Positions 1 through 64,000 of a stretch of DNA of 64,000 nucleotides are shown in pieces. How positions within the stretch are numbered: position 1 is the first letter of the stretch; each line of letters starts with the position of its first letter. Below the pieces are notes generated by a model. That model did not search any database. It worked only from the letters and a program-made list of their open reading frames with translations, and was not told the DNA's origin. The translations under genes were made by a program, and so were the position numbers. The stretch comes from Sediminispirochaeta smaragdinae DSM 11293. GTDB taxonomy: Bacteria; Spirochaetota; Spirochaetia; DSM-16054; Sediminispirochaetaceae. The stretch lies in assembly GCF_000143985.1 (NCBI RefSeq), contig NC_014364.1:2108001-2172000 (forward strand), written 5' to 3'.

Positions 1-183
1 CAGCGTTCCGATGGACAACTCATTTCAACACTTCAGGATATCAACAATGGGCGAGAGACCGAAATAGAGTTCCTAAATTTGGAGATTGCACGAATCGGAA
101 ATGGAATGTCTCCTCCGATCGACCCACGAGTCACACGGATTTTAGGAGAGATGATTTTAGCAAAATCTAAAAGCACTATTTGA
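1..183 (+). CDS. 2-dehydropantoate 2-reductase family protein, C-terminal end
   Basis: Open from the first base of the window to a TGA at 181-183 (60 residues), so the start lies outside. The visible segment has the C-terminal helix pattern of the ketopantoate reductase (PanE/ApbA) family: LQDINNGRETEIEFLN followed by PRVTRILGEMI. In that family this region carries the substrate-contacting residues, and the enzyme reduces 2-dehydropantoate with NADPH in pantothenate synthesis. Many bacteria have paralogues of unknown substrate, so no symbol is given. The family call is fairly secure; the specific reaction is not. Confidence 0.7.
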   Translation, partial: QRSDGQLISTLQDINNGRETEIEFLNLEIARIGNGMSPPIDPRVTRILGEMILAKSKSTI

Positions 184-366
184 AAGGTATGTCATGAAGA
201 AAATGACCTGCAGGCAAAAAGCAAGTATTTTGCCTGCAAAATGACATAAGCATCACCAGGATTCCGAACACTATAAAACTTTTACATATATTACAAAGAA
301 CTTCATATTTCCTTCATCTTTCACAATTAACCTTTTCTTAATTGATTTCAACAAGGAGAAATGCCT

Positions 367-1227
367 ATGTTAATTCCAATTAAGAAAAAAAGACTGGTAA
401 AGTTGTCCCTTGAGACAGGTTTGATGTTTTTTACACTTATTGCTCTGATAGTAAGTTGTTCGCATACCGAACGATCCCGACCGGTCACCATGGAGGGAGG
501 TCCCGGTGGTGGACCACAAGGAGGCCCGGGAGGCCCACCACCACAAGGAGTCCCTCATGAAACTGTAATGGTTGCTCAAACCTTACCTGAACAGGTTTCA
601 TCGCAATACTTCTCTGATCTGGATGCAAGAACTGCTTCAATCAATGCGTATGTCGATTATCTGTATGAAAAGGGTATCCTCGTTGGGTATGCAACCTCGT
701 ACTACCCTGATCAAGTTCTTACCCGTGCCGATTTGGCAGTTATGTTGGATGCAAAGTTCAAATATGATGGCACGGCCCCAGGGTATACCGATGTAGGAAA
801 GGATACTTATTATTATCAGGCAACAATGCAAGGAAAGGCAGTCGGTGCATTTGAGGATGTCGACCGTTTTTATCCTGACAAAGCGGTTACCCGTGAACAG
901 GCTGCAGTTTGGATCTATTTGAGTGAACGTTTAAACGGTATGCCGAAAGAGTTGGTGACGAAAAACGTTTCAAAATTTGGAGATTCGGATGATATATCGA
1001 AAAATGCACGGGAAGCAGTAGCGACTGTAGTAAAGCTTGGTATTTTGAAGGCCGATGATGCCGGGAATTTCAATCCAAATGGTATCTTCACAAGAGCGGA
1101 AATTGCTCCTATCATGTATCGTATATTATGTCTTGGAGGATCTCCCAGACAAGATGGTCCTGGGCCGGGCAGACAGGGCGGTCCAAGAGATTCGGGGGAA
1201 CCAGGGCAGGGCCCTATACCCCGTTAA
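367..1227 (+). CDS. S-layer-homology (SLH) domain lipoprotein
   Basis: Predicted exported lipoprotein. A basic N-terminus and hydrophobic stretch end in a lipobox-like IVSC, so acylation at that Cys is likely. A Gly/Pro-rich linker follows (GGPGGG repeats). Then come SLH-like modules with the typical F.DL/Y..YL...G...GY pattern (YFSDLDARTASINAYVDYL, then GILVGYATSYYPDQVLTRAD). The C-terminus is again Gly/Pro-rich. SLH modules usually bind cell-wall polymers; in a didermic spirochaete it could tether envelope layers. An ATG at 361 is only two bases after AAGGAG (353-358), so the in-frame ATG at 367 is the better start. A terminator follows. It is the last chromosomal gene before the remnant island. 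Confidence 0.75.
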   Translation: MLIPIKKKRLVKLSLETGLMFFTLIALIVSCSHTERSRPVTMEGGPGGGPQGGPGGPPPQGVPHETVMVAQTLPEQVSSQYFSDLDARTASINAYVDYLYEKGILVGYATSYYPDQVLTRADLAVMLDAKFKYDGTAPGYTDVGKDTYYYQATMQGKAVGAFEDVDRFYPDKAVTREQAAVWIYLSERLNGMPKELVTKNVSKFGDSDDISKNAREAVATVVKLGILKADDAGNFNPNGIFTRAEIAPIMYRILCLGGSPRQDGPGPGRQGGPRDSGEPGQGPIPR

Positions 1228-1269
1228 CCTTCAATATATTCTTCTATTTCTGATAAGTTATAAGGACAG

Positions 1270-1296
1270 GGCCTCCGGCATACCGGGGGCCTTTTT
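1270..1296 (+). terminator. Rho-independent terminator after the SLH lipoprotein gene
   Basis: Nine-base-pair stem GGCCTCCGG / CCGGGGGCC (one G-T pair) with a CATA loop, followed by five T. It lies about 40 bases after the stop codon at 1227. Confidence 0.8.
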
Positions 1297-1395
1297 ATAC
1301 TTGCTTAACAAATTATAAAATGTACGAAGAAAGATTCCTGGAAGAAGATGTCGGTTTTTCAGATTTGAATTCTGACATACGAAAGTAAAATAGGG

Positions 1396-1415
1396 TATCC
1401 ATGGAGGTGGCGGGA
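1396..1415. repeat. Degenerate att copy (tmRNA 3' end duplicate)
   Basis: The 20 bases here (tatccatggaggtggcggga) are identical to 10393-10412 at the prophage left end. Sixteen to seventeen of them match the tmRNA 3' end at 49434 onward. After this point the sequence diverges (ctcgg instead of atcga). This is the outermost of three copies and marks the original chromosomal edge of the ssrA insertion site. Confidence 0.7.
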
Positions 1416-1476
1416 CTCGGATAACGTCAAGAAAGTTTCGTACAATTATGAAAGAGAAAAGGTCCGGAGGACCTTT

Positions 1477-1723
1477 ATGGACTCAAAAACACCAGGGGAA
1501 ATTATACAGATAGACGAGCATCTGGTGCAATCTATCCCGTTACGAAAGAACAGAAGCAAGAGCCGATACCCGTGCCGGGTATTACACCAGGAAGCTCGAT
1601 ACTTCTGCCGGTCGTGTAGATCTAAACATGCCCAAACTAAGAAATCTTCCCTTTGAAACGGCAATTGTCGAACGCTACAAACGTCGCAAAGCTTCAGTCG
1701 AAGAATCCCTTATCGAGAGGTAG
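1477..1723 (+). pseudogene. IS256-family transposase remnant
   Basis: Two reading frames together give a shortened, frameshifted N-terminal part of an IS256-type transposase. The ATG at 1477 opens a short stretch (PGEIIQIDEH) resembling the start of the intact transposase at 11848-13035 (PGKIIEINEE). Another frame continues with RADTRAGYYTRKL, DLNMPKL and FETAIVERYKRRKASVEE, matching RAGHYNRKL, LQMPKL and FETAIIERYKRREISVEE of the intact copy. It stops at TAG 1721-1723, so the catalytic DDE domain is gone. It is not a recent copy of the intact IS, because many residues differ. Confidence 0.8.
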
Positions 1724-1775
1724 ATTTGTTCATTTCTGATACATGTATGGAACTGGAATAGATTGTTCTATGTGT

Positions 1776-2222
1776 TTATTCAATTTTCAATATTTTCAGT
1801 CCTTTTATTAATCCATTTCTCCTGTATTCTTTATCTTCTTTAGGGTGTGTACAGATATCTACTATTTCATTCATGTTTTGCTTTATTGATGATAGATAAT
1901 TACTAATTTTAAGAACTGAATTAGGCTCTATATTTAGGAAAGTCATGATCCGTTTATCTAAATTATCATTATATTCTTGTTTTGAAGTTTGCCTTTCAAG
2001 TTGATGAAGAATATCTAAACATCTTCCTTCTTTGGTTAGCATTCTACAGGGACCACAAATATCATCGGTCCCAATTACTAACATGCATTTCACATTAACA
2101 TCTGTAATTATTTTATTGGTTACCTTGTGTAGCAAATGGCCATACTCATGTGGGACTATCGGTCGTTCATTTCCAATGTTTCTTACGATATCAAGAATAT
2201 GATGAGGTCTCAATCTCAGCAT
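1776..2222 (-). CDS. DUF1284-like cysteine-containing protein
   Basis: 148 residues from the ATG at 2222, which has GGAG six bases upstream; an in-frame ATG at 2234 lacks a comparable site. The N-terminal LRPHHILDIV and the central DDICGPCRMLTKEGRC resemble DUF1284 proteins, small proteins with a conserved LRxHH motif and a Cys cluster thought to bind metal. A further Cys-His pair lies near the C-terminus (DICTHP). Function is unknown. The gene is AT-rich and points the same way as the phosphatidyltransferase gene 84 bases upstream, so the two may be one transcript. Family assignment is moderate. Confidence 0.6.
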   Translation of the reverse strand: MLRLRPHHILDIVRNIGNERPIVPHEYGHLLHKVTNKIITDVNVKCMLVIGTDDICGPCRMLTKEGRCLDILHQLERQTSKQEYNDNLDKRIMTFLNIEPNSVLKISNYLSSIKQNMNEIVDICTHPKEDKEYRRNGLIKGLKILKIE

Positions 2223-2306
2223 TTTAAACTCCATTCACTGTTACATTTCATACATACTAAAAATTGAAATGTTTCAACCGGCAATGAAAATTGTAATATA
2301 TTAGAT

Positions 2307-2852
2307 TCAATCATTATTTAACAACGATTTCATATTTATATCAGGATTTCTTATTATTAGGAAGATTAGTAATTCTTCAATTGCACTAAGCGTTGCCAGT
2401 GAAAAAACGACCGTCGTTATCATTTTCATATTTAATACCCAGTATAAAAAAACTCCCAAAATCACAATTACCCCCGTCATCTTATTTCCTATTGTATGAA
2501 TACTATATATTTCATGATTCCGTACTTTGCATATTATTACTGATGTTATTCGCGTTATTAAAATACCGATTAAGAGTATATAGTTAATTAGTATTTTAGG
2601 TTCATAAATCAGAATCAATACAACTAACGATAAGTAGAAAAAAACATCGGCCAAAGAATCAAGTTTCCCGCCCCATTTTGTGGCTATTTTTAGTTTTCTT
2701 GCTAAATAGCCATCGATAATATCTGTTAAAACACAGTACAAAATTACTATAGTATTTAATACTTTATGATTCCATAAAATAATTATTAAGGGGGAAACTA
2801 TAATTCTTGATATTGTAAGGATATTGGGTATGTTCTTAGTAATTTTGTTCAT
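2307..2852 (-). CDS. CDP-alcohol phosphatidyltransferase family membrane protein
   Basis: 181 residues with several hydrophobic helices. The family signature DGxxARx8GxxxDxxxD is complete: DGYLAR, eight residues, then GGKLDSLAD. The aspartates bind the metal ions used to transfer a phosphatidyl or similar group from a CDP-alcohol to a second alcohol. The short length and N-terminal NIPNILTISRIIVSP resemble PgsA-type enzymes (phosphatidylglycerophosphate synthase), but substrate cannot be told from sequence alone. It is AT-rich, sits in the remnant island and is probably an accessory copy. The next gene downstream is the DUF1284-like gene. Confidence 0.8.
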   Translation of the reverse strand: MNKITKNIPNILTISRIIVSPLIIILWNHKVLNTIVILYCVLTDIIDGYLARKLKIATKWGGKLDSLADVFFYLSLVVLILIYEPKILINYILLIGILITRITSVIICKVRNHEIYSIHTIGNKMTGVIVILGVFLYWVLNMKMITTVVFSLATLSAIEELLIFLIIRNPDINMKSLLNND

Positions 2853-3084
2853 TTTTTCAGCTCATCATCCATTTAAGCATGAAAGACCAATGTAGATACA
2901 GAATAATTATGATTCATACTTATGTCCAGAATCTTATATAAATAATTGTAAGGCTATCTTGTCCATAGCACAACAAAAACTCAATGTTCTCTATGCAGCT
3001 TGCTATCGTAGGAACTGTAGAATCTTGCATTCCCTATCCTTTACGCCTCTCTCTTCTGACCATCATCTTCTATTGCACGACAAA

Positions 3085-3341
3085 GCGAGCTTCTTGGCGT
3101 GAGTCGCTCGCATCACTATTACAAGAAACGTACCCAACGCCGTGCCGATTCTGATAAAAGAATTGGGCCTTAACGTTCTGTCACCGAAAAAATTAACTTC
3201 CATCCCGCAGAAGGAGCCGGATCTCACTCACAATGGAAGCTGCGTTCTGTGTTGAAGCGTTGAAGGATGCCTTACGAACCATATGGAACACCTGCAATCT
3301 TTAATACAGACCAGGGAAGTCAGTTTCCGCCCTATGGCTAG
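3085..3341 (+). pseudogene. IS3-family transposase (OrfB) remnant
   Basis: Pieces of an IS3-type OrfB are spread over shifted frames. One is LLGVSRSHYYKK near 3090-3130 (the usual start of the OrfB HTH region). Another is YGTPAIFNTDQGSQF near 3279-3325 (the integrase-core segment with the second catalytic Asp), ending at TAG 3339-3341. Most of the catalytic core between them is deleted. Non-functional. Confidence 0.75.
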
Positions 3342-3488
3342 TGAAGGTTCCACCTTAAATGTGCTGGAAAACTGTTTGGCAAACCGGCTCAGCAAATTCC
3401 TGGGGTACGCCTTTGATGCGTCGAGGTGTTCAAGCTCCTTCTCTTCTTCATCCAAAAAAGAAAAGTTCGTCTTATATGCTTTTGTCAT
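3228..3488 (-). CDS. Truncated small protein, possibly antitoxin-like
   Basis: 86 codons from an ATG at 3488 preceded by a strong ribosome site (CGGAGG, spacing 6). The first 40 residues (MTKAYKTNFSFLDEEEKEL...) have the charged look of small CopG/BrnA-type antitoxins, but I cannot assign a family. From about 3345 leftward the frame reads backwards through the IS3 remnant, so the C-terminal half is probably not original. The likely history is a small gene whose 3' end was replaced by the IS insertion. Confidence 0.35.
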   Translation of the reverse strand: MTKAYKTNFSFLDEEEKELEHLDASKAYPRNLLSRFAKQFSSTFKVEPSLAIGRKLTSLVCIKDCRCSIWFVRHPSTLQHRTQLPL

Positions 3489-3684
3489 GATTTTCCTCCG
3501 TATTCTCTTTGCAGTTCCCAGCTTGAAAACTCGGACGCAGGAATTTCTCAAAAAAACTGCCAGATTTATAAATCCGTGAGAGTGCCCGTAAAAAAACGCC
3601 TACAATTTCTCCTGATTGCAGAAAAATCTTCCTTCCGCCCGTCACGGATACCCGGGAGACAATTCGAGTCATAGGAGAACAGAG

Positions 3685-4812
3685 ATGAAGAGAACAGAGA
3701 TGATAAGGAAAAGTGCCATAGTCGCGGCGGCGGCCGTTCTGGCCCTGCTGGTTTTTATAGGCTGTTCCAACGGGACAACGGATTCGGTGAGGCCGGCAGA
3801 GACCTACACCGTCACCTACAACGCCAATGGAGCGGACTCGGGGACGGTTCCCACGGACGGCGGCACGTACATTGCGGGCGACGAGGTGACGGTCCTGGGC
3901 AACACCGGAGGGCTTGCCCTGAACGGCTACGCCTTTAGCGGCTGGAACACGGCAGCCGACGACAGCGGGACGTCGACCTACCTGGAGGGCGCAACCTTCA
4001 CCATGGGAACGGGGGATGTGACACTCTACGCGACTTGGTCGCAGAACGTACACACCCTGAGCTTCGACGCGAACGGCGGCAGCGGAACCATGGCAGTCCA
4101 GACAGTGGCCGAGGAAGCAACGGTAACGCTACCGGTGAACACCTTTACCTATGAGGGCTACACCTTTGTCGGGTGGGCCACAGGCGCCGGGAGAAGAGCG
4201 GCCTATACCGACGAGGAGGAGTTCACCATGGGCACGGCGGATGTAACCCTATACGCGGTATGGACGCCCACCACGTACACCATCATCTATACGCTGAACG
4301 GTGGGACAAATAGCGCCTCCAATCCAGCGACTTATACCATTGAAAGCGCCACCATCACCCTGGCCGATCCGTCCGGAACAGACTACACCTTCGGCGGTTG
4401 GTACAGCGACTCAGTCTTCGAGGCGCAAGTTACCGGCATACCCGCCGGTTCCACCGGATCCAGAGCGTTCTACGCCAAATGGACGCCCCAAGGCACCGTT
4501 ACCACAACACTGAAAGAAGAGGAGCAGATTACCGTTACCGGGACTGGAACCGGAGACTCGGGCCTGGCCGGGACAGTGGGAGCCACCCTGACCATAGGCG
4601 TTAACGGCAGCGACATATACGCCTCGTACCAGTGGTACAGGGACGGACAGATGTTGGACGGTGCGACCGGCCAGACCCTGGAAATAACACTAACTACTCC
4701 AGGGAATTATACCTTTACCGTGGTGGTGACAAACGACGATGGAAACGGGTTCTCGGAAAGTGTAATTGTCACCGTAACCAACAGCACAACAGATCCGGAT
4801 GAGGATGCATAA
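3685..4812 (+). CDS. Lipoprotein with Listeria-Bacteroides (InlB B-type) repeats
   Basis: Starts at ATG 3685 with AGGAG eight bases upstream. The signal peptide ends in FIGC, so it should be a lipoprotein. Three copies of the Listeria-Bacteroides repeat follow, each with the pattern YTVTYNANG...G..F.GW......G..F.M...DVTLYA.W (about residues 30-105, 108-180, 183-255). The C-terminal third is Ig-like (ASYQWYRDGQMLDGAT, YTFTVVVTNDDG). These modules are common in surface adhesin-like proteins. Its stop (4810-4812) is immediately followed by the ATG of the next lipoprotein, so the pair is co-transcribed. Confidence 0.8.
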   Translation: MKRTEMIRKSAIVAAAAVLALLVFIGCSNGTTDSVRPAETYTVTYNANGADSGTVPTDGGTYIAGDEVTVLGNTGGLALNGYAFSGWNTAADDSGTSTYLEGATFTMGTGDVTLYATWSQNVHTLSFDANGGSGTMAVQTVAEEATVTLPVNTFTYEGYTFVGWATGAGRRAAYTDEEEFTMGTADVTLYAVWTPTTYTIIYTLNGGTNSASNPATYTIESATITLADPSGTDYTFGGWYSDSVFEAQVTGIPAGSTGSRAFYAKWTPQGTVTTTLKEEEQITVTGTGTGDSGLAGTVGATLTIGVNGSDIYASYQWYRDGQMLDGATGQTLEITLTTPGNYTFTVVVTNDDGNGFSESVIVTVTNSTTDPDEDA

Positions 4813-4813
4813 G

Positions 4814-7105
4814 ATGAGAACACAGACTCGCCGGTTTACCGGCATCATCATACTGGCCGTAGTCTTGGGGATTTCCGGCTGTAAAATGCCTCTTGCCAAT
4901 GAGCCCGACGGTTCCACCGGGGGCAAACAGGTCACTCTGACGATATCCACCGGAACGGTGAACGCCCGGACGGTGACTGTGCAGGAAGGCGATATTAACA
5001 TCGCTTCCTACAAACTGACCGCCGTACAGGGGAGCACCACCCTTACCGAAACCTGGGCCGACCTTGCGAACGCACAGATCACCCTGGAGACGGGAATCTG
5101 GACTTTCATCCTCCAGGCTTTCAGTGGAGCATCCGAGTCGGGCGAACCAACTGGCGACCTGCTGCTGCAAGGAACGCTGACAAAAACTATAAGCGAACCG
5201 ACGAACCTTGCCTTTACGATGGCACCCGCTACAACCGGCACGGGAAATGTGGAAATAACCATCACCTGGCCGGAGACAATAACAGCGGTCAGCACAGTTT
5301 CTGCAAAGTTTGGAGAGGATGATTATGTAACAGAGGATATCTCTTCCGGCACCTATACGTATACCTTTACAAAATCTGACGTAGCATCAACCTCTTCAGG
5401 CATACTGCTGACTATAGGCATGATGGGTGCCAGACCCGGCCCTTCCCTCATAACCGTGAACGAGCTGGTACACGTCTACGACAACCTCACCAGCCGCAAG
5501 ACGATTGCCCTGTCGGAGACCGACTTCAACAGTGCCCCGGAGGCGCCCTCAGACCTGACTGCTTCGCGTGAGGTGATGAGCACCACGGTTAACCTTTTCT
5601 GGACGGACAACTCCACCAACGAGACAGCGTTCGAGATTCAGTACTCCGACGATGATGGAAGTAACTGGAACGATCTGAGTACCGACGTTTCGCCGGGAGC
5701 GACGGGGTACGATGACGAAGGCCTGACGCGGGGAACGACCCGCAGCTACCGGATATTGGCGGTAAACGGTTTCGGCGCGTCGGAATACTCCGACACCGCC
5801 GCCGTTACGGTGCCCTGGCTGGTGACCTTTGACAAGGACTCCGAAGATGCTGTCGGCGCCATGGACAGCGAGGAAGCGGCGGACGACGGAACAATAACCC
5901 TGCCTGTCGGCACCTTTAGCCGCGACGGCTATACCTTTGCCGGGTGGACCACCGACCGTGAGTCAGTCATGTCCTGGCCAAAAGTCCCGGAATACGACGA
6001 CGGGGAAAGCATCACCATGACGGAGAACCTAAACCTCTACGCCGTGTGGTGGTCCCAGAGCATGGAAATGACCTCCTTTATCTTTAGAGCGGCGGACAAC
6101 GCGGCATTGAGTGACGACGTGGAAGGTGTCATCGATGGAACAGGCATCTACGTAACCCTTCCCCCGGGAACGGACCGGACCGACCTGACCCCGACCGTAA
6201 CCCATGCCGGAAGGACCTGCTACATTTCAGGGCTGCCGAATGAAAACGCGTTCGATCTCTCCGCGGATTTTACCGACAGAGTGTACTACGTTGTACAGGC
6301 CGAGGACGGAAATACGACCACCTACCGTGCAATGGTCGGATTATCCCATACCCTGACCTACGACGACAACGGAGCCACAGACGGAACCGTACCCGATCCC
6401 AACTCGGGATTTGCGGTAACCGCCGCAGATAACACCGGCACACTGGTCAGGATTCCCACTGCGGGAACAGCGGAGGCTTTCAAATTTGGGGGCTGGAACA
6501 CAGCCGCCGACGGCACCGGCACCAGCTACCAGCCGGGGGATATCTTTACCATTACAGAGGACATCACTCTCTACGTTAACTGGGTTGCCTTTGAAGTGGG
6601 GGACATCGGTCCCGCCAGTGGATACATCTTCTACGCAAAGAGTAGCTTCTCCGACGGCTGGCGGTATCTGGAGGCGGCCCCCGCATCCACCGAGCCCTCA
6701 GATTACACAGGGTACAAAAAGTGGGCAAACAGCTATACCGCGGATATATTTGTGGACGAGACGGTTATAGGCACGGGCCAGACAAACACCGCCGCTATTG
6801 TGACCGCCCTGGACGCGCAGGGAGAAACCGACTACGCGGCGAAGCACTGCGACGACCTGGTCGTGGGCGGCTACGACGACTGGTTTTTACCCAGCACGGA
6901 CGAATTGAGAGCCATGGCTAACGATCTGTACATGGATCTGGGGCTCGGGGGCTTTTCAACAGATTCTGTTTACTGGAGTTCCAGCCAGTGCAATACCAAT
7001 AAAACCTATGCCGACTATGTAAATTTCGCCAACGGCAGCTATGGTTCGGGTCCAAAGGATGCTGGTATGTATGGTATCAATGTACGGGCGGCCCGGATGT
7101 TTTAG
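4814..7105 (+). CDS. Large surface lipoprotein: FN3-like, Listeria-Bacteroides repeats, DUF1566-type C-terminus
   Basis: About 763 residues. ATG 4814 is preferred over ATGs at 4799 and 4805 because GAGG sits nine bases before it. Signal peptide ends in ISGC (lipobox). Order of parts: a beta-rich N-terminal region; a fibronectin-III-like unit around residues 240-330 (APSDLTASR...NLFWTDNSTNETAFEIQYS); two Listeria-Bacteroides repeats (YTFAGWTTD..., FKFGGWNTAADGTG); and a C-terminal DUF1566/Lcl-type domain. That last domain has DWFLPSTDELRAM and VYWSSSQ and ends in INVRAARMF, the usual C-type-lectin-like fold ending. Likely an adhesin or ligand-binding surface protein encoded in tandem with the gene before it. 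Confidence 0.8.
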   Translation: MRTQTRRFTGIIILAVVLGISGCKMPLANEPDGSTGGKQVTLTISTGTVNARTVTVQEGDINIASYKLTAVQGSTTLTETWADLANAQITLETGIWTFILQAFSGASESGEPTGDLLLQGTLTKTISEPTNLAFTMAPATTGTGNVEITITWPETITAVSTVSAKFGEDDYVTEDISSGTYTYTFTKSDVASTSSGILLTIGMMGARPGPSLITVNELVHVYDNLTSRKTIALSETDFNSAPEAPSDLTASREVMSTTVNLFWTDNSTNETAFEIQYSDDDGSNWNDLSTDVSPGATGYDDEGLTRGTTRSYRILAVNGFGASEYSDTAAVTVPWLVTFDKDSEDAVGAMDSEEAADDGTITLPVGTFSRDGYTFAGWTTDRESVMSWPKVPEYDDGESITMTENLNLYAVWWSQSMEMTSFIFRAADNAALSDDVEGVIDGTGIYVTLPPGTDRTDLTPTVTHAGRTCYISGLPNENAFDLSADFTDRVYYVVQAEDGNTTTYRAMVGLSHTLTYDDNGATDGTVPDPNSGFAVTAADNTGTLVRIPTAGTAEAFKFGGWNTAADGTGTSYQPGDIFTITEDITLYVNWVAFEVGDIGPASGYIFYAKSSFSDGWRYLEAAPASTEPSDYTGYKKWANSYTADIFVDETVIGTGQTNTAAIVTALDAQGETDYAAKHCDDLVVGGYDDWFLPSTDELRAMANDLYMDLGLGGFSTDSVYWSSSQCNTNKTYADYVNFANGSYGSGPKDAGMYGINVRAARMF

Positions 7106-7402
7106 CACGACGACTGCGCACAATACAGACAAGGTAAACAGGCGACGGGGCTCCTGTTGCCCCTTCCTGCGGGGCGGTGATTTTGGCCTACCCCGCGTGA
7201 GGGATGGGAGGGGCGGCGAAGCCGGACCCCGCAGGCGCAAAGCGCCGAGGAGGCCGAAGCGATAGCGGAGCCCCGGACAGCCCGACCCCGGACCCGGAAA
7301 GCCGGGGTCGGGGGCACGCCCTAATACCGATTACCGTTATGGAAGTGAATATTCCGAGAAAGTGTACGCAATCGGGTATTGTAGGGCATCTCATATAAGG
7401 TT
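7106..7402. repeat. GC-rich intergenic segment with a perfect 11-bp inverted repeat
   Basis: No gene is supported between the lipoprotein gene and the AraC-type gene. The stretch is much richer in G and C than its surroundings. At 7281-7291 and 7302-7312 it holds a perfect inverted repeat, CCCGACCCCGG / CCGGGGTCGGG, with a 10-base loop. No T-run follows, so it is not a standard terminator. It has the look of a dispersed genomic repeat, but a second copy is not present in this window. Confidence 0.45.
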
Positions 7403-8614
7403 TTACGGGTGACCCAAGTCGCCGTTGTTTTTTACACTCGCTTGGGGCAGGCGGCTATGTACTCTTTTTCTCGGAGCCTCATCGGGGCCGGACTGTTTCC
7501 GGTATGCACTGGGCGAGCAGCCCGTTATCTGCCTGAAGGCTGTGTTGAAAGTTGATAGGGAGTTGAAACCGCAGTCCAGGGATATATCGATAATTTTCGC
7601 ACCCGGCTTTCTGATAAGAAGCGTGCGGGCCTCGGCAATCCGTTTTTCTTTCAGCCAGGTACTGAAATTTTTCTGCAGGCGGGTGTTGAGAATTTCCGAG
7701 AGCTGATGGGATGTTATGCCCAGGGCGTCAGCCGTCTTTTCGATGGACAGGGATTCATCGGTAAACACTTTGTTTTCGGCCATCATCTTTTCCAGTCCTT
7801 CGACAATGGCGTCAATTGGCAGCTTATCGGTCTGGGATCGGGCGTAATAGGTTCGCAGGGTTTCCGTGTTGACGATGTTCATAGCAAAGGGATAGCGGTA
7901 GCCGTACAGAAACGTAAAAACGGTAATAACCATAAAACGCAGGGTATAGAGGTTGTACAAACCTGATATATTATCGTACTTGGCTGCAAAAAAAGCGATA
8001 AGAAAACCGGAAGAAAGAATAAAAAAGAGTGTAAGAAAACCCCATGAGAGAACCGCCACGTACTTGTCCCTTTTGTCTGCACGGGCATCCCTGTACAGGG
8101 ATACATAGTGCCGGGTAATGGCGATCAGATATACCCCCTCCAGCACAATAGTGGAAACGGAAACCATCCTCACGGTGAATACGGTTTTGTATATATACCC
8201 TTTGTAGTCCCGGCCAGCTATGGTCACATCCAGGGGATACCCGATTCTGGCGGTCAGAATAGCCAGGACAATAACTGCCGCCGCAGCCGGGATAAAATGA
8301 AACAGCAGCTTCTTTGAAAAGTTGAAAGATAATTCTGGAAGTGACCTGAAATAAAAATAGATCAGGGGTATGAGCATGCATACCGAAAGGGTACTTGTTA
8401 TATGAACATAGGGAAATATATGCTGCCAGGACATGGCATCGAAAAAAAGGTGCAAAGAGATACAGAACTGGTATATTGCCAGGAGCAGCATTATGAGGGC
8501 ATAGAGATAATTCCTGCTGTCTTTTTTCTTCAGCACCATTTGCCCCAAGGCAAGCAGTAGTGCAAGGAGCCCCCCGAAAAAAACAAGGTTATCGATAAAG
8601 AGTACGGTATTCAC
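7403..8614 (-). CDS. AraC-family regulator with membrane-spanning N-terminus
   Basis: 403 residues. The first ~230 are hydrophobic with about seven predicted membrane helices (LVFFGGLLALLLALGQ, YLYALIMLLLAIYQF, LLFHFIPAAAAVIVLAIL and others), as in 7TM-type sensors. The C-terminal ~100 residues are an AraC DNA-binding domain with both HTH units: SIEKTADALGITSHQLSEIL, then AGAKIIDISLDCGFNSLSTFNTAFRQITGCSPS. Membrane-bound AraC proteins of this layout sense an extracellular signal and regulate nearby genes. The convergent lipoprotein pair is a possible target, but nothing in the sequence proves it. Confidence 0.85.
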   Translation of the reverse strand: MNTVLFIDNLVFFGGLLALLLALGQMVLKKKDSRNYLYALIMLLLAIYQFCISLHLFFDAMSWQHIFPYVHITSTLSVCMLIPLIYFYFRSLPELSFNFSKKLLFHFIPAAAAVIVLAILTARIGYPLDVTIAGRDYKGYIYKTVFTVRMVSVSTIVLEGVYLIAITRHYVSLYRDARADKRDKYVAVLSWGFLTLFFILSSGFLIAFFAAKYDNISGLYNLYTLRFMVITVFTFLYGYRYPFAMNIVNTETLRTYYARSQTDKLPIDAIVEGLEKMMAENKVFTDESLSIEKTADALGITSHQLSEILNTRLQKNFSTWLKEKRIAEARTLLIRKPGAKIIDISLDCGFNSLSTFNTAFRQITGCSPSAYRKQSGPDEAPRKRVHSRLPQASVKNNGDLGHP

Positions 8615-8874
8615 CGGGCCCCCGCGTATTTATCTGTTCTTTGGATCAGGTTCAGGTACAGCTCCCTTGGGGGGAACAAAACCGCCGGACCTTCTTCAGA
8701 AAAGCCGGCTTCCTTCCGGATCAATACCCGTACGCCAAACCCGATTACAATTATAAAAAATCCGCAACAGAGATGTCAACAAGTATGCCGCCGGATGTAA
8801 AGAGGGCCGGTTTTTGAGGACAGGGTGATCTGCGACAAACATAAAGGGGCGGGGATCATCCGCAGTCGAGAAAA
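8615..8874. other. Intergenic region upstream of the AraC-type gene
   Basis: No coding region or RNA gene is recognised. It presumably contains the leftward promoter of the AraC-type gene, but no convincing -35/-10 pair stood out. Confidence 0.3.
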
Positions 8875-9300
8875 ATGAAACATAACCAGCAATTGGAGCA
8901 GATGTGGCTACTCTCAATTGGATGTTATGTCCCCGATGGTACAGTAAGGGGGGCTGTAGAAGTTAAAAATTATGATGCCAAAAGAAAGAAAAATAGTTAT
9001 ATATCTGGAATAAACTTCTGGGAGATAGCATTAAAATATTCATTAGGTACGTTAGAATTTAATGGGCTAAACCCTGAACAAATAAGTGAAGTATCAATGG
9101 AGGCAGGCTATCATGTAGCAGAATTAGATTACAAAGTATTTGCTTCATACTATAAGCTACCGAAAAAAGAGAATCATAAAGATCCATTTGATAGAATGCT
9201 AATATGGCAGGCAATACAAAATGATTATACATTAATAACAAAAGATGAGAAAATAGAGCAGTATGTACCTGATGGATTAAAAGTAATTGTTGGAACATAA
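8875..9300 (+). pseudogene. PIN-domain (VapC-like) toxin, N-terminally truncated
   Basis: The reading frame opens at 8875 inside the attC-like site. Recognisable protein starts only near residue 40 (SYISGINFWEIALKYSLGTLEF) and runs to HKDPFDRMLIWQAIQNDYTLITKDEKI, the middle and end of a VapC-type PIN nuclease. The first segment of the fold, with the first catalytic Asp (usually LLDTH), is missing, although the later acidic residues are there. No antitoxin gene is seen. It is probably inactive. It fills a cassette-like unit running from GTTATGT (8924) to ACATAAC (9295-9301). Confidence 0.65.
8880..8930. other. attC-like recombination site (compact)
   Basis: Outer boxes ACATAAC (8880-8886) and GTTATGT (8924-8930) are exact reverse complements. 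They fit the integron attC core boxes (RYYYAAC / GTTRRRY) with one mismatch each. Inside are matching arms GCAATTGGAG and CTCTCAATTG. The whole folds as a 51-base hairpin. A second copy of the left half lies at 9295. Confidence 0.55.
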
Positions 9301-9318
9301 CCAGCAATTGGAGAAGAG
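9295..9318. other. attC left half
   Basis: ACATAACCAGCAATTGGAG is identical to the left half of the site at 8880. Only one base differs in the next few. No GTTRRRY box follows before the GNAT gene, so the site is incomplete. Confidence 0.5.
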
Positions 9319-9418
9319 CTTGATCTGAAAGTGCACGCTCTGATTTGTAAATGTATGGGGTACGGAATTACAGGTCAAGTAAATGTAGCTGGACACTTCG
9401 AGCGAAAAAAGGAGAATT

Positions 9419-10084
9419 ATGAATATTGACATTCGTTTAGAGGCCCAAGACGATTATAAAAAAGTTGAAGAACTTACACGAGAAGCGTTCTGGAATCTAT
9501 ATATGCCAGGATGTGATGAACACTATTTATGTCATATTTTGAGAGATCATAAAGACTTTATTAAAGAACTTGACTTTGTTGCTGAAATAGATGGGAAATT
9601 AATAGCTTCTATCATGTATACAAGATCATTTCTTTTGGGTGACGACAATGATAAAGTTGAAATCGTTTCATTTGGGCCTTTATGTGTTCATCCTGAATAT
9701 CAGAGAAAGGGAATAGGTACTGCATTAATTGAAAAAACACGAAACGTAGTAGAAAACATGAATATTCCAGCAATTGTAATTTATGGAGATCCGCATAATT
9801 ATTGTAAACATGGTTTTAGAAATGGTATTGATTATCAGGTAAGCAATATGGATGGAGAATATCCTTTAGGATTACTTGTTCTTGAGATTCAGTCTGGATT
9901 TTTTGGACAGAAAAAATGGAAAATTAGGCAAAGTGATGTTTTCAAATATGATCCAAAAGATGCCATAGATTTTGATAAGAAATTTGAGGAAAAAGAAAAG
10001 AGAATCCAGTACAGCCAAGAGATATTTAAAATCCAGATACGGTCTTTCTTGAGGGAGACCCAGCTAACAATCGCTTCGACCTGA
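9419..10084 (+). CDS. GNAT-family N-acetyltransferase
   Basis: 221 residues with an AAAAAAGGAG ribosome site just before the ATG. The acetyl-CoA-binding signature is clear at residues ~97-112: CVHPEYQRKGIGTALIEK. The N-terminus (IRLEAQDDYKKVEELTREAF) is typical of GNATs that acetylate small molecules, and GDPHNYCKHGF matches a subgroup annotated as predicted N-acetyltransferase YhbS-like. The substrate is unknown. AT-rich, like other accessory genes in the island. It may belong to the cassette-type material just upstream, but no closing attC is present. Confidence 0.8.
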   Translation: MNIDIRLEAQDDYKKVEELTREAFWNLYMPGCDEHYLCHILRDHKDFIKELDFVAEIDGKLIASIMYTRSFLLGDDNDKVEIVSFGPLCVHPEYQRKGIGTALIEKTRNVVENMNIPAIVIYGDPHNYCKHGFRNGIDYQVSNMDGEYPLGLLVLEIQSGFFGQKKWKIRQSDVFKYDPKDAIDFDKKFEEKEKRIQYSQEIFKIQIRSFLRETQLTIAST

Positions 10085-10212
10085 TAACTTCTTTGGCATA
10101 GATCGATGTTTTTAATAAATAATTAAGAGTTTGAATGAAGCGTGATTATAAAAAAATGGAAAATAAAAATGAGAACCGTAGCAAATTAAAATAAACAGAC
10201 ATAGACAACTGT

Positions 10213-10304
10213 AGGTTCGTTCCGTATGCTTGATAATACCAGACTGTCTTATTCTTGAGTGTTCGCGGAAATAGGATATATTCGTTTTCTCTAAATCTTG
10301 CCAT
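10213..10304 (-). pseudogene. Integrase gene remnant (first ~28 codons)
   Basis: From ATG 10304 leftward the frame reads MARFRENEYILFPRTLKNK and continues TVWYYQAYGT. It differs from the start of the prophage integrase (48093-49334) at one residue, then diverges. The DNA upstream, up to the att copy, is also closely similar to 49335-49433. This is what remains of a second element's integrase; the catalytic domain is gone. Confidence 0.85.
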
Positions 10305-10395
10305 AATACCTCCATAGAGCAGGGCAGATATTGAGCCTATCCTGCTTACACTGGATGTATCATAGCTCTAAATACTTAATATATCAACATTTATC

Positions 10396-10419
10396 CATGG
10401 AGGTGGCGGGAATCGAACC
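10396..10419. repeat. Prophage left att site (24-bp core)
   Basis: Begins catggaggtggcgggaatcg and is identical over 24 bases to 49434-49457, the 3' end of tmRNA including part of the T-arm. It is shared by the prophage and by the remnant island on its left. Confidence 0.9.
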
Positions 10420-10428
10420 GTCGGAAAA

Positions 10429-10484
10429 ACTATATATAGTGTCATTCAATTAAATATTACAGTGTATACCACTATATATAGTGT
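10429..10484. repeat. Two copies of a 12-bp palindrome next to the left att
   Basis: ACTATATATAGTGT occurs at 10429-10442 and 10471-10484. Its first 12 bases form a perfect palindrome, and the starts are 42 bp (four helical turns) apart. Their position just inside the att core fits arm-type integrase/excisionase sites or an operator. No copy was seen at the right end. Confidence 0.5.
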
Positions 10485-10588
10485 GTATGAAAATTGCCAA
10501 ATTCTTTCTGCTATCATATCTGCTGTCACGATTTAAGGCAAAAAGGCGCATGGGAGATTCCTAAGCCGATTCTGCTATCATATCTGCT

Positions 10589-10939
10589 TCATCTCTTATA
10601 CCGTATTTTTTTAACAATTGCGTTGGCCTCCACCCAGTGCCCACATTGGCGCTCAGGCCTTGGCTTTTTGGCCGGCAGAAAGTTACAAAGCTCTATCTGG
10701 ACAAGCGCGCCATCCTGCCATGTGGTGTTTTCAAACCTCAACTCAATGACAGCGTAGAGTCCTTTAAGACCGTGTGCAGTAGTAATGAAGTCGTCGAATT
10801 TTACCAGTAGCGCAGGTTCTTTCCCTCGGCCGGGCATGTAACCAGCCACTGTTACTTCATAGCCTGAGTTCCCGTTGAGCCATGACAGGGTAGGGTCTGC
10901 TCCTCCTGAAAGGTAGAGCCTATCGCCTAATTCAACCAT
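10589..10939 (-). CDS. Hypothetical protein
   Basis: 116 residues, with AAAGG before the ATG. It has no membrane segment or signal peptide. The sequence is balanced and protein-like (MVELGDRLYLSGGADPTLSW..., VKFDDFITTAHGLKGLYAVIELRFENTTW), suggesting a small beta-rich cytoplasmic protein. I do not recognise a family. It is the leftmost prophage gene, divergent from the nuclease gene, a position often used for cargo. Confidence 0.55.
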   Translation of the reverse strand: MVELGDRLYLSGGADPTLSWLNGNSGYEVTVAGYMPGRGKEPALLVKFDDFITTAHGLKGLYAVIELRFENTTWQDGALVQIELCNFLPAKKPRPERQCGHWVEANAIVKKIRYKR

Positions 10940-11793
10940 TAAATTGACCTTTCTTTTCTTTTATTATGAAACCTGATATCATTATAAATCAAGAAAAAGA
11001 CTGGTGAATTGGTCAAAAAAGTAGGAGAGATTTATGAAACGGATTATAACAGTAGTTCTTTGCCTTTTTGTTTTATTTCCTGCCGTTGCTTTCTCTGAGA
11101 ATGGAGATTTTATAGTCTACATCACAAAATCGGGCACGAAGTATCACCTTGATGGTTGTCCATCTCTCCGAAGTTCAAAAATACCAATAACACTATCGGA
11201 AGCAATAGCACAGGGCTATGAACCATGTAGCAGGTGCAATCCTCCCACGCTTGTAAGCACTGATAGCCAGTTAACAAGTACCATAGGCACATCGATTGAC
11301 CTTGAGGCTCTCGCACTTCCATACTGCAGGACTCCGGAGAATATAGTTCATCATACCGGTTATTCCCTTTTATACTCAGAGGAGAACGAGCAAGCGGTAT
11401 GGGTTGCCTATGTTTTGACAGCGGAGGAGGTCGCCGGGAATTTCGATCGAAATGACAATTTCAGGGCCGATTCTGATATCGTAACCGGTTCGGCCTCATT
11501 ATCCGATTATAAAGGTTCAGGATATGATCGAGGACATCTCGCCCCGGCCGCTGACCTTAAATGGTCCAGGGCATCGATGAACGACTCATTCTATCTATCA
11601 AACATGTCTCCTCAAGCTCCAGGCTTCAACCGAGGGGTATGGAAAAAGCTTGAGGAATGGGTTCGAGAGGAGGCCACAGCCGAGCGGGCCGTTTGCGTTG
11701 TTACCGGACCGATACTGACTGACGGACCGTATGAGACGATTGGAGGGAATGGTGTTACCGTACCTAAGAGGTACTACAAAGTCTTGCTTGATT

Positions 11794-13139
11794 GGTAGTG
11801 TCAATAAACTTGCGCAAATTCTTTTTGCCTCAATCTGAAGAATTTACTTATGAGACCTGATGTTCTTCCTGATCGTAATCAATCAGCAGGTCCATATTCA
11901 GATACTTCCGTTCACTCCATGAAGAACCTGAGATGTGACGCAGCCGGGCCGCGACCAGCATCAGGGCAGATTCTCCATCGGGGAATGAGCCGATTACTCG
12001 TGTCCTCCTTCTAATTTCTCGCATGATTCTTTCAAGACCATTGTTGGTCCTGATGCGCTTCCAGTGCTCCACCGGGAAATGATAGTACGAAAAGGTTTCG
12101 AGGGATCCTTCCCGCACCAGAGCCGCCGCTTTGTGAAGTTTCATATCCATGAGTTTCTGCGCAATGAGATCCTTTTTCCGGATTGCCTCTTCCTTGTTTT
12201 CCTGGGCATGAATTGCCTTCAGCATTGTGGCAACCTCTTTCACTTTGCCATGGGGAACAAAGCTGAACACATTCCGGTAGAAGTGGACGACACAGCGTTG
12301 CCAGCGTGCCTGGGGATAAAACTCCGGAATCGATTCGACTAACCCCAAAGATTTGTCGGAGATGAACATGTCGACACTCTCCAGGCCGCGTTCTTTGAGA
12401 TACCTCAAGAAGCGTTGCCAGCTGTCCTTATCTTCCTTAGTGCCCTCTGCAACCCCGATAATCTCCCGAAATCCATCCTGATTGACGCCTATAGCCACCA
12501 GAACCGACACATTCCTCACTTCTCCAGCCCAGGATCGCTTCATCCAGATCCCATCCAGATACACATAGCCATAGTGGCTCTCAAGCGGCAGGTTTCGCCA
12601 CTTCTCGATCTCTTCGTAGATCTTTTTATTCAGATTGCTGATCGTTCCCGGTGACACCTTTGCTCCCCACAGGGCTTCGGTGATATCTTCTACTCTCCGC
12701 ACCGACACTCCCGCTAAATACATTTCCACCATCGCTTCCTCTACGGAAATCTCCCGGCGCTTGTACCGTTCAATAATCGCCGTTTCGAAGGTTACCTTCT
12801 TCAGCTTGGGCATCTGAAGGGTTACTTCCCCCGCCTTGGTCAACAGCTTTCGGTTATAATGACCGGCACGATATCCCTTCCGATCTGTGTTTCTCTCATG
12901 CTTCTGGGCATTGACTAATTGCTCGGCTTCAGCTTCCAGCATGGCATTCAATGTTTCCTCTACCGTTTCCCGTACAAATTCCCCCAAATGGGCTTTGACT
13001 TCTTCCTCATTTATCTCGATAATCTTACCAGGCATTTGGTCCTCTCTCTGATGTGGTTTTGGTTGTACTTAATCAATCGTCAGATTGAGGACTTTCTTTT
13101 TACCAAATTTGGAATTTGCGCAAGATATTATACGTTATC
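11794..13139. mobile_element. IS256-family insertion sequence (1346 bp)
   Basis: Flanked by an exact 8-bp target duplication GCTTGATT (11786-11793 and 13140-13147). Imperfect terminal inverted repeats share CTTGCGCAAATTC (starting at 11810 on the left and, on the other strand, ending at 13123 on the right). It contains one transposase gene. The intact duplication and open transposase point to a recent insertion. Confidence 0.9.
11848..13035 (-). CDS. IS256-family transposase
   Basis: 395 residues, the usual length for the family. The catalytic DDE residues are seen in context: Asp in YVYLDGIW, Asp in DMFISDKSLGLVESI, and Glu in the NNGLERIMREIRRRTRVIGSFP motif typical of IS256 (MULE-like) enzymes. 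The N-terminus (MPGKIIEINEEEV) begins at ATG 13035 after a purine-rich AGAGAGGACCAA site. It lies opposite to the nuclease gene it interrupts. Cut-and-copy transposition through DNA circles is known for this family. Confidence 0.95.
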   Translation of the reverse strand: MPGKIIEINEEEVKAHLGEFVRETVEETLNAMLEAEAEQLVNAQKHERNTDRKGYRAGHYNRKLLTKAGEVTLQMPKLKKVTFETAIIERYKRREISVEEAMVEMYLAGVSVRRVEDITEALWGAKVSPGTISNLNKKIYEEIEKWRNLPLESHYGYVYLDGIWMKRSWAGEVRNVSVLVAIGVNQDGFREIIGVAEGTKEDKDSWQRFLRYLKERGLESVDMFISDKSLGLVESIPEFYPQARWQRCVVHFYRNVFSFVPHGKVKEVATMLKAIHAQENKEEAIRKKDLIAQKLMDMKLHKAAALVREGSLETFSYYHFPVEHWKRIRTNNGLERIMREIRRRTRVIGSFPDGESALMLVAARLRHISGSSWSERKYLNMDLLIDYDQEEHQVS

Positions 13140-13423
13140 GCTTGATTATGTTGAACCTGACCTCAAGGCCATAGGCTTTATTCTCCCGAATGAATCAAGC
13201 AGTGAGCCCCTTTCGGCTTTCGTTGTTTCTGTAGACCAGGTTGAAGCGGCAACCGGTCTTGATTTCTTCCCTTTGCTTGAAGACGGTATAGAAGAACAGC
13301 TTGAAAGTGATGCCATATTCTCACGATGGTAATTACCTTTCTGAGATGGCCGATATAAGTTCTTATTTATGCTCGCGCATATCGAAATGTGCGAGAGCAT
13401 TTAAGCACTACTTTCCTATGAGA

Positions 13424-15298
13424 TTAAGAACTTTTTCTATATCTTCCTTCATTTAGTTTTATGCTTAAAAGGTCATCATATTTACAATAATAATGATTGA
13501 AGAAATCTTTATATGTAATAAGTATTTTATCAGGAATAAGTGAGAGATCATAATTTTCAATGTAACCGATAATTTCAGGGTCTTCTTCCTTTATCTCCCT
13601 ATAGAGGGACCTCCAATTATCAGTCAACCCTTCTTTTTCAGCAATATCACGTAATAAAATATATGAATCTGGCATATGTAAAATCTCAAAGAATTCTGAA
13701 ATATTTTTTCCAAAAGCTCTTTCAAAAAATGATCGATTTCTTCCGACCTTTCCCTTTGTGGAATTCAAAATTAGCTGTATAGCACGTATGTATTTTCTAT
13801 TCCAGTTCTTTCCGATATATTTTCTAGTCTGATATAATTTTTGTTCATCATTGATTGGAGAATAACGCATTGGAAAAGAATATATAATTAAATCAAATTC
13901 TTCACATAATTTAATATTTAATTCTAATCGATTCCATAAATCTTCTGGTTTATCTTCAAAATTATATAAAAGATAATTAGATAGATTACGTATTTTATAT
14001 TTTGCAGATAACCTAATTGCATTGATATAAATATCTCGTAATGACCAATGATCAAAAGCAATTCGTAAGGGTTGGATAGCAATTTTCGAAAGTAGTCTCA
14101 TATTTTCTTCATTACATAATCTTGAATCAATACCTTGATTAAAGTCAACTGTCCTTTTTTTATAAGTTATTTTCCTAATATCAAAATTCCTATCGAGTTC
14201 TTCAAAGCATTGAATTAAAGAGAAAGAATTCGGAACGAAATTGTCGGTTTTAAAATATTTATCTAAGATATCCGAAGCAATTTTTTTATTTGAAAGATTT
14301 AATTGCTTTACGAAGTTTAATATTTCTTTCCAGAGAGCAACTGAATATTCAAAACTGTTAGTCCCTTTTTTAAGCAACAAATAAAAACTATATAGTTTAG
14401 TCTTCTGCTTTAATTTAGCACCACGAAAGAATCCTACTTCAATAATATCATTTATGATATCTTTAAAAAAAGGTGATGCTAGAACATTATTATCTAATAA
14501 AAGAAGCTTTCGACGAATATAATACTTACTATCTATCTCTTTGACAGTTTTTTTTATATCAATATATGAGACATAATCCGGTTCAATGATTGGTACAGCA
14601 CAGAATTTGCATTTTCGTATACAACCTCTAGTGGCATAGGTTATATAAGAGTCCCATTCAGGATAAGTATAAGATATTTGATGAAGAATGGAATAATCTG
14701 GAGTAACAAGGTCTATATTGTCATTAGTTGTTAAACCAATTCTTTTAGAATCAGTTAACAAACCATTTACTACCTGTACACCAGTTATATTTTCTATTTC
14801 TTCTGATAAAACAGAAGCCATTACACCACCAACAAACATATTGCTACTGTTCTTAATGTAAGGCTTTAATTCCTTTATAGAAGAAATAGTTATATCCCAG
14901 TAGAAAGTGAATAAAGTTGTAACATAAATTCTATCCCATTTCAGATCATCTATAATTTTATTTTTGCGAGCATCACGAAAAGCCTTTCTTAACCAACTTT
15001 CAATAGTTGGAAAGAAAAAACCAACATTATTTTCAATTGCCTCTAAGTATATCGTTCTACCAGTCTTTAGATAATAAAAGACATTATCCAATATTGTTTC
15101 CGGAATAATATCATTCTCAATTTTGGTAAATCTATCTACTAAATAGACAGAAAGTTGTTTTAAATAAACCTCTTTAATGTTACCTTTGACAAAGATAACT
15201 TCATCACCTAAAGTTTTATGATAAGAAGATAATTTCATTAACCCAAGTGGTGGGTATTTGTTTTTATATCTAGGTTCGTATAGAAGTATTCTTTTCAT
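13424..15298 (-). CDS. B12-binding-like radical SAM protein (fourth gene of NurA-HerA-GHKL operon)
   Basis: 624 residues. The N-terminus (KRILLYEPRYKNKYPPLGLMKLSSYH) looks like the B12-binding Rossmann domain placed before the core in many radical SAM enzymes. The core holds the Cys triad CIRKCKFC (CxxxCxxC, residues ~231-238) after YATRG, which binds the 4Fe-4S cluster that cleaves SAM. FNQGIDSRL and RIAFDHWSL are typical later strands of a TIM barrel. The C-terminal ~100 residues are unassigned. Its ATG overlaps the stop of the GHKL gene by 4 bases (ATGA), so the two are translationally coupled. What it modifies is unknown; a nucleic-acid or protein target of the partner genes is an inference. 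Strongly AT-rich. Confidence 0.8.
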   Translation of the reverse strand: MKRILLYEPRYKNKYPPLGLMKLSSYHKTLGDEVIFVKGNIKEVYLKQLSVYLVDRFTKIENDIIPETILDNVFYYLKTGRTIYLEAIENNVGFFFPTIESWLRKAFRDARKNKIIDDLKWDRIYVTTLFTFYWDITISSIKELKPYIKNSSNMFVGGVMASVLSEEIENITGVQVVNGLLTDSKRIGLTTNDNIDLVTPDYSILHQISYTYPEWDSYITYATRGCIRKCKFCAVPIIEPDYVSYIDIKKTVKEIDSKYYIRRKLLLLDNNVLASPFFKDIINDIIEVGFFRGAKLKQKTKLYSFYLLLKKGTNSFEYSVALWKEILNFVKQLNLSNKKIASDILDKYFKTDNFVPNSFSLIQCFEELDRNFDIRKITYKKRTVDFNQGIDSRLCNEENMRLLSKIAIQPLRIAFDHWSLRDIYINAIRLSAKYKIRNLSNYLLYNFEDKPEDLWNRLELNIKLCEEFDLIIYSFPMRYSPINDEQKLYQTRKYIGKNWNRKYIRAIQLILNSTKGKVGRNRSFFERAFGKNISEFFEILHMPDSYILLRDIAEKEGLTDNWRSLYREIKEEDPEIIGYIENYDLSLIPDKILITYKDFFNHYYCKYDDLLSIKLNEGRYRKSS

Positions 15299-16836
15299 TT
15301 TAGCTTCATTTTTATTGCAAAGATTAAATTTTCAGCCACATCGCTTGTCATCGTCTCATTTATTATAGCAAAAACTTTTGATAAAAGTTTCTTTTCTTTT
15401 CTATCTAATTTGCTTAGATCAGAGACAGCATATTTTTTCTTTTCGTGATTATCCTGGCTTTCATTAGTGATAATAGTATTAGTGCTAATTCGTGGCGGAT
15501 AAACTTTCTTAATGCCGTCTTTTACAATTTTTGAGCTAATTCGTTCTATTCTATGGTCAAGGTCATTTCTTTTCTTTTCTAATTCCTCATGTGTTTTAAC
15601 AAGAGCATCATATGATGACTCTTCATGCTTTTTGTTTATAAAACTATTTGTTTGTTTATTTTCATCGTATTTGCTCTTTTGTGCATTATAGTCTTCACTT
15701 GCATTATTCAGAGAATTAATGTCAGAAGCAAGTTTGCATAAGCTATTTAGGTCTTTAATGTATTTTCGAGTTTCTCGCATTAAAAATCGAAATTCTGGAG
15801 AATCTTCAAAGTAATTACGTTGTGCGTTAGGTATAATCGTATTCTCAAAAATATGTAACTCACCAATAAAATAATTAACAAACCTTTCTTGAGGCTCAAA
15901 TAGTTCTCTTAAAACATCGCTCCTTCCGATCTGAAAATTATTTTGCCTAAATTTAATACCTGGATAATTTAGTTTAGGAATTAGTTGTAGTTTTCTTGTC
16001 AACGCATACCAGCAGAAAGCAATAATTTTTGAATCGTTATATATGACAAAATGATTAATATCAACTATCTCATCATGTTTCTTTTTTTTGTTTGAAGCTA
16101 TTTTATATATGTCAGTACCATAATTTTTTTTGACTTCTTTCTTATTTACTATAATATAATATTCTTTTAATTTTAGATTATAGTTATCAAGGAAATTTCG
16201 TATTTTAGTTTTAAATACAAATTTTGAATCAAATTCAACTGGACAAACTTGAGAAATATATTCAATAACTTTTTGCTCTTCCAATAATTCCTGATTATTA
16301 ACATCACTCAAAATAACTTCGAAATAGTGTTTGTCCGTATCTTCTTTTTCTGTAAAAGACTCGGTAGTGTTATTTATAAGATCTATGGCCTCAATCATTT
16401 TATCAGCGCGTAAAGAATCACGTATCTTTTGAGCATCCCATCGCAAAATGGAAGCAGTATTTTCTCCATAATATGAGCTTTTCATAGTCAGGGTAGAACA
16501 ATAGGCTATGCCGGCGAGTCTTCCTATTCCACGAAATCCAATATTTGAATCAATCTTTTTAGTTGATGCAGCAATACTAGTCAGGGTCGAATAAAAAAGA
16601 CTACTTTTTAAACCAATTCCTGTATCATAAATTGAAATAGCTTTTTCTTGTTTTTTTATTTCTATATATATAGGATTGTTGATGTAATTGTCAAATATTC
16701 CTTTTATTTTACAAGCCTCAATTGCATCAACCGAATTTTGAATGTATTCTCTATAGATTATTATTGGATCTTGATACATACCTATCGTTAATACATCTAA
16801 TAAATGCTTTCCTATTTTTATCTCGTCTTTATCCAT
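15295..16836 (-). CDS. GHKL (Hsp90-like) ATPase
   Basis: 513 residues. The ATP-binding Bergerat fold is complete in the first 130: N-box YREYIQNSVDAIE, G1 box IYDTGIGL (DxGxG), and G2 box GFRGIGRLAG (GxxGxG). The middle resembles the transducer region of Hsp90/MutL-type ATPases (LQLIPKLNYPGIKFRQNNFQIG). Residues ~370-440 are charged and predicted coiled coil (EELEKKRNDLDHRIERISSKI). No kinase H-box is present, so it is not a histidine kinase. Such ATPases act as nucleotide-gated clamps or chaperones. It lies 12 bases after the HerA-like gene and overlaps the radical SAM gene. Confidence 0.8.
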   Translation of the reverse strand: MDKDEIKIGKHLLDVLTIGMYQDPIIIYREYIQNSVDAIEACKIKGIFDNYINNPIYIEIKKQEKAISIYDTGIGLKSSLFYSTLTSIAASTKKIDSNIGFRGIGRLAGIAYCSTLTMKSSYYGENTASILRWDAQKIRDSLRADKMIEAIDLINNTTESFTEKEDTDKHYFEVILSDVNNQELLEEQKVIEYISQVCPVEFDSKFVFKTKIRNFLDNYNLKLKEYYIIVNKKEVKKNYGTDIYKIASNKKKKHDEIVDINHFVIYNDSKIIAFCWYALTRKLQLIPKLNYPGIKFRQNNFQIGRSDVLRELFEPQERFVNYFIGELHIFENTIIPNAQRNYFEDSPEFRFLMRETRKYIKDLNSLCKLASDINSLNNASEDYNAQKSKYDENKQTNSFINKKHEESSYDALVKTHEELEKKRNDLDHRIERISSKIVKDGIKKVYPPRISTNTIITNESQDNHEKKKYAVSDLSKLDRKEKKLLSKVFAIINETMTSDVAENLIFAIKMKLK

Positions 16837-16848
16837 TCTTTTGGTCCT

Positions 16849-18519
16849 CTATTTATCAAATTGGTAGAAAAGTGGTTTGGGGAATTTAATCATCAAAGGA
16901 GAAGGAAAAATCGGATTTGTAATAATGTACTCGCCTTGAACCAATCTTGTCATAATATTCTTATATGTGGAATTGATAAAACTATAGTCTTTATTACTTA
17001 TTTCAATACTATTTGTTCTACCATAACAATTAGTTGAACAGTTTCCTTTTACACCAGCATTTATTGAACTTCGAAATTGCTCAGCACCGAATAATACTAA
17101 ACCTAACGATCTTCCCCTCTCTGTAATATCAAGAATATAACGAAGCAAAGGAGAGTTTTTTGGTACATTACTTCCTGCATGCTTATTAAGTTCATCTACA
17201 AAGATTATGATACGGTCAGGAAAATCTTCTTTTAAATCTACCCCTTCAAGTTTTGCTTCATAGATGTTTTTCAGAACATCACCAAAAACAAAAGATTGCA
17301 AAGTTTCATCTAATTTTGCAATATCAATTACATAAACATTATTTTTCTTTAATTCTCGTAAGGAATCACATAGATGAACCTCATTTTTTTCTTTAATTGC
17401 TCTATCAGAGAATAAAGGATTTTTTAATGGCTTTGATATTAGTCTTTTGTATTTTTTCCAACTACTAACCGCAATTTCCTTGTTACTTCTATTCTGCTGG
17501 CTCGAGACACAAAAATCACTAATTCGATCACGAAAATTGTCCCATGTGGAAATATTTGAGAATGGTCCATTATCATCAAGAATTAATTCATTAATTGATT
17601 CCATAGTCCTTGTTTGATCATCAAAATTCGCAAACAACAATTCTAAACTTTCTTTATCATCCTGAACTGTATATTTAAACGAATTATAAATCCCCTCATT
17701 CTTTTGATCGTTTATCAATTCATCAGTTGCATATGTATTTCTTATAATTGCGTTTGAATGGGGATAGAAATACTGAACATTTGAGAACGGTGTAGCATTG
17801 ATAGAAAGATCAGAATATAGATTTTTGTCAAAAATATCTAATGTTTTGTTTTCTCTATCAATACACAAGAGATCCTTTCCTTTTACATTAAAAACAATAA
17901 ATGCTATTGATTCATTGTCGGTATTAGTTCCTGATATATATTGGTCTTGCAATGACTTTAGTAGAAACATGCAATAGCTGGTTTTGGCAGCAAGCCCAGA
18001 AATTCCAGATATATTCAAATGAGCCCCTTCTGGTCCTATTAAAAACCTTCGGTCTAATTTAACTGGAATGAATTTTTTTTCTTTATCCATTTTTTCATAC
18101 ATTTCGATGTAGCCACAAGAAATTGGATACTTTATGTCATTAAGTCCTAATGCAAAAATAATATCATCTTCACTTGCTAAGAAAACTTTTGAACCGTCTA
18201 GAACAGGAAGATATATTCCTTTTGTATTTCTTAATACTTTGCACTTGACATAATTCATACTGAGTCGCTTGGTCAATAATTTAGCATCAGTATTGCCAAA
18301 ATCATTACTGACAAACGCGCCTAAATAATTAGGAGTGTCAGTAATATGAAAGACATCTTCTACTATACCATATGTAATACTGTCTTTCTGATTATCCACT
18401 CTTACAACATCAAAGGCTTGGAGCATAATATTTGTGTTCGTCCAAAACACAAATTCATCATTAGTACATGGTTGTTTCTCAGTGGCTGTAATTTTCCCAA
18501 TAGCAGTAGAAGTGTCCAT
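16849..18519 (-). CDS. HerA-like ATPase (DUF87 type)
   Basis: 556 residues. An N-terminal beta-barrel-like segment precedes the ATPase core. Features of the HerA/FtsK superfamily: FLIGPEGAHLNISG leading to the Walker A region GISGLAAKTSY; Walker B DRIIIFVDELNKHAG with the DE pair; and a late Arg-rich segment GRSLGLVLFGAEQFRSS like the sensor region of HerA. The Walker A is unusual: a strict GxxxxGKT would need Gly where this protein has Ala before Lys-Thr. HerA proteins form hexameric DNA translocases that pair with NurA. The NurA-like gene lies 13 bases upstream, which supports that partnership here. Confidence 0.8.
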   Translation of the reverse strand: MDTSTAIGKITATEKQPCTNDEFVFWTNTNIMLQAFDVVRVDNQKDSITYGIVEDVFHITDTPNYLGAFVSNDFGNTDAKLLTKRLSMNYVKCKVLRNTKGIYLPVLDGSKVFLASEDDIIFALGLNDIKYPISCGYIEMYEKMDKEKKFIPVKLDRRFLIGPEGAHLNISGISGLAAKTSYCMFLLKSLQDQYISGTNTDNESIAFIVFNVKGKDLLCIDRENKTLDIFDKNLYSDLSINATPFSNVQYFYPHSNAIIRNTYATDELINDQKNEGIYNSFKYTVQDDKESLELLFANFDDQTRTMESINELILDDNGPFSNISTWDNFRDRISDFCVSSQQNRSNKEIAVSSWKKYKRLISKPLKNPLFSDRAIKEKNEVHLCDSLRELKKNNVYVIDIAKLDETLQSFVFGDVLKNIYEAKLEGVDLKEDFPDRIIIFVDELNKHAGSNVPKNSPLLRYILDITERGRSLGLVLFGAEQFRSSINAGVKGNCSTNCYGRTNSIEISNKDYSFINSTYKNIMTRLVQGEYIITNPIFPSPLMIKFPKPLFYQFDK

Positions 18520-18532
18520 TATAATACCTCTA

Positions 18533-19723
18533 TTAAAAAATATTCATAAAATAATCATCAGAAATGAAAGTATTTTTAAGGAGCCTTTCTGTAAGATGGA
18601 CTGGATATAAATGATTGGGCCATCGGTCCTCAATACCATATGTAGTAGGTAATCTTTCATTGATTATATTTGCTGAGATCATATCTATTTCTTCTGAATC
18701 CATTAAATAATTCTCACCATCTTCTGGTACAACCTTCTCGATTTTTACAATACCGTCAAATGGATTATGGTTATAAGTCTTTTCACGGATTCTAATATAC
18801 CAAGTGATAAAGAAAACAGGCCCTTTAGCCCCTTTGGACCTTTTACTTTCGTATTTATATGAAGGCGTTCTATGATATAGTGGGAGGTCCGCAATTAAAG
18901 ATGCTTGTGTTTTTTTCCTGTTATCTTTTAAGAAATCGGGATTAAATGTTTTTGATACACCAATAACTCTTTTGTAATTATTTAATAGCAATGAGAAATC
19001 ATTAAAGTCTCCATTTTTCGAATCGATATATTCTATTGAGCCATCTTTTATTAAGTAATTATCAACATAACGAAGTCCATCATCATTTACTAATATGTTA
19101 ATCATTCTTTTTTCTTCATCAAGCATAAATTCATGTATTTTTGATATCCCTAAATTCTCGTATGGAATATCTTTTTGCAGATGCAAATCTTGATTATAAA
19201 GGAGTACTTTATTGATAACGATATTTTGTTTTTTTAGCGTTGAAGAATTATTTATTTGAGTTCTTAGATATTCTATCGCCGTTCTTTTATCTTTACAATC
19301 ATCGATCAAAGACACAATTGCAATATTAGGTAGTGCAATTACATTGTATCTATTTAACCTTTTACATTTTAAAATTCTTTTATTTCTTTCACAACAAGCA
19401 ACACCAACTTGTCCAGCAATTATTGGATAGATACTCTTTTCATATTCTATGCTTGTCAACTTGTAAGTCTTTCTAGAGCCATCAACAAAATATTTGAATA
19501 ATGATTCACCATCCCGGAGAAATTCTTTTTTCATTCTTGATCTTAAATCAATGGGATTTGTATAATCAATTTCTTCACCTAAGTTTCTTGTTGAGAATGG
19601 AATTTGCTCTTCTGATGAACTATGAAAAGCTATTGAATGTTCATCATTATAGCAGAATTTGTTTATATTATAGATTTTACCAATCGTCAGCTTTGCTATA
19701 ATAGAAAGCGCTCTATCTATCAT
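18533..19723 (-). CDS. NurA-like nuclease
   Basis: 396 residues, first gene of the operon. FKYFVDGSRKTY (residues ~77-88) matches the first catalytic Asp motif of NurA (xxDGS). A later acidic stretch (NILVNDDGLRYVDNYLIKDGSIEYID) and the C-terminal NHLYPVHLTERLLKN match the closing NurA pattern (HxYPxxLxE). NurA is a 5'-3' exonuclease and endonuclease that works with the HerA translocase in end resection; several anti-phage systems reuse such pairs. Assignment rests on motif and neighbour together. The ribosome site is weak (TTTTAAAA region). AT-rich like its partners. Confidence 0.7.
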   Translation of the reverse strand: MIDRALSIIAKLTIGKIYNINKFCYNDEHSIAFHSSSEEQIPFSTRNLGEEIDYTNPIDLRSRMKKEFLRDGESLFKYFVDGSRKTYKLTSIEYEKSIYPIIAGQVGVACCERNKRILKCKRLNRYNVIALPNIAIVSLIDDCKDKRTAIEYLRTQINNSSTLKKQNIVINKVLLYNQDLHLQKDIPYENLGISKIHEFMLDEEKRMINILVNDDGLRYVDNYLIKDGSIEYIDSKNGDFNDFSLLLNNYKRVIGVSKTFNPDFLKDNRKKTQASLIADLPLYHRTPSYKYESKRSKGAKGPVFFITWYIRIREKTYNHNPFDGIVKIEKVVPEDGENYLMDSEEIDMISANIINERLPTTYGIEDRWPNHLYPVHLTERLLKNTFISDDYFMNIF

Positions 19724-19925
19724 TTTTAAAAGTCCTAATACTAATTTAGGGAGAATAATTTAAAACCATCCCTCCCAAAGTTCTTAATTTCTACACTACC
19801 GCTTACTATTTAAGTTCTAATAAGTTTTTACACTTACATTTGTTTATTTTAAGTGTCATAAGTATATAAATCAATATCTAATAGCTGCTAATCTGGAAAA
19901 TACAAGATTTTACATCTTTGGGACC
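19724..19925. promoter_or_regulatory. AT-rich region upstream of the NurA operon
   Basis: No gene is seen. It must hold the leftward promoter of the operon. A perfect 7-bp inverted repeat, ACACTTA (19830-19836) and TAAGTGT (19850-19856), spaced 13 bases, is a candidate operator. The repressor gene ends at 19926 on the same strand, so read-through from the repressor transcript is also possible. Confidence 0.35.
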
Positions 19926-20267
19926 CTACGCCTCCCTCTTAATACTCTGTATAGATCGATCTGCTAGGCTGGAAGTCAATGCCTTCACCGTTTCTAAGTC
20001 CTTCTCGTCCAACATTTCCAAGTCAGCCACGATATTTGCATATCGCTTTGGCGGCTGCCAGTTATCCGGATTTTTGCCGGTTACCAGGTATTCTACGGTA
20101 GTATCCAACGATTGGGCAATTCTTACCCCATCATCAACACGCGGTAATCGTTTTCTTGCTATCCACCCTCGGAAAGTTTCAAAGCTAATATTCGAGTGAT
20201 TAGAAACCCATTCTTGAGTAGTATTTTGCCGCTTTATTTCTTTTTTGACTATGTCCCAAAATCCCAT
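19926..20267 (-). CDS. Phage repressor-like XRE-family HTH protein
   Basis: 113 residues from ATG 20267; upstream in-frame ATGs would run into the operator region. The N-terminal half holds an HTH: NTTQEWVSNHSNISFETFRGWIARKRLPRVDDGVRIAQSLDTTVEYLVTG is the standard XRE layout. No peptidase (LexA-type) domain is present; the C-terminal half is short and helical. Location (divergent from the early rightward genes, with three operator-like repeats between) makes it the lysogeny repressor. It is transcribed in the same direction as the NurA-HerA operon, so that operon can be expressed in the lysogen. Confidence 0.75.
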   Translation of the reverse strand: MGFWDIVKKEIKRQNTTQEWVSNHSNISFETFRGWIARKRLPRVDDGVRIAQSLDTTVEYLVTGKNPDNWQPPKRYANIVADLEMLDEKDLETVKALTSSLADRSIQSIKREA

Positions 20268-20289
20268 ACATCTATTATCGTCTAAAAAT

Positions 20290-20367
20290 GTTGTCAAATG
20301 ACGCATGTTTTTCTTGACAAAGTTGTTAAACGGCCATAATATGCAGTTATGAAAGTTGCTAAACGAC
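20290..20367. promoter_or_regulatory. Three operator-like repeats of the genetic switch
   Basis: A 13-base motif, GTTGTCAAATGAC, recurs as GTTGTTAAACGGC and GTTGCTAAACGAC at 20290-20302, 20322-20334 and 20355-20367. Start-to-start spacing is 32 and 33 bp, three helical turns. The first lies on the repressor side, the second between the -35 and -10 of the rightward promoter, and the third inside the first rightward gene. This is the arrangement expected of repressor binding sites. Confidence 0.6.
20314..20342 (+). promoter_or_regulatory. Rightward early promoter
   Basis: TTGACA (20314-20319), 17-base spacer, TAATAT (20337-20342): a near-consensus sigma-70 promoter. A start about 7 bases after the -10 falls on the A of the ATG at 20349, so the first early mRNA may be leaderless. 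The spacer contains the second operator-like repeat. Confidence 0.75.
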
Positions 20368-20567
20368 AACAAGATAGTCGTTACAAGGTGTCTATTCCAT
20401 TCAGCGAAGATGAGAGAAACAGATTTGTTACCTTCCTCGAATCTACCGGCCGAAAGGCTGGACCCTATCTAAAAATAGAAATGATGAACCGTGTAAGGGA
20501 ATGGGAAGCTATCCAGTCCGGCAAAACACAACTCAATACAAAGCCATTTGAGAAAGTAGGGGAGTAG
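20349..20567 (+). CDS. First early phage protein, possible Arc/RHH-type regulator
   Basis: 72 residues, basic N-terminus. RYKVSIPFSEDERNRFVTFLESTGRKAGPYLKIEMMNRVREW looks like a ribbon-helix-helix strand followed by helices, as in Arc/MobC-type small proteins, but I cannot confirm the family. Position opposite the repressor suggests a Cro-like or Arc-like role. It has no ribosome site, because the promoter -10 ends seven bases before the ATG. Confidence 0.55.
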   Translation: MKVAKRQQDSRYKVSIPFSEDERNRFVTFLESTGRKAGPYLKIEMMNRVREWEAIQSGKTQLNTKPFEKVGE

Positions 20568-20569
20568 TC

Positions 20570-20623
20570 ATGGGCATAAAAGATGCCGCTGGCCAGTTAA
20601 AAAAGTCAGAGGCCGTGAGATGA
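20570..20623 (+). CDS. Possible 17-residue peptide
   Basis: ATG 20570 follows GGGGAG by four bases. It encodes 17 residues and ends in TGA overlapping the next ATG (ATGA at 20620). The strong ribosome site and overlap suggest it is translated at least as a coupling leader for the next gene. No function can be inferred. Confidence 0.35.
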   Translation: MGIKDAAGQLKKSEAVR

Positions 20624-20988
20624 ACATTGACGGCCGCCTTGAAGCGATGCTTGAGATTATCGAGCAGACACTATCCGAGATCAAAGAGAGAGAAGAGCAC
20701 CTGGCTGGCGTATCCCATGAGATCGAACTTGCGACCAGAGATATCGAAGAGTTACGAGGGATCACCGGCAGCTTAGCCGAGATTGTCGAATCAGGGAAAC
20801 GGATCGAGTGGATGACAACAACCGAAGTGGCTGACGAGCTTCATGTGAATAAACAGACCGTAAGAAGGTGGGCAGATACCGGGCTGCTTAGATGCTACCG
20901 GATCGTTAAAGAAGGGCATCGGCGCTTTGACCGCCGGGAGATATACGAGGACGTGAAGCGGATGGGAGATGAAGGTAACAAACAATGA
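20620..20988 (+). CDS. MerR/excisionase-type helix-turn-helix protein
   Basis: 122 residues. The first 60 are an acidic coiled coil (LEIIEQTLSEIKEREEHLAGVSHEIELATRDIEEL). The last 55 are a MerR-like winged helix: MTTTEVADELHVNKQTVRRWADTGLLRCYRIVKEGHRRFDRREI. Single-domain proteins of this type (BldC, excisionases) bind DNA and in phages often control excision or early genes. It lies in the early rightward operon with translational coupling to the short peptide ahead. Confidence 0.7.
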   Translation: MNIDGRLEAMLEIIEQTLSEIKEREEHLAGVSHEIELATRDIEELRGITGSLAEIVESGKRIEWMTTTEVADELHVNKQTVRRWADTGLLRCYRIVKEGHRRFDRREIYEDVKRMGDEGNKQ

Positions 20989-21016
20989 GATCAGAGCAGA
21001 AACAAGGAGAACAGAA

Positions 21017-21205
21017 ATGGCGTTAAACGAAGACAATCAGCAGCTTATAACGCTCATTAACGAGCTTGATAGCAGTGGGTACCTAATCAGAAAGATTTCT
21101 GAGCGGCCTTCATTGTGTCCTGTAAGAGAATTCGAGCTTCTTATTGAAGAAAAGTCCAAGAAAGATGATCTCCGCGGTTTGAGTGCTGCCGCGATAGAAG
21201 GATAG
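21017..21205 (+). CDS. Small early phage protein of unknown function
   Basis: 62 residues from ATG 21017 (AAGGAG nine bases upstream); a longer frame from 20969 overlaps the previous gene without a ribosome site. Sequence NEDNQQLITLINELDSSGYLIRKISERP suggests a helical cytoplasmic protein. No family is recognised. It is followed by about 240 bases without a gene. Confidence 0.5.
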   Translation: MALNEDNQQLITLINELDSSGYLIRKISERPSLCPVREFELLIEEKSKKDDLRGLSAAAIEG

Positions 21206-21449
21206 CGTTCGTTTACGAGGGGTGAGTGAGGTTCGGTCTTTACTGGCCTGAACCTCAGATCAAGGATCTTTGAAAATCAATGACTTGTGGATAGGACCTT
21301 ATCTGCAAATCACGGGGTAGAGAAGGGAAAAAGAGCAGGTGAGGGCGTTGGTAGCACCCTCACTAATCCGCGTTCACACACAACGCAAATCACAGACAAA
21401 GCTGCTGCTCAATACATCATATCGGCAGCTTTATAGAGGAGATAAATCG
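21206..21449. other. Non-coding stretch before the Dam-type gene
   Basis: No convincing gene. A frame from 21339 extends into the methylase frame but lacks a ribosome site until 21436. No strong hairpin was noticed. Confidence 0.3.
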
Positions 21450-21836
21450 TTGAATAGTCCTATTTCGTACATCGGAGGAAAAAGCAAACTTGCGGATACT
21501 ATCATCAACTTTATCCCGGAACATCAAACCTATGTCGAGGTATTTGCCGGTGGTGCGTGGATATTCTTTAGAAAGAAGTATTCGAATGGGGAAGTGCTCA
21601 ACGATAAAGATGGCGATCTGGTATCTCTCTATCGGGTGATTCAGAACCACCTCGAGGAGTTTTTACGGCAGTTCAAATGGATATTGACCAGCCGCGAAGT
21701 CTTCGATGACTTCAAGGGCCAGATGGAAAAAACCGGCCTTACAGATATCCAGAGGGCCGCACGGTACTACTACTTACAGCGTTTGTGCTTTGGGGGGAGG
21801 GTACTAAACCGAGCTTTTGGCGTGGATTCCACCTAA
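21450..21836 (+). pseudogene. D12-class (Dam-type) DNA adenine methylase, C-terminally truncated
   Basis: The TTG at 21450 follows GAGGAG by eight bases and starts NSPISYIGGKSKLADTIINFIP; motif I (YVEVFAGGAWIFF, the FxGG SAM-binding loop) is intact. The frame runs through RYYYLQRLCFGGRV and stops at TAA after AFGVDST (21834-21836). Phage D12 methylases continue for over 100 residues with the catalytic DPPY motif, which is absent here and in the other frames downstream. The methylase is therefore probably inactive. The lost 3' half is replaced by the structured non-coding stretch and tRNA-like gene that follow. Confidence 0.75.
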
Positions 21837-22166
21837 GCGGGCGAGCAACGAAACCGGCGGAAGCGGTTAGAGAGACATTTCTGCATCAAGGCAGCTATGC
21901 CAGCCTGGCAAAAATAGCAACCAGTGAGTCTGCCGGAAGGCAGATGAGAGGATACGCAGTGAGCAACGTTACGTTGGGAGAGCCTGAAAAGGTCATAGGT
22001 TCGTCCGGTTGTCAAATCTCCAGATCGCTCACCTCCGGGCCAAACCGGACACTGGTTAAAGGCTGGATGGTTTCGCATCCCGTTCAAGACGGCCTTAATA
22101 AATGTCTACCAACGGGAAGAGTCTACGTCAGTAGCTACCGAGCGCCGGGGAATCGTGGCGCACCTT
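21837..22166 (+). ncRNA. Candidate structured non-coding RNA
   Basis: No frame gives a convincing protein, but self-complementary segments are dense: AACCG/CGGTT near 21851-21871; TCTGCC-GGAA-GGCAGA (21929-21944, tetraloop hairpin); CAACG-TTA-CGTTG near 21964; a long-range 8-bp perfect stem GTCCGGTT (22003-22010) with AACCGGAC (22043-22050); and TTAAAGGC/GGCCTTAA enclosing the next part. It runs directly into a tRNA-like gene. Large phage RNAs such as GOLLD and ROOL are known to sit beside tRNA genes, but I could not match this to either. Strand is assumed from the neighbours. Confidence 0.4.
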
Positions 22167-22270
22167 GGGACTGTGGCGGAGAGGTTTATCGCACGTCGGA
22201 TTAAGTTCCGGTCGAGTCAACGGTGCGAGAGTGGAGACTCGTAACGCAGGTTCGAATCCTGCCGGTCCCA
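22167..22270 (+). tRNA. tRNA-like gene with long variable arm (Leu-like, anticodon uncertain)
   Basis: Acceptor GGGACTG pairs with CGGTCCC (one G-T), discriminator A, no encoded CCA. D-arm GCG...CGC with GG in the loop. T-arm GCAGG-TTCGAAT-CCTGC is perfect. The variable arm contains CGAGTC...GACTCG with a 17-base loop, unusually large, giving 104 bases in total. The anticodon arm is irregular: the best stem TCGGA/TCCGG leaves a six-base loop TTAAGT, so the anticodon could be TAA (Leu), but this is not secure. It may be a functional phage tRNA with odd structure, a degenerate one, or part of the structured RNA before it. Confidence 0.55.
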
Positions 22271-22316
22271 ATACGGCGCCAACCACACGCCGAAACCACG
22301 AGGATGTGGGGGAAAC

Positions 22317-22664
22317 ATGTTTCACAAACGGCTCTCTCCGGAGAATGACCTCCGGGGAGAGGATTTCATCAAAGATCAATGCGAGGTGCAAAACATGAGC
22401 AGTACAGACATGAAAACCGCTACCGAACCGGTAGCGGTTAGAAAAAATAAAAGAAAGGTTGTGATGAATCACCCGAAAAGTAGCACTATCCGATTCAAAA
22501 ATCAGGAAATACAGGCAATTGATGAACACCTTGAGTCTATGGACCATCTCATCCAGGACCTCTTTAAGAACGGTAACCGGGCAAACCGGGACCTCTTTGC
22601 CATGAGGCTTGCAACCCTGGTGCGGGTGATCCGGGAGACCCTCAACGAAGGGGTGCTTGAGTGA
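22317..22664 (+). CDS. Hypothetical early phage protein upstream of recT
   Basis: 115 residues from ATG 22317 (GGGGGAAAC before it); an internal ATG at 22395 (GAGGTG upstream) is an alternative start. The second half is helical and charged (EIQAIDEHLESMDHLIQDLFKNGN...). Its stop overlaps the recT start by four bases (GTGA), so it is co-translated with recT. Short proteins in this position are often accessory to RecT recombination, but no family is recognised. Confidence 0.55.
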   Translation: MFHKRLSPENDLRGEDFIKDQCEVQNMSSTDMKTATEPVAVRKNKRKVVMNHPKSSTIRFKNQEIQAIDEHLESMDHLIQDLFKNGNRANRDLFAMRLATLVRVIRETLNEGVLE

Positions 22665-23533
22665 ACGATCTGCAGAGCCAGGACGTGGTTTCCGAGAACA
22701 AGATCATCCAATACATGGAAGCTTCGGGAGTCGCCTCTAACCTCAACGATCATGAAAAACGGCAGTTTATCGAGGTGGCCAAGGCCTACCAGCTGAACCC
22801 CTTCAAGCGTGAAATATACTGCGTGGCCTACGGGCAGGGAGATAACCGGAGGCTGTCGATCATAACAGGCTATGAGGTCTATCTCAAACGGGCGGAGCGA
22901 ACCCAAAAGCTTGACGGGTGGGGTGTTGAAACGGCCGGATCGATCAGAACTCGCTCTCTCAGAGCCATTGTCACCATTCACCGGAAGGACTGGCAGAATC
23001 CCTTTGTACATGAAGCGTGGTGGATTGAGTACAGGCAGAACAACCGGATGTGGAACGAGAAGCCGGTAACCATGATCAAGAAGGTGGCCATTGCCCAGGC
23101 CTTCCGGTTTTGTTTTCCCGATGAGTTTGGAGGCATGCCGTATACCGCAGATGAGCTTTCCGACGAAGAGACCGGATACCGGGATGTTACCGAGGAACAT
23201 AGTGAAATACAGAAAACTCCGCCGCCGGTGCAGGAAGAAGCTACCAAGGTTCCGGAGCACTCCGAGGCTATCCCTGAGGATCCGGATGCAAAGGTCAGGG
23301 AGGATTTCAAACACAGGCTTGACGGGGCGTTTCTCGGGAAACTGATTACCAGGGACGAGCGGAACACGATGGTTGCAAACAGCAAGAAACACTCGGGGAA
23401 GACGCTCGACTCTTACATTCGGATGGTAGAGAAGAGGCTCTATGGTCAGCAGCAGAGGGCAGGGCAGGGGCCTTCTGGATCGGGCTCCGGGGATCCGCAG
23501 ACGTCGGTGCCTGAAGCGCCGGAAATCTATTGA
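22661..23533 (+). CDS. RecT/Bet-family single-strand annealing protein
   Basis: 290 residues beginning at GTG 22661, overlapping the previous stop. The region LNDHEKRQFIEVAKAYQLNPFKREIYCVAYG followed by IITGYEVYLKRAERTQKLDGW and KKVAIAQAFRFCFPDEFGGMPYTADEL is the diagnostic RecT/Bet core. These proteins bind single-stranded DNA and anneal complementary strands during phage recombination and replication. The C-terminal 110 residues (from EETGYRDVTEEH) are a charged variable tail. No exonuclease partner gene is visible next to it; an SSB gene lies 1.6 kb downstream in the same operon. Confidence 0.9.
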   Translation: MNDLQSQDVVSENKIIQYMEASGVASNLNDHEKRQFIEVAKAYQLNPFKREIYCVAYGQGDNRRLSIITGYEVYLKRAERTQKLDGWGVETAGSIRTRSLRAIVTIHRKDWQNPFVHEAWWIEYRQNNRMWNEKPVTMIKKVAIAQAFRFCFPDEFGGMPYTADELSDEETGYRDVTEEHSEIQKTPPPVQEEATKVPEHSEAIPEDPDAKVREDFKHRLDGAFLGKLITRDERNTMVANSKKHSGKTLDSYIRMVEKRLYGQQQRAGQGPSGSGSGDPQTSVPEAPEIY

Positions 23534-23551
23534 GGAAAGGTGCATGGAATC

Positions 23552-24241
23552 ATGAAAGAACACGGAATCATCTTCAACGCCGATATGGTCCGTGCTGATC
23601 TTGCCGGAAAGAAATGGCAGACAAGACGGCCTGTTAAACACCAGTTTTGTCGATCAGAATACGAGCCGGAGCTCATATCGTGGTGGGAACAGAGAAAGCA
23701 TGAAACGATAGAGTGTTGTGGTAGTTTCAGTGAACTTCAAAAGCATGGCCCGTATGGAGGCGTCGGTGATGTGCTTTGGATCAGAGAGACATGGAGAATA
23801 GGTGCATGGAAATTTCAACCTCATTCTTTTGCGATTGATTACAAAGCAGATAATTATCCTCGTCAGGAATGGTTAAGCTGTAATGACGAGCTTATGTTTC
23901 TACGGTTATTTGCACAGACGGAGAATGATGCTTACAAAAGAGAAATATATCCTAATGGAAATGGTATCTATGATTGGAAACCTGGACATTCTCCTGCAGT
24001 ATGGCGCCCGTCAATCCACATGCCGAAATGGGCCTGCCGGACTAAACGCCGAATCACCGGCGTGCGATTACAAAGAGTACAGGATATAAGCGCCGAGGAC
24101 CAGGAAGCCGAAGGATGCGGCCATGAGTTTGCGTTTGTCTGGGATGCTATCTACAAAGAGCGAGGCCTCGGCTGGGATGCAAACCCCTGGGTTTGGGTTT
24201 ACGAATATGACAATACGATCAATCGGGCGAAAACGTCATGA
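23552..24241 (+). CDS. Conserved phage protein, ASCH-like
   Basis: About 229 residues from ATG 23552 (GAGGAAAGG upstream); GTG 23540 is possible. The sequence has the layout of a phage family related to ASCH domains: IIFNADMVRADLAGKKWQTRRPVK, GDVLWIRETW, WRPSIHMPKWACRTKRRITGVRLQRVQDIS and DANPWVWVYEY. ASCH folds bind RNA or modified nucleotides. The role in phage biology is unknown. It sits between recT and further early genes with tight spacing. Confidence 0.65.
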   Translation: MKEHGIIFNADMVRADLAGKKWQTRRPVKHQFCRSEYEPELISWWEQRKHETIECCGSFSELQKHGPYGGVGDVLWIRETWRIGAWKFQPHSFAIDYKADNYPRQEWLSCNDELMFLRLFAQTENDAYKREIYPNGNGIYDWKPGHSPAVWRPSIHMPKWACRTKRRITGVRLQRVQDISAEDQEAEGCGHEFAFVWDAIYKERGLGWDANPWVWVYEYDNTINRAKTS

Positions 24242-24714
24242 GTAGTCCCCGGACAATCATCATCCCCGCGGCCGAGCGTATCAAAACCGGCGAGCGGGGA
24301 GTCGTTTCTTTTCGTGCCGGTGAGACTTTCGAACAATACCTTGTGCACCTGTTCCGCTACCAGGAAATCGAAAGACGCTCTCCGGCCCCTTACTACTGGC
24401 TGGCGATCGATGTACCCCACCGTCCCCGGACAACCGGGCACGGCAGCCAGAACCACCATATCAACGGTCATTGTCAACAAATCTCAGTGGAAACCGGCCA
24501 GCCCTTCGGGGATGTAAAGCGGCTTGCAAAGCAGTTCGCCGTTACCATGGGCTACCCGATCCTTGAGGACGAGTCCGGGGAGCCCATACTCGACCTGTGG
24601 GGAGATATCCAGGGGATCAGCGAGAGGAACTGCAGTACAGAGGATGCAGCTATTTTGATTGAGGCGATCCACCAGATAGCGGCGGAAATGGATGTGGAGC
24701 TGATCGAAGTATGA
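24238..24714 (+). CDS. Hypothetical phage replication/recombination-region protein
   Basis: 158 residues; ATG overlaps the previous stop (ATGA) and its stop overlaps the next ATG. HHINGHCQQISVETGQPFGDVKRLAKQFAVTMGYPI is a His-rich motif seen in small phage proteins located near ninB/ninG-type genes, but I cannot name the family with confidence. The N-terminus is strand-rich, the C-terminus helical. Likely a nucleic-acid-associated early protein. Confidence 0.5.
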   Translation: MSSPRTIIIPAAERIKTGERGVVSFRAGETFEQYLVHLFRYQEIERRSPAPYYWLAIDVPHRPRTTGHGSQNHHINGHCQQISVETGQPFGDVKRLAKQFAVTMGYPILEDESGEPILDLWGDIQGISERNCSTEDAAILIEAIHQIAAEMDVELIEV

Positions 24715-25103
24715 CAGAGCGGCAGGAGGCTATAACGTCAGCTGATATGTGGTTTAGCCGGTATATCCGGGCCCGTGACAGGTGGCGGTCGGTGACAAGC
24801 GGATGTAAACGTAATCTGACCTGTTCGCACCTGTTCTCACGAAGATTCTACGCTACCCGCTGGGATGAGATGAATGCTTATTGTCAGAGCGCAGGGGAGA
24901 ATGAAGAGCATGACCGGAATCCGGGGAAGCTTATCTGCTACTTCATTACGCTTCACGGAGAAGATGCGTACAAAGCGCTTTACCTGAAATCGAGGTCCGG
25001 CGTGAAGATTACAACGGAAGAGATTCGGACGATTGCACAGTACTACCGGAAGAAGTACGAGGCGATCACACAACAGAACCATGACTTTTTTGGCGTTCTT
25101 TAG
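24711..25103 (+). CDS. NinG-like / HNH-type phage recombination protein
   Basis: 130 residues. RDRWRSVTSGCKRNLTCSHLFSRRFYATRWDEMNAYCQSAGENEEHDRNPGKL follows the NinG/HNH pattern in which C..C, CSH-SRR--ATRWD and a later Cys and His bind zinc and form a nuclease-like core. The first zinc Cys pair is changed (only one Cys in SGCKR). In lambda, ninG (rap) promotes recombination by Red-type systems, which fits its place between recT and ssb. Start at ATG 24711 overlaps the previous gene. Confidence 0.65.
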   Translation: MTERQEAITSADMWFSRYIRARDRWRSVTSGCKRNLTCSHLFSRRFYATRWDEMNAYCQSAGENEEHDRNPGKLICYFITLHGEDAYKALYLKSRSGVKITTEEIRTIAQYYRKKYEAITQQNHDFFGVL

Positions 25104-25112
25104 GGAGGAACC

Positions 25113-25715
25113 ATGGCAAACGATATTACCAGTTTCACGGCGGTCGGAAGGCTTACCCGTGATGCAGAGTTGCGATATACGAACAGCGGAATACCGTTGT
25201 GTAAGTTCAGCATAGCATCGAATTACAGCAGGAAGGTGCATGATAACTGGCAGGAGGAAGTCAGCTATTTCGATTTCACCCTATTCGGGAAACGTGCTGA
25301 GGCGCTTGCTCAGTATCTCACCAAAGGTCAGCAGGTGGTGGTTTCAGGACAGCTGAGACAAGACCGGTGGGAGGACAATGGGGAGAAGCGAAGCAGGGTA
25401 GCGTTCTTTGCCCAGGATGTACAGCTGATTGGGGGAAAACCTGCCGGCCAGAGCAACCAGCAGGGGCAGTATGGAGAGGCCCCCTATCAGGGACCGCCGC
25501 AGAACCAGCGGGGCGGCTATTCCCAGCAGCCTCCACAGCAAAGGCAACAGCAGAATTCCCGGCAGGGTCAGCAACGTCGACAGGGGCCTCCGCCTAACTC
25601 CGGGTATCAGAAGCCGACAGGCGGCTATGATCAGTGGGGCTACCCGATAAACCCCGGACCGAATAATCAGGGCCCGGATCAGGAAATGGACTTCGAGGAC
25701 GACATACCCTTTTAA
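25113..25715 (+). CDS. ssb: Single-stranded DNA-binding protein
   Basis: 200 residues with AGGGAGGAACC before the ATG. The N-terminal ~110 residues are an OB fold: ITSFTAVGRLTRDAELRYTNSG, FTLFGKRAEALAQYLTKGQQVVVSGQLRQDRW. A long Gln/Gly/Pro-rich linker follows, and the protein ends in the acidic tip DFEDDIPF, which recruits partner proteins in SSBs. The phage-encoded copy would coat single strands at the replication fork or during RecT annealing. Family assignment is certain; whether it replaces the host SSB is not known. Confidence 0.95.
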   Translation: MANDITSFTAVGRLTRDAELRYTNSGIPLCKFSIASNYSRKVHDNWQEEVSYFDFTLFGKRAEALAQYLTKGQQVVVSGQLRQDRWEDNGEKRSRVAFFAQDVQLIGGKPAGQSNQQGQYGEAPYQGPPQNQRGGYSQQPPQQRQQQNSRQGQQRRQGPPPNSGYQKPTGGYDQWGYPINPGPNNQGPDQEMDFEDDIPF

Positions 25716-25727
25716 GGACAGGACATT

Positions 25728-26816
25728 ATGGGCGCAAAAAAAAGGATGATAGATCCGGGGATCTGGACGGACCCCAAGATCATGAAACTTTCCTCGGTGT
25801 CGGTACTCATCTTCATCGGGATGATCTCGAATGCAGACGATGAGGGAATCATCGAGGCTGAACCGGATAGCCTGTACTTCAGGCTGGCACGAAAGGACAT
25901 CACCATCGATATGATCAAAGAGGCCCTGGAAGACTTCGGGGCCTATGGTCTTGTCCGCCTGTATGGCGGATACGCCTTTTTCCCGAACTGGTTCAAGTAT
26001 CAGAACCTGAAAGGACGAAAGCCGCAGGAGACGAAATTCCGCCGGCCGCCGAAAGAGTATCTGACAGACGAATACCGGAATGAATGGCTTGAGACCTTCA
26101 GGAGGGGAAGTGAAGCCCCGTATCCCTTTGAGACCTGTTTTTCCAGCGGTGAGTCACCGGTGAGCAACCGGGAAATGGAGGACAAAGAGCCTGCGACAAC
26201 CAGTGAGTCACCGGTGTGCTACCGGTGTGCTACCGGTAGTGCACCAGTGACCACAGAAGTGAAGGGAAGTGAAGTGAAGGGAAGTGAGACTAGTATGCCT
26301 GCGGCAGCTTCGGCCGAGCCTCAGCCTGAGCGGGACGGGGAGGTTTCACCATCGGAGGAGCCGGAACCCGATTCCCCGGAGCCTGTTTTCAAGCTCGAAT
26401 GCCCGGAGCCGAAGAAGCGCAAGGGGAAACCTCCTACCGCCGGGAAAGAGCCGACAGACCCGCTGTACCACTCGATCAAGGATTCCTTCCTCGCTGTTGT
26501 CGGGGACTTCTCGAACTGGGGCAAGGAAGGCAAGGCGATCCACGGGATCATCGAGAAATGCTCACGCGCCTCACCGGAAGACCCTTCGGGCTGTGCCGAG
26601 CGGATGATAGGCGAGTTATGGCGGCTAAAGAATTCGGGGGATCGGTTCTACCGAGATCAGCCCTTTGTGCCGTCCACCCTCAACGCCTCGGGAATCTGGG
26701 ACCGGGTTGCCGAGCAGCTGAAGGTCACGGCCGACGAGCTGGAAGGTGTGAGGATGTGGGAAGCGCTTGATCCCTACGGGGTGAGAGGCAAGGCAAAGCA
26801 GGCGGTGGGAGGATAG
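25728..26816 (+). CDS. Phage replication initiator-like protein
   Basis: 362 residues. The first ~110 (MIDPGIWTDPKIMKLSSVSVLIFIGMISNADDEGII ... FFPNWFKYQNLKGRKPQETKFRRPPKEY) match the winged-helix N-terminal domain of phage replisome organisers (DnaD-like/O-like). The middle is low-complexity and acidic (EPQPERDGEVSPSEEPEPDSPEP). The C-terminal ~100 residues are helical. Such proteins bind the phage origin and load helicase. The central part contains repeated short sequences (GAGTCACCGGTGAGCAACC and GAGTCACCGGTGTGCTACC), possible origin iterons inside the gene, as in lambda O. Confidence 0.7.
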   Translation: MGAKKRMIDPGIWTDPKIMKLSSVSVLIFIGMISNADDEGIIEAEPDSLYFRLARKDITIDMIKEALEDFGAYGLVRLYGGYAFFPNWFKYQNLKGRKPQETKFRRPPKEYLTDEYRNEWLETFRRGSEAPYPFETCFSSGESPVSNREMEDKEPATTSESPVCYRCATGSAPVTTEVKGSEVKGSETSMPAAASAEPQPERDGEVSPSEEPEPDSPEPVFKLECPEPKKRKGKPPTAGKEPTDPLYHSIKDSFLAVVGDFSNWGKEGKAIHGIIEKCSRASPEDPSGCAERMIGELWRLKNSGDRFYRDQPFVPSTLNASGIWDRVAEQLKVTADELEGVRMWEALDPYGVRGKAKQAVGG

Positions 26817-26820
26817 GCGT

Positions 26821-27222
26821 ATGCAGTGGAACAGCAAAACGTTTATGGCGATGTTGCAGCAGTACTACGGCAAGCTTTCGCCGATCCACGCGGGAGCGCT
26901 TGTCGACTGGCTCGATAGCAAGCAGTTTTCGGGGGAGTATCTCAAGCGGCTGTACCAGGAGATAACCGAAAGCTACTCAACGAAGTACGGGCGGCCTTGT
27001 GATCTGGCAGTTGTGAAGGAAACGCACATGGCCCTTGCGCCTTCGTATGTGCCCCCTGCCCGGCAGCTTGAGAGTGATCAGCGGATGATTGGGGAGCGGA
27101 TCGTTGAGCGGGAGGAAGGAGCAAAGCTGTTTGCGAGCATCATCGAGAATCTGACGAAGAAAAAACGGAAGGTGAAACCGGAGAATAAGTCGAGGAGAGT
27201 GCGGAATGACATTCACAGATAA
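26821..27222 (+). CDS. Hypothetical phage protein after the initiator
   Basis: 133 residues, ATG four bases after the initiator stop. N-terminal MQWNSKTFMAMLQQYYGKLSPIHAGALVDWLDSKQFSGEYLKRLYQEITESYSTKYGRPCDLAVV resembles small phage proteins placed beside initiators that may act in helicase loading; the C-terminus is basic. Not assigned to a named family. The stop overlaps the start of the next gene by 17 bases. Confidence 0.55.
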   Translation: MQWNSKTFMAMLQQYYGKLSPIHAGALVDWLDSKQFSGEYLKRLYQEITESYSTKYGRPCDLAVVKETHMALAPSYVPPARQLESDQRMIGERIVEREEGAKLFASIIENLTKKKRKVKPENKSRRVRNDIHR

Positions 27223-27424
27223 GTACCTGAAAGAAAGGATTCCGGCGGTAAAGACGGTTTTCAAAGGGGATGATCCTATTGAAAAAGAAATGGTACTTGA
27301 GATAACGGACTATGACCGAGGGATCATTGAAATGAAAGCCGGTAATGCGTATTACCGGTTTCGGCATGTTGATCTTGAGCGAGCCGTTACATCGATACAG
27401 GTGCGGCAAGAGGTAAATGCATGA
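27206..27424 (+). CDS. Small hypothetical phage protein
   Basis: 72 residues with GGAGAGTGCGGA before the ATG. KDDPIEKEMVLEITDYDRGIIEMKAGNAYYRFRHVDLERAVTSI is strand-rich. It overlaps both neighbours by a few bases within the early operon. No function is recognised. Confidence 0.5.
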   Translation: MTFTDKYLKERIPAVKTVFKGDDPIEKEMVLEITDYDRGIIEMKAGNAYYRFRHVDLERAVTSIQVRQEVNA

Positions 27425-27612
27425 GCGAGTATGGTGTAAGAAAAGTTTGTGGGAATTGTAGGTCCTTCGAAAAGTGCTTTGCCGAATCAGAGGAGCTTAT
27501 CGGAATCTTTTCCTCCGGTTGTCTTGCGGCTGATAAGGAGGAGACGCGGCAGATGCCTGCGTGTGGAGACTTTGAGCCGATGATGAAGCCGGTACCGCTG
27601 TCCGGGGAGTAA
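27421..27612 (+). CDS. Small four-cysteine protein
   Basis: 63 residues, ATG overlapping the previous stop. Four to five Cys: VCGNCRSFEKCFAES, SSGCLAADKEE, PACGDFEP. The spacing suits a metal-binding fold (zinc or iron-sulfur), common among small early phage proteins. Function unknown. Confidence 0.5.
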   Translation: MSEYGVRKVCGNCRSFEKCFAESEELIGIFSSGCLAADKEETRQMPACGDFEPMMKPVPLSGE

Positions 27613-27635
27613 GGGTGCTGGTGTTGGGAGGGGCA

Positions 27636-27815
27636 ATGAGCACGATGATATCGGCGGATTGTAAAGATCAGCGGGTGGCTGACTCTATCCGCTGGCTCTT
27701 GTATGAGCTTGAGAAGGCGAAAGACGGCGAGGTGGTGGTGTCGTTCTTCGTGAAAAGCGGGAAGGTCCGCGGTGTGGAGAAAGTGGTCAGGGATAAGAGT
27801 ATAAAACAGGAGTAA
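27636..27815 (+). CDS. Small hypothetical phage protein, last early gene
   Basis: 59 residues from ATG 27636, preceded by GGGAGGGG; an upstream GTG at 27615 is less likely. STMISADCKDQRVADSIRWLLYELEKAKDGEVVVSFFVKSGKVRGVEKVV is an alpha/beta pattern without a recognised family. It ends the dense early operon; the next gene is an AT-rich moron. Confidence 0.5.
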   Translation: MSTMISADCKDQRVADSIRWLLYELEKAKDGEVVVSFFVKSGKVRGVEKVVRDKSIKQE

Positions 27816-27957
27816 GAGCATACACGGAACATGTTGTGTGAGAATTGGGAAAAAAGCTACCTGTATATTATTTTTACAGGTTTCCGCTATTACATTATGG
27901 CTGTATTATGTGTATAAATTTTTTAAAAAAAACCAAATTAAAAGGATGGATAGAAGA

Positions 27958-28674
27958 ATGAAGAAAATCTGGATTATTCCTGTGTTGCTCCTGTCGATAG
28001 GCCTCGCCGGATGTAGTATGTTCGGAAACGACGGAGATGATGACGACGATTCCTTCATTGTTGGTTACTGGGTTCAAGAGTCGTTCTCTCTCCCCGATAC
28101 TGATGTCTATGAATTTGCCTCAGGTGGGACTTGTGCTGTTTATGCAGACTATGCAATGAGAACCGTAGATCTTGAAACGAACTGGTCTTTATCTGGCGAT
28201 ACATTGACCATCATGGGAATTACAGGAACAATAACGAAGGTCAGTGAAAATGAGTTTCAATGGAATACTGAACTTGGTAGTCATGCTGTTTACTATCGCA
28301 AGGGCTACGAGCCTGGTGGGTTTGCATTGGATGGACCATTTACCGAGCTCACTTTAGGAACCGCCTATGAAGGGGAGTTTACCGAAGAAACTGATTTCGA
28401 TGTGTTTACTGTGGCGGTAGAAGATGGGGCAAGCTATGAGATTTTCTGGGAGGATAAATATGATCATGGTGCTTCCTCCTATAGTGGAGCCATAGTGGTT
28501 TCTGCATATGAGGCAGATAAATCAACCGATTATTTTACGGGTGAAAGTACTGGATATCCTATGCCAATGGCTGTTACCGCTAGTGGGACTACCATTTATA
28601 TCATTACCCGTCGTCCGGTTTCTTTAAAGCTGTCAGGAACCTACAGCTTGAAAGTAAGAAAGGTGACACCATAG
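27958..28674 (+). CDS. Prophage-encoded lipoprotein (moron)
   Basis: 238 residues from ATG 27958. Upstream in-frame starts lack a ribosome site. The signal peptide WIIPVLLLSIGLAGC ends in a lipobox; an acidic Asp tract follows (GDDDDDS). The first domain resembles small lipocalin-like or META-type stress lipoproteins (VGYWVQESFSLPDTDVYEF, TLTIMGITGTI). The second resembles a PPC-type beta domain (TLGTAYEGEFTEETDFDVFTVAVEDG). It stands alone between early and late genes, is more AT-rich, and has its own terminator, all signs of a moron expressed in the lysogen, possibly for envelope modification or superinfection exclusion. Confidence 0.7.
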   Translation: MKKIWIIPVLLLSIGLAGCSMFGNDGDDDDDSFIVGYWVQESFSLPDTDVYEFASGGTCAVYADYAMRTVDLETNWSLSGDTLTIMGITGTITKVSENEFQWNTELGSHAVYYRKGYEPGGFALDGPFTELTLGTAYEGEFTEETDFDVFTVAVEDGASYEIFWEDKYDHGASSYSGAIVVSAYEADKSTDYFTGESTGYPMPMAVTASGTTIYIITRRPVSLKLSGTYSLKVRKVTP

Positions 28675-28714
28675 TAGGCATATTTCCTAAGGCTCTGTGA
28701 CAAAGAGTAGATAT

Positions 28715-28745
28715 CGGGCATAGATTCCTCTATGCCCGTTTTTTT
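28715..28745 (+). terminator. Rho-independent terminator after the lipoprotein gene
   Basis: Perfect 10-bp stem CGGGCATAGA / TCTATGCCCG with TTCC loop, followed by seven T. Confidence 0.9.
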
Positions 28746-28873
28746 ATAGTTTCCCCCTTGATGCAAAAATTCTTCCGTGATAGAATTTTTTTTGTTAGAT
28801 AACCCAAGGTAAGGATGCTTACCCTGGCCGTTCCGGACGGATTCCGGTCGCTCTAATGGTGCAAGAAGCAATC

Positions 28874-28943
28874 AGGCGGCGAAGTATCTTACGTTAAACA
28901 CTGTGACAGGTGTCTTTCGTGAGCTACTTCGTCGCCTTTTTTT
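28874..28943 (+). terminator. Long-loop hairpin with T-run before the packaging genes
   Basis: AGGCGGCGAAGTA (28874-28886) pairs with TACTTCGTCGCCT (28925-28937; one G-T) and is followed by seven T. The 38-base loop is unusual for a terminator and may fold further. It could be a terminator/antiterminator controlling entry into the late operon, or the 3' end of a small RNA. The bases between 28746 and 28873 hold no recognised gene. Confidence 0.5.
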
Positions 28944-28981
28944 GTGCCCTTTGGCTTTGACAGAGGAGAGGACGAGAGACT

Positions 28982-29380
28982 ATGGGAAGGCAGGATAGAC
29001 GGAAGAGTTCAACACAGCGCGGGTATGGAGCAGCCTGGCGGAAGATCCGTATCGAGGTCCTCCAGGCCTGGGGCATCCCGAAGCGGCTATGGCCGAAGTA
29101 TGATGTGGACCACAATCCCGCCTATGACCGGAGAATCGAACCAGATCACCGAAAGTACCAGCTCATCCCTCGGCTTCATGCAGATCACAGCAGAAAGACT
29201 GCGAAGTTTGACAACGGCTTTGGTAACCGGAAGAAGAGAGAACCTCGTCCTGTCTCCCCTATCATCAATCAGAGCACAGCCCGCCTTACGGAGGGGGGAT
29301 GTAAATCTCTGAGGGAAAAATGCCCAAACCACGCGCCTATACAAGAAAACACTCTGTCAGCAAAGGCAAAGGGGGTATAG
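28982..29380 (+). CDS. HNH endonuclease (packaging-associated)
   Basis: 132 residues. RGYGAAWRKIRIEVLQ is the usual lead-in, DVDHNPAYD the first catalytic HNH segment and HADHSRKTAKF the final one; the central Asn helix is present as DRRIEPDHRKYQLIP. HNH genes directly upstream of terminase genes are common in HK97-like phages and are needed for cos or headful cleavage with TerL. Cys knuckles usual for the family are missing, as in several phage variants. The TerS gene starts four bases downstream. Confidence 0.8.
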   Translation: MGRQDRRKSSTQRGYGAAWRKIRIEVLQAWGIPKRLWPKYDVDHNPAYDRRIEPDHRKYQLIPRLHADHSRKTAKFDNGFGNRKKREPRPVSPIINQSTARLTEGGCKSLREKCPNHAPIQENTLSAKAKGV

Positions 29381-29383
29381 GCC

Positions 29384-29893
29384 ATGAGTCGAGGCGGACA
29401 CAACAAAAAGCCGACTATTTTAAAGCTCACCCATGGCACCTTTCGGGAGGACCGGGCCAACGAGAAGGAGCCGGAAGTCAAGGCACTTGATGAGACGCCC
29501 AAGGCGCCGAGCCACCTTAACAATTTTGCAAAGAACAAGTGGAAGGAGCTTGCCCCGGTGCTTGCACAAACGAAGGTTCTATCGGAAGCGGACCTCACCA
29601 TGCTGGAAGCCTTATGCGAGGCATACGGACAGTACCGGGAAGCGCAGTATGCGGTCTACCACTACAAAGATGAGGAGTCCGGGAAAACCAAAAAGCGCAG
29701 TTTAGCCCAGTACATGAGTGGGAAAAACTCTCAAACCATGCCTGAGTACACGGCCATGCGGCAGGCGTTGTCCATGGTCAAAACCATATCCGCAGAGTTC
29801 GGGCTCTCGCCTGCAACCCGCTCCCGTGTGAATGCAATCGACACACCTGAAGAAAAGGACCCTATGGAAGCTCTTTTAGAAGGGGCCGGATGA
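29384..29893 (+). CDS. Terminase small subunit (P27 family)
   Basis: 169 residues. GGHNKKPTILKLTHGTFREDR at the N-terminus and APSHLNNFAKNKWKELAPVLAQTKVLSEADLTMLEALCEAYGQYREA are the P27-family pattern. It recognises phage DNA and hands it to TerL. C-terminal GLSPATRSRVNAIDT is the conserved end of the family. Stop overlaps the TerL start (ATGATG). Confidence 0.9.
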   Translation: MSRGGHNKKPTILKLTHGTFREDRANEKEPEVKALDETPKAPSHLNNFAKNKWKELAPVLAQTKVLSEADLTMLEALCEAYGQYREAQYAVYHYKDEESGKTKKRSLAQYMSGKNSQTMPEYTAMRQALSMVKTISAEFGLSPATRSRVNAIDTPEEKDPMEALLEGAG

Positions 29894-31611
29894 TGTGGAA
29901 ACGACTGGTACTTGTGGGGCTTTTGATGAGTAGCCTTTTTACCTACCGGCAGTATGCCCAGGATGTTGCAAGCGGGAAGATCGTTACCTGCAGGTGGGTG
30001 AAGCTTGCTGTAGCCAGGTGGGAAAATGACCTCTTACGGCAGAACTCTCCGGAGTTCCCCTACTACTTTGACGAAGAATGCGCCAACAGGTATATCAGCT
30101 TTGCCCAGCAGCTTGAGCACACCCAAGGCTTCAGCGGGAAGATCGTGCTTGAACCCTGGCAGCAGTTTGCCTGGGCGAATATCTTCGGGTGGAAAAGTAC
30201 GGCCACGGGCCTGCGGCGGTTTCGAAAGGCATACCGGGAGGTAGCACGGAAGAACGGGAAGACGGTCGAAGGGGCTGCAATGATGAACGCCTGCTTCCAC
30301 CTCGATAAAGAGATCGGGGCGGAAGAGTTCTTTCTGGCGGTGGACCGGAACCAGGCGAAGAAAGGCTATGACGAGGCGGTACGCCAGAACCTTCGAAACC
30401 CTACGCTATCGCGGCTTACCAAGGAGTATAGATCCTCAAAGCGCCTTGTGAAGGTCAATGATCCTGCGGCCTTCATGACTCCGGTCTCAAGAGATCACAA
30501 GAGTCAGGACTCATGGAACCCTCACGCGATCTTAGTGGATGAGTACCATGCCCACGCGACCAATGAGCTGATCAACGTGTATGAGTCGGGCATGGGAGCC
30601 AGGCGCCAGCCCTTAACGATCATCATCACCACGGCCGGGACGAACATCAACGGGCCTGCCTATCAGGAAGAGCGCACGCTCGTTACCAAGATCCTTGAAG
30701 GAAGTATCGAGCCGGTTCCGGAACACATCTGGGGGATCATCTACAGCCTGGATGAGGGGGACAGGTGGGAGAATCCTGCGGTGTGGATCAAAAGCAACCC
30801 GAACATGGGAGTGAGCTTTTACCGCGACTACCTTGAAAAGCGTATTGCAGAGGCCAAGGGCTCGCCCCGGAAAGCCAGCGATGTTTTGACCAAGAACTTC
30901 AATATCTGGCTGTCCTCTCCCACCCGGTGGATGGACCACTCGGTATGGATGCGGGGAAGTGCTCCTGTTGTCGAAGAGGAGCTTGTAGGCTCTGGTGCAA
31001 GGGGCGGGCTTGACCTATCGATGACAACCGACATCACGGCCCTGTGTTGGGCATTCGGTGAGAAGGACGGACGGTATCCGCTACTCTGGCGGTTTTTCAT
31101 ACCGGAAGAAGGATTACTTGATCGCTGTCACCGTGACCAGGTCGACTACCGCTCGTGGATCGATGAGGGGTGGATGATTGCAACACCGGGGCAGACGGTC
31201 AACTACGAGATCGTGTTAGAGGTCTTGCGGCAGGATGCGAACACCTTTGGCGGCCGGTCAATCGGCTATGACCCGTGGCATGCCGGAGAGTTTGAGCGGG
31301 AGCTTGAGGGAGAGATCGAGCTTGTCAAATATCCTCAACGGTATTCGGGGATGACGGTTCCTACTCAGCTGTTTGAGCGGATGGTGATCGACGGGAAGAT
31401 CGCCCACGGAGACAACCCGGTTGCCTCCTGGATGATGAGCAATGTGGAGCTGAAGGACGACCGGCAGGGGAACATCATGCCCATGAAGCCGAAGCGGGAT
31501 TCCTACGGCAAGAGGATCGACGGGATCGTGGCGGCCATCATGGCGCTTCACCAGGTGACCGGAGGCCAGGTGGAAAGTGCGTATGAAGCGCGGGGGCTTC
31601 GAACCCTATGA
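29890..31611 (+). CDS. Terminase large subunit
   Basis: 573 residues, normal for the P27-partner type. ATPase half: EPWQQFAWANIFGWK, Walker A-like VARKNGKT (~residue 114), Walker B HAILVDEYHAH. Nuclease half: GGLDLSMTTDITALCW (first Asp), GYDPWHAGEFERELE and the final Asp in RIDGIVAAIMAL. It cuts and packages DNA at the portal. Two adjacent ATGs (29890, 29893) are possible starts. The N-terminal 20 residues are hydrophobic but match the usual TYxxDVxSGKIVxCRWVKL beginning, so it is not a signal peptide. Confidence 0.95.
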   Translation: MMWKRLVLVGLLMSSLFTYRQYAQDVASGKIVTCRWVKLAVARWENDLLRQNSPEFPYYFDEECANRYISFAQQLEHTQGFSGKIVLEPWQQFAWANIFGWKSTATGLRRFRKAYREVARKNGKTVEGAAMMNACFHLDKEIGAEEFFLAVDRNQAKKGYDEAVRQNLRNPTLSRLTKEYRSSKRLVKVNDPAAFMTPVSRDHKSQDSWNPHAILVDEYHAHATNELINVYESGMGARRQPLTIIITTAGTNINGPAYQEERTLVTKILEGSIEPVPEHIWGIIYSLDEGDRWENPAVWIKSNPNMGVSFYRDYLEKRIAEAKGSPRKASDVLTKNFNIWLSSPTRWMDHSVWMRGSAPVVEEELVGSGARGGLDLSMTTDITALCWAFGEKDGRYPLLWRFFIPEEGLLDRCHRDQVDYRSWIDEGWMIATPGQTVNYEIVLEVLRQDANTFGGRSIGYDPWHAGEFERELEGEIELVKYPQRYSGMTVPTQLFERMVIDGKIAHGDNPVASWMMSNVELKDDRQGNIMPMKPKRDSYGKRIDGIVAAIMALHQVTGGQVESAYEARGLRTL

Positions 31612-32849
31612 AAGCGCATATCAAGTTTCGCAACAGAGTAAAGGCTTTTTTCTCACCGCTTTCCGGGTTGGATGAGTTTCTCGAGGCTCTAACTGCCGGA
31701 GGACGCTCATCATCGGGGATGAGTGTAAACGAGGCGACGGCAATGAGCGTGTCTGCCTTTTTCTCGGCGGTCCGGGTCATTACCGAGAGTATTGCCTCCC
31801 TTCCGTTGGAGCTTTACGAACGGCTGCCGGAAGGGGGCAAGAGGAAGGATGAAGGGACGAAACTCTATCACCTCCTTCACACCCAGCCGAACAGCTGGCA
31901 AACCTCCTTCGAGTTTCGGGAGATGCTCACCTATCACATCATCATGCGGGGAAACGGGTATGCCTACCTTTCGAGGGGACGGGACGGGCGTATCTACGAG
32001 CTGATTCCCATGCATCCGGATAACGTTACAGTCCGGCAGGATGATACCTACCGGCTGCATTACACCTTCCAGTCAAAGCGCGGTTCTGTTGCCTTAGAGC
32101 AGGGAGAGGTGTTGCACCTGCGGGGCCTGTCTCTTAACGGCTATACGGGCGTGAGCCTTTTGACCTGGGCCCGGGAAGTACTCGGCGGAGCCCTTGGCCA
32201 GCAGGAGCATGGAAACCGGCTATGGAAGAACGGGGCGAACCCGGGTGTGGTCCTGCGCCATCCGAAGACCTTATCTGATATCGCCTACGAGCGGCTGAAA
32301 ACGGACTGGGAGGACAAGTATGCCGGGGCCCGTAATGCGGCCAAGACGGTGATTCTCGAGGAAGGTATGGAGATCGAGCGGCTTTCGATGACAAGCGAGG
32401 ATGCCCAGTACATCGAAAGCAGGAAGTTCACGCGAAGTGAGATCGCCGGGATCACACGGGTGCCGCCGCACATGATCGGAGACCTTGACCGGGCCACGTT
32501 CTCGAACATCGAGCACCAGGACCTTGCCTTTGTCAAACACACCCTGCGTCCCTGGCTGGTGCGGTGGGAACAGGCCTTATCCCGTGATGTGATCAGAGCA
32601 CCTCGGCGTTTTGCCGAGTTCAACGTGGACGGGCTTGCACGGGGAGATTTGAAAAGCCGGTATGAGTCCTATGCCATCGGCCGGAACTGGGGATGGCTGA
32701 GCGTGAACGACATCCGGGCAAGGGAGAACATGAACCCGATCGAGGACGGGGATGAGTATCTGCGGCCGCTTAACATGCAGCCGGTGGGAGACGAGGTGCC
32801 GAAGGCGCTACAGGAAAAACAGTCGGGAGAGAAGAGCGATGGAGCATAG
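31608..32849 (+). CDS. Portal protein (HK97 type)
   Basis: 413 residues. Signature segments: MSVSAFFSAVRVITESIASLPLELYERL, LHTQPNSWQTSFEFREMLTYHIIMRGNGYAYL, ITRVPPHMIGDLDRATFSNIEHQDLAFVKHTLRPWLVRWEQAL and IRARENMNPIEDGDEYL. It forms the dodecameric DNA gate of the head. The start overlaps TerL by four bases and the stop overlaps the protease gene. Confidence 0.95.
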   Translation: MKAHIKFRNRVKAFFSPLSGLDEFLEALTAGGRSSSGMSVNEATAMSVSAFFSAVRVITESIASLPLELYERLPEGGKRKDEGTKLYHLLHTQPNSWQTSFEFREMLTYHIIMRGNGYAYLSRGRDGRIYELIPMHPDNVTVRQDDTYRLHYTFQSKRGSVALEQGEVLHLRGLSLNGYTGVSLLTWAREVLGGALGQQEHGNRLWKNGANPGVVLRHPKTLSDIAYERLKTDWEDKYAGARNAAKTVILEEGMEIERLSMTSEDAQYIESRKFTRSEIAGITRVPPHMIGDLDRATFSNIEHQDLAFVKHTLRPWLVRWEQALSRDVIRAPRRFAEFNVDGLARGDLKSRYESYAIGRNWGWLSVNDIRARENMNPIEDGDEYLRPLNMQPVGDEVPKALQEKQSGEKSDGA

Positions 32850-33672
32850 AAGCTGGTATGAGATGAAGGGAGAAGATGAAGGGCCTATCACCATCGACAT
32901 CTTCGATGAGATCGGCGGATGGGGTGTGTATGCTGCGGACTTCAAGCGGGAGCTTGAGGCCCTGGCGGAAGGCAACAGTCGGGATATCGTGGTGAACCTG
33001 AACTCTCCGGGAGGGGACGTGTTCGAGGGCATTGCCATCTATAACACCATAAGCGCCTACCGGAGCCGGGTGAGCGTGAGGATCACCGGGGTGGCGGCGT
33101 CCATAGCATCGGTGATCGCCTTATCGGGATCCCGGAGGATCATGGGGGAAGGGTCGTTTTTTATGATCCACAACCCCTATGCCGTTGTCATGGGAGAGGC
33201 GGATGTACTTCGCTCCCGTGCCCAGACCCTGGATAAAATCGCCCTCCAGATGGTGGGCATTTACGAACGGCACAGCAGCCTTTCGAAAGACGAGATCGAA
33301 AAGGCAATGGATGAGGAGACGTGGTACGGACCTGATGAGGCGTATGCCGCAGGCTTTGCCGACGCCATAGAGGATTACGGCGAGATTGCGGCCAAGGCCT
33401 TTAACTGGAGGGCCTACCACTATCACAGCGTCCCACAGGCGTTGTGGGAGATGAGGAAACACAGACAGGCACCGAGGAGCAAGCGGGAACTTGAAGTACG
33501 GCTTGTTGCCCTTGGGTTTAGTAGAAATCAGGCGCAAGGGATTATCAGCCGGGGGTACGGGGCCCTGCAGGGGGATCCTGCAGACGGCCATGAGCAGGGG
33601 GATCCTGCCGGGGAAGTGGCCAACGGGTTTTTGGAGCTTGCGCAGATGTTCCGGCAAGGAGGAAAAGCATAA
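32839..33672 (+). CDS. ClpP-type prohead protease
   Basis: 277 residues from ATG 32839 (GGGAG upstream), overlapping the portal gene by 11 bases. Catalytic Ser in GVAASIASVIALSG and catalytic His in GSFFMIHNPY match the ClpP/SppA-type Ser-His-Asp triad, with the oxyanion strand NLNSPGGDVFEGIAIYN. It processes the scaffold or delta domain of the capsid. The C-terminal ~70 residues (from RSKRELEVRL) are an extra tail. Confidence 0.9.
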   Translation: MEHRSWYEMKGEDEGPITIDIFDEIGGWGVYAADFKRELEALAEGNSRDIVVNLNSPGGDVFEGIAIYNTISAYRSRVSVRITGVAASIASVIALSGSRRIMGEGSFFMIHNPYAVVMGEADVLRSRAQTLDKIALQMVGIYERHSSLSKDEIEKAMDEETWYGPDEAYAAGFADAIEDYGEIAAKAFNWRAYHYHSVPQALWEMRKHRQAPRSKRELEVRLVALGFSRNQAQGIISRGYGALQGDPADGHEQGDPAGEVANGFLELAQMFRQGGKA

Positions 33673-34872
33673 ATGGATCCGGAAATTAGAGCGGCAATTG
33701 AAGAGCAGAAAAAGGCCTGGAAAGCGTTCCAGGATGCGAACGACCAGCGGCTTTTGAAGATAGAAGCCGGGGATGTAAAGGGGCTTTCTGATATCAACGT
33801 GAAGATCGACAGGATCACTGCGGCGATGGAAGAGAATGCGAAGGTTATCGAGCGGGTCGGAGAGATCGAGAACAGCATCAACAAGCTGTCTCTGGGAACC
33901 GGCGGTGGCAAGGCCAAAGGGACCGGTGCCTTTAGCGCATACATGAGAAGCGGAGATGAAAGCGGGTTTCGTGCGGATGCCACGGTACAGGTCGATCCCG
34001 ACGGCGGGTGGCTGGTGCCTGAGAACATACGAAAGGAAATCGGACGGATTGCCCAGGGGATTACCGCCATGCGGAACCTTGCCTCTGTGCAGGGAATTTC
34101 CGAAGGGGCAAGTTATACCGAGTTCGTCACCACCTCCGGAGCCGGGGCCGAATGGGTGGCGGAGACCGAGAAGCGGGAGGAGACCGCCACGCCTTCCCTT
34201 GCCCGTATCGATACGGTAGTACATGAGATGTCGGCGAATCCCAAGGCGAGCCAGAGGCTCCTTGATGATGCCATGGTGGATATTGAGGCCTGGCTGTCTG
34301 GGGAAGTGGCCATCGCCTTTGCAGAGCTTGAGGCTGAGAGCTTTATCACCGGAAGCGGGGTCAAACAGCCCCGGGGGATCCTTTCCTACGATGCGGTGGA
34401 GGATAAGAACTATACGTGGGGAAAGCTCGGGTATCGTACAACTGGGGCGGCTGCCGGCTTTGCCTCTTCGAATCCTGAGGATGCCCTGGTCGACCTTGCT
34501 TATGCACTAAAGAGTAAGTACCGAAACGGGGCCACCTGGCTCATGAGCCGGACAACCTTGGCTGCGGTACGAAAGTTCAAAACATCCATGGGCTACCTGT
34601 GGCAGCCCTCCTTTCAGGCTGGCGAGCCTTCCATGCTCTTAGGCTACCCGGTGGCTGAGGATGATGCCATGCCTTCTCATACCACAAGCGGGGCCTTTCC
34701 CATCGCCTTCGGTGATTTCAAGGCAGGCTACCGAATCGTGGACCATATGGGCATTCGGGTACTTCGCGACCCCTACAGTGCAAAGCCTTTTATCAGTTTT
34801 TACACCACCAAGCAGGTAGGCGGCGGTGTGAAGAATTTCGAAGCGATCAAACTCTTGAAGGTCGCAGCCTAA
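33673..34872 (+). CDS. Major capsid protein (HK97 family)
   Basis: 399 residues. The first ~95 form a helical delta/scaffold domain (AAIEEQKKAWKAFQDANDQRLLKIE ... ITAAMEENAKVIERV) expected to be removed by the protease. The HK97 fold follows: GGWLVPENIRKEIGRIAQGITAMRNLASV, TPSLARIDTVVHEMSANPKASQRLLDDAMVDIEAWLSGEVAIAFAELE, ATWLMSRTTLAAVRKFK, and the final IAFGDFKAGYRIVDHMGIRVLRDPYS. The ATG sits directly after the protease stop. Confidence 0.95.
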   Translation: MDPEIRAAIEEQKKAWKAFQDANDQRLLKIEAGDVKGLSDINVKIDRITAAMEENAKVIERVGEIENSINKLSLGTGGGKAKGTGAFSAYMRSGDESGFRADATVQVDPDGGWLVPENIRKEIGRIAQGITAMRNLASVQGISEGASYTEFVTTSGAGAEWVAETEKREETATPSLARIDTVVHEMSANPKASQRLLDDAMVDIEAWLSGEVAIAFAELEAESFITGSGVKQPRGILSYDAVEDKNYTWGKLGYRTTGAAAGFASSNPEDALVDLAYALKSKYRNGATWLMSRTTLAAVRKFKTSMGYLWQPSFQAGEPSMLLGYPVAEDDAMPSHTTSGAFPIAFGDFKAGYRIVDHMGIRVLRDPYSAKPFISFYTTKQVGGGVKNFEAIKLLKVAA

Positions 34873-34888
34873 GGAAGGAGGAAGGAGA

Positions 34889-35311
34889 ATGCGGGATATA
34901 CACCATACCATCGCCATGGAGACTGCCATCGTGCCGGCGCTCTTGAGCGCGGATGGCACCCCTGTAGAGGTAGATCTGCAGGGGTATGACGCGGCCGAGG
35001 TGGTACTTTCCATCGGGCCCGGTGGCATTAGCTTCACCGAGGATAACAAGATCGAGTTTATCCTTTCCCACAGTCTTGACGGGGTGACCTACACCCCTGT
35101 TACCGCCGGGGATCTGGACGGACTGGAAGGGGACATAGAAGGCGGAGTGATCCTCTCGCTTACTGAGGAGAAACCGGAAGCAAGTATGCTGTGTCTCGGG
35201 TATGTCGGAGCCCTTCGGTATCTGAAGCTCTCGGCTGTCTTTAGCGGCACCCACGCGGAAGGTACTGCGGTGAGTGCCGTGGTGATAAAGGGCAGGCCGA
35301 ACCTGGCATAG
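34889..35311 (+). CDS. Hypothetical head protein
   Basis: 140 residues with AAGGAGGAAGGAG before the ATG, the strongest ribosome site in the block, suggesting high expression. Strand-rich (IAMETAIVPALLSADGTPVEVDLQGYDAAEVVLSIGPGG ... ILSHSLDGVTYTPV). Small beta proteins between the capsid and connector genes in HK97-like phages are often decoration proteins, which would fit both position and expression, but I do not recognise the family. Confidence 0.6.
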   Translation: MRDIHHTIAMETAIVPALLSADGTPVEVDLQGYDAAEVVLSIGPGGISFTEDNKIEFILSHSLDGVTYTPVTAGDLDGLEGDIEGGVILSLTEEKPEASMLCLGYVGALRYLKLSAVFSGTHAEGTAVSAVVIKGRPNLA

Positions 35312-35389
35312 AAGGATGAAACTTTCTTTCCGGCGGGGGCCTTTAGGGGCCTTTTGCCGGGAGAAATAAAAGAAGGACGTAAGGTAAAG

Positions 35390-35947
35390 ATGAGTGGAGA
35401 GCTAACCAGCTGGCAGGCGGTAAAGGCGCGTCTTGATCTTGAGGATAACCAAGAGGATAAGGCAACCGGTCTTATTGCCGTGGCGTCCCGTCGGGCTGAG
35501 AGGTACACCGGACGGCTTCTTGCAGGTCGGGACGGGACACTGGTGATGGACGGAAGGGCCTCAGATCATCTTGTCCTGCCTCAGTACCCGATTAACCGTA
35601 TCGAGAGCGTGAAGGTCGACCCGTACCGTGTATTCGACGGTGAACCTGTCACCGACTATTTCGCAGACCTTGGGGCGGGGATCCTGATACGCACCGCCCC
35701 TCATCTATGGCCTTTGGGGGTGAAGAACATCCAGGTTACGGGCAACTTCGGCTATGGAGCGATCCCTGAGGACCTTGAAGAGTCGGTGATACAGCTGGTC
35801 GGCTACTGGCTTGGTTCCCAGGGTATCAGCTGGCTGGGTAAAGGGGATGCGGCAAGCGGAGAGTATCAAACCATGTATGTGGGGGTGATGGACCTGCCAT
35901 TTCAGGTTCGTAATGTGTGGGACTCCTACCGGGAGGTGTCAGTGTGA
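35390..35947 (+). CDS. Head-tail connector (gp6-like)
   Basis: 185 residues from ATG 35390. SWQAVKARLDLEDNQEDKATGLIAVASRRAERYTGR is the typical helical start of the phage gp6-like connector family; LPQYPINRIESVKVDP and NIQVTGNFGYGAIPEDLEESVIQLVGYWL are its usual middle and end. It forms the ring under the portal. A GC-rich segment with short inverted repeats (35331-35361) separates it from the gene before. Confidence 0.8.
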   Translation: MSGELTSWQAVKARLDLEDNQEDKATGLIAVASRRAERYTGRLLAGRDGTLVMDGRASDHLVLPQYPINRIESVKVDPYRVFDGEPVTDYFADLGAGILIRTAPHLWPLGVKNIQVTGNFGYGAIPEDLEESVIQLVGYWLGSQGISWLGKGDAASGEYQTMYVGVMDLPFQVRNVWDSYREVSV

Positions 35948-36369
35948 GCTGGGCGAAGAGGAGCAGCAGTGGCCAGAGAAGTACGGTCAGACGCCGGAAG
36001 ACCGTGCGCTCGTATGCAGGGCTTACCATCTCGGCGGCAGGGAACACGATCGGGCCGCTGACCGAGAAGGCCTATGAGTATGCCCTCGAGTTTTTAGATA
36101 AACGGGTGACGGACAGGACCGGGAACCTTCGAGCCGGCATGAGCTATGACGTTAAGGGTCATACCGGAGCGGTGAAGAACGATGCTCCCCATGCCTTCAT
36201 TGTTGAGTACGGCACAGAGGAAAGGGCGACAAAGACCGGTGAGAACCGTGGCCGTATGAAACCACATTCCTTCATGCGGGCCGGGAAGAACAAGGCCCTG
36301 AGGGAGATACGGAAGATATGGAAAGAAGGATTGAGGAAGGCGCTTGATGAGCAGAGCACCGGAAGTTGA
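35944..36369 (+). CDS. HK97 gp10-like head-tail joining protein
   Basis: 141 residues from GTG 35944, overlapping the previous stop (GTGA). Family marks: LTEKAYEYALEFLDKRVTDRTGNLRAGMSYDV, NDAPHAFIVEYGTEE and KPHSFMRAGKNKALREIRKIW, as in the HK97-gp10 family. It is thought to complete the tail terminator or neck. Confidence 0.85.
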   Translation: MSWAKRSSSGQRSTVRRRKTVRSYAGLTISAAGNTIGPLTEKAYEYALEFLDKRVTDRTGNLRAGMSYDVKGHTGAVKNDAPHAFIVEYGTEERATKTGENRGRMKPHSFMRAGKNKALREIRKIWKEGLRKALDEQSTGS

Positions 36370-36745
36370 GATCACAGAGCAGCTTCGAGCCGACACGGCC
36401 CTCATGGAGCGGATCAAAGCAATCTATGACACCGAGAGCCGGGTTTTGCTAAAGATACCGTACCTGGTGGTGAGCCTTGTAAGCGACACGAATGAGAAGG
36501 TGTATCTCTCATACTACGGGGGATCAGCTGCCATACAGATCGATATCTATGCAAAGGATGAGAGAAGCTCTGACCTCAGGGCCCTTGTCAAAGATGCGGT
36601 TCGAAGGATTCGCGGGGTATCGGGGGCCTTGAAGTTCTCCTCGGTGGTTGTCACAGGAGATGCGTTTCTCGGTATTGCCCCCAATGGGCTCTACCGCTGG
36701 ATGGTGGAGATCAGAGCGGATTACACGGAAGAAGGAGAGAGATGA
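36347..36745 (+). CDS. Tail completion protein (DUF3168/gp17-like)
   Basis: 132 residues from ATG 36347 (GAGGAAGG upstream), overlapping the gp10-like gene. LRADTALMERIKAIYDTESRVLLKIPYLVVSLV and AAIQIDIYAKDERSSDLRALVKDAVRRI fit the alpha/beta tail-completion fold. Assigned mostly by position between gp10 and the tail tube gene plus general pattern. Confidence 0.65.
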   Translation: MSRAPEVEITEQLRADTALMERIKAIYDTESRVLLKIPYLVVSLVSDTNEKVYLSYYGGSAAIQIDIYAKDERSSDLRALVKDAVRRIRGVSGALKFSSVVVTGDAFLGIAPNGLYRWMVEIRADYTEEGER

Positions 36746-36748
36746 GAG

Positions 36749-37444
36749 ATGATGAAGAAAGAGCGACTGATTGGAAGTGACGGAAAGCTTGTCACCGTCA
36801 ATCTTGCATCCGAGGTTACAGGGGACGGGATAAAGAGCCTTGATGAACTTGCAGGAGGCCTTGCGGATAACGGGAAAGGTTCCGGCTGGTGGAGTATCAC
36901 GGCAAAGGGAGAAGAGAGCGGTTTTTCCTCGGCCCTTGATGTCGGGGAGCTGTTCTGGGATGACGGCACGCTTATCCCGAAAAGTGGGGACAAGTGTGCA
37001 TTTTTAGAGGAAAGCGAGAAGGCCGACATCAACAGCTTTTCGATCGAGGTGAGTAGAAGCGAGATCGATGTGACGACCTTGAGTGACAAGGTCAAACGCT
37101 ACCGGTCGGGGAAAACGGATATGACCGGCAGCCTTGAGGGGATCACCAACCTTGATATCACCGATGCGGCCGGCTACATCATCAACAACTTCATCAAGGT
37201 TATCAGGCAGTCGGTAAGCGGGACCATCATCAAAAACGATGTGGACGGCTCGCCGATCTACATCAAGGGCGTGATTCAGAAGTCAACGGATAAGGGAGAA
37301 AAGGAAGCCTTTATCTGGGCAAAGGTCATCATCCTTTCTTCCAGCCTCGGAGCATCGGGGGAAGATGCACAGAACTTTTCAAGTAGCTTCAGAATCGCTC
37401 CCGGAGATCCTGATCCCACCCTGTACATAAGAGAGGTGGGGTAA
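36749..37444 (+). CDS. Major tail tube protein
   Basis: 231 residues, GGAGAGATGAG before the ATG. ADINSFSIEVSRSEIDVTTLSDKVKRYRSGKTDMTGSLEGI is the characteristic loop-and-strand region of siphovirus tail tube proteins; the C-terminal beta segments end in RIAPGDPDPTLYIREVG. The gene is in the expected place just before the frameshifting chaperone genes. Confidence 0.85.
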   Translation: MMKKERLIGSDGKLVTVNLASEVTGDGIKSLDELAGGLADNGKGSGWWSITAKGEESGFSSALDVGELFWDDGTLIPKSGDKCAFLEESEKADINSFSIEVSRSEIDVTTLSDKVKRYRSGKTDMTGSLEGITNLDITDAAGYIINNFIKVIRQSVSGTIIKNDVDGSPIYIKGVIQKSTDKGEKEAFIWAKVIILSSSLGASGEDAQNFSSSFRIAPGDPDPTLYIREVG

Positions 37445-37446
37445 GG

Positions 37447-37848
37447 ATGGCGGAACCTATCACCATAGCCCGGGACGGGGTGTATGTCCCCTCCTGGGGC
37501 AATAAGGGACGGAAGAAGGATGAGAGAATAACGGTGCATTACCGGTTTCTCACCTTTGAAGAGGAAGAGAAGATCTACGGCCGGGCCAGGCGGGAAGCCG
37601 GGGAAGTACCGGAGAAGCAGGATAGCAGGGCCTATGATGCGTGGTATGTGGAGTACCTGTCACAGGCTTGGCTGTTGCGGGTGAAGAAGATGATCACGGA
37701 GATCGAAAACCTGTCGGTGAGTATCGACGGCCAGGTGATCGAGGTTAAGGATGGTGAAACGCTCTTCTCAGGTCTCCCCTTAGTCGAGCTTGCAAACGAG
37801 ATTTTGCATGAGCTCAAGGGCCTGACTTCTGTTGATAAAAAAAAATAG
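37447..37848 (+). CDS. Tail assembly chaperone, upstream (G-like) product
   Basis: 133 residues. Contains FRFLTFEEEEKIYGRARREAGEVP-like segments and ends VDKKK-stop over a run of nine A. It takes the place of lambda gpG between tail tube and tape measure. A fraction of ribosomes should slip into the next frame to make a longer GT product (see 37837-37864). Confidence 0.75.
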   Translation: MAEPITIARDGVYVPSWGNKGRKKDERITVHYRFLTFEEEEKIYGRARREAGEVPEKQDSRAYDAWYVEYLSQAWLLRVKKMITEIENLSVSIDGQVIEVKDGETLFSGLPLVELANEILHELKGLTSVDKKK

Positions 37849-37864
37849 CCCTTGGAATCGGGCT
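37837..37864 (+). promoter_or_regulatory. Programmed -1 ribosomal frameshift site
   Basis: Nine consecutive A (37837-37845) lie directly before the TAG of the G-like gene and provide an A-AAA-AAA slippery sequence. Immediately after is a 5-bp hairpin AGCCC-TTGGAATC-GGGCT (37847-37864). The second gene is open in the -1 frame through this site: after slipping the reading continues KIALGIGLWMRGQSTQ without a stop. All three elements match tail-chaperone frameshifting in lambda-like phages. Confidence 0.75.
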
Positions 37865-37868
37865 GTGG

Positions 37869-38144
37869 ATGAGGGGACAGAGCACGCAGAAGGTACGCCG
37901 GGAGATTGGGGACGGAAAGCTCGGCGTGGTGGTGGACGGGAAGCTGGTAACGATCCTGCGAAGTGAAGTGAACGAGTACCTTGATGACTGGTTCTGGAGT
38001 GCATTCAGCCTGTGGTACCGCTATAAGCTTTTCGGCGCTCTTCCCTTCTCAGGGGGATGGGCGGAATTACCGGCTTTCATCATCGAGATCATAGAAACGG
38101 CAGAGGCCGCCTATAGGAACGGGTATGGGAACAGCACTCATTGA
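37869..38144 (+). CDS. Tail assembly chaperone, downstream (T-like) product, made by frameshift
   Basis: 91 residues from ATG 37869 if translated alone, but the frame is open back to the A-run at 37837 and there is no ribosome site. It is most likely the T part of a GT fusion of about 230 residues. FWSAFSLWYRYKLFGALPFSGGWAELPAFIIEIIETAEAAY is hydrophobic-aromatic, as usual for T domains that contact the tape measure. It overlaps the tape-measure start by 20 bases. Confidence 0.7.
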   Translation: MRGQSTQKVRREIGDGKLGVVVDGKLVTILRSEVNEYLDDWFWSAFSLWYRYKLFGALPFSGGWAELPAFIIEIIETAEAAYRNGYGNSTH

Positions 38145-40398
38145 TGAGTTAAAGATACTCCTTCGCGCAGAGACACGGACCGCGGTAAAGGCCATGCGCG
38201 ATGCACAGAAACAAACCGACTCACTTGAAGGCCAGCTCAAGAGCCTTGCAACAGGGGCTGTGAAAAGTTTCGGAACCTATGCGGCCGCTGCACTGTCGAT
38301 CAAGAAAGTCATCGATATCTCGAGGGAATCGGGCCAGGCGGCAAGTGACGCTCAGGAGACCATGAGTAAGTATGCGGTGGTCTTCGATGATGTGAGACAG
38401 GCAAGCATGGCAACGGCCAGCCAGCTTGCAGAGGACTTTGACCTTGCCTCCTCCACGGCTCAAAAGCTCCTCGGTAATACCGGGGACTTACTCACCGGCT
38501 TCGGTTTGAGTTCAGATGCTGCCTTAAAGCTCTCCGATACAACAAACCGGCTTGCCATCGACCTTGCAAGCTTTTCGAATGCTCAAGGGGGGGCTGCGGC
38601 GGTCAGTCATGCCCTGGTATCGGCGTTCTCCGGAGAGCGGGAGGCCTTAAAGAGCTACGGGATTGTGATCAACGAGGCCATGGTCAAAGAAAAGATGGCA
38701 GAGAACACGGCCAAGGGCTTAACCTTTGCCACCGAACAGCAGGCGAAGATCCAGGCCACCTTAGACCTTGCAACCGAGCAGTCGAAGAATGCCATCGGGG
38801 ACTATGCGAGGACCTCAGACAGTGCGGCCAATGTGACGAGGGCCTTGGGGGAAGAGACCAAGCGGCTGAAAGAGAACTACGGAACTCTGGTCAATGAGGG
38901 GCTGACCCCGGCAAAGGCGTTCTTTCGTGACCTGCTTGATTCGATCAACGACAATATCGAGAAGAACCGAGAACTGTCGGCCGCCCTTGATGCGATCTAC
39001 GGCAGAAGCGCGATAGGTGATTCCGTCGAAAGCCTGCAGCAGCTTGAGGCGGGCCTCCAGGACCTGAAAGAAAAAGAAGCTGCCCTGCAGGAGCTTGTCA
39101 AAAGCGGCAGGGGTGATGTGGCGGCCCAGGCGAAAGAGGCTCTATCCGGTATCCAGGGGCAGATTGAAAGGACCGAGCAGCTGATCCTTGCCTCCTCACG
39201 GTTTTTGTCGGCTCAGGAAGCAATCAGGCTCGAAGAAAAGCGATCCCTTGAGGCGGCGGCAAAGCTTGCAGCCGTTCGGGAGAAAGCTGCCAAAGACAAC
39301 GAAACGGCGTTGAGTGAGCTTGCAAAGCGAGAGCTTGAAGCCATGGAGCCGAACGAGAAGCAATTGAGGCTCCTGCAGGATGAGATCGACAAGTGGGCTG
39401 CCGTTCGTGACGCCGGGGTGGCCGCCGGTCAGGATATGGCTGAGGTCCAAAGGCTCCTCAATGATCTTATCGATGAGCGAAACCGAAAGCTTTCGGAAGG
39501 CAAGACCAACTGGTCACAGCCGCTTGAAGGGCTCTCTGAGTGGGAACAAGAGTATAAGGACATTTTGAATGAAGCCTCCCTTGACCGGCAGCAGATGGAA
39601 CGGGACGAGGAAGCCCGTCTTGCTGAGATACGGGAGAGCTTTGGAAAGAGCCAGCTGCAGGCCCGCCTTGATGAGATACGCCTGCAGGTGGATGCGGCCA
39701 AACAGGCCGGTGTGGATGAGGTGGATGTTGAGAAGTGGAAAACCGAGCAGATCATCCAGCTGTATGCCACAAGGGCCCAAGAGGCTATGGCCATCTACAA
39801 CCAGCTAAGCGGCATGCTCTCTGATATCTACAGCCTCCAGGGGAATCTCTCGGATGCTGCGGCCGAGAAGGAAATTGCAAACCTCGACAACCAGATCGAG
39901 TTCAAGAAGGCGGCCGGGGAAACATACGAAGACCTTGAAGCCGAGAAGACGGAGAAAGAGGACAAGCTTGCGCGGAAGCAGTTCGAACGGGACAAGAAGA
40001 ACAGGAAGAGTGAAACCATAGCATCGGGAGCACAGGCGGTTATCAATGCCTATGCATCCATGAACCCGATTGCAGCCTCGGCTATGGCCGCCGTCATTGC
40101 AGGACTGACCGCCCGCAAGGTGGCGCTGATCAATCAGCAGCAATACACGGGCCTTGCAGACGGCGGTATTGTGCCGGCACAAGGAGATGCCGGAGGGCTG
40201 TACCGGCTGGGGGACAAGAACAAAGCTGAGACGGTCATCCCCTTTGACATCCGGAACCTCAAAAGCGGCGGGACGACGGTACAGGTGCATGTGGATAATG
40301 TGTACGGTCCCGGAGGATCGGAGGCCTTTGCAAAGTACATCGTCCAGACGGTAAAGCGCGGCCAGTCATCCGGCCGTGTCGAGAAGTGGGGAGCCTGA
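38125..40398 (+). CDS. Tail tape measure protein
   Basis: 757 residues, long and helical. Starts LIDELKILLRAETRTAVKAMRDAQKQTDSLEGQLKSLATGAVKSFGTY; the early part includes FGLSSDAALKLSDTTNRLAIDLASFSNAQGGAAAVSHALVSAFSGEREALKSYGI, standard for tape-measure proteins. Extended coiled coils are at ~290-560. Small hydrophobic segments near 640-680 (PIAASAMAAVIAGLTARKVALI) could enter the host membrane. It sets tail length; 757 residues suggests a tail of roughly 110 nm by the usual rule of about 0.15 nm per residue. Confidence 0.9.
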   Translation: MGTALIDELKILLRAETRTAVKAMRDAQKQTDSLEGQLKSLATGAVKSFGTYAAAALSIKKVIDISRESGQAASDAQETMSKYAVVFDDVRQASMATASQLAEDFDLASSTAQKLLGNTGDLLTGFGLSSDAALKLSDTTNRLAIDLASFSNAQGGAAAVSHALVSAFSGEREALKSYGIVINEAMVKEKMAENTAKGLTFATEQQAKIQATLDLATEQSKNAIGDYARTSDSAANVTRALGEETKRLKENYGTLVNEGLTPAKAFFRDLLDSINDNIEKNRELSAALDAIYGRSAIGDSVESLQQLEAGLQDLKEKEAALQELVKSGRGDVAAQAKEALSGIQGQIERTEQLILASSRFLSAQEAIRLEEKRSLEAAAKLAAVREKAAKDNETALSELAKRELEAMEPNEKQLRLLQDEIDKWAAVRDAGVAAGQDMAEVQRLLNDLIDERNRKLSEGKTNWSQPLEGLSEWEQEYKDILNEASLDRQQMERDEEARLAEIRESFGKSQLQARLDEIRLQVDAAKQAGVDEVDVEKWKTEQIIQLYATRAQEAMAIYNQLSGMLSDIYSLQGNLSDAAAEKEIANLDNQIEFKKAAGETYEDLEAEKTEKEDKLARKQFERDKKNRKSETIASGAQAVINAYASMNPIAASAMAAVIAGLTARKVALINQQQYTGLADGGIVPAQGDAGGLYRLGDKNKAETVIPFDIRNLKSGGTTVQVHVDNVYGPGGSEAFAKYIVQTVKRGQSSGRVEKWGA

Positions 40399-40400
40399 CG

Positions 40401-43400
40401 ATGAGCTGGCAAATTCTCATTGATTACGGGGACGGCTGGGTCGATATCACCGGCTACGGGGGAGATAACCTTGTCAGGGACTCCCTGAAACTCACCGAGA
40501 AGCTTCATGACGATGATTTTAAGCCTGCTTTAGGTTCAGCCACGTTTTCTTGTACCCTCACCCCGGCCCTTAGTACCCGGCTTTTGCAGTGTACCGGTAC
40601 CATCCCGTGTGAGATCTATCATGACGGGGTGATCTGGTTTCGCGGCTTCTCCCGGCCGGTGACCAAGTACAAGGTCACCGATAACGACCGAACCATCGAC
40701 TTCGAGATCTATGACTATGGGTATCTGCTTGAATCCACCCTGCAGGACGACGTAATGATAACGGACGGGAAGATCTGTGACCCGGAAGACCCCGATCATT
40801 CGATCGTCCACCTCCTATTGTCCTCTGCAGGCTACCCTCAGCAGTACATCGGTATAAGCGAAACCATAGACGAGGTTATCCCGAAGCTCACCTTTGCTTC
40901 CGGCGACAGCTATGCGGACGATCTTGCGGCGATCCTCTGGGATTACCATCACCTCTACAATGTATCACCTAACGGGGTGATCGACATCTACGACTGGGCC
41001 GCCTCTTCCGTCGAAGCGGACGGGGCCTTCAGTGAACAGAATATCATAGGATCTCTGGAGGTTGAAAGAAAGGATTCTGAGGCCGACCAGGTACAGGTAA
41101 CCTTCAATCAGTATGAGAAGCTTACCGGCCTTACCCTCTACTATGAGAAGGTCAGTCGATACGAATCGATAGAATCGGATAGTGGTCAGGATGCAGAAGG
41201 GCCTGGCCTCTGGCCGGCAGAGGGTCCCTACCGTTGTGACTACAACCTTGCCGTCGACAGTTCGAATTATGAAGTAGCGGCTGCAGAGAACCAAAGCGTC
41301 GAGGTTCATGGATACGTCCCCTTTAGCACGGGGTGGAGAATAACGTTTTTCGACTCGCTGTATATAGCCGGGGACCACTATCTTGATGTGGCACTACAGG
41401 AGCATGCAACCACCTATTCCGACCTGCAGTACAATCTCTCTGGCGGCCAGGTTATCAATGAGATCAAGATAACCGGCGACCTTCATATCATCTATAAGGA
41501 CCAAAAGAAAACCTCCGTCTTTTCAGGGCCGAACAGCACGGGCATACTGAAAAAGTATTCTGCCACCTACCTGTATGACGATGAGGCTGCCTCTTTCCTT
41601 GCAAACGCTCTGTTCTCGTCGATTACGAACGGAAGACTTCATTACACGTTTAAAAGTCTTACCGAAAAGAGCCTTGGAAGCTACGTTACGGTGAGTTCCC
41701 TTTCCCTCGGAATCTCGACCCTCATCCGTATCACCGCCCGAAGCTGGGATGTTGAGACGGAGATCTGGGAATACGAGGGTGTGAGCGTGGCCCCGCTTGA
41801 AACCATCCTCGGGACGATTATTGCAGGGCAGATCGTGGTACCGACAAATCCGGATGAGGCGAAGAGTGTGGCCGAGCGGGTGGATGTGGGCCTTGAGTCG
41901 GACGGAAGCATCATACAGCCGGTCAACGGCAACCAGCTGGTGGATATCGACACCACGGTGGCAGGGCTCTATATGACGGCAAGCGCTCTGGGCTTCTTTG
42001 ATGGAGAGGAGTGGACAGCAGTCATTAATAATGATGGTACCTGGTCCTTTCTCGGGGACGGGAATAACTACATCAAGTGGGACGGCTCACGTCTTGAGGT
42101 CCACGGGGACCTCTTTCTCTCCGGTGACTCAGAGCTTCGGGGGAAGATTACCGCAGGCAACGGTATTGAAAGTGACGACTACGAGCAGGGTGTTTCCGGC
42201 TGGAAGATTGGAGGGGACGGGGATGCCTTTTTTAACAACGTGTGGCTTCGTGGGGACCTGTACGGCATACTCCATGACCTGACTATCGATGGAAACCTGA
42301 TTCTCTCAGACGGGGCGATTAAGGCGGGGGATACCATCCTCGATGCCTCGGGGATCAGAGCCAATGCGGGACGGGTCGGCAACTGGCTGCTCTCAGCTAC
42401 CGCTATACGCTCGGATGAGGTGGGAAAAGCGAGGATAGAGCTTGATCCCGGGGACAACCGTATCGAGGTGTGGGGTTCAAACACAGCCGAGCCTCGGGTT
42501 GCCATGGGATACCTTGGGGGCTTATCCGATCCTTCGAACAGAGCAAAAAGCCTTGCCTCTACCATCTTCGGTTTCTGGACCGCCGACGGGGATTCGATTG
42601 AGATCAGGGGCGAGATGCGCCTTGTTAACGGTCAGTATGTGCTCCAGGATGATGCGGCTTTAGAGATCCAGGACAGTAGCACCGGTAAGGCTATCCTTCG
42701 GGTGGGATCAAACGCGGGGACTCAAGGGGTGCATTTCTTCGATGAGGCGGAAGCGCCTCTTCTGTCTCTGGTGGCCGATGGTATCAAGGCCGAAGCTTCA
42801 GACAGAACCCTTCATACTATCGTATTCAGCAAAGCCAGCTCTTCGTTTACCTCATATCCTTCCGGTATGCCGAATAAACGTGGGGTGTCATTGGAATCAG
42901 ATGGGCTGATCATTATTGCAAAAGCAAAAGAGAATGTAGTCCTTGGATACATAGATGTTAATAAAAAAGTTTTTGACTGGATCGGGGACATCAATTTCGA
43001 CATAGCAGGCAGCGGCGGAGTAAACCGGTATATCAAGGCCGACGGTCATATTGCGTTGACATTCCGTGTTGGCGACACCGAATCAGGGCTTGCGCTTGGG
43101 GAAGGGTTGAATCATATATCAGTCATACCTGCCATGATATGTAATTCAAATGTTATTGTTCGTCAATCAATGGATGTTTATCAGACGCTGACAGTTGGGA
43201 AGGATAAAGCAATCTTTCAGATCGACCCTGAGCATAATATTTTCACGTACAAGGGGGTATCGGTATTCGAGGCTTCTCACCCCATAGGCTCTCAGTACAC
43301 ACAATACGCCTCAAGCGCAAGTAACGACTTATCGGTTGCCTTCCCGAATAGCGAGTCCCCCGCTTACCTGTTTGGAGGGACCTGGGAGAAACTGTGGGAC

Positions 43401-43679
43401 GGCGAAGGCATAGACTTTCATACCGAAGGTTACAACGGTTCAGGACGAACAAATGGGCTGATGCCCGATAATCTGCAATACCACTGGCACGCTGCTTATC
43501 AAGTGTTCGCTACCGTCGATGGGGGAAAATACAATGTCGGTCAAGCGATCAGCCCCACTTCAGGAACACAGAGAAATGTGGGTGGCCCCATATCGGACGG
43601 CACCCACGGAGCCCCACGGCTGGGCGAGCGGACCTCCGACCGCAACCGGCTCATGAGGATATGGAGGAGAATTGCATGA
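40401..43679 (+). CDS. Tail tip / host-recognition protein
   Basis: 1092 residues from ATG 40401, three bases after the tape-measure stop. N-terminal ~370 residues resemble distal tail/baseplate-hub modules (ILIDYGDGWVDITGYGGDNLVRDSL, ATFSCTLTPALSTRLL). The middle has tail-fibre repeats (WSFLGDGNNYIKWDGSRLEVHGDLFLSGDSELRGKITAGNGIESDDYEQGVSGWKIGGDGDAFFNNVWLRGDL), as in phage tail-tip proteins with DUF1983-like domains. The C-terminus (FGGTWEKLWDGEGIDFHTEGY ... GAPRLGERTSDRNRLMRIWRR) looks like a collar-type receptor-binding domain. It merges several functions usually carried by separate genes. Confidence 0.8.
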   Translation: MSWQILIDYGDGWVDITGYGGDNLVRDSLKLTEKLHDDDFKPALGSATFSCTLTPALSTRLLQCTGTIPCEIYHDGVIWFRGFSRPVTKYKVTDNDRTIDFEIYDYGYLLESTLQDDVMITDGKICDPEDPDHSIVHLLLSSAGYPQQYIGISETIDEVIPKLTFASGDSYADDLAAILWDYHHLYNVSPNGVIDIYDWAASSVEADGAFSEQNIIGSLEVERKDSEADQVQVTFNQYEKLTGLTLYYEKVSRYESIESDSGQDAEGPGLWPAEGPYRCDYNLAVDSSNYEVAAAENQSVEVHGYVPFSTGWRITFFDSLYIAGDHYLDVALQEHATTYSDLQYNLSGGQVINEIKITGDLHIIYKDQKKTSVFSGPNSTGILKKYSATYLYDDEAASFLANALFSSITNGRLHYTFKSLTEKSLGSYVTVSSLSLGISTLIRITARSWDVETEIWEYEGVSVAPLETILGTIIAGQIVVPTNPDEAKSVAERVDVGLESDGSIIQPVNGNQLVDIDTTVAGLYMTASALGFFDGEEWTAVINNDGTWSFLGDGNNYIKWDGSRLEVHGDLFLSGDSELRGKITAGNGIESDDYEQGVSGWKIGGDGDAFFNNVWLRGDLYGILHDLTIDGNLILSDGAIKAGDTILDASGIRANAGRVGNWLLSATAIRSDEVGKARIELDPGDNRIEVWGSNTAEPRVAMGYLGGLSDPSNRAKSLASTIFGFWTADGDSIEIRGEMRLVNGQYVLQDDAALEIQDSSTGKAILRVGSNAGTQGVHFFDEAEAPLLSLVADGIKAEASDRTLHTIVFSKASSSFTSYPSGMPNKRGVSLESDGLIIIAKAKENVVLGYIDVNKKVFDWIGDINFDIAGSGGVNRYIKADGHIALTFRVGDTESGLALGEGLNHISVIPAMICNSNVIVRQSMDVYQTLTVGKDKAIFQIDPEHNIFTYKGVSVFEASHPIGSQYTQYASSASNDLSVAFPNSESPAYLFGGTWEKLWDGEGIDFHTEGYNGSGRTNGLMPDNLQYHWHAAYQVFATVDGGKYNVGQAISPTSGTQRNVGGPISDGTHGAPRLGERTSDRNRLMRIWRRIA

Positions 43680-44287
43680 AAACCTATGCCGTAATAGATG
43701 GATCAATGATTACCACTGTGGTGCAAAGCGCCGATGAGGCGGCCAAGCTTGCAGAGCTGTTTCCGGAAAAAACCATCAAGGAGGTTCCTGCAGGGTTTAC
43801 CGGAAACAAAGGCGATGATATCCGCTTCTTCGATGAGGATGGAAAGCGGCTTTCGATAGCAGCCGCAACAGAAGCCGGGCTTGTGCCTGAGGTCGGAGAA
43901 CATGAGGCCGCTATTTGGGAAGGCGGTAGGTATGTGCTTACCCCTGACTATACCGGTGTTCCCTACTGGAAAAAGGCCACAGGAGCGGCGGTACACCTGT
44001 CCCTCGGCCGAAAGCCCGATGAGAGTATGACCGATATAGAGCCTTCGGACCCGCAGGCCGTGTGGAACGAAACGGGCTGGACAGTTCCCGAGGAGGTGCT
44101 CTCCGAACGGGTTCGCTTAGAACGAGACAGGCTGCTTTCAGAAAGCGACTACATCATGATGGCCGACTATCCCCTTACCGACAAATCGGACTGGAAAGCC
44201 TACCGGCAGGCTCTCAGGGACATTCCATTGCAGCCAGGCTTCCCTCAGGAGATTTCCTGGCCACAGGCACCGGAAAAAAGGAGTTAA
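43676..44287 (+). CDS. Tail fibre assembly / tail chaperone-type protein
   Basis: 203 residues from ATG 43676 (GGAGGAG upstream), overlapping the previous stop. The C-terminal motif LLSESDYIMMADYPLTDKSDWKAYRQALRDIPLQPGFP is the recognisable signature of phage tail-fibre assembly proteins and related tail proteins; the N-terminus has small beta strands (KTYAVIDGSMITTVV). Likely works on the fibre-like C-terminus of the preceding gene. Confidence 0.75.
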   Translation: MKTYAVIDGSMITTVVQSADEAAKLAELFPEKTIKEVPAGFTGNKGDDIRFFDEDGKRLSIAAATEAGLVPEVGEHEAAIWEGGRYVLTPDYTGVPYWKKATGAAVHLSLGRKPDESMTDIEPSDPQAVWNETGWTVPEEVLSERVRLERDRLLSESDYIMMADYPLTDKSDWKAYRQALRDIPLQPGFPQEISWPQAPEKRS

Positions 44288-44291
44288 GCCA

Positions 44292-44525
44292 ATGGGCGAT
44301 AACGACAAAATCGATATGGTCTTAAGCATTGTGACGGAACAAGGCCGGGACATCAAAGAGATCAACAGTAAGCTCACCGACTTTTTCATCAACCGGGAAA
44401 GTACGTGCCCTGTTGAGAAACGCCATGAGAAGAAGATTGAGTACCGAACAGTCATTGTCGGAATGGTGTGCGGTCTTGGTGGTTCGATTATCGGGGGATT
44501 ACTCCCCGTTGTTTTGGGAGGGTGA
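44292..44525 (+). CDS. Haemolysin XhlA-like lysis-associated membrane protein
   Basis: 77 residues. Acidic coiled-coil N-terminus (IDMVLSIVTEQGRDIKEINSKLTDFF) and one C-terminal membrane helix (TVIVGMVCGLGGSIIGGLLPVVLGG), the layout of XhlA-type proteins that associate with holins. First gene of the lysis block. Confidence 0.65.
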   Translation: MGDNDKIDMVLSIVTEQGRDIKEINSKLTDFFINRESTCPVEKRHEKKIEYRTVIVGMVCGLGGSIIGGLLPVVLGG

Positions 44526-44526
44526 T

Positions 44527-44997
44527 ATGTATTATCAAAACAGTATTGAGATGCCGGAGCGGGTACAGAAATGGGGATGCTACGCTACCGTAATTTCTGC
44601 GGCAGTAGCAGGAAGGACAAAACGTTCTATCTCACAAGAGGATTTTGTTAATTGTGTGATTGAGTCGGAACGCCGTCGATACCTGACTGAGGACCCGGAG
44701 GCGCCTGGAACCTTTATGTATGTGGCAGACCCGACAGGGATCTTCCGCCTCTTCGGCCTGAATGTACGCTACCTCGGGAAAAAAGACGCGGACTATATAT
44801 GCCAGCCGAACGAGATAGAAATACTCTTGTGGCGACGGTGGAATGAAAAAACGCGCAAGTACATCTACCATTTCACCCTGGGTAACGGCCGTGGCATGAC
44901 CGTCTATGATCCATGGGCTCCATTCAGCAAGACTGCAAGCGAGGGGGAACTTCGGTCGAAGCGCATCTTTCTCGATCTTGGAGAAGTAGCGGCATGA
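44527..44997 (+). CDS. C39-like cysteine peptidase, candidate endolysin
   Basis: 156 residues from ATG 44527 (GGAGGG upstream). Catalytic pattern of a C39/papain-like fold: Cys in WGCYATVISAAV (~residue 18), His in YIYHFTLGNGRG and Asp in MTVYDPWAPF. No signal peptide, so export would need the holin. Placed between the XhlA-like and holin-like genes, it is the best endolysin candidate; no lysozyme, amidase or other peptidoglycan hydrolase gene is visible in the lysis block. Cross-link cleavage is inferred from position. Confidence 0.6.
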   Translation: MYYQNSIEMPERVQKWGCYATVISAAVAGRTKRSISQEDFVNCVIESERRRYLTEDPEAPGTFMYVADPTGIFRLFGLNVRYLGKKDADYICQPNEIEILLWRRWNEKTRKYIYHFTLGNGRGMTVYDPWAPFSKTASEGELRSKRIFLDLGEVAA

Positions 44998-45242
44998 AAA
45001 AGCTCATCGTAAAGCTGTGGAAGGCTCTGGGAGAGAAAGGAAAGGTGGCGACAATCATCGGTTTCCTTTTTGCCTTCCCGGTGAACATCAAGTTTGTCAT
45101 CGACTACTTCTCCGGGATCTTTTACTCAAGGGGACAGATGGAAATGGCCCTTGTTACCAATGTGCTGGCCATGGTGTGGCTGATCCTGCCGTCGGTTATT
45201 TCCATTCATAGCCCGAAGATCAGTATCGAGGTAAAGGATTGA
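44994..45242 (+). CDS. Holin-like membrane protein
   Basis: 82 residues from ATG 44994 (GGAGAAG upstream), overlapping the peptidase stop. Two hydrophobic segments: TIIGFLFAFPVNIKFVIDYFSGIFY and MALVTNVLAMVWLILPSVISI. The size, basic N-terminus and place in the lysis block fit a class II holin. The next two overlapping frames start at its stop. Confidence 0.65.
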   Translation: MKKLIVKLWKALGEKGKVATIIGFLFAFPVNIKFVIDYFSGIFYSRGQMEMALVTNVLAMVWLILPSVISIHSPKISIEVKD

Positions 45243-45694
45243 GATGCGCAAAATTATTAGCATTATCCTTACTCTTTTTGTGTGTTTTTCCGCCGGCTTC
45301 CTCCTGGGCACTTACCGCTCAGGAGGCGGCGATAGTGGACGAGCTGCAGAGTACGATAGTCGAGGCAAAAAGCGAGATACAGAGTATCAAGCACTCAGCG
45401 ATGAGTATGAGCGAGCAGTTGAGGCTTACGAGGGAGAGCTCGCAGAGCTTCGAAAAGAGGTGGCAGGCTACCAGCGAGAAGCTGGAGGACTTACAGAGCG
45501 AATCGGAGGAGCGCAAAACGAAAGTGTCGGCATTGCAGAGCGAGCGGGACGGGCTGAGGACGGACTATCAAGAGCTCTTGATCTATTGCGAAGGCTTAGA
45601 GAGGCGGAACCGGCGGCAGGGAATGGCCCTTAAAGCCGGGGGCTCTGCCCTGGCTCTCTCTATCATCGTCAATGTGCTGCAGACTGTGTTTTGA
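45239..45694 (+). CDS. Coiled-coil membrane protein, spanin-like (main frame)
   Basis: 151 residues from TTG 45239, overlapping the holin-like stop. A signal-peptide-like start (LLALSLLFLCVFPPASSWA), a long coiled coil (residues ~30-120) and a C-terminal membrane helix (ALKAGGSALALSIIVNVLQTVF). Third codon positions are rich in G and C, as in neighbouring phage genes, which favours this frame as a real gene. It overlaps almost fully with the next entry in another frame. Likely an envelope-disrupting or lysis-timing factor. Confidence 0.55.
   Translation: MRCAKLLALSLLFLCVFPPASSWALTAQEAAIVDELQSTIVEAKSEIQSIKHSAMSMSEQLRLTRESSQSFEKRWQATSEKLEDLQSESEERKTKVSALQSERDGLRTDYQELLIYCEGLERRNRRQGMALKAGGSALALSIIVNVLQTVF
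45244..45633 (+). CDS. Rz-like i-spanin in an overlapping frame
   Basis: 129 residues from ATG 45244, five bases after the other start and sharing its ribosome site (GAGGTAAAGG). It has an N-terminal membrane helix (IISIILTLFVCFSAGFLLGTY) and a long charged helical region (YQALSDEYERAVEAYEGELAELRKEVAGYQ) as in Rz-type inner-membrane spanins. Codon third positions are less typical than in the 45239 frame, so it may be a by-product of it. Nested spanin genes do occur in phages, so both are listed. Confidence 0.4.
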   Translation: MRKIISIILTLFVCFSAGFLLGTYRSGGGDSGRAAEYDSRGKKRDTEYQALSDEYERAVEAYEGELAELRKEVAGYQREAGGLTERIGGAQNESVGIAERAGRAEDGLSRALDLLRRLREAEPAAGNGP

Positions 45695-45802
45695 TTGGTG
45701 TGTTTGGTGGAGTATAGGAGTTGAACCCTTCGCATGGCAGAATTATAATACTCCCAAGTCATTTCGTTGGTTATCTGCATGAATTTCATGTTGATAAAGG
45801 AA
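45695..45802. other. Junction between lysis genes and the cassette array
   Basis: No gene. On the minus strand it contains a tRNA 3'-end-like stretch (GGTTCAACTCC then ATACTCCACCA, 45705-45730), with GGAGTAT further away at 45749-45755 able to pair with ATACTCC, but the D and anticodon arms are missing. The region marks the change from phage-like to AT-rich sequence. Confidence 0.3.
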
Positions 45803-45849
45803 GTTATATGTAATGCTCTTTTTCTCAGATTTCCTTTAAAAAAAGGCAT

Positions 45850-45912
45850 CATGATGTAAATAGTTACATAACGTATTGACTTCTTTATCGTGATGCATTA
45901 TGTTACATCATG
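45850..45912 (+). promoter_or_regulatory. Cassette 1 promoter enclosed by an inverted repeat
   Basis: TTGACT (45876-45881), 17-base spacer, TATGTT (45899-45904). Perfect 10-bp inverted repeat CATGATGTAA (45850-45859) / TTACATCATG (45903-45912) encloses the promoter, and its right arm overlaps the -10. This suggests operator control of the cassette gene. Confidence 0.55.
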
Positions 45913-45946
45913 AAAGCGGTTTTAAAAAAACCTAAAGGAGTCAAAT

Positions 45947-46315
45947 ATGGAAACAGTAACAGTAACTTTCAGCATAGAAAAACCAGATTTAGCCGATTAT
46001 AATCAGCTATACCCGAAAATGCCTTGTAATACCGAAAAGAAGCAAAATCTTTTTGAAGTCATTACAGATGCAAGGAACATTTGTGGTGCATTGCAATTCA
46101 CAGAATCTACAGGTTCATCACCTGTTGCTTTTTATGAAAAACAAATTCAGTCAATGATTGATTCGGGAACTCTTTCTGAACTAGATTGGAATGAGAAACA
46201 GTTTGTAGGAACATCAACGAGTGTCGTTATGCAAAGCAATGGTTGGAATAAAACTGGCCGAAAACAAAGATTCTCAAAAGGGATCTTTAAAAGTGCAGAA
46301 CTTTATTCGCGATAG
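45947..46315 (+). CDS. Hypothetical cassette-encoded protein
   Basis: 122 residues, AAAGGAG before the ATG. METVTVTFSIEKPDLADYNQLYPKMP and GTSTSVVMQSNGWNKTGRKQRFSKGIFKSAELYSR suggest a small alpha/beta protein with a basic C-terminal tail that could bind nucleic acid. No family is recognised. It has its own promoter with an enclosing inverted repeat, so autoregulation is possible. Cassette genes of this size often encode toxins, antitoxins or phage-resistance factors. Confidence 0.55.
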   Translation: METVTVTFSIEKPDLADYNQLYPKMPCNTEKKQNLFEVITDARNICGALQFTESTGSSPVAFYEKQIQSMIDSGTLSELDWNEKQFVGTSTSVVMQSNGWNKTGRKQRFSKGIFKSAELYSR

Positions 46316-46380
46316 GGCATTTACCAAGGGTATTTCTTAATTCTCTGGTTGTTTTTCTATACCGCGCGAAAAAGAACACT

Positions 46381-46464
46381 ACATATAACAGCGAATATGC
46401 GGTTCCGCTTCGCTGCACCCAAATGCGGCGTTGCCGCACTTCGCATATTTCTGAAACGTTAGAT
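46381..46464. other. attC site 1 (between cassettes 1 and 2)
   Basis: R'' box ATATAAC (46383-46389) and R' box GTTAGAT (46458-46464, perfect GTTRRRY). Inner arms AGCGAATATGCG and CGCATATTTCT pair, and the loop has further hairpins (TGCGGCGTTGCCGCA). 84 bases, a typical attC size. Confidence 0.75.
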
Positions 46465-46897
46465 GTAATAAATGTTGGACATTATTGAGGAACAAATGGG
46501 GCAAGCACTTACAGAAAAAGAAAATGAACTTTATAAAAGGATTGATGAAGTTACTCATTATATTTGGGATCCTATTGGCGTGAATGGCTGTCCTGGTGCA
46601 AGAGATGAGTATTATTCATATTTACCCAAGATTTTCGAGCTTGCCCAAAAAGAGAATTCAGAATCTGAAATTGCAGAATATCTAAATTATGTACAATCTG
46701 AGAGAATGGGTCTTAAATCTGACATAAAAAGATGCAAGGAGATTGCTTCCATAATTATTGACTGGAGCGAAAATCTTGGAATATTGGGGTCTTAACCAAC
46801 CCCGACATTTACTACATCTAACAGCGAATATACGCTGCGGCTTCGCCTTGGCCTTCGCCATATTATGCTGCCAAAAACATCATATAAAACCAGAACG
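46458..46897 (+). mobile_element. Integron-type gene cassette 2
   Basis: Starts GTTAGATGT and ends in ACATCTAAC (46814-46822), its exact 9-base reverse complement, followed by its attC to 46897. It holds one gene whose ATG is 8 bases after the start box, the compact layout usual for cassettes. Confidence 0.75.
46472..46795 (+). CDS. DUF1871-like cassette protein
   Basis: 107 residues. KENELYKRIDEVTHYIWDPIGVNGCPGARDEYYSYLPKIFELAQ followed by EIAEYLNYVQSERMGL and CKEIASIIIDWSENLG matches the pattern of DUF1871-type proteins (a conserved WDPIGV and EYxxYL). Such proteins are small, cytoplasmic and often in mobile or polymorphic-toxin contexts, where some are thought to act as immunity proteins. 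No ribosome site is obvious, as is common in cassettes. Function not known. Confidence 0.65.
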   Translation: MLDIIEEQMGQALTEKENELYKRIDEVTHYIWDPIGVNGCPGARDEYYSYLPKIFELAQKENSESEIAEYLNYVQSERMGLKSDIKRCKEIASIIIDWSENLGILGS

Positions 46898-46903
46898 TTA
46901 AGC
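46814..46903. other. attC site 2 (between cassettes 2 and 3)
   Basis: R'' box ATCTAAC (46816-46822) and R' box GTTAAGC (46897-46903), both perfect to consensus. The left inner arm AACAGCGAATATACGC is nearly the same as in site 1 (AACAGCGAATATGCGG). 90 bases. Confidence 0.75.
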
Positions 46904-46908
46904 ATAGT

Positions 46909-47058
46909 ATGTATTTATTCTCTATTCAAAAAGAACGTTATGGTATTGTTGCTTTCGATAAATCTGATCCATTCGACTATATTATAACCTTACAAGTAAG
47001 GAAGAATCCTGATAGATTGAGGTCAATCACCATGAGAGGGGGAGCCCGTTTTGCCTAA
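46909..47058 (+). CDS. Short cassette frame upstream of the YitT-like gene
   Basis: 49 residues from ATG 46909, five bases after the cassette start box, ending TAA 47056-47058 and overlapping the next start by eight bases. MYLFSIQKERYGIVAFDKSDP has no recognised family. It may be a leader that couples translation of the membrane protein, or the relic of an earlier cassette gene. Confidence 0.4.
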   Translation: MYLFSIQKERYGIVAFDKSDPFDYIITLQVRKNPDRLRSITMRGGARFA

Positions 47059-47953
47059 TAAAATAAACAGTTTCCTGGACGTCCTAAAGGCTGGTGCCTT
47101 AGTTTTGTTCTCCGGGATTATATATGCAGTTGCTATCAAGTACTTCATCATGCCATCAAAAGTCATAATGACCGGATCAGAAGGAATTGCTTTAGCGACA
47201 TCTTATTTTTATAGCTCAGAGCGACTATTTGTTCTCTTATACGCAATTTTCCAAACAGCGCTCATCATTTTTTCTTTTGTAAAAATCGGATGGATATTCA
47301 GCACCAAGACTATACTGACAATACTGACGATCATTGTGCTTCTCCTTATCTTACCGGATATCAAAGTGGCATCGCCAGAGCCAGAGAATGAGCGTCTCCT
47401 CCTTGTGCTCTTTGGTGCTATCATTGCTGGGATTGGGAAAGTCGTCTCGTTTCTTAATCGTGGCTCTACTGGAGATGAAGATATCGTCAGTGTTTACTTT
47501 TCAGAAAAACTGAGAAAACCAGTTGGTAAAATCAGTATTTTCGCCGGCGTTATTTCTACCGTTTATGGTTTGATTCTTAATTTTGTCAATTCCCACGATA
47601 TTTCTATTGTGGCCAATACGCTGATCTATACAGTTATCTACATTTTTGTTGGTGCATTTACGGTCAACACCATATACAAAAGGTACAGATACTCCAATAT
47701 CATGATTAATTCGGAAAATCCTGAAGAGGTTATCAAAATTATCAAGTCCATATTGCCAGAGCGAACTTATACAAGGATCAGTGGGACTGGTGGGTATTCC
47801 AGCAAGGAGAGAACCTTGATATCGATTATTGTAACCCAGGAAGAACTTCCCCAGATAATCCGTTCCATAGAGCAGATGGAGGGGAACTACTTTCTTTATC
47901 ACTCAGAAATAGATGGAATCAAAGGTCGTTTTACATATTCCAAAATACGATGA
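47051..47953 (+). CDS. YitT-family membrane protein (DUF161 + DUF2179)
   Basis: 300 residues from TTG 47051 (GAGGGGGAG six bases upstream). About five to six membrane helices in the first 215 residues with the family pattern (LFSGIIYAVAIKYFIMPSKVIMTGSEGIALATSYF; FGAIIAGIGKVVSFLNRGSTGDEDIVSVYF). A C-terminal cytoplasmic DUF2179 domain follows (EEVIKIIKSILPERTYTRISGTGGYSSKERTLISIIVTQEELPQI). YitT proteins are widespread and of unclear transport function. A full-length membrane gene of this size is unusual cargo for a cassette. Confidence 0.85.
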   Translation: MPNKINSFLDVLKAGALVLFSGIIYAVAIKYFIMPSKVIMTGSEGIALATSYFYSSERLFVLLYAIFQTALIIFSFVKIGWIFSTKTILTILTIIVLLLILPDIKVASPEPENERLLLVLFGAIIAGIGKVVSFLNRGSTGDEDIVSVYFSEKLRKPVGKISIFAGVISTVYGLILNFVNSHDISIVANTLIYTVIYIFVGAFTVNTIYKRYRYSNIMINSENPEEVIKIIKSILPERTYTRISGTGGYSSKERTLISIIVTQEELPQIIRSIEQMEGNYFLYHSEIDGIKGRFTYSKIR

Positions 47954-48063
47954 AAATTGGATTCTTGCTTCAGTAAGAGAATCGTAATATACCCATAATC
48001 ATTTGACACGGGTACTAAGCTTAACAGCTGTTGATACGCTCCGGCGATACAAAATATACTCGC

Positions 48064-48116
48064 TTGACAAATGGCGATGCTTTGCCGGGGAGCTATGCCC
48101 CGGCTTTGCTTGTCAA
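48064..48116. repeat. Hairpin at the 3' end of the integrase gene
   Basis: GCCGGGG (48084-48090) and CCCCGGC (48098-48104) form a strong stem with the integrase stop codon in its loop, enclosed by TTGACAA (48064-48070) and TTGTCAA (48110-48116). No T-run follows on the integrase strand. It may act as a transcript end or be part of the altered third attC. Confidence 0.45.
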
Positions 48117-49334
48117 AAAGTTTTTCTGAGCTTCCGCGATTTGCCGTAAATCCTCCGGCAAATAATCGGTATAATGGTCGGTCATTTCCTGCGAGTCGTG
48201 TCCGGTGAATTTCCGTATCACATCGTCAGATACTCCGTTATGACGTAGCAGGGTATTGAAAAATCGCCGAGCTGAATGGAAAGTTATATTCCTTCCTTCT
48301 CGCTCTATTCCCATCTCGTCCATTCTCTTGTACATCCACTCTCGCAGCCGGTTCGCCGTGAGCGGTGTTTCTTGCCGCGGGTGATGCGAGAATACGAAGC
48401 GCTCAGGGCCTGTCATATAGCAATTAAGCTCTTCTCTCAGCTCTGGCATAATTGGGATTTCCCTTATACCTTTATCTTTCACCGGAGTTCGCTTTTTAAG
48501 CTTGCTGTGGTACTGCTTTGAGATTTGGAGATAAGAGAGTGTGACTGTTTTATCTCCCCGGACAATCTCAGAGTCAATCACATCATCGGTGAAAAGTCCG
48601 CATACTTCGCCGATTCGCAAGCCAGCCATAAAAGCAACTTTCATCGCTGTATAGTAGATTCGATCTTTGTCGCTTGATATTCCCGAGTCTTCGAGAAGCT
48701 TTTCCACTTCATCTATACTCAAGGCTCCGTATCTATTCTTGTCGACCGATAAAGGCCTGACCATGCGCCAGGGATTGAAATATGCCGCTGTCGTGTCCCG
48801 CATCTTCTGGATCCGTTCGTACTCTCCAAGGATGGTTGAGTAGACGCTTTTCCAGTTGTTCGCTGTTTTATGACTCACCTGGTTAGCCCACTTGAACAGA
48901 AGGTCCTCGCAGTCCAGCGGGGTGATTTTCTCAATCGGTTTGTCTCCGTGGTATGGAAGGATATGGTCTCTGGTTATCTGGGTAGCTCCGTTGCAGTAGT
49001 TCTCTGTTATCCCTGGTTTTTCTTTCGAAGAGCGGGCGAGAATTGCCCGGACGTAGCTACTACGCCTATAATCCCAGAAGTACCGACTCTCTACCCATTG
49101 GGCAAGAGTTACGACCTTTTCCTTTGAAAGGCGGTTTTTCTCAAGTAGCTCCTGACAGTAAGCAACTGCTTCTTTGCGGCTTTTGACTTCATCTTTCTTT
49201 CGTGTGTAGCCAATCCCGGTGCTTTTCGCCGGTAGACGCTTGCCGTCAGTTCCGTATGCTTGATAATACCAGACTGTCTTGTTCTTGAGTGTTCGTGGAA
49301 ACAGGATGTATTCGTTGTCTCTAAATCTTGCCAT
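48093..49334 (-). CDS. int: Prophage tyrosine integrase
   Basis: 413 residues, ATG 49334 preceded by GGAGG. An N-terminal arm-binding-like segment (EYILFPRTLKNKTVWYYQAYGTDGKRLPAKSTGIGYTRKKDE), core-binding helices, then the catalytic domain: Arg in AGLRIGEVCGL, HSARR (HxxR) around residue 348, GHDSQEMTDHYTDYLPEDL with the His and the nucleophilic Tyr. It reads away from the att site, with its start 100 bases from the tmRNA 3' end, the normal place for tmRNA-specific integrases. It is a phage integrase and lacks the extra helix motif of integron IntI enzymes. Confidence 0.95.
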   Translation of the reverse strand: MARFRDNEYILFPRTLKNKTVWYYQAYGTDGKRLPAKSTGIGYTRKKDEVKSRKEAVAYCQELLEKNRLSKEKVVTLAQWVESRYFWDYRRSSYVRAILARSSKEKPGITENYCNGATQITRDHILPYHGDKPIEKITPLDCEDLLFKWANQVSHKTANNWKSVYSTILGEYERIQKMRDTTAAYFNPWRMVRPLSVDKNRYGALSIDEVEKLLEDSGISSDKDRIYYTAMKVAFMAGLRIGEVCGLFTDDVIDSEIVRGDKTVTLSYLQISKQYHSKLKKRTPVKDKGIREIPIMPELREELNCYMTGPERFVFSHHPRQETPLTANRLREWMYKRMDEMGIEREGRNITFHSARRFFNTLLRHNGVSDDVIRKFTGHDSQEMTDHYTDYLPEDLRQIAEAQKNFLTSKAGA

Positions 49335-49433
49335 AATACCTCCGGCAGGGCAGATATTGAACCTATTCTGCTTACATATCTGCTTACACTGGATGTATCA
49401 TAACTCTAAATACTTAATATATCAATATTTAGG

Positions 49434-49457
49434 CATGGAGGTGGCGGGAATCGAACC
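49434..49457. repeat. Prophage right att site, at the tmRNA 3' end
   Basis: 24 bases identical to 10396-10419. It covers the acceptor 3' strand and part of the T-arm of tmRNA, so integration restores an intact tmRNA gene. Confidence 0.9.
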
Positions 49458-49788
49458 CGCGTCCTACCGGGCAACCCACAAGTATCTACAAGCTTAGTTT
49501 TGTCTTGACTTTCGGCAGACATACGGTGACAAAACAAACCACAGCCGACCTAAGACTGATAAAATGTCCCCTTTAGGCCACAGCCGAACAAAAAGGGTAA
49601 GTCCCACTTTCTTACAAGCTACCGTATCCCTAAGGACATCGTGATACGGGCCCGTAGCCGACTTACGCGGCTAATGCGTAATCTGCGTCGTTGGCAGTTA
49701 TACAGTTTGCCCTGGATTAAGGAGGAGAAGGGCACCTCCGCTTGCAACCGGTGAGTGTACATCCGACAGTCGAAACCGGAACACCCCC
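49435..49788 (-). ncRNA. ssrA: Transfer-messenger RNA (tmRNA)
   Basis: The 5' end GGGGGTGTTCCGGTTTCGAC (from 49788) and 3' end GGGTTCGATTCCCGCC + ACCTCC A form the tRNA-like domain; GGGGGTG pairs with CACCTCC. CCA is not encoded. The tag reading frame is at 49663-49695: resume codon GCC, then AACGACGCAGAT..., giving ANDADYALAA and TAA. The ALAA end is the standard degradation signal. It rescues stalled ribosomes together with SmpB, whose gene lies 1.25 kb away on the same strand. Its 3' end is the attachment site of the prophage and of the remnant island. Confidence 0.95.
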
Positions 49789-49802
49789 CTATAACCTGTT
49801 TG

Positions 49803-49831
49803 AAAATACACCGCTTGGCCGAGAAAATCAA
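49803..49831 (-). promoter_or_regulatory. tmRNA promoter
   Basis: On the minus strand TTGATT (49831-49826), 17-base spacer, TATTTT (49808-49803). Transcription would start a few bases before the mature 5' end at 49788, leaving a short leader for RNase P to remove. Confidence 0.6.
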
Positions 49832-49886
49832 GTAGCGGGAAAAAAGAATTGCCCTTCCTTAGACTTTTGCATACGTTATAACTGGT

Positions 49887-51014
49887 ATGAACGCTATCAA
49901 AGACGGTAACTTTGCGGAGTGTGAGCTTGTCATCAATCCAAGCCGTTATCCGCAATATGCAAAGCTTTTGCGAAAAATTCTGCGTCATTCGAATTTTGCA
50001 CGAATCATAGAAAGCGAAAGTCGAGACCATTTCATACGCTGCATCCGAGAATTCAGGCAGGGAGACAGACGCTATCTCCTGGTTTGGGGAGGTGACGGTA
50101 CCGCACACGACACCATAAATACCCTTGTGGATCGGAGTGAACAACTGTGTAGCGACAGTGCGCCTCGCAATAATGCCCAGGCCTTCGGCTTTCTACGGGG
50201 AGGCAGCGGCAACGGTATACAGGACTCCTATGAGGTGCCCTTTCGACTCAAACGCCAGCTCATGACCTACGCCGAAAGCGTGGCAAATAATTATGTCGAA
50301 CCGGTAGACCTTTTATCGGTAACAAGTTTTGAATCCGGACAAGAACATGTTGAATATGGGCAATTGGTGGGATTAGGTTTCGATGCAAAAGTCCTTGAAT
50401 ATCGTAATCAAAAAGTTCGACAAAGCGGTAAACAAGCGGGACATCCTCGTCCGGGCTTGTTGAACTATTTCATGGCCGCTTTACAAACCTTCAGGGAAGG
50501 CTTTGACGAACGCCCGTTGAGCATTATCCTCTCGGATGGAAAATATGCCTTCCGCGGGTATCGGGTCAATGCGGAATTCCCTTTCGAGCACTTGGAACGA
50601 AAAACGCCGGTTCCCATGCTGGAGGTGGGGACCCGGCCCTATTACGGAAAGCTCTTCAAGGTCTGCCCCGACGTCGTCTGCAACGACGGAAAAATCGATC
50701 TTTATCTATTTAATTTCCAGGACCACCTTTCAATCGTGAAAAACAGCATCCTCCTTTGGAAGGGCGAACACGATAAAATCAACAAAAAATTAATAAAAAA
50801 GGGTAAACCCGTAATAGAACGCTATGAACTTTCATCTGTGCTCATTCGTGGCTCCTATCCATTCCGCTACCACATCGACGGAGAACTAAAAAATGCAGGC
50901 CCGGATCCAACAGGGGATGGCTATTCAATCAAGGTGACGGTCTGTCCAAAAGCGATGCGCTTCCTGGTTCCCGGAACCTTTTATAGGAAATTTCATCCGG
51001 ACTTTTCCGAATAA
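49887..51014 (+). CDS. Diacylglycerol kinase-family lipid kinase
   Basis: 375 residues. Nucleotide-binding motif LLVWGGDGTAHDTINTLVD (GGDGT) near residue 70, then FGFLRGGSGNGIQDSYEVP (the GTGND-like second motif) and VGLGFDAKVLEY. The C-terminal half has the DAGK accessory fold (YYGKLFKVCPDVVCNDGKIDLYLFNF; HIDGELKNAG). Family members phosphorylate diacylglycerol, sphingoid bases or related lipids; the exact substrate is open. Divergent from tmRNA, convergent with smpB. Confidence 0.85.
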   Translation: MNAIKDGNFAECELVINPSRYPQYAKLLRKILRHSNFARIIESESRDHFIRCIREFRQGDRRYLLVWGGDGTAHDTINTLVDRSEQLCSDSAPRNNAQAFGFLRGGSGNGIQDSYEVPFRLKRQLMTYAESVANNYVEPVDLLSVTSFESGQEHVEYGQLVGLGFDAKVLEYRNQKVRQSGKQAGHPRPGLLNYFMAALQTFREGFDERPLSIILSDGKYAFRGYRVNAEFPFEHLERKTPVPMLEVGTRPYYGKLFKVCPDVVCNDGKIDLYLFNFQDHLSIVKNSILLWKGEHDKINKKLIKKGKPVIERYELSSVLIRGSYPFRYHIDGELKNAGPDPTGDGYSIKVTVCPKAMRFLVPGTFYRKFHPDFSE

Positions 51015-51040
51015 CATAAATGTTGCGTAGGCTCAAAAGG

Positions 51041-51499
51041 CTATCTGTCCCGAATATCCCGATCAGCGTCTCGGCGGAGGTCTCTCTGCTTTATAGCATC
51101 CCGTTTGTCGTGTAGCTTTTTACCCTTGCCTAAGCCCATTTCCACCTTTACCCGACCATGTTTCAGATAAAATCGTAAAGGCACCAAGGTAAAGCCTTTT
51201 TCATCCACTTTCCGACGAAGCTTCTCGATTTCCCGTTTATGGGCAAGTAGGCGCCTATTACGGTCGGGGTCATGATTGTAAATATTTCCGAAGGCGTAGG
51301 GACTAATATGAAGACCGCAGAGGTAAAATTGCCCCCTTTCTATCTTTCCATAGGCATCGGTAAAGGAGAATTTTCCGGTGCGAAGCGACTTAACCTCGGT
51401 CCCCTTGAGCTCTATACCGCATTCAAGCGTCTCCTCGATTGTGTAGAGAAATCGAGCCTTTCGATTGTTGGCCAGCTGCTTTATGCCGTTATCGTCCAT
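51041..51499 (-). CDS. smpB: SsrA-binding protein
   Basis: 152 residues from ATG 51499 (AAGGA upstream); the longer frame upstream has no ribosome site. ARFLYTIEETLECGIELKGTEVKSLRTGKFSFTDAYGKIERGQFYLCGLHISPY is the SmpB OB-fold core; the basic C-terminal tail (KGKKLHDKRDAIKQRDLRRD) enters the mRNA channel of stalled ribosomes. Works with tmRNA at 49435-49788. Confidence 0.97.
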   Translation of the reverse strand: MDDNGIKQLANNRKARFLYTIEETLECGIELKGTEVKSLRTGKFSFTDAYGKIERGQFYLCGLHISPYAFGNIYNHDPDRNRRLLAHKREIEKLRRKVDEKGFTLVPLRFYLKHGRVKVEMGLGKGKKLHDKRDAIKQRDLRRDADRDIRDR

Positions 51500-51516
51500 G
51501 TGTTCCTTTTTCTCCG

Positions 51517-53133
51517 TTACTGACCCGTCGGTTTTGCCGCAATGATCGGACGAAATCCGAGGAAAGGGGTACACCATTGCGGTTCCTGACTAGCCTTTTC
51601 ATATATCGAGACAAGATCGCTTCGATTAGCCCAGCTGCCGCCTCTCACAACACGCTCGGCCCCCTTCCAGCCCTTCGGAAGATCAAGTGCCACTCCCGAA
51701 GCCTGGTAGATCCGATCGAGGGGAAGGTACCAGTTGGCCGTCCACTCCCAAAGATTGCCTTCAAGATCCGCGATCCCCAATTTCCCCTGTCGCTCAAAAC
51801 GTGCAGGCAGAACCTGCGCTTCCGTATCGGCAAATACGGCCCTCGGGGTTCCGTTTCGCAAAGCGGCAAGTTCCCATTCCGTCTCACTGGGGAGTCGGAC
51901 CTCCCAGCTATCACGCATGGAAGCGGGAAGTGTATCTTCCAACCATTGACAAAATGCTTGGGCGGCAAACCAGCTTACCCCAGAAAGAGGGGTATCATCG
52001 GGCAGGTCGTGGAATTTTCCTCCCGCAGCCCAATCCGAAAGATATTCCTCGTCTGCCACTCCTGAGGCCATAAGATCATCACGTTTCTCCGGAATCCATT
52101 CGGGATGATCACGCAAAAAGGCTCGATAGTCTCCAACGGTGACCTCTCGTGTGGCCATGTAAAAACCTGATACCGAAGCCTTGATAGGAAGGCTAGTACG
52201 AGCGGCCCGATCGAAGGGAAGGGTGGGACCGGTCGTCGAAGGATCACCGGCCATAAAGCTTCCTCCGGAGACAGAAGCGAAACGGATTCCGCCGAGGTTC
52301 AGGCTCGATGGTTCGGGCCTCGGCTCATCACTGAGGATTGTTCCTCCGGCATGATTCATATCAGGATAGTTCAGCCGTATGGCCTCCGGTTTTTCCTCCT
52401 TTCCGAAGGAAAGCGCCAGCAGCCCCGGATCAACGCCTGTAGCTTCGGCCGCCTCTTGTATTAAGAGAGAAAGGCCTTCACGTTCTGAAGCAAATTCGAT
52501 TCCATCATGTTTTTTCAGAAGGATAAAGGCGTGATAGAAATCGTGAAGTATCGTTTCATTGCTAATATTGGGTGTGAGCCTGTATAACATATCATACAAA
52601 TCCTCGGTCGAGAGCGTGCCGATTTTTACCATATCGGAGAAAACAGGGGTAATGAGCGGAGGGGCCTGATAATTTTCACGATAGGTGTCGATAAGGGCGT
52701 AGCCTGAAAGCTGAGAAAAAAGATCGGCAAAAACCTCATCGCTGTCAACTACGCGATATTGTATCTCATGGTGTGATTTTTTGGGAATAAAAAGAGAAGC
52801 GAAGAGCCGTCCTCCGGTTATCAGTTCCTGTTCATCAAACTGATATCCCTTCTTTTTCAAGATCAGGCTATGCGATCCTTTTTTAATGAAATCCGTAAGG
52901 GGAGTAGCACCTATATAACGGCCATCCAGCAAAACCGCAGCACCAGGGGGGAGCGAATCAATGGTAACCTTTTCACCGGGATTTTTTATACCGGGAAGGA
53001 GGAGCAGTACAAAGAGTAGTGCGATTACAACCAACGCGTAGATCACCGAAAGATATACACCAGGACGGATCCCGAATACCTTCGGCAGTTTTACTTCCAC
53101 CGGTTTCTCATCCGGCCCTTTTTCACCTTTCAT
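51517..53133 (-). CDS. PEGA plus formylglycine-generating-enzyme-like (SUMF1) membrane protein
   Basis: 538 residues from ATG 53133. One membrane helix near residue 25-48 (VYLSVIYALVVIALLFVLLLLPG), then a PEGA domain (VTIDSLPPGAAVLLDGRYIGATPL...SHSLILKKKGY), a helical middle, and a C-terminal sulfatase-modifying-factor fold (ASVSGGSFMAGDP, EVTVGDYRAFLRDHPEW, VSWFAAQAFCQWLEDTLP, RLPSETEWELAALR, GNLWEWTANW, RVVRGGSWANRSD). The position of the first active Cys of true formylglycine enzymes (RGGSWxxxxxxxRxxxR) is not Cys here; only one Cys lies near the end (QWCTPFLGFR). A binding or structural role is therefore more likely than sulfatase activation. Confidence 0.8.
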   Translation of the reverse strand: MKGEKGPDEKPVEVKLPKVFGIRPGVYLSVIYALVVIALLFVLLLLPGIKNPGEKVTIDSLPPGAAVLLDGRYIGATPLTDFIKKGSHSLILKKKGYQFDEQELITGGRLFASLFIPKKSHHEIQYRVVDSDEVFADLFSQLSGYALIDTYRENYQAPPLITPVFSDMVKIGTLSTEDLYDMLYRLTPNISNETILHDFYHAFILLKKHDGIEFASEREGLSLLIQEAAEATGVDPGLLALSFGKEEKPEAIRLNYPDMNHAGGTILSDEPRPEPSSLNLGGIRFASVSGGSFMAGDPSTTGPTLPFDRAARTSLPIKASVSGFYMATREVTVGDYRAFLRDHPEWIPEKRDDLMASGVADEEYLSDWAAGGKFHDLPDDTPLSGVSWFAAQAFCQWLEDTLPASMRDSWEVRLPSETEWELAALRNGTPRAVFADTEAQVLPARFERQGKLGIADLEGNLWEWTANWYLPLDRIYQASGVALDLPKGWKGAERVVRGGSWANRSDLVSIYEKASQEPQWCTPFLGFRPIIAAKPTGQ

Positions 53134-53197
53134 GGCACAAGAGTATCTGTCGACTGTGAGCTTGTCAACGATGCTCTGTTGTGGTAGGTTGCTGTTT

Positions 53198-54172
53198 ATG
53201 GAACGATGGATCGATTCGGTTGAACGCACGACGGAACGTTATTTGACCTGGAGAAAACGAAGGCATCTTGCACGACAGGCCAAACAGGCAAAAAAAAATG
53301 TTATAGTCGACTGGATCGAGGCCTTTTTATGGGCCGCCATGGTTGTCTTGTTGATTAACCAGTATCTTTTTCAGGCCTATCAAATTCCTTCCGGTTCAAT
53401 GATCGATACCTTGTTGATCAAAGATCGTATCTTTGTCAATAAACTTATTTATGGACCGGAATTAGTTCCCGGGACCGCTAAGCTTTCCAGTCCTATTAAA
53501 CCGAAGCGAAACGAAGTTATTATTTTTGAAAACCCAAGCTACCTTTCTAAGGGCAGTGTATTCGATGTTTTTCAGCGTATCATTTATATGTTGACATTTT
53601 CTCTTGTCGATATCGATAGTGATCCCAGCGGTGCGCCTCGTCCTCATTTTCTTATCAAACGTGCCGTAGGGGTCGAAGGGGATCGCATCGCCGTTGAGCG
53701 CGGAGAGGTGTACATAAAACCGAAAGGTTTATCTTCTTACCTTCCGGAAAAAGCGTTTCGCACGCTTGCCGGTTATGAGGATCCCACCCGTAGAATGATT
53801 GCAGCCGATGACTACTCGGCGATCGAAGCCTCCGCCATGCAGGAAGCCTACGGTCTTATCGGCTTGGCGGCTCCGGCTTCACTCTCGCTACGGGTGGATG
53901 GCGGTCCTGCTACCACCACCGATATGTTCCAGCAGATGAAAGCTCGCCTGAAGGTCCTCTACCAGGCCTATCCCGGGGAATCCCGCTATGGAGAAGCCTG
54001 GAGACAGCAGGAAACCGGATGGTATATTCCAAAGGGGTGGATTTTCCCCATGGGTGATAATCGTGACAACTCAAGGGATGCCCGCTATTTTGGGCCTGTA
54101 TCGTTAAAAAAAGTATTGGGTCGGGCAATGTTCAAGTATTGGCCCTTGGGAAGGATCGGAGCCATTCGGTGA
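53198..54172 (+). CDS. lepB: Signal peptidase I
   Basis: 324 residues from ATG 53198. A cytoplasmic basic N-terminus, a membrane helix (WIEAFLWAAMVVLLINQYLF) and the catalytic Ser in YQIPSGSMIDTLL (box B). The catalytic Lys is in HFLIKRAVGVEGDRI (box D), and box E is FPMGDNRDNSRDARYFGPV. Cleaves signal peptides on the outer face of the inner membrane. The 80-residue insertion before the last box (KGLSSYLPEKAFRTLAGYEDPTRRM...) is longer than in E. coli. Overlaps, by five bases, nothing: next gene begins six bases after its stop. Confidence 0.95.
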   Translation: MERWIDSVERTTERYLTWRKRRHLARQAKQAKKNVIVDWIEAFLWAAMVVLLINQYLFQAYQIPSGSMIDTLLIKDRIFVNKLIYGPELVPGTAKLSSPIKPKRNEVIIFENPSYLSKGSVFDVFQRIIYMLTFSLVDIDSDPSGAPRPHFLIKRAVGVEGDRIAVERGEVYIKPKGLSSYLPEKAFRTLAGYEDPTRRMIAADDYSAIEASAMQEAYGLIGLAAPASLSLRVDGGPATTTDMFQQMKARLKVLYQAYPGESRYGEAWRQQETGWYIPKGWIFPMGDNRDNSRDARYFGPVSLKKVLGRAMFKYWPLGRIGAIR

Positions 54173-54177
54173 TCGGA

Positions 54178-54930
54178 ATGAGTAAACGTTCTGCCGCATT
54201 GCGTTACTATCGAAGTTATCGTCCGGAAAGCAAACTTCGAAGGGCGATCAGACGTGTCATTCGTTTTCTTCTACTCCTTTTTATTGCGAAAATAATCCTC
54301 ACGTCGTTTTTACTTTCTTCGTATGTTGTACGAACAGAGGCCATGGAGCCCTCATTGAAAAAAGGAGAACGAGTACTCGCTACGCCCCTTTTATATGGTG
54401 GTTTTATTCCCTTTACCGCAATGCGTTTCCCTGCAATTCGGTTACCGAACTACGGTGAAATGGTGCTTTACCAGACACCTGTTTCGGAAATCAATCCATG
54501 GTGGATCAATATTATCTCGGAGCTATGGTTTTTTATAACGGGAGAACAGAGCCATAGACTGCCTTTCTCGGAAGTTCCTGTCGATGCCCGACTTGCCATT
54601 GGACGAATCATTGCCAAGCCTGGCGATACGGTAAGAATTGATCATGGCATTATCATGGTAAAGAAGAAGGGCGAGAGCGATTTTTTCGAAGAACATACGG
54701 CAATTCGAAAAGAATATCGGACACAACATCAGCTTCTTCCCGAAGGCTGGGATCGGAACTTACCGTTCTCCAATGAAATGGATGCTCTTACACTGGGAGA
54801 TGAGGATTTTTTCATTGTTAACGACAATCGAACGATTTTTTCCGACAGCAGATTGTGGGGTGTACAAAAGGCTCCTCTGATTCAGGCAAAGGTGCTGTTT
54901 TCATATTGGCCGCGTTTCTCCTTTCATTAA
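54178..54930 (+). CDS. Signal peptidase I paralogue lacking the catalytic dyad
   Basis: 250 residues from ATG 54178, five bases after lepB. The S26 fold is clear: membrane helix LLLLFIAKIILTSFLLSSYVV, then the box B position VRTEAMEPSLKKGERVLATPL and the box E-like DFFIVNDNRTIFSDSRLWGV. At the place of the nucleophilic Ser (normally SGSM or SxSMxP) stands Ala (TEAMEP), and at the Lys position (IKRVVG...GD) is Gly (AIGRIIAKPGD). Both catalytic residues are therefore replaced. It is probably a non-catalytic partner of the neighbouring LepB, or a chaperone for signal-peptide substrates. Confidence 0.8.
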   Translation: MSKRSAALRYYRSYRPESKLRRAIRRVIRFLLLLFIAKIILTSFLLSSYVVRTEAMEPSLKKGERVLATPLLYGGFIPFTAMRFPAIRLPNYGEMVLYQTPVSEINPWWINIISELWFFITGEQSHRLPFSEVPVDARLAIGRIIAKPGDTVRIDHGIIMVKKKGESDFFEEHTAIRKEYRTQHQLLPEGWDRNLPFSNEMDALTLGDEDFFIVNDNRTIFSDSRLWGVQKAPLIQAKVLFSYWPRFSFH

Positions 54931-54934
54931 AGCA

Positions 54935-56113
54935 ATGAATCTTTTCGTTCACGATCTTTCCTTATATATCCACGTTCCTTTTTGTTTCGATAAGTGTGAC
55001 TATTGTGATTTTTTCAGTATTCCCCATCACGGCCGACCGGATAACCGGCTACTCGACAGGGAGTTCCATCTGATAGAATCCATGGGTTCCAGGTGGCTTC
55101 GCCTATTACAGTGCAGAAATCTGGAAACCATCTATATTGGCGGAGGTACACCCTCATCGATAGGATTGGATCGTCTTGAAAGGCTTTTGAGTATCATCGC
55201 AGGTCTCATAAAAAAAGAGGGAATCGCGTTTGAGGGTGAATATACCATAGAAGCCAATCCCAGAGATATTTCTCCTGATCTAATTACGCTCTTGGAGAGC
55301 TATAAGGTCAACCGCCTCAGCCTCGGCCTTCAGTCGCTCAATGACCAGGACCTTAGGGCTATAGGCAGAAGTGGAAGCAGGGCTCAATCCCTAAACGCCC
55401 TTAGCGTGCTTTCTTCCCGCTGGAAGGGACGCTTTTCCCTTGATATCATCGCCGGGATTCCGGGTCAAAAAAGCGAAAGCATCGATGAAATTGTCGAAAC
55501 AGCTGTCGAATCTGGAGCCGATCACCTTTCTATCTACCAACTCACCATTGAAGAGGGTACTCCTCTTGCAAGAAAAATAGCCCAGGGGCTTCGGCGCGCG
55601 CCGCAGGATGAAGATTACCTTCGTCTCTTTAAGCACGCCGTCGAAACAGCCGAAAAAGCGGGTTTTAAACGGTACGAGGTTTCGGCATTTGCACGCAAGG
55701 GTTGTGAAAGCAGACATAATCTGCGTTACTGGTACCTACGCCCCTATCTTGGGCTTGGCAGCGGCGCGGTGTCGACCCTGCCGCTTGCAGACGGGGGGGC
55801 TCTTCGCTTTTGTACCGGAAAGGGGCGTTATATGAAAGAAATCCTTTCGCCTAAACAGCGCTTTACCGAAGCCCTCATGACAGGCTTTCGCCTGGTAGCA
55901 GGTGTCGCTGAAAGCATGATCTCCGGCACGGGGATTCCCGACCATCCTTTTCGACTCATCGGAAAGACCATTACCGATTACCAGAATCGCGGACTTTTGT
56001 TTATGAGAAACGGAAGGATGGGGCTCACACATCAGGGGCTCGACCTTTTGGACCGTTTTCTTCTTGACTGCCTTGTAGAACTTGATACCACCTGGCCCGA
56101 GAATCGATCTTGA
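54935..56113 (+). CDS. hemW: HemW-type radical SAM protein (heme chaperone)
   Basis: 392 residues. The Cys triad CFDKCDYC (CxxxCxxC, residues ~16-23) follows YIHVPF, as in coproporphyrinogen III oxidase-like HemW. Other signatures: IYIGGGTPSSI, FEGEYTIEANPRDIS, VNRLSLGLQSLNDQDLRAIGR, SLDIIAGIPGQ, HLSIYQLTIEEGTPL, YEVSAFARKGCESRHNLRYW. HemW lacks the extra Cys of HemN and is thought to carry heme to respiratory proteins. It is the third gene of a lepB-lepB-like-hemW run, four bases after the second. Confidence 0.9.
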   Translation: MNLFVHDLSLYIHVPFCFDKCDYCDFFSIPHHGRPDNRLLDREFHLIESMGSRWLRLLQCRNLETIYIGGGTPSSIGLDRLERLLSIIAGLIKKEGIAFEGEYTIEANPRDISPDLITLLESYKVNRLSLGLQSLNDQDLRAIGRSGSRAQSLNALSVLSSRWKGRFSLDIIAGIPGQKSESIDEIVETAVESGADHLSIYQLTIEEGTPLARKIAQGLRRAPQDEDYLRLFKHAVETAEKAGFKRYEVSAFARKGCESRHNLRYWYLRPYLGLGSGAVSTLPLADGGALRFCTGKGRYMKEILSPKQRFTEALMTGFRLVAGVAESMISGTGIPDHPFRLIGKTITDYQNRGLLFMRNGRMGLTHQGLDLLDRFLLDCLVELDTTWPENRS

Positions 56114-56139
56114 CAGCGCATTTTCGGGCGTGATAGATT
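56110..56139 (+). promoter_or_regulatory. Promoter of yebC-ruv-queA operon
   Basis: TTGACA (56110-56115), 18-base spacer, TAGATT (56134-56139), 40 bases before the yebC ATG. The -35 overlaps the hemW stop. Confidence 0.65.
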
Positions 56140-56178
56140 TTTATTTTAAAGCAGCATTTTTTAAGGAGTAAAGAGTAT

Positions 56179-56925
56179 ATGTCAGGCCATAGTAAATGGG
56201 CTTCGATCAAGCATAAAAAGGGTGCCATCGATGCTAAACGGGGAAAAGCCTTCACAAAAATCATCAAAGAGATTACTGTTGCAGCCCGAATGGGCGGAGG
56301 CGACCCCGAAGCAAACCCTCGGCTCAGAACCGCCGTTCTAAAAGCCAAAAGCGCAAACATGCCGAAGGACAATGTCGAGCGCGCCATTAAGAAGGGAACA
56401 GGAGATCTCGAAGGGGTCGATTATGTTGAACTGACCTATGAGGCATACGGCCCTGGCGGTGTAGCGATTCTCATTGACGCTCTTACCGATAATAAAAACC
56501 GAACTGCTGCGGATGTGCGAAGTATCCTGACCAAAGGTGGCGGAAACCTCGGGGAATCAGGTTGTGTTTCTTATCTTTTCCAACGCAAAGGTATCATCAA
56601 TTACTCTGCGGAAAGCTACACCGAAGAGGCGATTTTCGAGGTTGCCTTGGAGGCCGGAGCGGAAGATGTTTCCACCGAGGGAGACACGATCGAAGTTATG
56701 ACCGCCCCGGAGGATTTTGAGCCGGTTCTGAAAGCCCTTCAGGCGGCAGGTTTTGAAGAAGAGCTTGCTGAGGTAAGTAAGGTTCCCGATTCGACCGTTA
56801 CCCTTGATGATGAAAAGACCAGAAAGGCGCTCAGGCTTATCGAACGACTGGATGACCACGATGATGTTCAGTCTGTGGCGACAAACCTGGATATTCCCGA
56901 AGGCTTCGACCCGGACGAAGAATGA
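56179..56925 (+). CDS. yebC: YebC/PmpR-family protein
   Basis: 248 residues. The invariant start [31 protein letters not shown] is complete, followed by [37 protein letters not shown] and [28 protein letters not shown]. Members act as transcriptional regulators or, by recent work on the family, as ribosome-associated factors that help translate proline stretches. AAGGAG is nine bases upstream. It commonly stands before ruvC. Overlaps ruvC by four bases. Confidence 0.95.
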
Positions 56926-57425
56926 CCAGGATACTCGGCCTTGATCCCGGTTTTGCCGAGACCGGCTGGGGAGTCGTAGAGGCCGAAGGTAACCGTTTCC
57001 GCCATGTCGATCACGGTGCCATCCGAACAAAAGCAAAAGAGCAAGTCGGATTCCGCTTGTCCTCAATTTATGACGCCGTAAAGAGTCTTGTTGAACAGTA
57101 CCGTCCCGAATGCTGTGGAATCGAAGAACTCTATTTTGCAAAAAACATTACCAGCGCCCTTCCTGTCGCTCAGGCAAGAGGAGTGCTATTGCTTGTGCTG
57201 GAGCAGCATTCCATTGTGACCGAGAGTTATTCTCCGCCGCTTATCAAGCAGACGATTACAGGAGTCGGCAGGGCGGACAAACGGCAGGTTCAGGAAATGG
57301 TTCGACTCTTGCTTGGATTGACGGAAATTCCCAAACCGGACCATGCGGCTGATGCTTTGGCCGCAGCATTAACTCATGCAAGTTTTCGTTTTTCGTCATT
57401 ACGGGGAGTGCGGAGGGATATATGA
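56922..57425 (+). CDS. ruvC: Crossover junction endodeoxyribonuclease RuvC
   Basis: 167 residues. The catalytic acidic residues are visible: Asp in [14 protein letters not shown], Glu in [11 protein letters not shown], and the final [14 protein letters not shown] pair. Resolves Holliday junctions as a dimer with RuvAB. Overlaps yebC (ATGA) and ruvA (ATGA). Confidence 0.95.
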
Positions 57426-58030
57426 TAGAGAGCTTAACGGGCACGATAACGGGAAGGCAGGGTACCGTACTCTTTTTATCTACCGGGGCAATCGAATGGG
57501 CCCTTGAAGCCACCTCATCGGCTGCAATGAAATTTGCCTCCTCAAAGGAAACCGTACAAATTCCCGTTCACCTTATCCATCGTGAAGATGCTATGTTGCT
57601 CTTTGCTTTTGCATCAAAAAAGGAACGGAACCTTTTTCGCGAGCTTTTAAAGGTATCGGGGATAGGTCCCAAACAGGCAGTAAGGATTTTATCGGGGATG
57701 GAAGCCGATCGTTTTATTGCCGCCCTTGAAAATGAAGATGTGGATCTGCTTTCCTCCATCCCCGGAGTCGGAAAAAAGAGTGCGGGGAAGATTATTCTTG
57801 CCCTTCGTGGTAAGCTTACGCCTGCGGAAGAAGAGGGGGAGGCAGGAGATGAGAGCCTTCCCTTCAAGGAGCTTGTGGAGGCCCTTAACGGTATGGGATT
57901 CGACCGTAAGCTTGCAGAAAAGGCTTTAAAGGCGGCTTTGAACGAATTAGAACCCGAGCGCTTTGAACATGATCATGAAAAACTTGAACGAGAGCTCTTT
58001 AGGGCGGCAATTGTGAGGCTAAGCAGCTAA
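57422..58030 (+). CDS. ruvA: Holliday junction branch migration protein RuvA
   Basis: 202 residues. OB-fold start ([28 protein letters not shown]), helix-hairpin-helix motifs ([18 protein letters not shown] and [23 protein letters not shown]) that grip the junction, and a C-terminal domain that contacts RuvB ([26 protein letters not shown]). Co-translated with ruvC and ruvB. Confidence 0.95.
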
Positions 58031-59076
58031 TGTCCGATAATAATTCAGACTCCTTTCTTGAAGCCGAGTATCGCGAAGAGGACGCCCTTGAGGGACGACT
58101 TCGTCCTCAGAGGCTGAAGGAGTTTCAGGGGCAACGAGCCCTCAAAGAGAATCTTTCGGTTTTTATATCGGCGGCGAAGGAACGGCAGGAAAGCCTGGAT
58201 CATGTTTTTCTTTCAGGTCCCCCGGGACTGGGAAAAACGACCCTTGCCGGAATTCTCGCCAATGAGATGGGCGCCGAATTCAAGGTAACCAGCGCCCCGG
58301 CCCTGGAGAAACCCAAGGACCTTGCGGGTATTCTCACCACCCTTGGCGAGGGGAATGTTTTTTTTATCGATGAGGTGCACAGGCTCAAACCGGCCCTCGA
58401 AGAGATGCTCTACATTGCCATGGAGGATTACGAGATCGATTGGATTGTGGGGCAGGGGCCTGCGGCCCGGACCATACGGATTCCCCTTCCGCCCTTTACC
58501 CTTATCGGAGCCACCACGAAAGCGGGACAGGTAACAGGGCCCCTGTTTTCCCGTTTCGGCATCACGGTCAGAATGGACTTCTATACCGAGGCGGATTTGA
58601 AGGCCATCATCGCCCGTTCTGCATCGATTTTGTCGGTTTCAATCGGCGACGATGCGGTTGCAGCCATCGCACAATGCTCACGGGGAACGCCGAGGGTTGC
58701 CAATCGTTTGCTTCGAAGAATGCGCGATTTCGCCCAGATCCTTGGAAACGGTTCTATCGATGCCGGAATCGTATCAGAAGGCTTGAAGCGGCTGGAGATC
58801 GACCATTTCGGGCTTGAAAAGCATGACAGAGAAATCTTACGTACCATTATCGAACAGTACGACGGCGGACCTGTGGGTGCGGAAACCCTGGCCATCAGTG
58901 TTGGCGAGGCGGTGGAAAGCCTTGAAGACTTTTACGAGCCATTTCTTATCCAACGAGGCTTTCTCCAGCGTACTCCCCGGGGAAGAACGGCGACTCCTCT
59001 TGCTTATCAACATCTTGGTATAGACCCAAACACAGGAAGGAGTAAGAAGGTTGAAGACCAGCGATTTCTCTTTTGA
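58030..59076 (+). CDS. ruvB: Holliday junction helicase RuvB
   Basis: 348 residues. [28 protein letters not shown], Walker [21 protein letters not shown], Walker [21 protein letters not shown], sensor IGATTKAG and arginine finger region [16 protein letters not shown]. The C-terminal winged helix is present ([40 protein letters not shown]). AAA+ motor for branch migration. ATG shares one base with the ruvA stop; its 3' end overlaps queA by 26 bases. Confidence 0.97.
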
Positions 59077-60091
59077 TCTTCCCGAAGAATTAATAGCACA
59101 AACCCCATCGGAAAAGCGGGGGGCAAGCAGGATGCTGGTTGTCGATCGAAAAAGCGGAACCTTTCGTCACCTCCACACCTCGGATTTCCCGGAGATTGTG
59201 GAAGATGATGTCTTGCTTGTTGTAAACGATTCAAAGGTGCGTAAAGCACGCTTATTCGGCAGCTCCGAGACCGGGGGAAAGGTTGAATTTCTCCTCCTCC
59301 ATCCCGATTCTCAGGATCATTGTCTCTGGACTGCAATGGTCTCAAAGGCAAAAAAACAGCGTCCCGGCAAGCGCTTCCTTTTCCCTCAGGGCATAGAAGG
59401 CATCATCGAGGCCATAAACGGGGACAGCACAGGGCCGTATCGTCGGGTTCGTTTTTCCATCCCCGTCGATGATGCGTATCTCGAGGTCAACGGCCATATC
59501 CCCTTGCCGCCCTATATCAGAAGGGAAGATACCGAACTGGATGAGGAGCGCTACCAAACCGTTTATGCACGGCATCCAGGATCGGTAGCGGCCCCTACAG
59601 CGGGCTTACACTTTACCGAGGAAACCTTTACGGCCTTGAAAAAGCGCTCTATCCCCGTGGCCCGGCTAACGCTCCATGTGGGACTCGGGACCTTTCTCCC
59701 TGTTCGCAGCGAAGAGATTACCGATCATGAAATGCACCGTGAGCGTTATGAGATTTCCCAGGATGTAGCCGATACGATTAATCGAGCGAAGTACGACGGG
59801 CGAAAGATTGTTGCAGTGGGAACCACATCGGTCAGAACCCTTGAATCTGCCTGGGATACCGAGGAGGGCTGCATACGGACAGGAAGTGCCGAAACACGGC
59901 TGTTCATCTATCCCGGTTATACCTTCAAGGTGGTAGATCGCCTTTTTACCAATTTTCATACCCCGAAATCGACGCTCCTGATGCTGGTCAGCGCCTTTGC
60001 AGGAAAAGAATTGATAGATGCCGCCTATGCCGAGGCACTGAAAGAGCGATATCGCTTTTTCAGCTATGGTGATGCAATGTACATTCAATAG
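59051..60091 (+). CDS. queA: S-adenosylmethionine:tRNA ribosyltransferase-isomerase
   Basis: 346 residues from TTG 59051, inside the ruvB end, with GGAGTAAGAAGG just before. Family segments: [109 protein letters not shown] and [11 protein letters not shown]. Makes epoxyqueuosine in tRNA. Convergent with the next gene, overlapping its end by seven bases. Confidence 0.95.
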
Positions 60092-60690
60092 GTGGATTGG
60101 TCCATCTTTTCAAAGGCGTCTCTGACTTTCTGAAGGCGTGCAAGATCCAGGGCGATAAACTCACCATAGTCCAGCTCTCCCTGATCGATGCGGTAGACTT
60201 CATCCTCCCATTCTTCGACCTCATCAAGGTGCACATAGTCAACGGTGTGAAGCTTTGCCCACCAGGTCAGTGCCTCTTTCCAATAGGAAAGAGCAGCCTT
60301 ATAGCAGCTTTCGGCAGTCTCCAGGGAGTCGAGGTTTGCCGATTTCCAGGGATAGTTATAAAAATAGGCTTCCCGTTTATCGTATTTCGATGCAAGTCCC
60401 CGATACTGTTTCACCAGCTCCAGGTTTACATGCATATAAAAGAGCGTTCGGTAGCGCTGCCACTCCTCTCTGTCGTCGATACGGGCCAGTGCGTTCAGGG
60501 GATTTGCAAAGGGAGAACGTAAGGCCCGTTCCAAGTACCAGATATTCTCCTGATACTCTTCGGGATAACGGTAGAGGTTTTGGTGATAGAGACGATAGAA
60601 TTGTTCTGCATATTCTATTTTGTAGGCCGAACCTGCGACGGGAAGAAAGATCATCAAAATTACGCATAGAAAGTAACATTGCACCCTCAT
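60085..60690 (-). CDS. Conserved secreted helical protein of unknown function
   Basis: 201 residues from ATG 60690. Signal peptide CYFLCVILMIFLPVAGSAYK, probable cleavage after GSA. The mature part is helical and aromatic-rich (YAEQFYRLYHQNLYRYPEEYQENIWYLERALRSPFANPLNALARI), resembling TPR-like spirochaete periplasmic proteins, ending in an acidic region. I recognise no named domain. It starts seven bases after the tmk stop, so it is the second gene of that operon. Likely periplasmic. Confidence 0.65.
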   Translation of the reverse strand: MRVQCYFLCVILMIFLPVAGSAYKIEYAEQFYRLYHQNLYRYPEEYQENIWYLERALRSPFANPLNALARIDDREEWQRYRTLFYMHVNLELVKQYRGLASKYDKREAYFYNYPWKSANLDSLETAESCYKAALSYWKEALTWWAKLHTVDYVHLDEVEEWEDEVYRIDQGELDYGEFIALDLARLQKVRDAFEKMDQSTY

Positions 60691-60697
60691 ATGCTTA

Positions 60698-61318
60698 TTA
60701 TCGACCGTCGCGCACAATACTCCACACTTTTTCGGCAAGCTCCTCTTTTGCAAGTGCTCCGTCGAGACGATGAATCTTCATCCCGCTCTTGACATAACGG
60801 TCAAGGGTATGCTCATAGCGTTCACGCACCCGTTTCTGTAAAGCAAGAGTTTCGAAGATATCACGCTGATCACGATCCGACATGCGGCGTTCGCACTCTT
60901 CGGGAGCGAGGTCTATATAGATCAGTCGCTCGGGAAGGGGGAACATGCTATTTATCTCATATACAATGTCGAAATCGACATCAAGGGATTGGTATGCTAA
61001 ACTCGAAAAAAGATAACGATCTCCAATGACAGCTATATGCTTATCGAGCAATGAGAGGATACCGCCTTTTCCGAAGAGGTGTTCATAGCGGTCGGCAACA
61101 AAGAGTCGGGCAAGGGTCTCGGGGTGGTATGGTAGCTGCCCTGCGAGAACCTTTCTGATGACTACGCCGATCTCGGAAGCGGTGGGTTCAAAGGTCAGCT
61201 GTACCGCTTTTCCCTTCAGCTTACAGCGATCGGCAAGGAGTAAGGCTTGTGTAGTGGTTCCGGCTCCATCGAGGCCCTCGAATACCGTGTATCCGCTAAG
61301 AATTTTCTGCTCTTTCAT
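60698..61318 (-). CDS. tmk: Thymidylate kinase with altered P-loop
   Basis: 206 residues. FEGLDGAGTTTQ takes the place of the P-loop, normally FEGxDGxGKTTQ; Thr replaces the Lys. Other family features remain: the DR motif in FVADRYEHL, GDRYLFSSLAYQ, and the lid-region Arg cluster ERRMSDRDQRDIFET. It phosphorylates dTMP using ATP. The lost P-loop Lys may be covered by a lid residue, as in tmk groups where the lid supplies a positive charge, or activity may be low. The start has the GAAACCTTAC region upstream without a clear ribosome site. Confidence 0.85.
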   Translation of the reverse strand: MKEQKILSGYTVFEGLDGAGTTTQALLLADRCKLKGKAVQLTFEPTASEIGVVIRKVLAGQLPYHPETLARLFVADRYEHLFGKGGILSLLDKHIAVIGDRYLFSSLAYQSLDVDFDIVYEINSMFPLPERLIYIDLAPEECERRMSDRDQRDIFETLALQKRVRERYEHTLDRYVKSGMKIHRLDGALAKEELAEKVWSIVRDGR

Positions 61319-61431
61319 GGCGAAACCTTACCCGCTTTCCCATCTCTTGTCGATAATGTATGATGGAAAAGAGGGAGAATTGGCAATATCTTTAGAAGGG
61401 ATATATCTCCCGTACTTGCAGGGTTAGGAAA

Positions 61432-64000
61432 CTGAAAGGGATTACGTTCTCAATAAAACTCCATACAATTGTCGTTTTCCTTATTTTGGTGGCGGCAACA
61501 ACGGCGCTGTTTTTCCCCCTTCAGCGGCGTCTTGATACCCTCATGGAGTCATGGCAGAGACAAACCATAGCCGCGGTCGAAAAACAATTCGGATATACCA
61601 TCAATTATGAACGTATCAGGCCCACTATCCTGGTTCGTTTGGAAATTTTCAATGCACGAATAAGTGATGGCTCGGATACTCTTCTGAGTCTCCAACGTCT
61701 TTCGATACAATACAATATCATCCGTCTGCTACGAGGGGACATAGAAGGTGCCGTCAGCAAGATTATTCTTGTTAATACGACCCTTCACATCGATGCCGAA
61801 AAGGATAGTAAGCTTCTTTCCCTTTTCTTTTCGGATAGATCGCAAAGCAAAACCGCAATCACGACCACGCCTTCGCCTCGGCTTCCGTCGGTTCCTGATT
61901 TAACCATACGAGGAAACAATGTCAATATCGACTATAGTAGCAGTACGTTCTCATTGTCGGTAGAAAACCTCTTTTTTTCGTTGCAGGGTGGGCAGGCTCC
62001 GCATTTTTCTTCCAGAGGCAGGATCACGTTTTCACTGAAAGGAGCTGAACAACCTTCCATTGCCGCCCCCTTTCAGGCATTGATCACGGCGGAAGGAACG
62101 TGGAAAAGTAGTGACACTGCGGGAATCACCATCGGTCTTCGTGATCTCCAGTCTCCATTCATGACAATTCCTACGGTACGGTTTCATGCCAGCCTGGATG
62201 GAGAAACACTCATTGTTGAGAAAGCGGCGGATCGCATTCCCCTTGATCTTAGTCTGAGTCACGATTTTTCCGAGTCTGTCACACAGCTTGAAATTCTATC
62301 GGAAGCCTTTGTTCCGTCGTCGTTTCTATCCCTTCGGGGGGATTATGATTCGATTAACCCTTGGCTGCGTAATAGTTACAGCGGGAAGATGGAGTTTCGA
62401 TACGATAAGAATCACTCAAGGCTAACGTATTCGACGGATATGGCCGCACAGTTGCGATATGTCTCCGGGTTTGAATTGCCATTTCCCCTCAATCATCATG
62501 TTCAGATTGCGGCAACCGGTGATGAAAAGGGAATGAAAATCGACCTTTTACGTGTTACATCTTCGGATATGGATTTTCGTCTTTCAGGTACGGCGCTGTT
62601 TTCCCCTCTTGTTTTTGATTTGGATCTTGATATTGGTCGTTTGGCCATTGACGAAAATCTTATTTCGGGGAAGGGCCGCCTATCGTATAATCGGAATGGA
62701 TTGTTTCTTACATCGGATCATATGTCATACAACGATATCAAGCTCTCTAAGCTTGAGACATGGCTCTCGTTTGACTCGGCTGGGAGTAGCGATTTTTCTC
62801 TACGCATGACGGTCCCGGATGAACATAGCGACAGACAGGGACATATCGCTGCAGAAGGAGAATTCAAGTGGAAGGATTCCTTTTATCTTGAAAGCTCTCT
62901 TTCCATTCAATCAGTGCCACTTGTAAATTTTTATTCCGAACTTCAGCGGAGAGGGGTTGAGATTCCCTCTTTTATTCCCCCTTCTTATCTTGATATGGAT
63001 GGCTTTTTTTCTACAGACAAGAAGCGACTGAGCTATTCGGTCGTGGGGTTAAAGATCTCCGATGGATCTGCAGATCACTATCTCAGCCTCAGCGGCGCGG
63101 GAACTCTCGATGAGCATAGCATAAGGAACTTTGATCTCCGTTGGGGAGATTATGTCGCAGGAGGAAGCAGCACCTTCTATATCAGGGATCAAGCACTTCT
63201 TGCGGAAAGCGATATCACCGTCAATCAAATTTCCTATGGATTTACCGCATATTACAACTTCGGCAAAAGTTTGGTCCTCTCCGGAGATCATGGAAGCCGT
63301 CTTATTGCCCGATTTAAGGACGACGGCATCTATCTTGCGGCGGAAGCAGATGCCTTTCCCTTGCCGATTAAGCTAAAAGAATCAGCGAACATCTCTTTCT
63401 CTCTCCACGGTCGTTATCGCTCCCCGTCTTCATGGCAGCTCGTGTTGGATACGTTTCGTTTTACATCGTTTTTTGCCTTCGAAGGATCGGGTAGCATAGG
63501 AAACAACGCCGCTTTTCTTACCAATATCTCCTATCAAAGGGAAGGAGCACCGCTTCGAGGATCGATAAGTGCTTTTTATCCCGATAATAGTCCTCTGAAA
63601 GCGCAAGGATGGGTATCGCTTAGGGATCCGAAAGATGAAGAAACCTACCTTGGGGCTTTTTCCTTGGATCCCAACGGCTTTTCCGCAAATTTCGACATAC
63701 AAAATGCACCGCTTTCCAGATTTGCAATCGAGAAACCACAAGGGAAAATATCCGGAAAACTTATCGCAAAGGGTCCCTATCGCGATCCGGATTTCTCGGT
63801 CGACCTTTCCTTGGAAGATGGGCAGCAGGCCGACAAACCCCTGGAACTTGAGGTGCGGGCAGAAAAAAAGGGAAGTGAGCTTCAGCTCAAGTACGGACGG
63901 GGACGCTTTGGAAATCATGTTTTTCAGAAAATATCGGGACTCCTTATGCTCAATGACGGGTACATTACCCTTTCAGGTGAATATCGCCCCTATTATCAAA
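61432..64000 (+). CDS. TamB/AsmA-like envelope protein, 5' part (runs off the window)
   Basis: Open for over 850 residues to the window end. The N-terminus is a membrane anchor (SIKLHTIVVFLILVAATTALFFPL) followed by beta-rich AsmA/TamB-type repeats: IDAEKDSKLLSL, IRGNNVNIDYSSSTFSLSVENL, LRVTSSDMDFRLSGTALFSP, and many strand-turn units. Such proteins bridge inner and outer membranes and help insert lipids or outer-membrane proteins. No ATG exists between the in-frame stop at 61393 and the anchor, so it must use a rare start: CTG 61432 is given, with ATT 61441 (AGGA upstream) and TTG 61486 as alternatives, the last of which cuts the anchor. Confidence 0.65.
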   Translation, partial: MKGITFSIKLHTIVVFLILVAATTALFFPLQRRLDTLMESWQRQTIAAVEKQFGYTINYERIRPTILVRLEIFNARISDGSDTLLSLQRLSIQYNIIRLLRGDIEGAVSKIILVNTTLHIDAEKDSKLLSLFFSDRSQSKTAITTTPSPRLPSVPDLTIRGNNVNIDYSSSTFSLSVENLFFSLQGGQAPHFSSRGRITFSLKGAEQPSIAAPFQALITAEGTWKSSDTAGITIGLRDLQSPFMTIPTVRFHASLDGETLIVEKAADRIPLDLSLSHDFSESVTQLEILSEAFVPSSFLSLRGDYDSINPWLRNSYSGKMEFRYDKNHSRLTYSTDMAAQLRYVSGFELPFPLNHHVQIAATGDEKGMKIDLLRVTSSDMDFRLSGTALFSPLVFDLDLDIGRLAIDENLISGKGRLSYNRNGLFLTSDHMSYNDIKLSKLETWLSFDSAGSSDFSLRMTVPDEHSDRQGHIAAEGEFKWKDSFYLESSLSIQSVPLVNFYSELQRRGVEIPSFIPPSYLDMDGFFSTDKKRLSYSVVGLKISDGSADHYLSLSGAGTLDEHSIRNFDLRWGDYVAGGSSTFYIRDQALLAESDITVNQISYGFTAYYNFGKSLVLSGDHGSRLIARFKDDGIYLAAEADAFPLPIKLKESANISFSLHGRYRSPSSWQLVLDTFRFTSFFAFEGSGSIGNNAAFLTNISYQREGAPLRGSISAFYPDNSPLKAQGWVSLRDPKDEETYLGAFSLDPNGFSANFDIQNAPLSRFAIEKPQGKISGKLIAKGPYRDPDFSVDLSLEDGQQADKPLELEVRAEKKGSELQLKYGRGRFGNHVFQKISGLLMLNDGYITLSGEYRPYYQ

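Follow-up and report, generated by a model that had tools for sequence, protein, structure and literature searches.

A mobile NurA–HerA–GHKL–radical SAM operon carried by a prophage is probably an unrecognised anti-invader system

Results

Organization of the locus

The window is a stretch of 64,000 nucleotides from Sediminispirochaeta smaragdinae DSM 11293. It includes a prophage, and the prophage carries an operon of four leftward genes. The features of the locus are listed below (+ or − denotes the strand).

10396-10419, no strand: attL, the left 24-bp copy of the tmRNA 3' end; exact repeat of 49434-49457
13424-19723, −: operon of four leftward genes; all ORFs intact
13424-15298, −: B12-binding-type radical SAM protein, 624 aa; its start overlaps the GHKL stop by 4 bases
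15295-16836, −: GHKL ATPase with an Hsp90-like N domain and its own C-terminal region, 513 aa; assigned by profiles and motifs
16849-18519, −: predicted HerA-like hexameric DNA motor, 556 aa; assigned by profile match to D. radiodurans HerA
18533-19723, −: NurA-like nuclease, 396 aa, first gene; assigned by fold match and conserved residues
19926-20372, −: CI-type phage repressor; Pfam Phage_CI_repr 7.7e-5; directly upstream of the operon on the same strand
48093-49334, −: tyrosine-recombinase-like integrase, a 413-aa ORF abutting attR; family read from the sequence
49434-49457, no strand: attR at the tmRNA 3' end; exact repeat of 10396-10419

The surrounding prophage is real. Its ends are defined by the 24-bp direct repeat CATGGAGGTGGCGGGAATCGAACC. 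The two att repeats and the right-end integrase enclose the operon. Therefore, the operon lies inside the prophage. A preliminary description of this DNA had placed the operon between a broken nuclease gene and the repressor, and this is what we find: one flank is a DNA/RNA non-specific endonuclease gene that contains an IS256-type insertion, and the other is the CI-type repressor gene. The operon is located on the repressor side and the repressor strand, and the lytic genes are oppositely oriented.

In the order NurA, HerA, GHKL, and radical SAM, the intergenic gaps are 13, 12, and −4 bases, in agreement with the preliminary description. The GC contents of the four genes are 0.30, 0.31, 0.29, and 0.28, respectively, whereas that of the phage genes at 24–44 kb is 0.54, so the earlier remark that the operon is far more AT-rich than the phage genes also holds. 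Promoter and terminator scans give signals at background level.

The NurA-like nuclease and the HerA-like motor

Classical NurA–HerA is described as a DNA repair system. The AlphaFold model of the first protein (pLDDT 87.7), which is built on 50 relatives, matches NurA when compared with the PDB by Foldseek (7f6d_G, 5.9e-13; 2ygk_A, 1.9e-7), and nothing except these two entries is found below 0.001. Residues D81-G-S-R, D227-G, E329, E356, and R367-W do not vary among the 50 relatives, except for single substitutions of the serine. By analogy, residues D81, D227, E329, and E356 are presumably the catalytic acids. The protein has no match in Pfam at E≤1, including the NurA family PF09376. A match to PF09376 is a detection threshold rather than a biological definition; we use the name "NurA-like" because the Pfam NurA match is absent. 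The predicted model supports a NurA (RNase H-like) fold for the 396-aa protein.

The family profile of the second protein matches D. radiodurans HerA (drHerA; 7f6d_B, 2e-49). In the alignment, residues K179/T180 correspond to the essential Walker A residues K175/T176 of drHerA, and residues D442/E443 correspond to the Walker B residues D487/E488. The Walker A and Walker B residues are invariant across 61 relatives, and the Walker A motif is unusual in sequence (GISGLAAKTS). The profile alignment spans the N-terminal region of drHerA, and the Pfam HAS-barrel score is weak (0.14). The protein also matches PADLOC HerA (7e-5). Identification with the MADS system through mad8 was rejected, as the match is a weak generic HerA match and mad8 also appears among random control genes.

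The pair resembles D. radiodurans NurA–HerA (7f6d) in the NurA fold, in the HerA type with its unusual GISGxAxKTS Walker A motif, and in the pairing of a nuclease with a motor. However, the pair studied here is fixed in an operon together with GHKL and radical SAM genes, and is accessory and mobile. The structural and resection study of the D. radiodurans proteins concerns NurA and HerA only, as a repair complex (PMC9960219).

The GHKL ATPase and the radical SAM protein

The third protein matches NCBIfam Hsp90 (2.6e-12), and its family profile matches the N domains of Hsp90/TRAP1 (2e-9). Residues E30/N34, D71-x-x-x-G75, and the motif GFRGIGR are conserved in 60–61 of the 61 relatives. Profiles and motifs thus agree on the presence of a GHKL (Bergerat) ATP-binding N domain. 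The Hsp90 matches end at about residue 134, with no demonstrable Hsp90 middle or C domain. Therefore, we file the protein as a GHKL ATPase rather than as Hsp90. A search of IMG/VR with the GHKL protein alone found nothing.

The fourth protein matches Pfam Radical_SAM (3e-4) and phrog_9298 (8e-44), and the cysteines C226, C230, and C233 of its CxxxCxxC motif are invariant in 56 relatives. Its model (pLDDT 91.7) matches MgmA, TsrM, MiaB, and AprD4. The N-terminal part forms a predicted B12-binding-type Rossmann domain, with fold matches to MgmA (9ccb, 2.8e-8) and TsrM (6wte, 1.6e-7), and a short paralogue of the protein matches Pfam B12-binding (4.2e-5). Motif and modelled fold together support a B12-type radical SAM protein. 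MiaB and AprD4 belong to the same fold class, and B12-binding-type domains need not bind B12. Prokaryotic viperins are likewise radical SAM enzymes in defence, but their fold class differs: the window protein groups with MgmA, TsrM, and AprD4, which are of the B12 type, and with MiaB, and a viperin-like reading is rejected on these fold matches. A match of the radical SAM profile to histamine N-methyltransferase (0.013) is taken as chance.

The family calls of the preliminary description stand for all four proteins. Pfam models were among the checks that it had suggested, but most of the proteins go unrecognised at Pfam cut-offs; NurA was recovered through structure and HerA through the Deinococcus profile match.

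Conservation and spread of the four genes

We searched 84,980 species genomes with the radical SAM protein family and obtained 433 relatives. A two-sequence HerA alignment gave poor search patterns; the radical SAM alignment worked instead. The loci that were read are the best 80 of the 433, biased toward close relatives. NurA, HerA, and GHKL genes precede the radical SAM gene in 53 of the 57 loci with at least 7 kb upstream, a figure that describes only this branch and not the whole family, because the 80 loci are the closest of the 433. A 4-base overlap joins the GHKL gene to the radical SAM gene in 28 of 51 loci. The gene order is identical in a faecal phage contig (L005) and in two IMG/VR viral contigs (L022 and L023). 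The unit occurs in Bacillota, Bacteroidota, Synergistota, Desulfobacterota, Kiritimatiellota, an archaeon, and others. The four genes are a genuine conserved unit, and their recurrence is far above chance. The catalytic motifs are essentially invariant in 50–61 relatives, indicating that selection keeps the system active.

The four proteins have correlated mirror-tree distances (r 0.70–0.95, exceeding every permutation). In particular, GHKL tracks NurA and HerA most closely (r 0.93 and 0.92, respectively; partial r with NurA given HerA, 0.49). The radical SAM protein tracks its partners less closely (r 0.73–0.83; partial r with GHKL given HerA, −0.13).

In the phylum of the window, the radical SAM protein finds a match in 4 of 393 genomes, the source genome included, and none in a genome of the same genus. 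The archaeal copy clusters with those of Bacillota and Synergistota with full support. The patchy distribution and the archaeal grouping are marks of a mobile accessory system.

The distribution bears on two readings other than defence. The operon could be a module that serves the phage, for example by degrading host DNA or as part of the lytic programme. It does sit on a prophage, and Marinitoga camini virus 1 has NurA–HerA together with a short radical SAM gene. However, most copies found lie outside recognised phages, and the window's operon shares the side and strand of the repressor and runs opposite to the lytic genes. We consider a phage-serving role very unlikely. The operon could also be cargo for DNA-end repair or recombination that helps the host or the phage and does not block invaders, consistent with the resection of DNA ends by NurA–HerA in D. 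radiodurans and archaea (PMC9960219) and with the occurrence of HerA–SbcCD clusters on plasmids. Against this, the distribution is patchy and accessory, no Mre11/Rad50-like gene recurs with the four-gene set, and known end resection involves neither a GHKL nor a radical SAM protein. A sister prophage, moreover, holds defence genes at the same cargo site. A repair role is therefore unlikely.

Defence genes at the cargo site of a sister prophage

The source genome has three related prophages (sisters B, C, and D). In prophage D, the place of the operon, past the repressor on the repressor's strand, is taken by an AbiJ-like gene (1.5e-11) and a DUF262 gene that matches NsnA (1.5e-29) and PD-T4-2 (4.5e-20), and the GC content of this cargo falls to 26%. 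In prophages B and C, the site holds small unrelated genes. The window prophage shares 88.7% DNA identity with prophage B; the identity ends in the 3' part of the repressor gene (window position 19978), and the cargo differs beyond it. Because prophage D carries the AbiJ-like and DUF262 genes there, the site behind the repressor qualifies as a cargo site, occupied in one sister prophage by defence genes. The preliminary description had called it the usual cargo site, and both the position and the different cargo bear this out. The cargo of prophage D is the strongest evidence for defence.

In other genomes, the neighbours of the operon include Lamassu LmuB (1.4e-215) and PDC-S06 (3.2e-195). 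AbiEii, RhuM, AlbA_2, integrases, and relaxases are also found next to relatives' operons. The preliminary description had made its reading depend on the four genes occurring together elsewhere near mobile or defence genes, and they do recur together in such surroundings. We count 195 PADLOC families among the operon neighbours and 131 for 121 genes drawn at random, as a control, from genomes of the same phylum; against this control, the enrichment in crude counts is weak. Many copies stand singly among housekeeping genes, which also weighs against a defence role, as do the repair function ascribed to classical NurA–HerA and the presence of HerA with SbcCD on plasmids. On the other side, HerA–nuclease complexes act in defence, and a part in antiviral DNA destruction has been put forward for HerA–NurA (PMC12977600). 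For the T. kodakarensis HerA–NurA, antiviral destruction rather than resection has been argued (PMC12977600). Overall, a defence role is likely and is well supported by context.

Exchangeable partners of the radical SAM–GHKL core

In an alphaproteobacterial plasmid branch, only the radical SAM–GHKL pair is kept of the four genes. A DGQHR gene directly precedes the pair in all seven plasmid loci read; the only one scanned, that of L002, is DpdB/DndB-like. A DEAD/DEAH helicase is present in five of the seven loci, and a pair of PIN-like and GHKL2 genes in six. Three of the five helicase loci (L006, L138, and L139) have the helicase, along with a ParB-like gene, immediately ahead of the DGQHR gene; the L138 helicase, the only one scanned, is DpdE/ZorD-like. 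DndB-like genes also occur in three loci that have NurA–HerA (L050, L100, and L141), and some relatives add PIN modules. Because the partners vary between branches, the invariant core is radical SAM–GHKL with swappable DNA-handling partners.

These partners raise the possibility of a system similar to restriction–modification, in which the radical SAM and GHKL proteins, in some loci with a DndB/DpdB-like protein, mark a base or the backbone of host DNA and NurA–HerA destroys unmarked DNA. The DpdB-like gene before the plasmid pair, the nearby helicases, and the DndB-like genes in NurA–HerA loci are in accordance with this idea. So are the tRNA-modifying enzyme MiaB among the nearest folds and the exchange of partners around a constant radical SAM–GHKL pair, as in Dnd. 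However, neither a DndB-like gene nor a site-recognition subunit is present in the window, NurA–HerA acts from DNA ends and not at unmarked sites, most of the closest fold matches have protein or small-molecule substrates, and we know of no B12 radical SAM enzyme that modifies DNA. We regard a scheme of this kind as possible, on the doubtful side. It is a shade more doubtful that self and non-self are told apart in a specific manner, with the B12-type radical SAM protein and the Hsp90-like ATPase, sometimes with a DndB/DpdB-like protein, writing a novel DNA modification that would shield host DNA from NurA–HerA, and with the same core also coupled to PIN-nuclease and helicase modules on alphaproteobacterial plasmids.

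The DpdB-like and DpdE-like genes of the plasmid branch and the three DndB-like genes are a likeness to Dpd and Dnd. In contrast to those systems, the radical SAM enzyme is the sole candidate modifier here: no TGT (DpdA), DndCDE, or DndFGH was found, and the four proteins of the window have no such PADLOC match.

Proposed mechanism and comparison with known systems

We favour, with a probability of about 0.6, an anti-phage or anti-plasmid mobile operon, here carried as prophage cargo, in which NurA–HerA degrades DNA, GHKL gates the degradation, and the radical SAM protein decides what is spared. By analogy with homologous complexes, the HerA ring would thread DNA ends into the NurA dimer, which would degrade them. 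Co-evolution and gene order suggest that the GHKL ATPase binds NurA–HerA and may act as an ATP-driven clamp that licenses it once an invader is sensed. The radical SAM enzyme may act on DNA or a nucleotide, as suggested by its chemistry; we favour this substrate class because a DndB/DpdB-like partner recurs. Its looser co-evolution would fit a substrate outside the protein complex. The enzyme might either mark the host's own DNA or convert a cue derived from the invader, and so decide what the nuclease spares. This step is the least certain part of the mechanism. The preliminary description had proposed sensing, gating, and modification in similar terms; such a model is still one that we infer, and the DndB/DpdB-like partners in relatives fit the modification role without proving it. 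Its interpretation as a whole is partly supported.

The range of HerA–nuclease machines in bacterial immunity is growing, and the operon makes it testable whether accessory NurA–HerA pairs are weapons. If defensive, the operon would represent a widespread HerA–NurA system, multi-phylum and cross-domain, that current defence finders miss. It combines an Hsp90-like GHKL ATPase with a radical SAM enzyme of the B12 type, which are not known to occur jointly in immune systems, and the radical SAM target could be new DNA or nucleotide chemistry.

The preliminary description knew of no named system that joins these genes, and our searches agree. The four-gene set is not recognised as a system in Pfam, NCBIfam, or PADLOC 2023. 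A text search of the literature gave no description of the set; subscription papers and preprints were outside its scope, and a prior mention is possible. A paper on HerA/FtsK capture systems mentions neither NurA nor GHKL nor Hsp90 (PMC10853773). The set probably serves to block rival viruses or plasmids in a manner that has gone unrecognised. Sir2–HerA and DUF4297–HerA similarly use a HerA ring with a nuclease or NADase effector in defence, but the effector here is NurA and the unit adds GHKL and radical SAM proteins; neither Pfam nor PADLOC finds a Sir2 or DUF4297 effector among the operon proteins.

The operon might instead act as a switch triggered by infection. GHKL would sense a phage component or altered DNA and activate NurA–HerA, and the radical SAM enzyme would make a signal or a toxic small molecule, or modify a partner protein, thereby arresting or killing infected cells. 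The tight co-evolution of GHKL with NurA and HerA is consistent with such a switch, and the looser one of the radical SAM protein is what a substrate external to the complex would predict. GHKL ATPases also occur in the defence systems MZA and Tiamat, and a second GHKL present in some relatives has weak PADLOC matches to MzaB and TmtA. The GHKL protein of the window has no PADLOC match, and the remaining genes differ from those of MZA and Tiamat. Against the switch, fold matches do not place the radical SAM protein with the viperins, and a toxin-like domain is absent from the window. We consider this switch rather unlikely.

Some Bacteroidota copies carry genes inserted between GHKL and radical SAM. 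The inserts of L053 and L056 are NsnB/NsnC-like Menshen genes and the second GHKL. Together with the NsnA-like gene at the cargo site of prophage D, they are a likeness to Menshen (NsnABC), but the four proteins of the window match none of the PADLOC models for NsnA, NsnB, and NsnC. In L052 and L055, the inserts are GHKL2 and an unassigned 330-aa protein. The HerA proteins of L052 and L056 are near-identical, and the inserts of the two loci differ.

Related gene sets in other genomes, plasmids, and viruses

Alphaproteobacterial plasmids bear a set of genes for a DGQHR (DpdB-like) protein, a radical SAM protein, and a GHKL ATPase (loci L002, L003, L004, L006, L138, L139, and L140). On these plasmids, a PIN-like gene with a second GHKL gene (GHKL2), and a helicase with a ParB-like module, are frequent companions in varying order. 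The set is likely a distinct defence or DNA-modification system. In a genome of the window's phylum (G374), a single run (L141:4312-12502) encodes NurA, HerA, a small membrane-like protein, a DndB-like protein, a GHKL ATPase, and a radical SAM protein. This run connects the NurA–HerA operon with the plasmid branch.

GHKL2 and a protein of ~330 aa form a recurring pair that accompanies the radical SAM gene, at the following loci:
L052:7340-10004
L066:7326-9992
L064
L122
The ~330-aa partner has no match in Pfam or PADLOC. The pair and the radical SAM gene also occur without NurA–HerA in L066, L064, and L122, the latter two in opposite orientation.

In some Bacteroidota operons, NsnB-like and NsnC-like genes of the Menshen type (matches of 4.9e-65, in L053, and 4.3e-11, respectively) sit between the GHKL and radical SAM genes (L053:6249-8466, L056, L062, L067, and L068). 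No NsnA-like gene was noticed with these inserts.

NurA–HerA also adjoins a short radical SAM homologue in the cultured temperate phage Marinitoga camini virus 1 (L134:7384-11210); the homologue lies on the opposite strand, and GHKL is absent there. On plasmids of Streptomyces, Chlorohelix, and Aulosira (L135-L137), a related HerA is accompanied by SbcD/SbcC-like genes, annotated in Aulosira merely as an exonuclease and a hypothetical protein.

Other features of the prophages

Three features lie at or beside the left end of the window prophage:
10288-10395, degenerate duplicate of the integrase start-to-tmRNA region, immediately left of attL
11034-13400, stretch with an interrupted DNA/RNA non-specific endonuclease gene
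11848-13035, IS256/Mutator-family transposase gene
The transposase gene splits the endonuclease gene, the rest of which appears to resume past it. The degenerate duplicate suggests that this tmRNA site also underwent an earlier integration or a tandem one.

A Dam-like methylase frame (21339-21836) terminates early; the 48-nt stretch at this end (21822-21869) is ~90% conserved in two sister prophages.

Prophage D (G000:C1), a sister of the window prophage within the same genome, shares the cargo site. Its cargo (L167:10413-15705) is a candidate separate defence locus, with one AbiJ-like and one DUF262/NsnA-like gene alongside several AT-rich, unrecognised genes.
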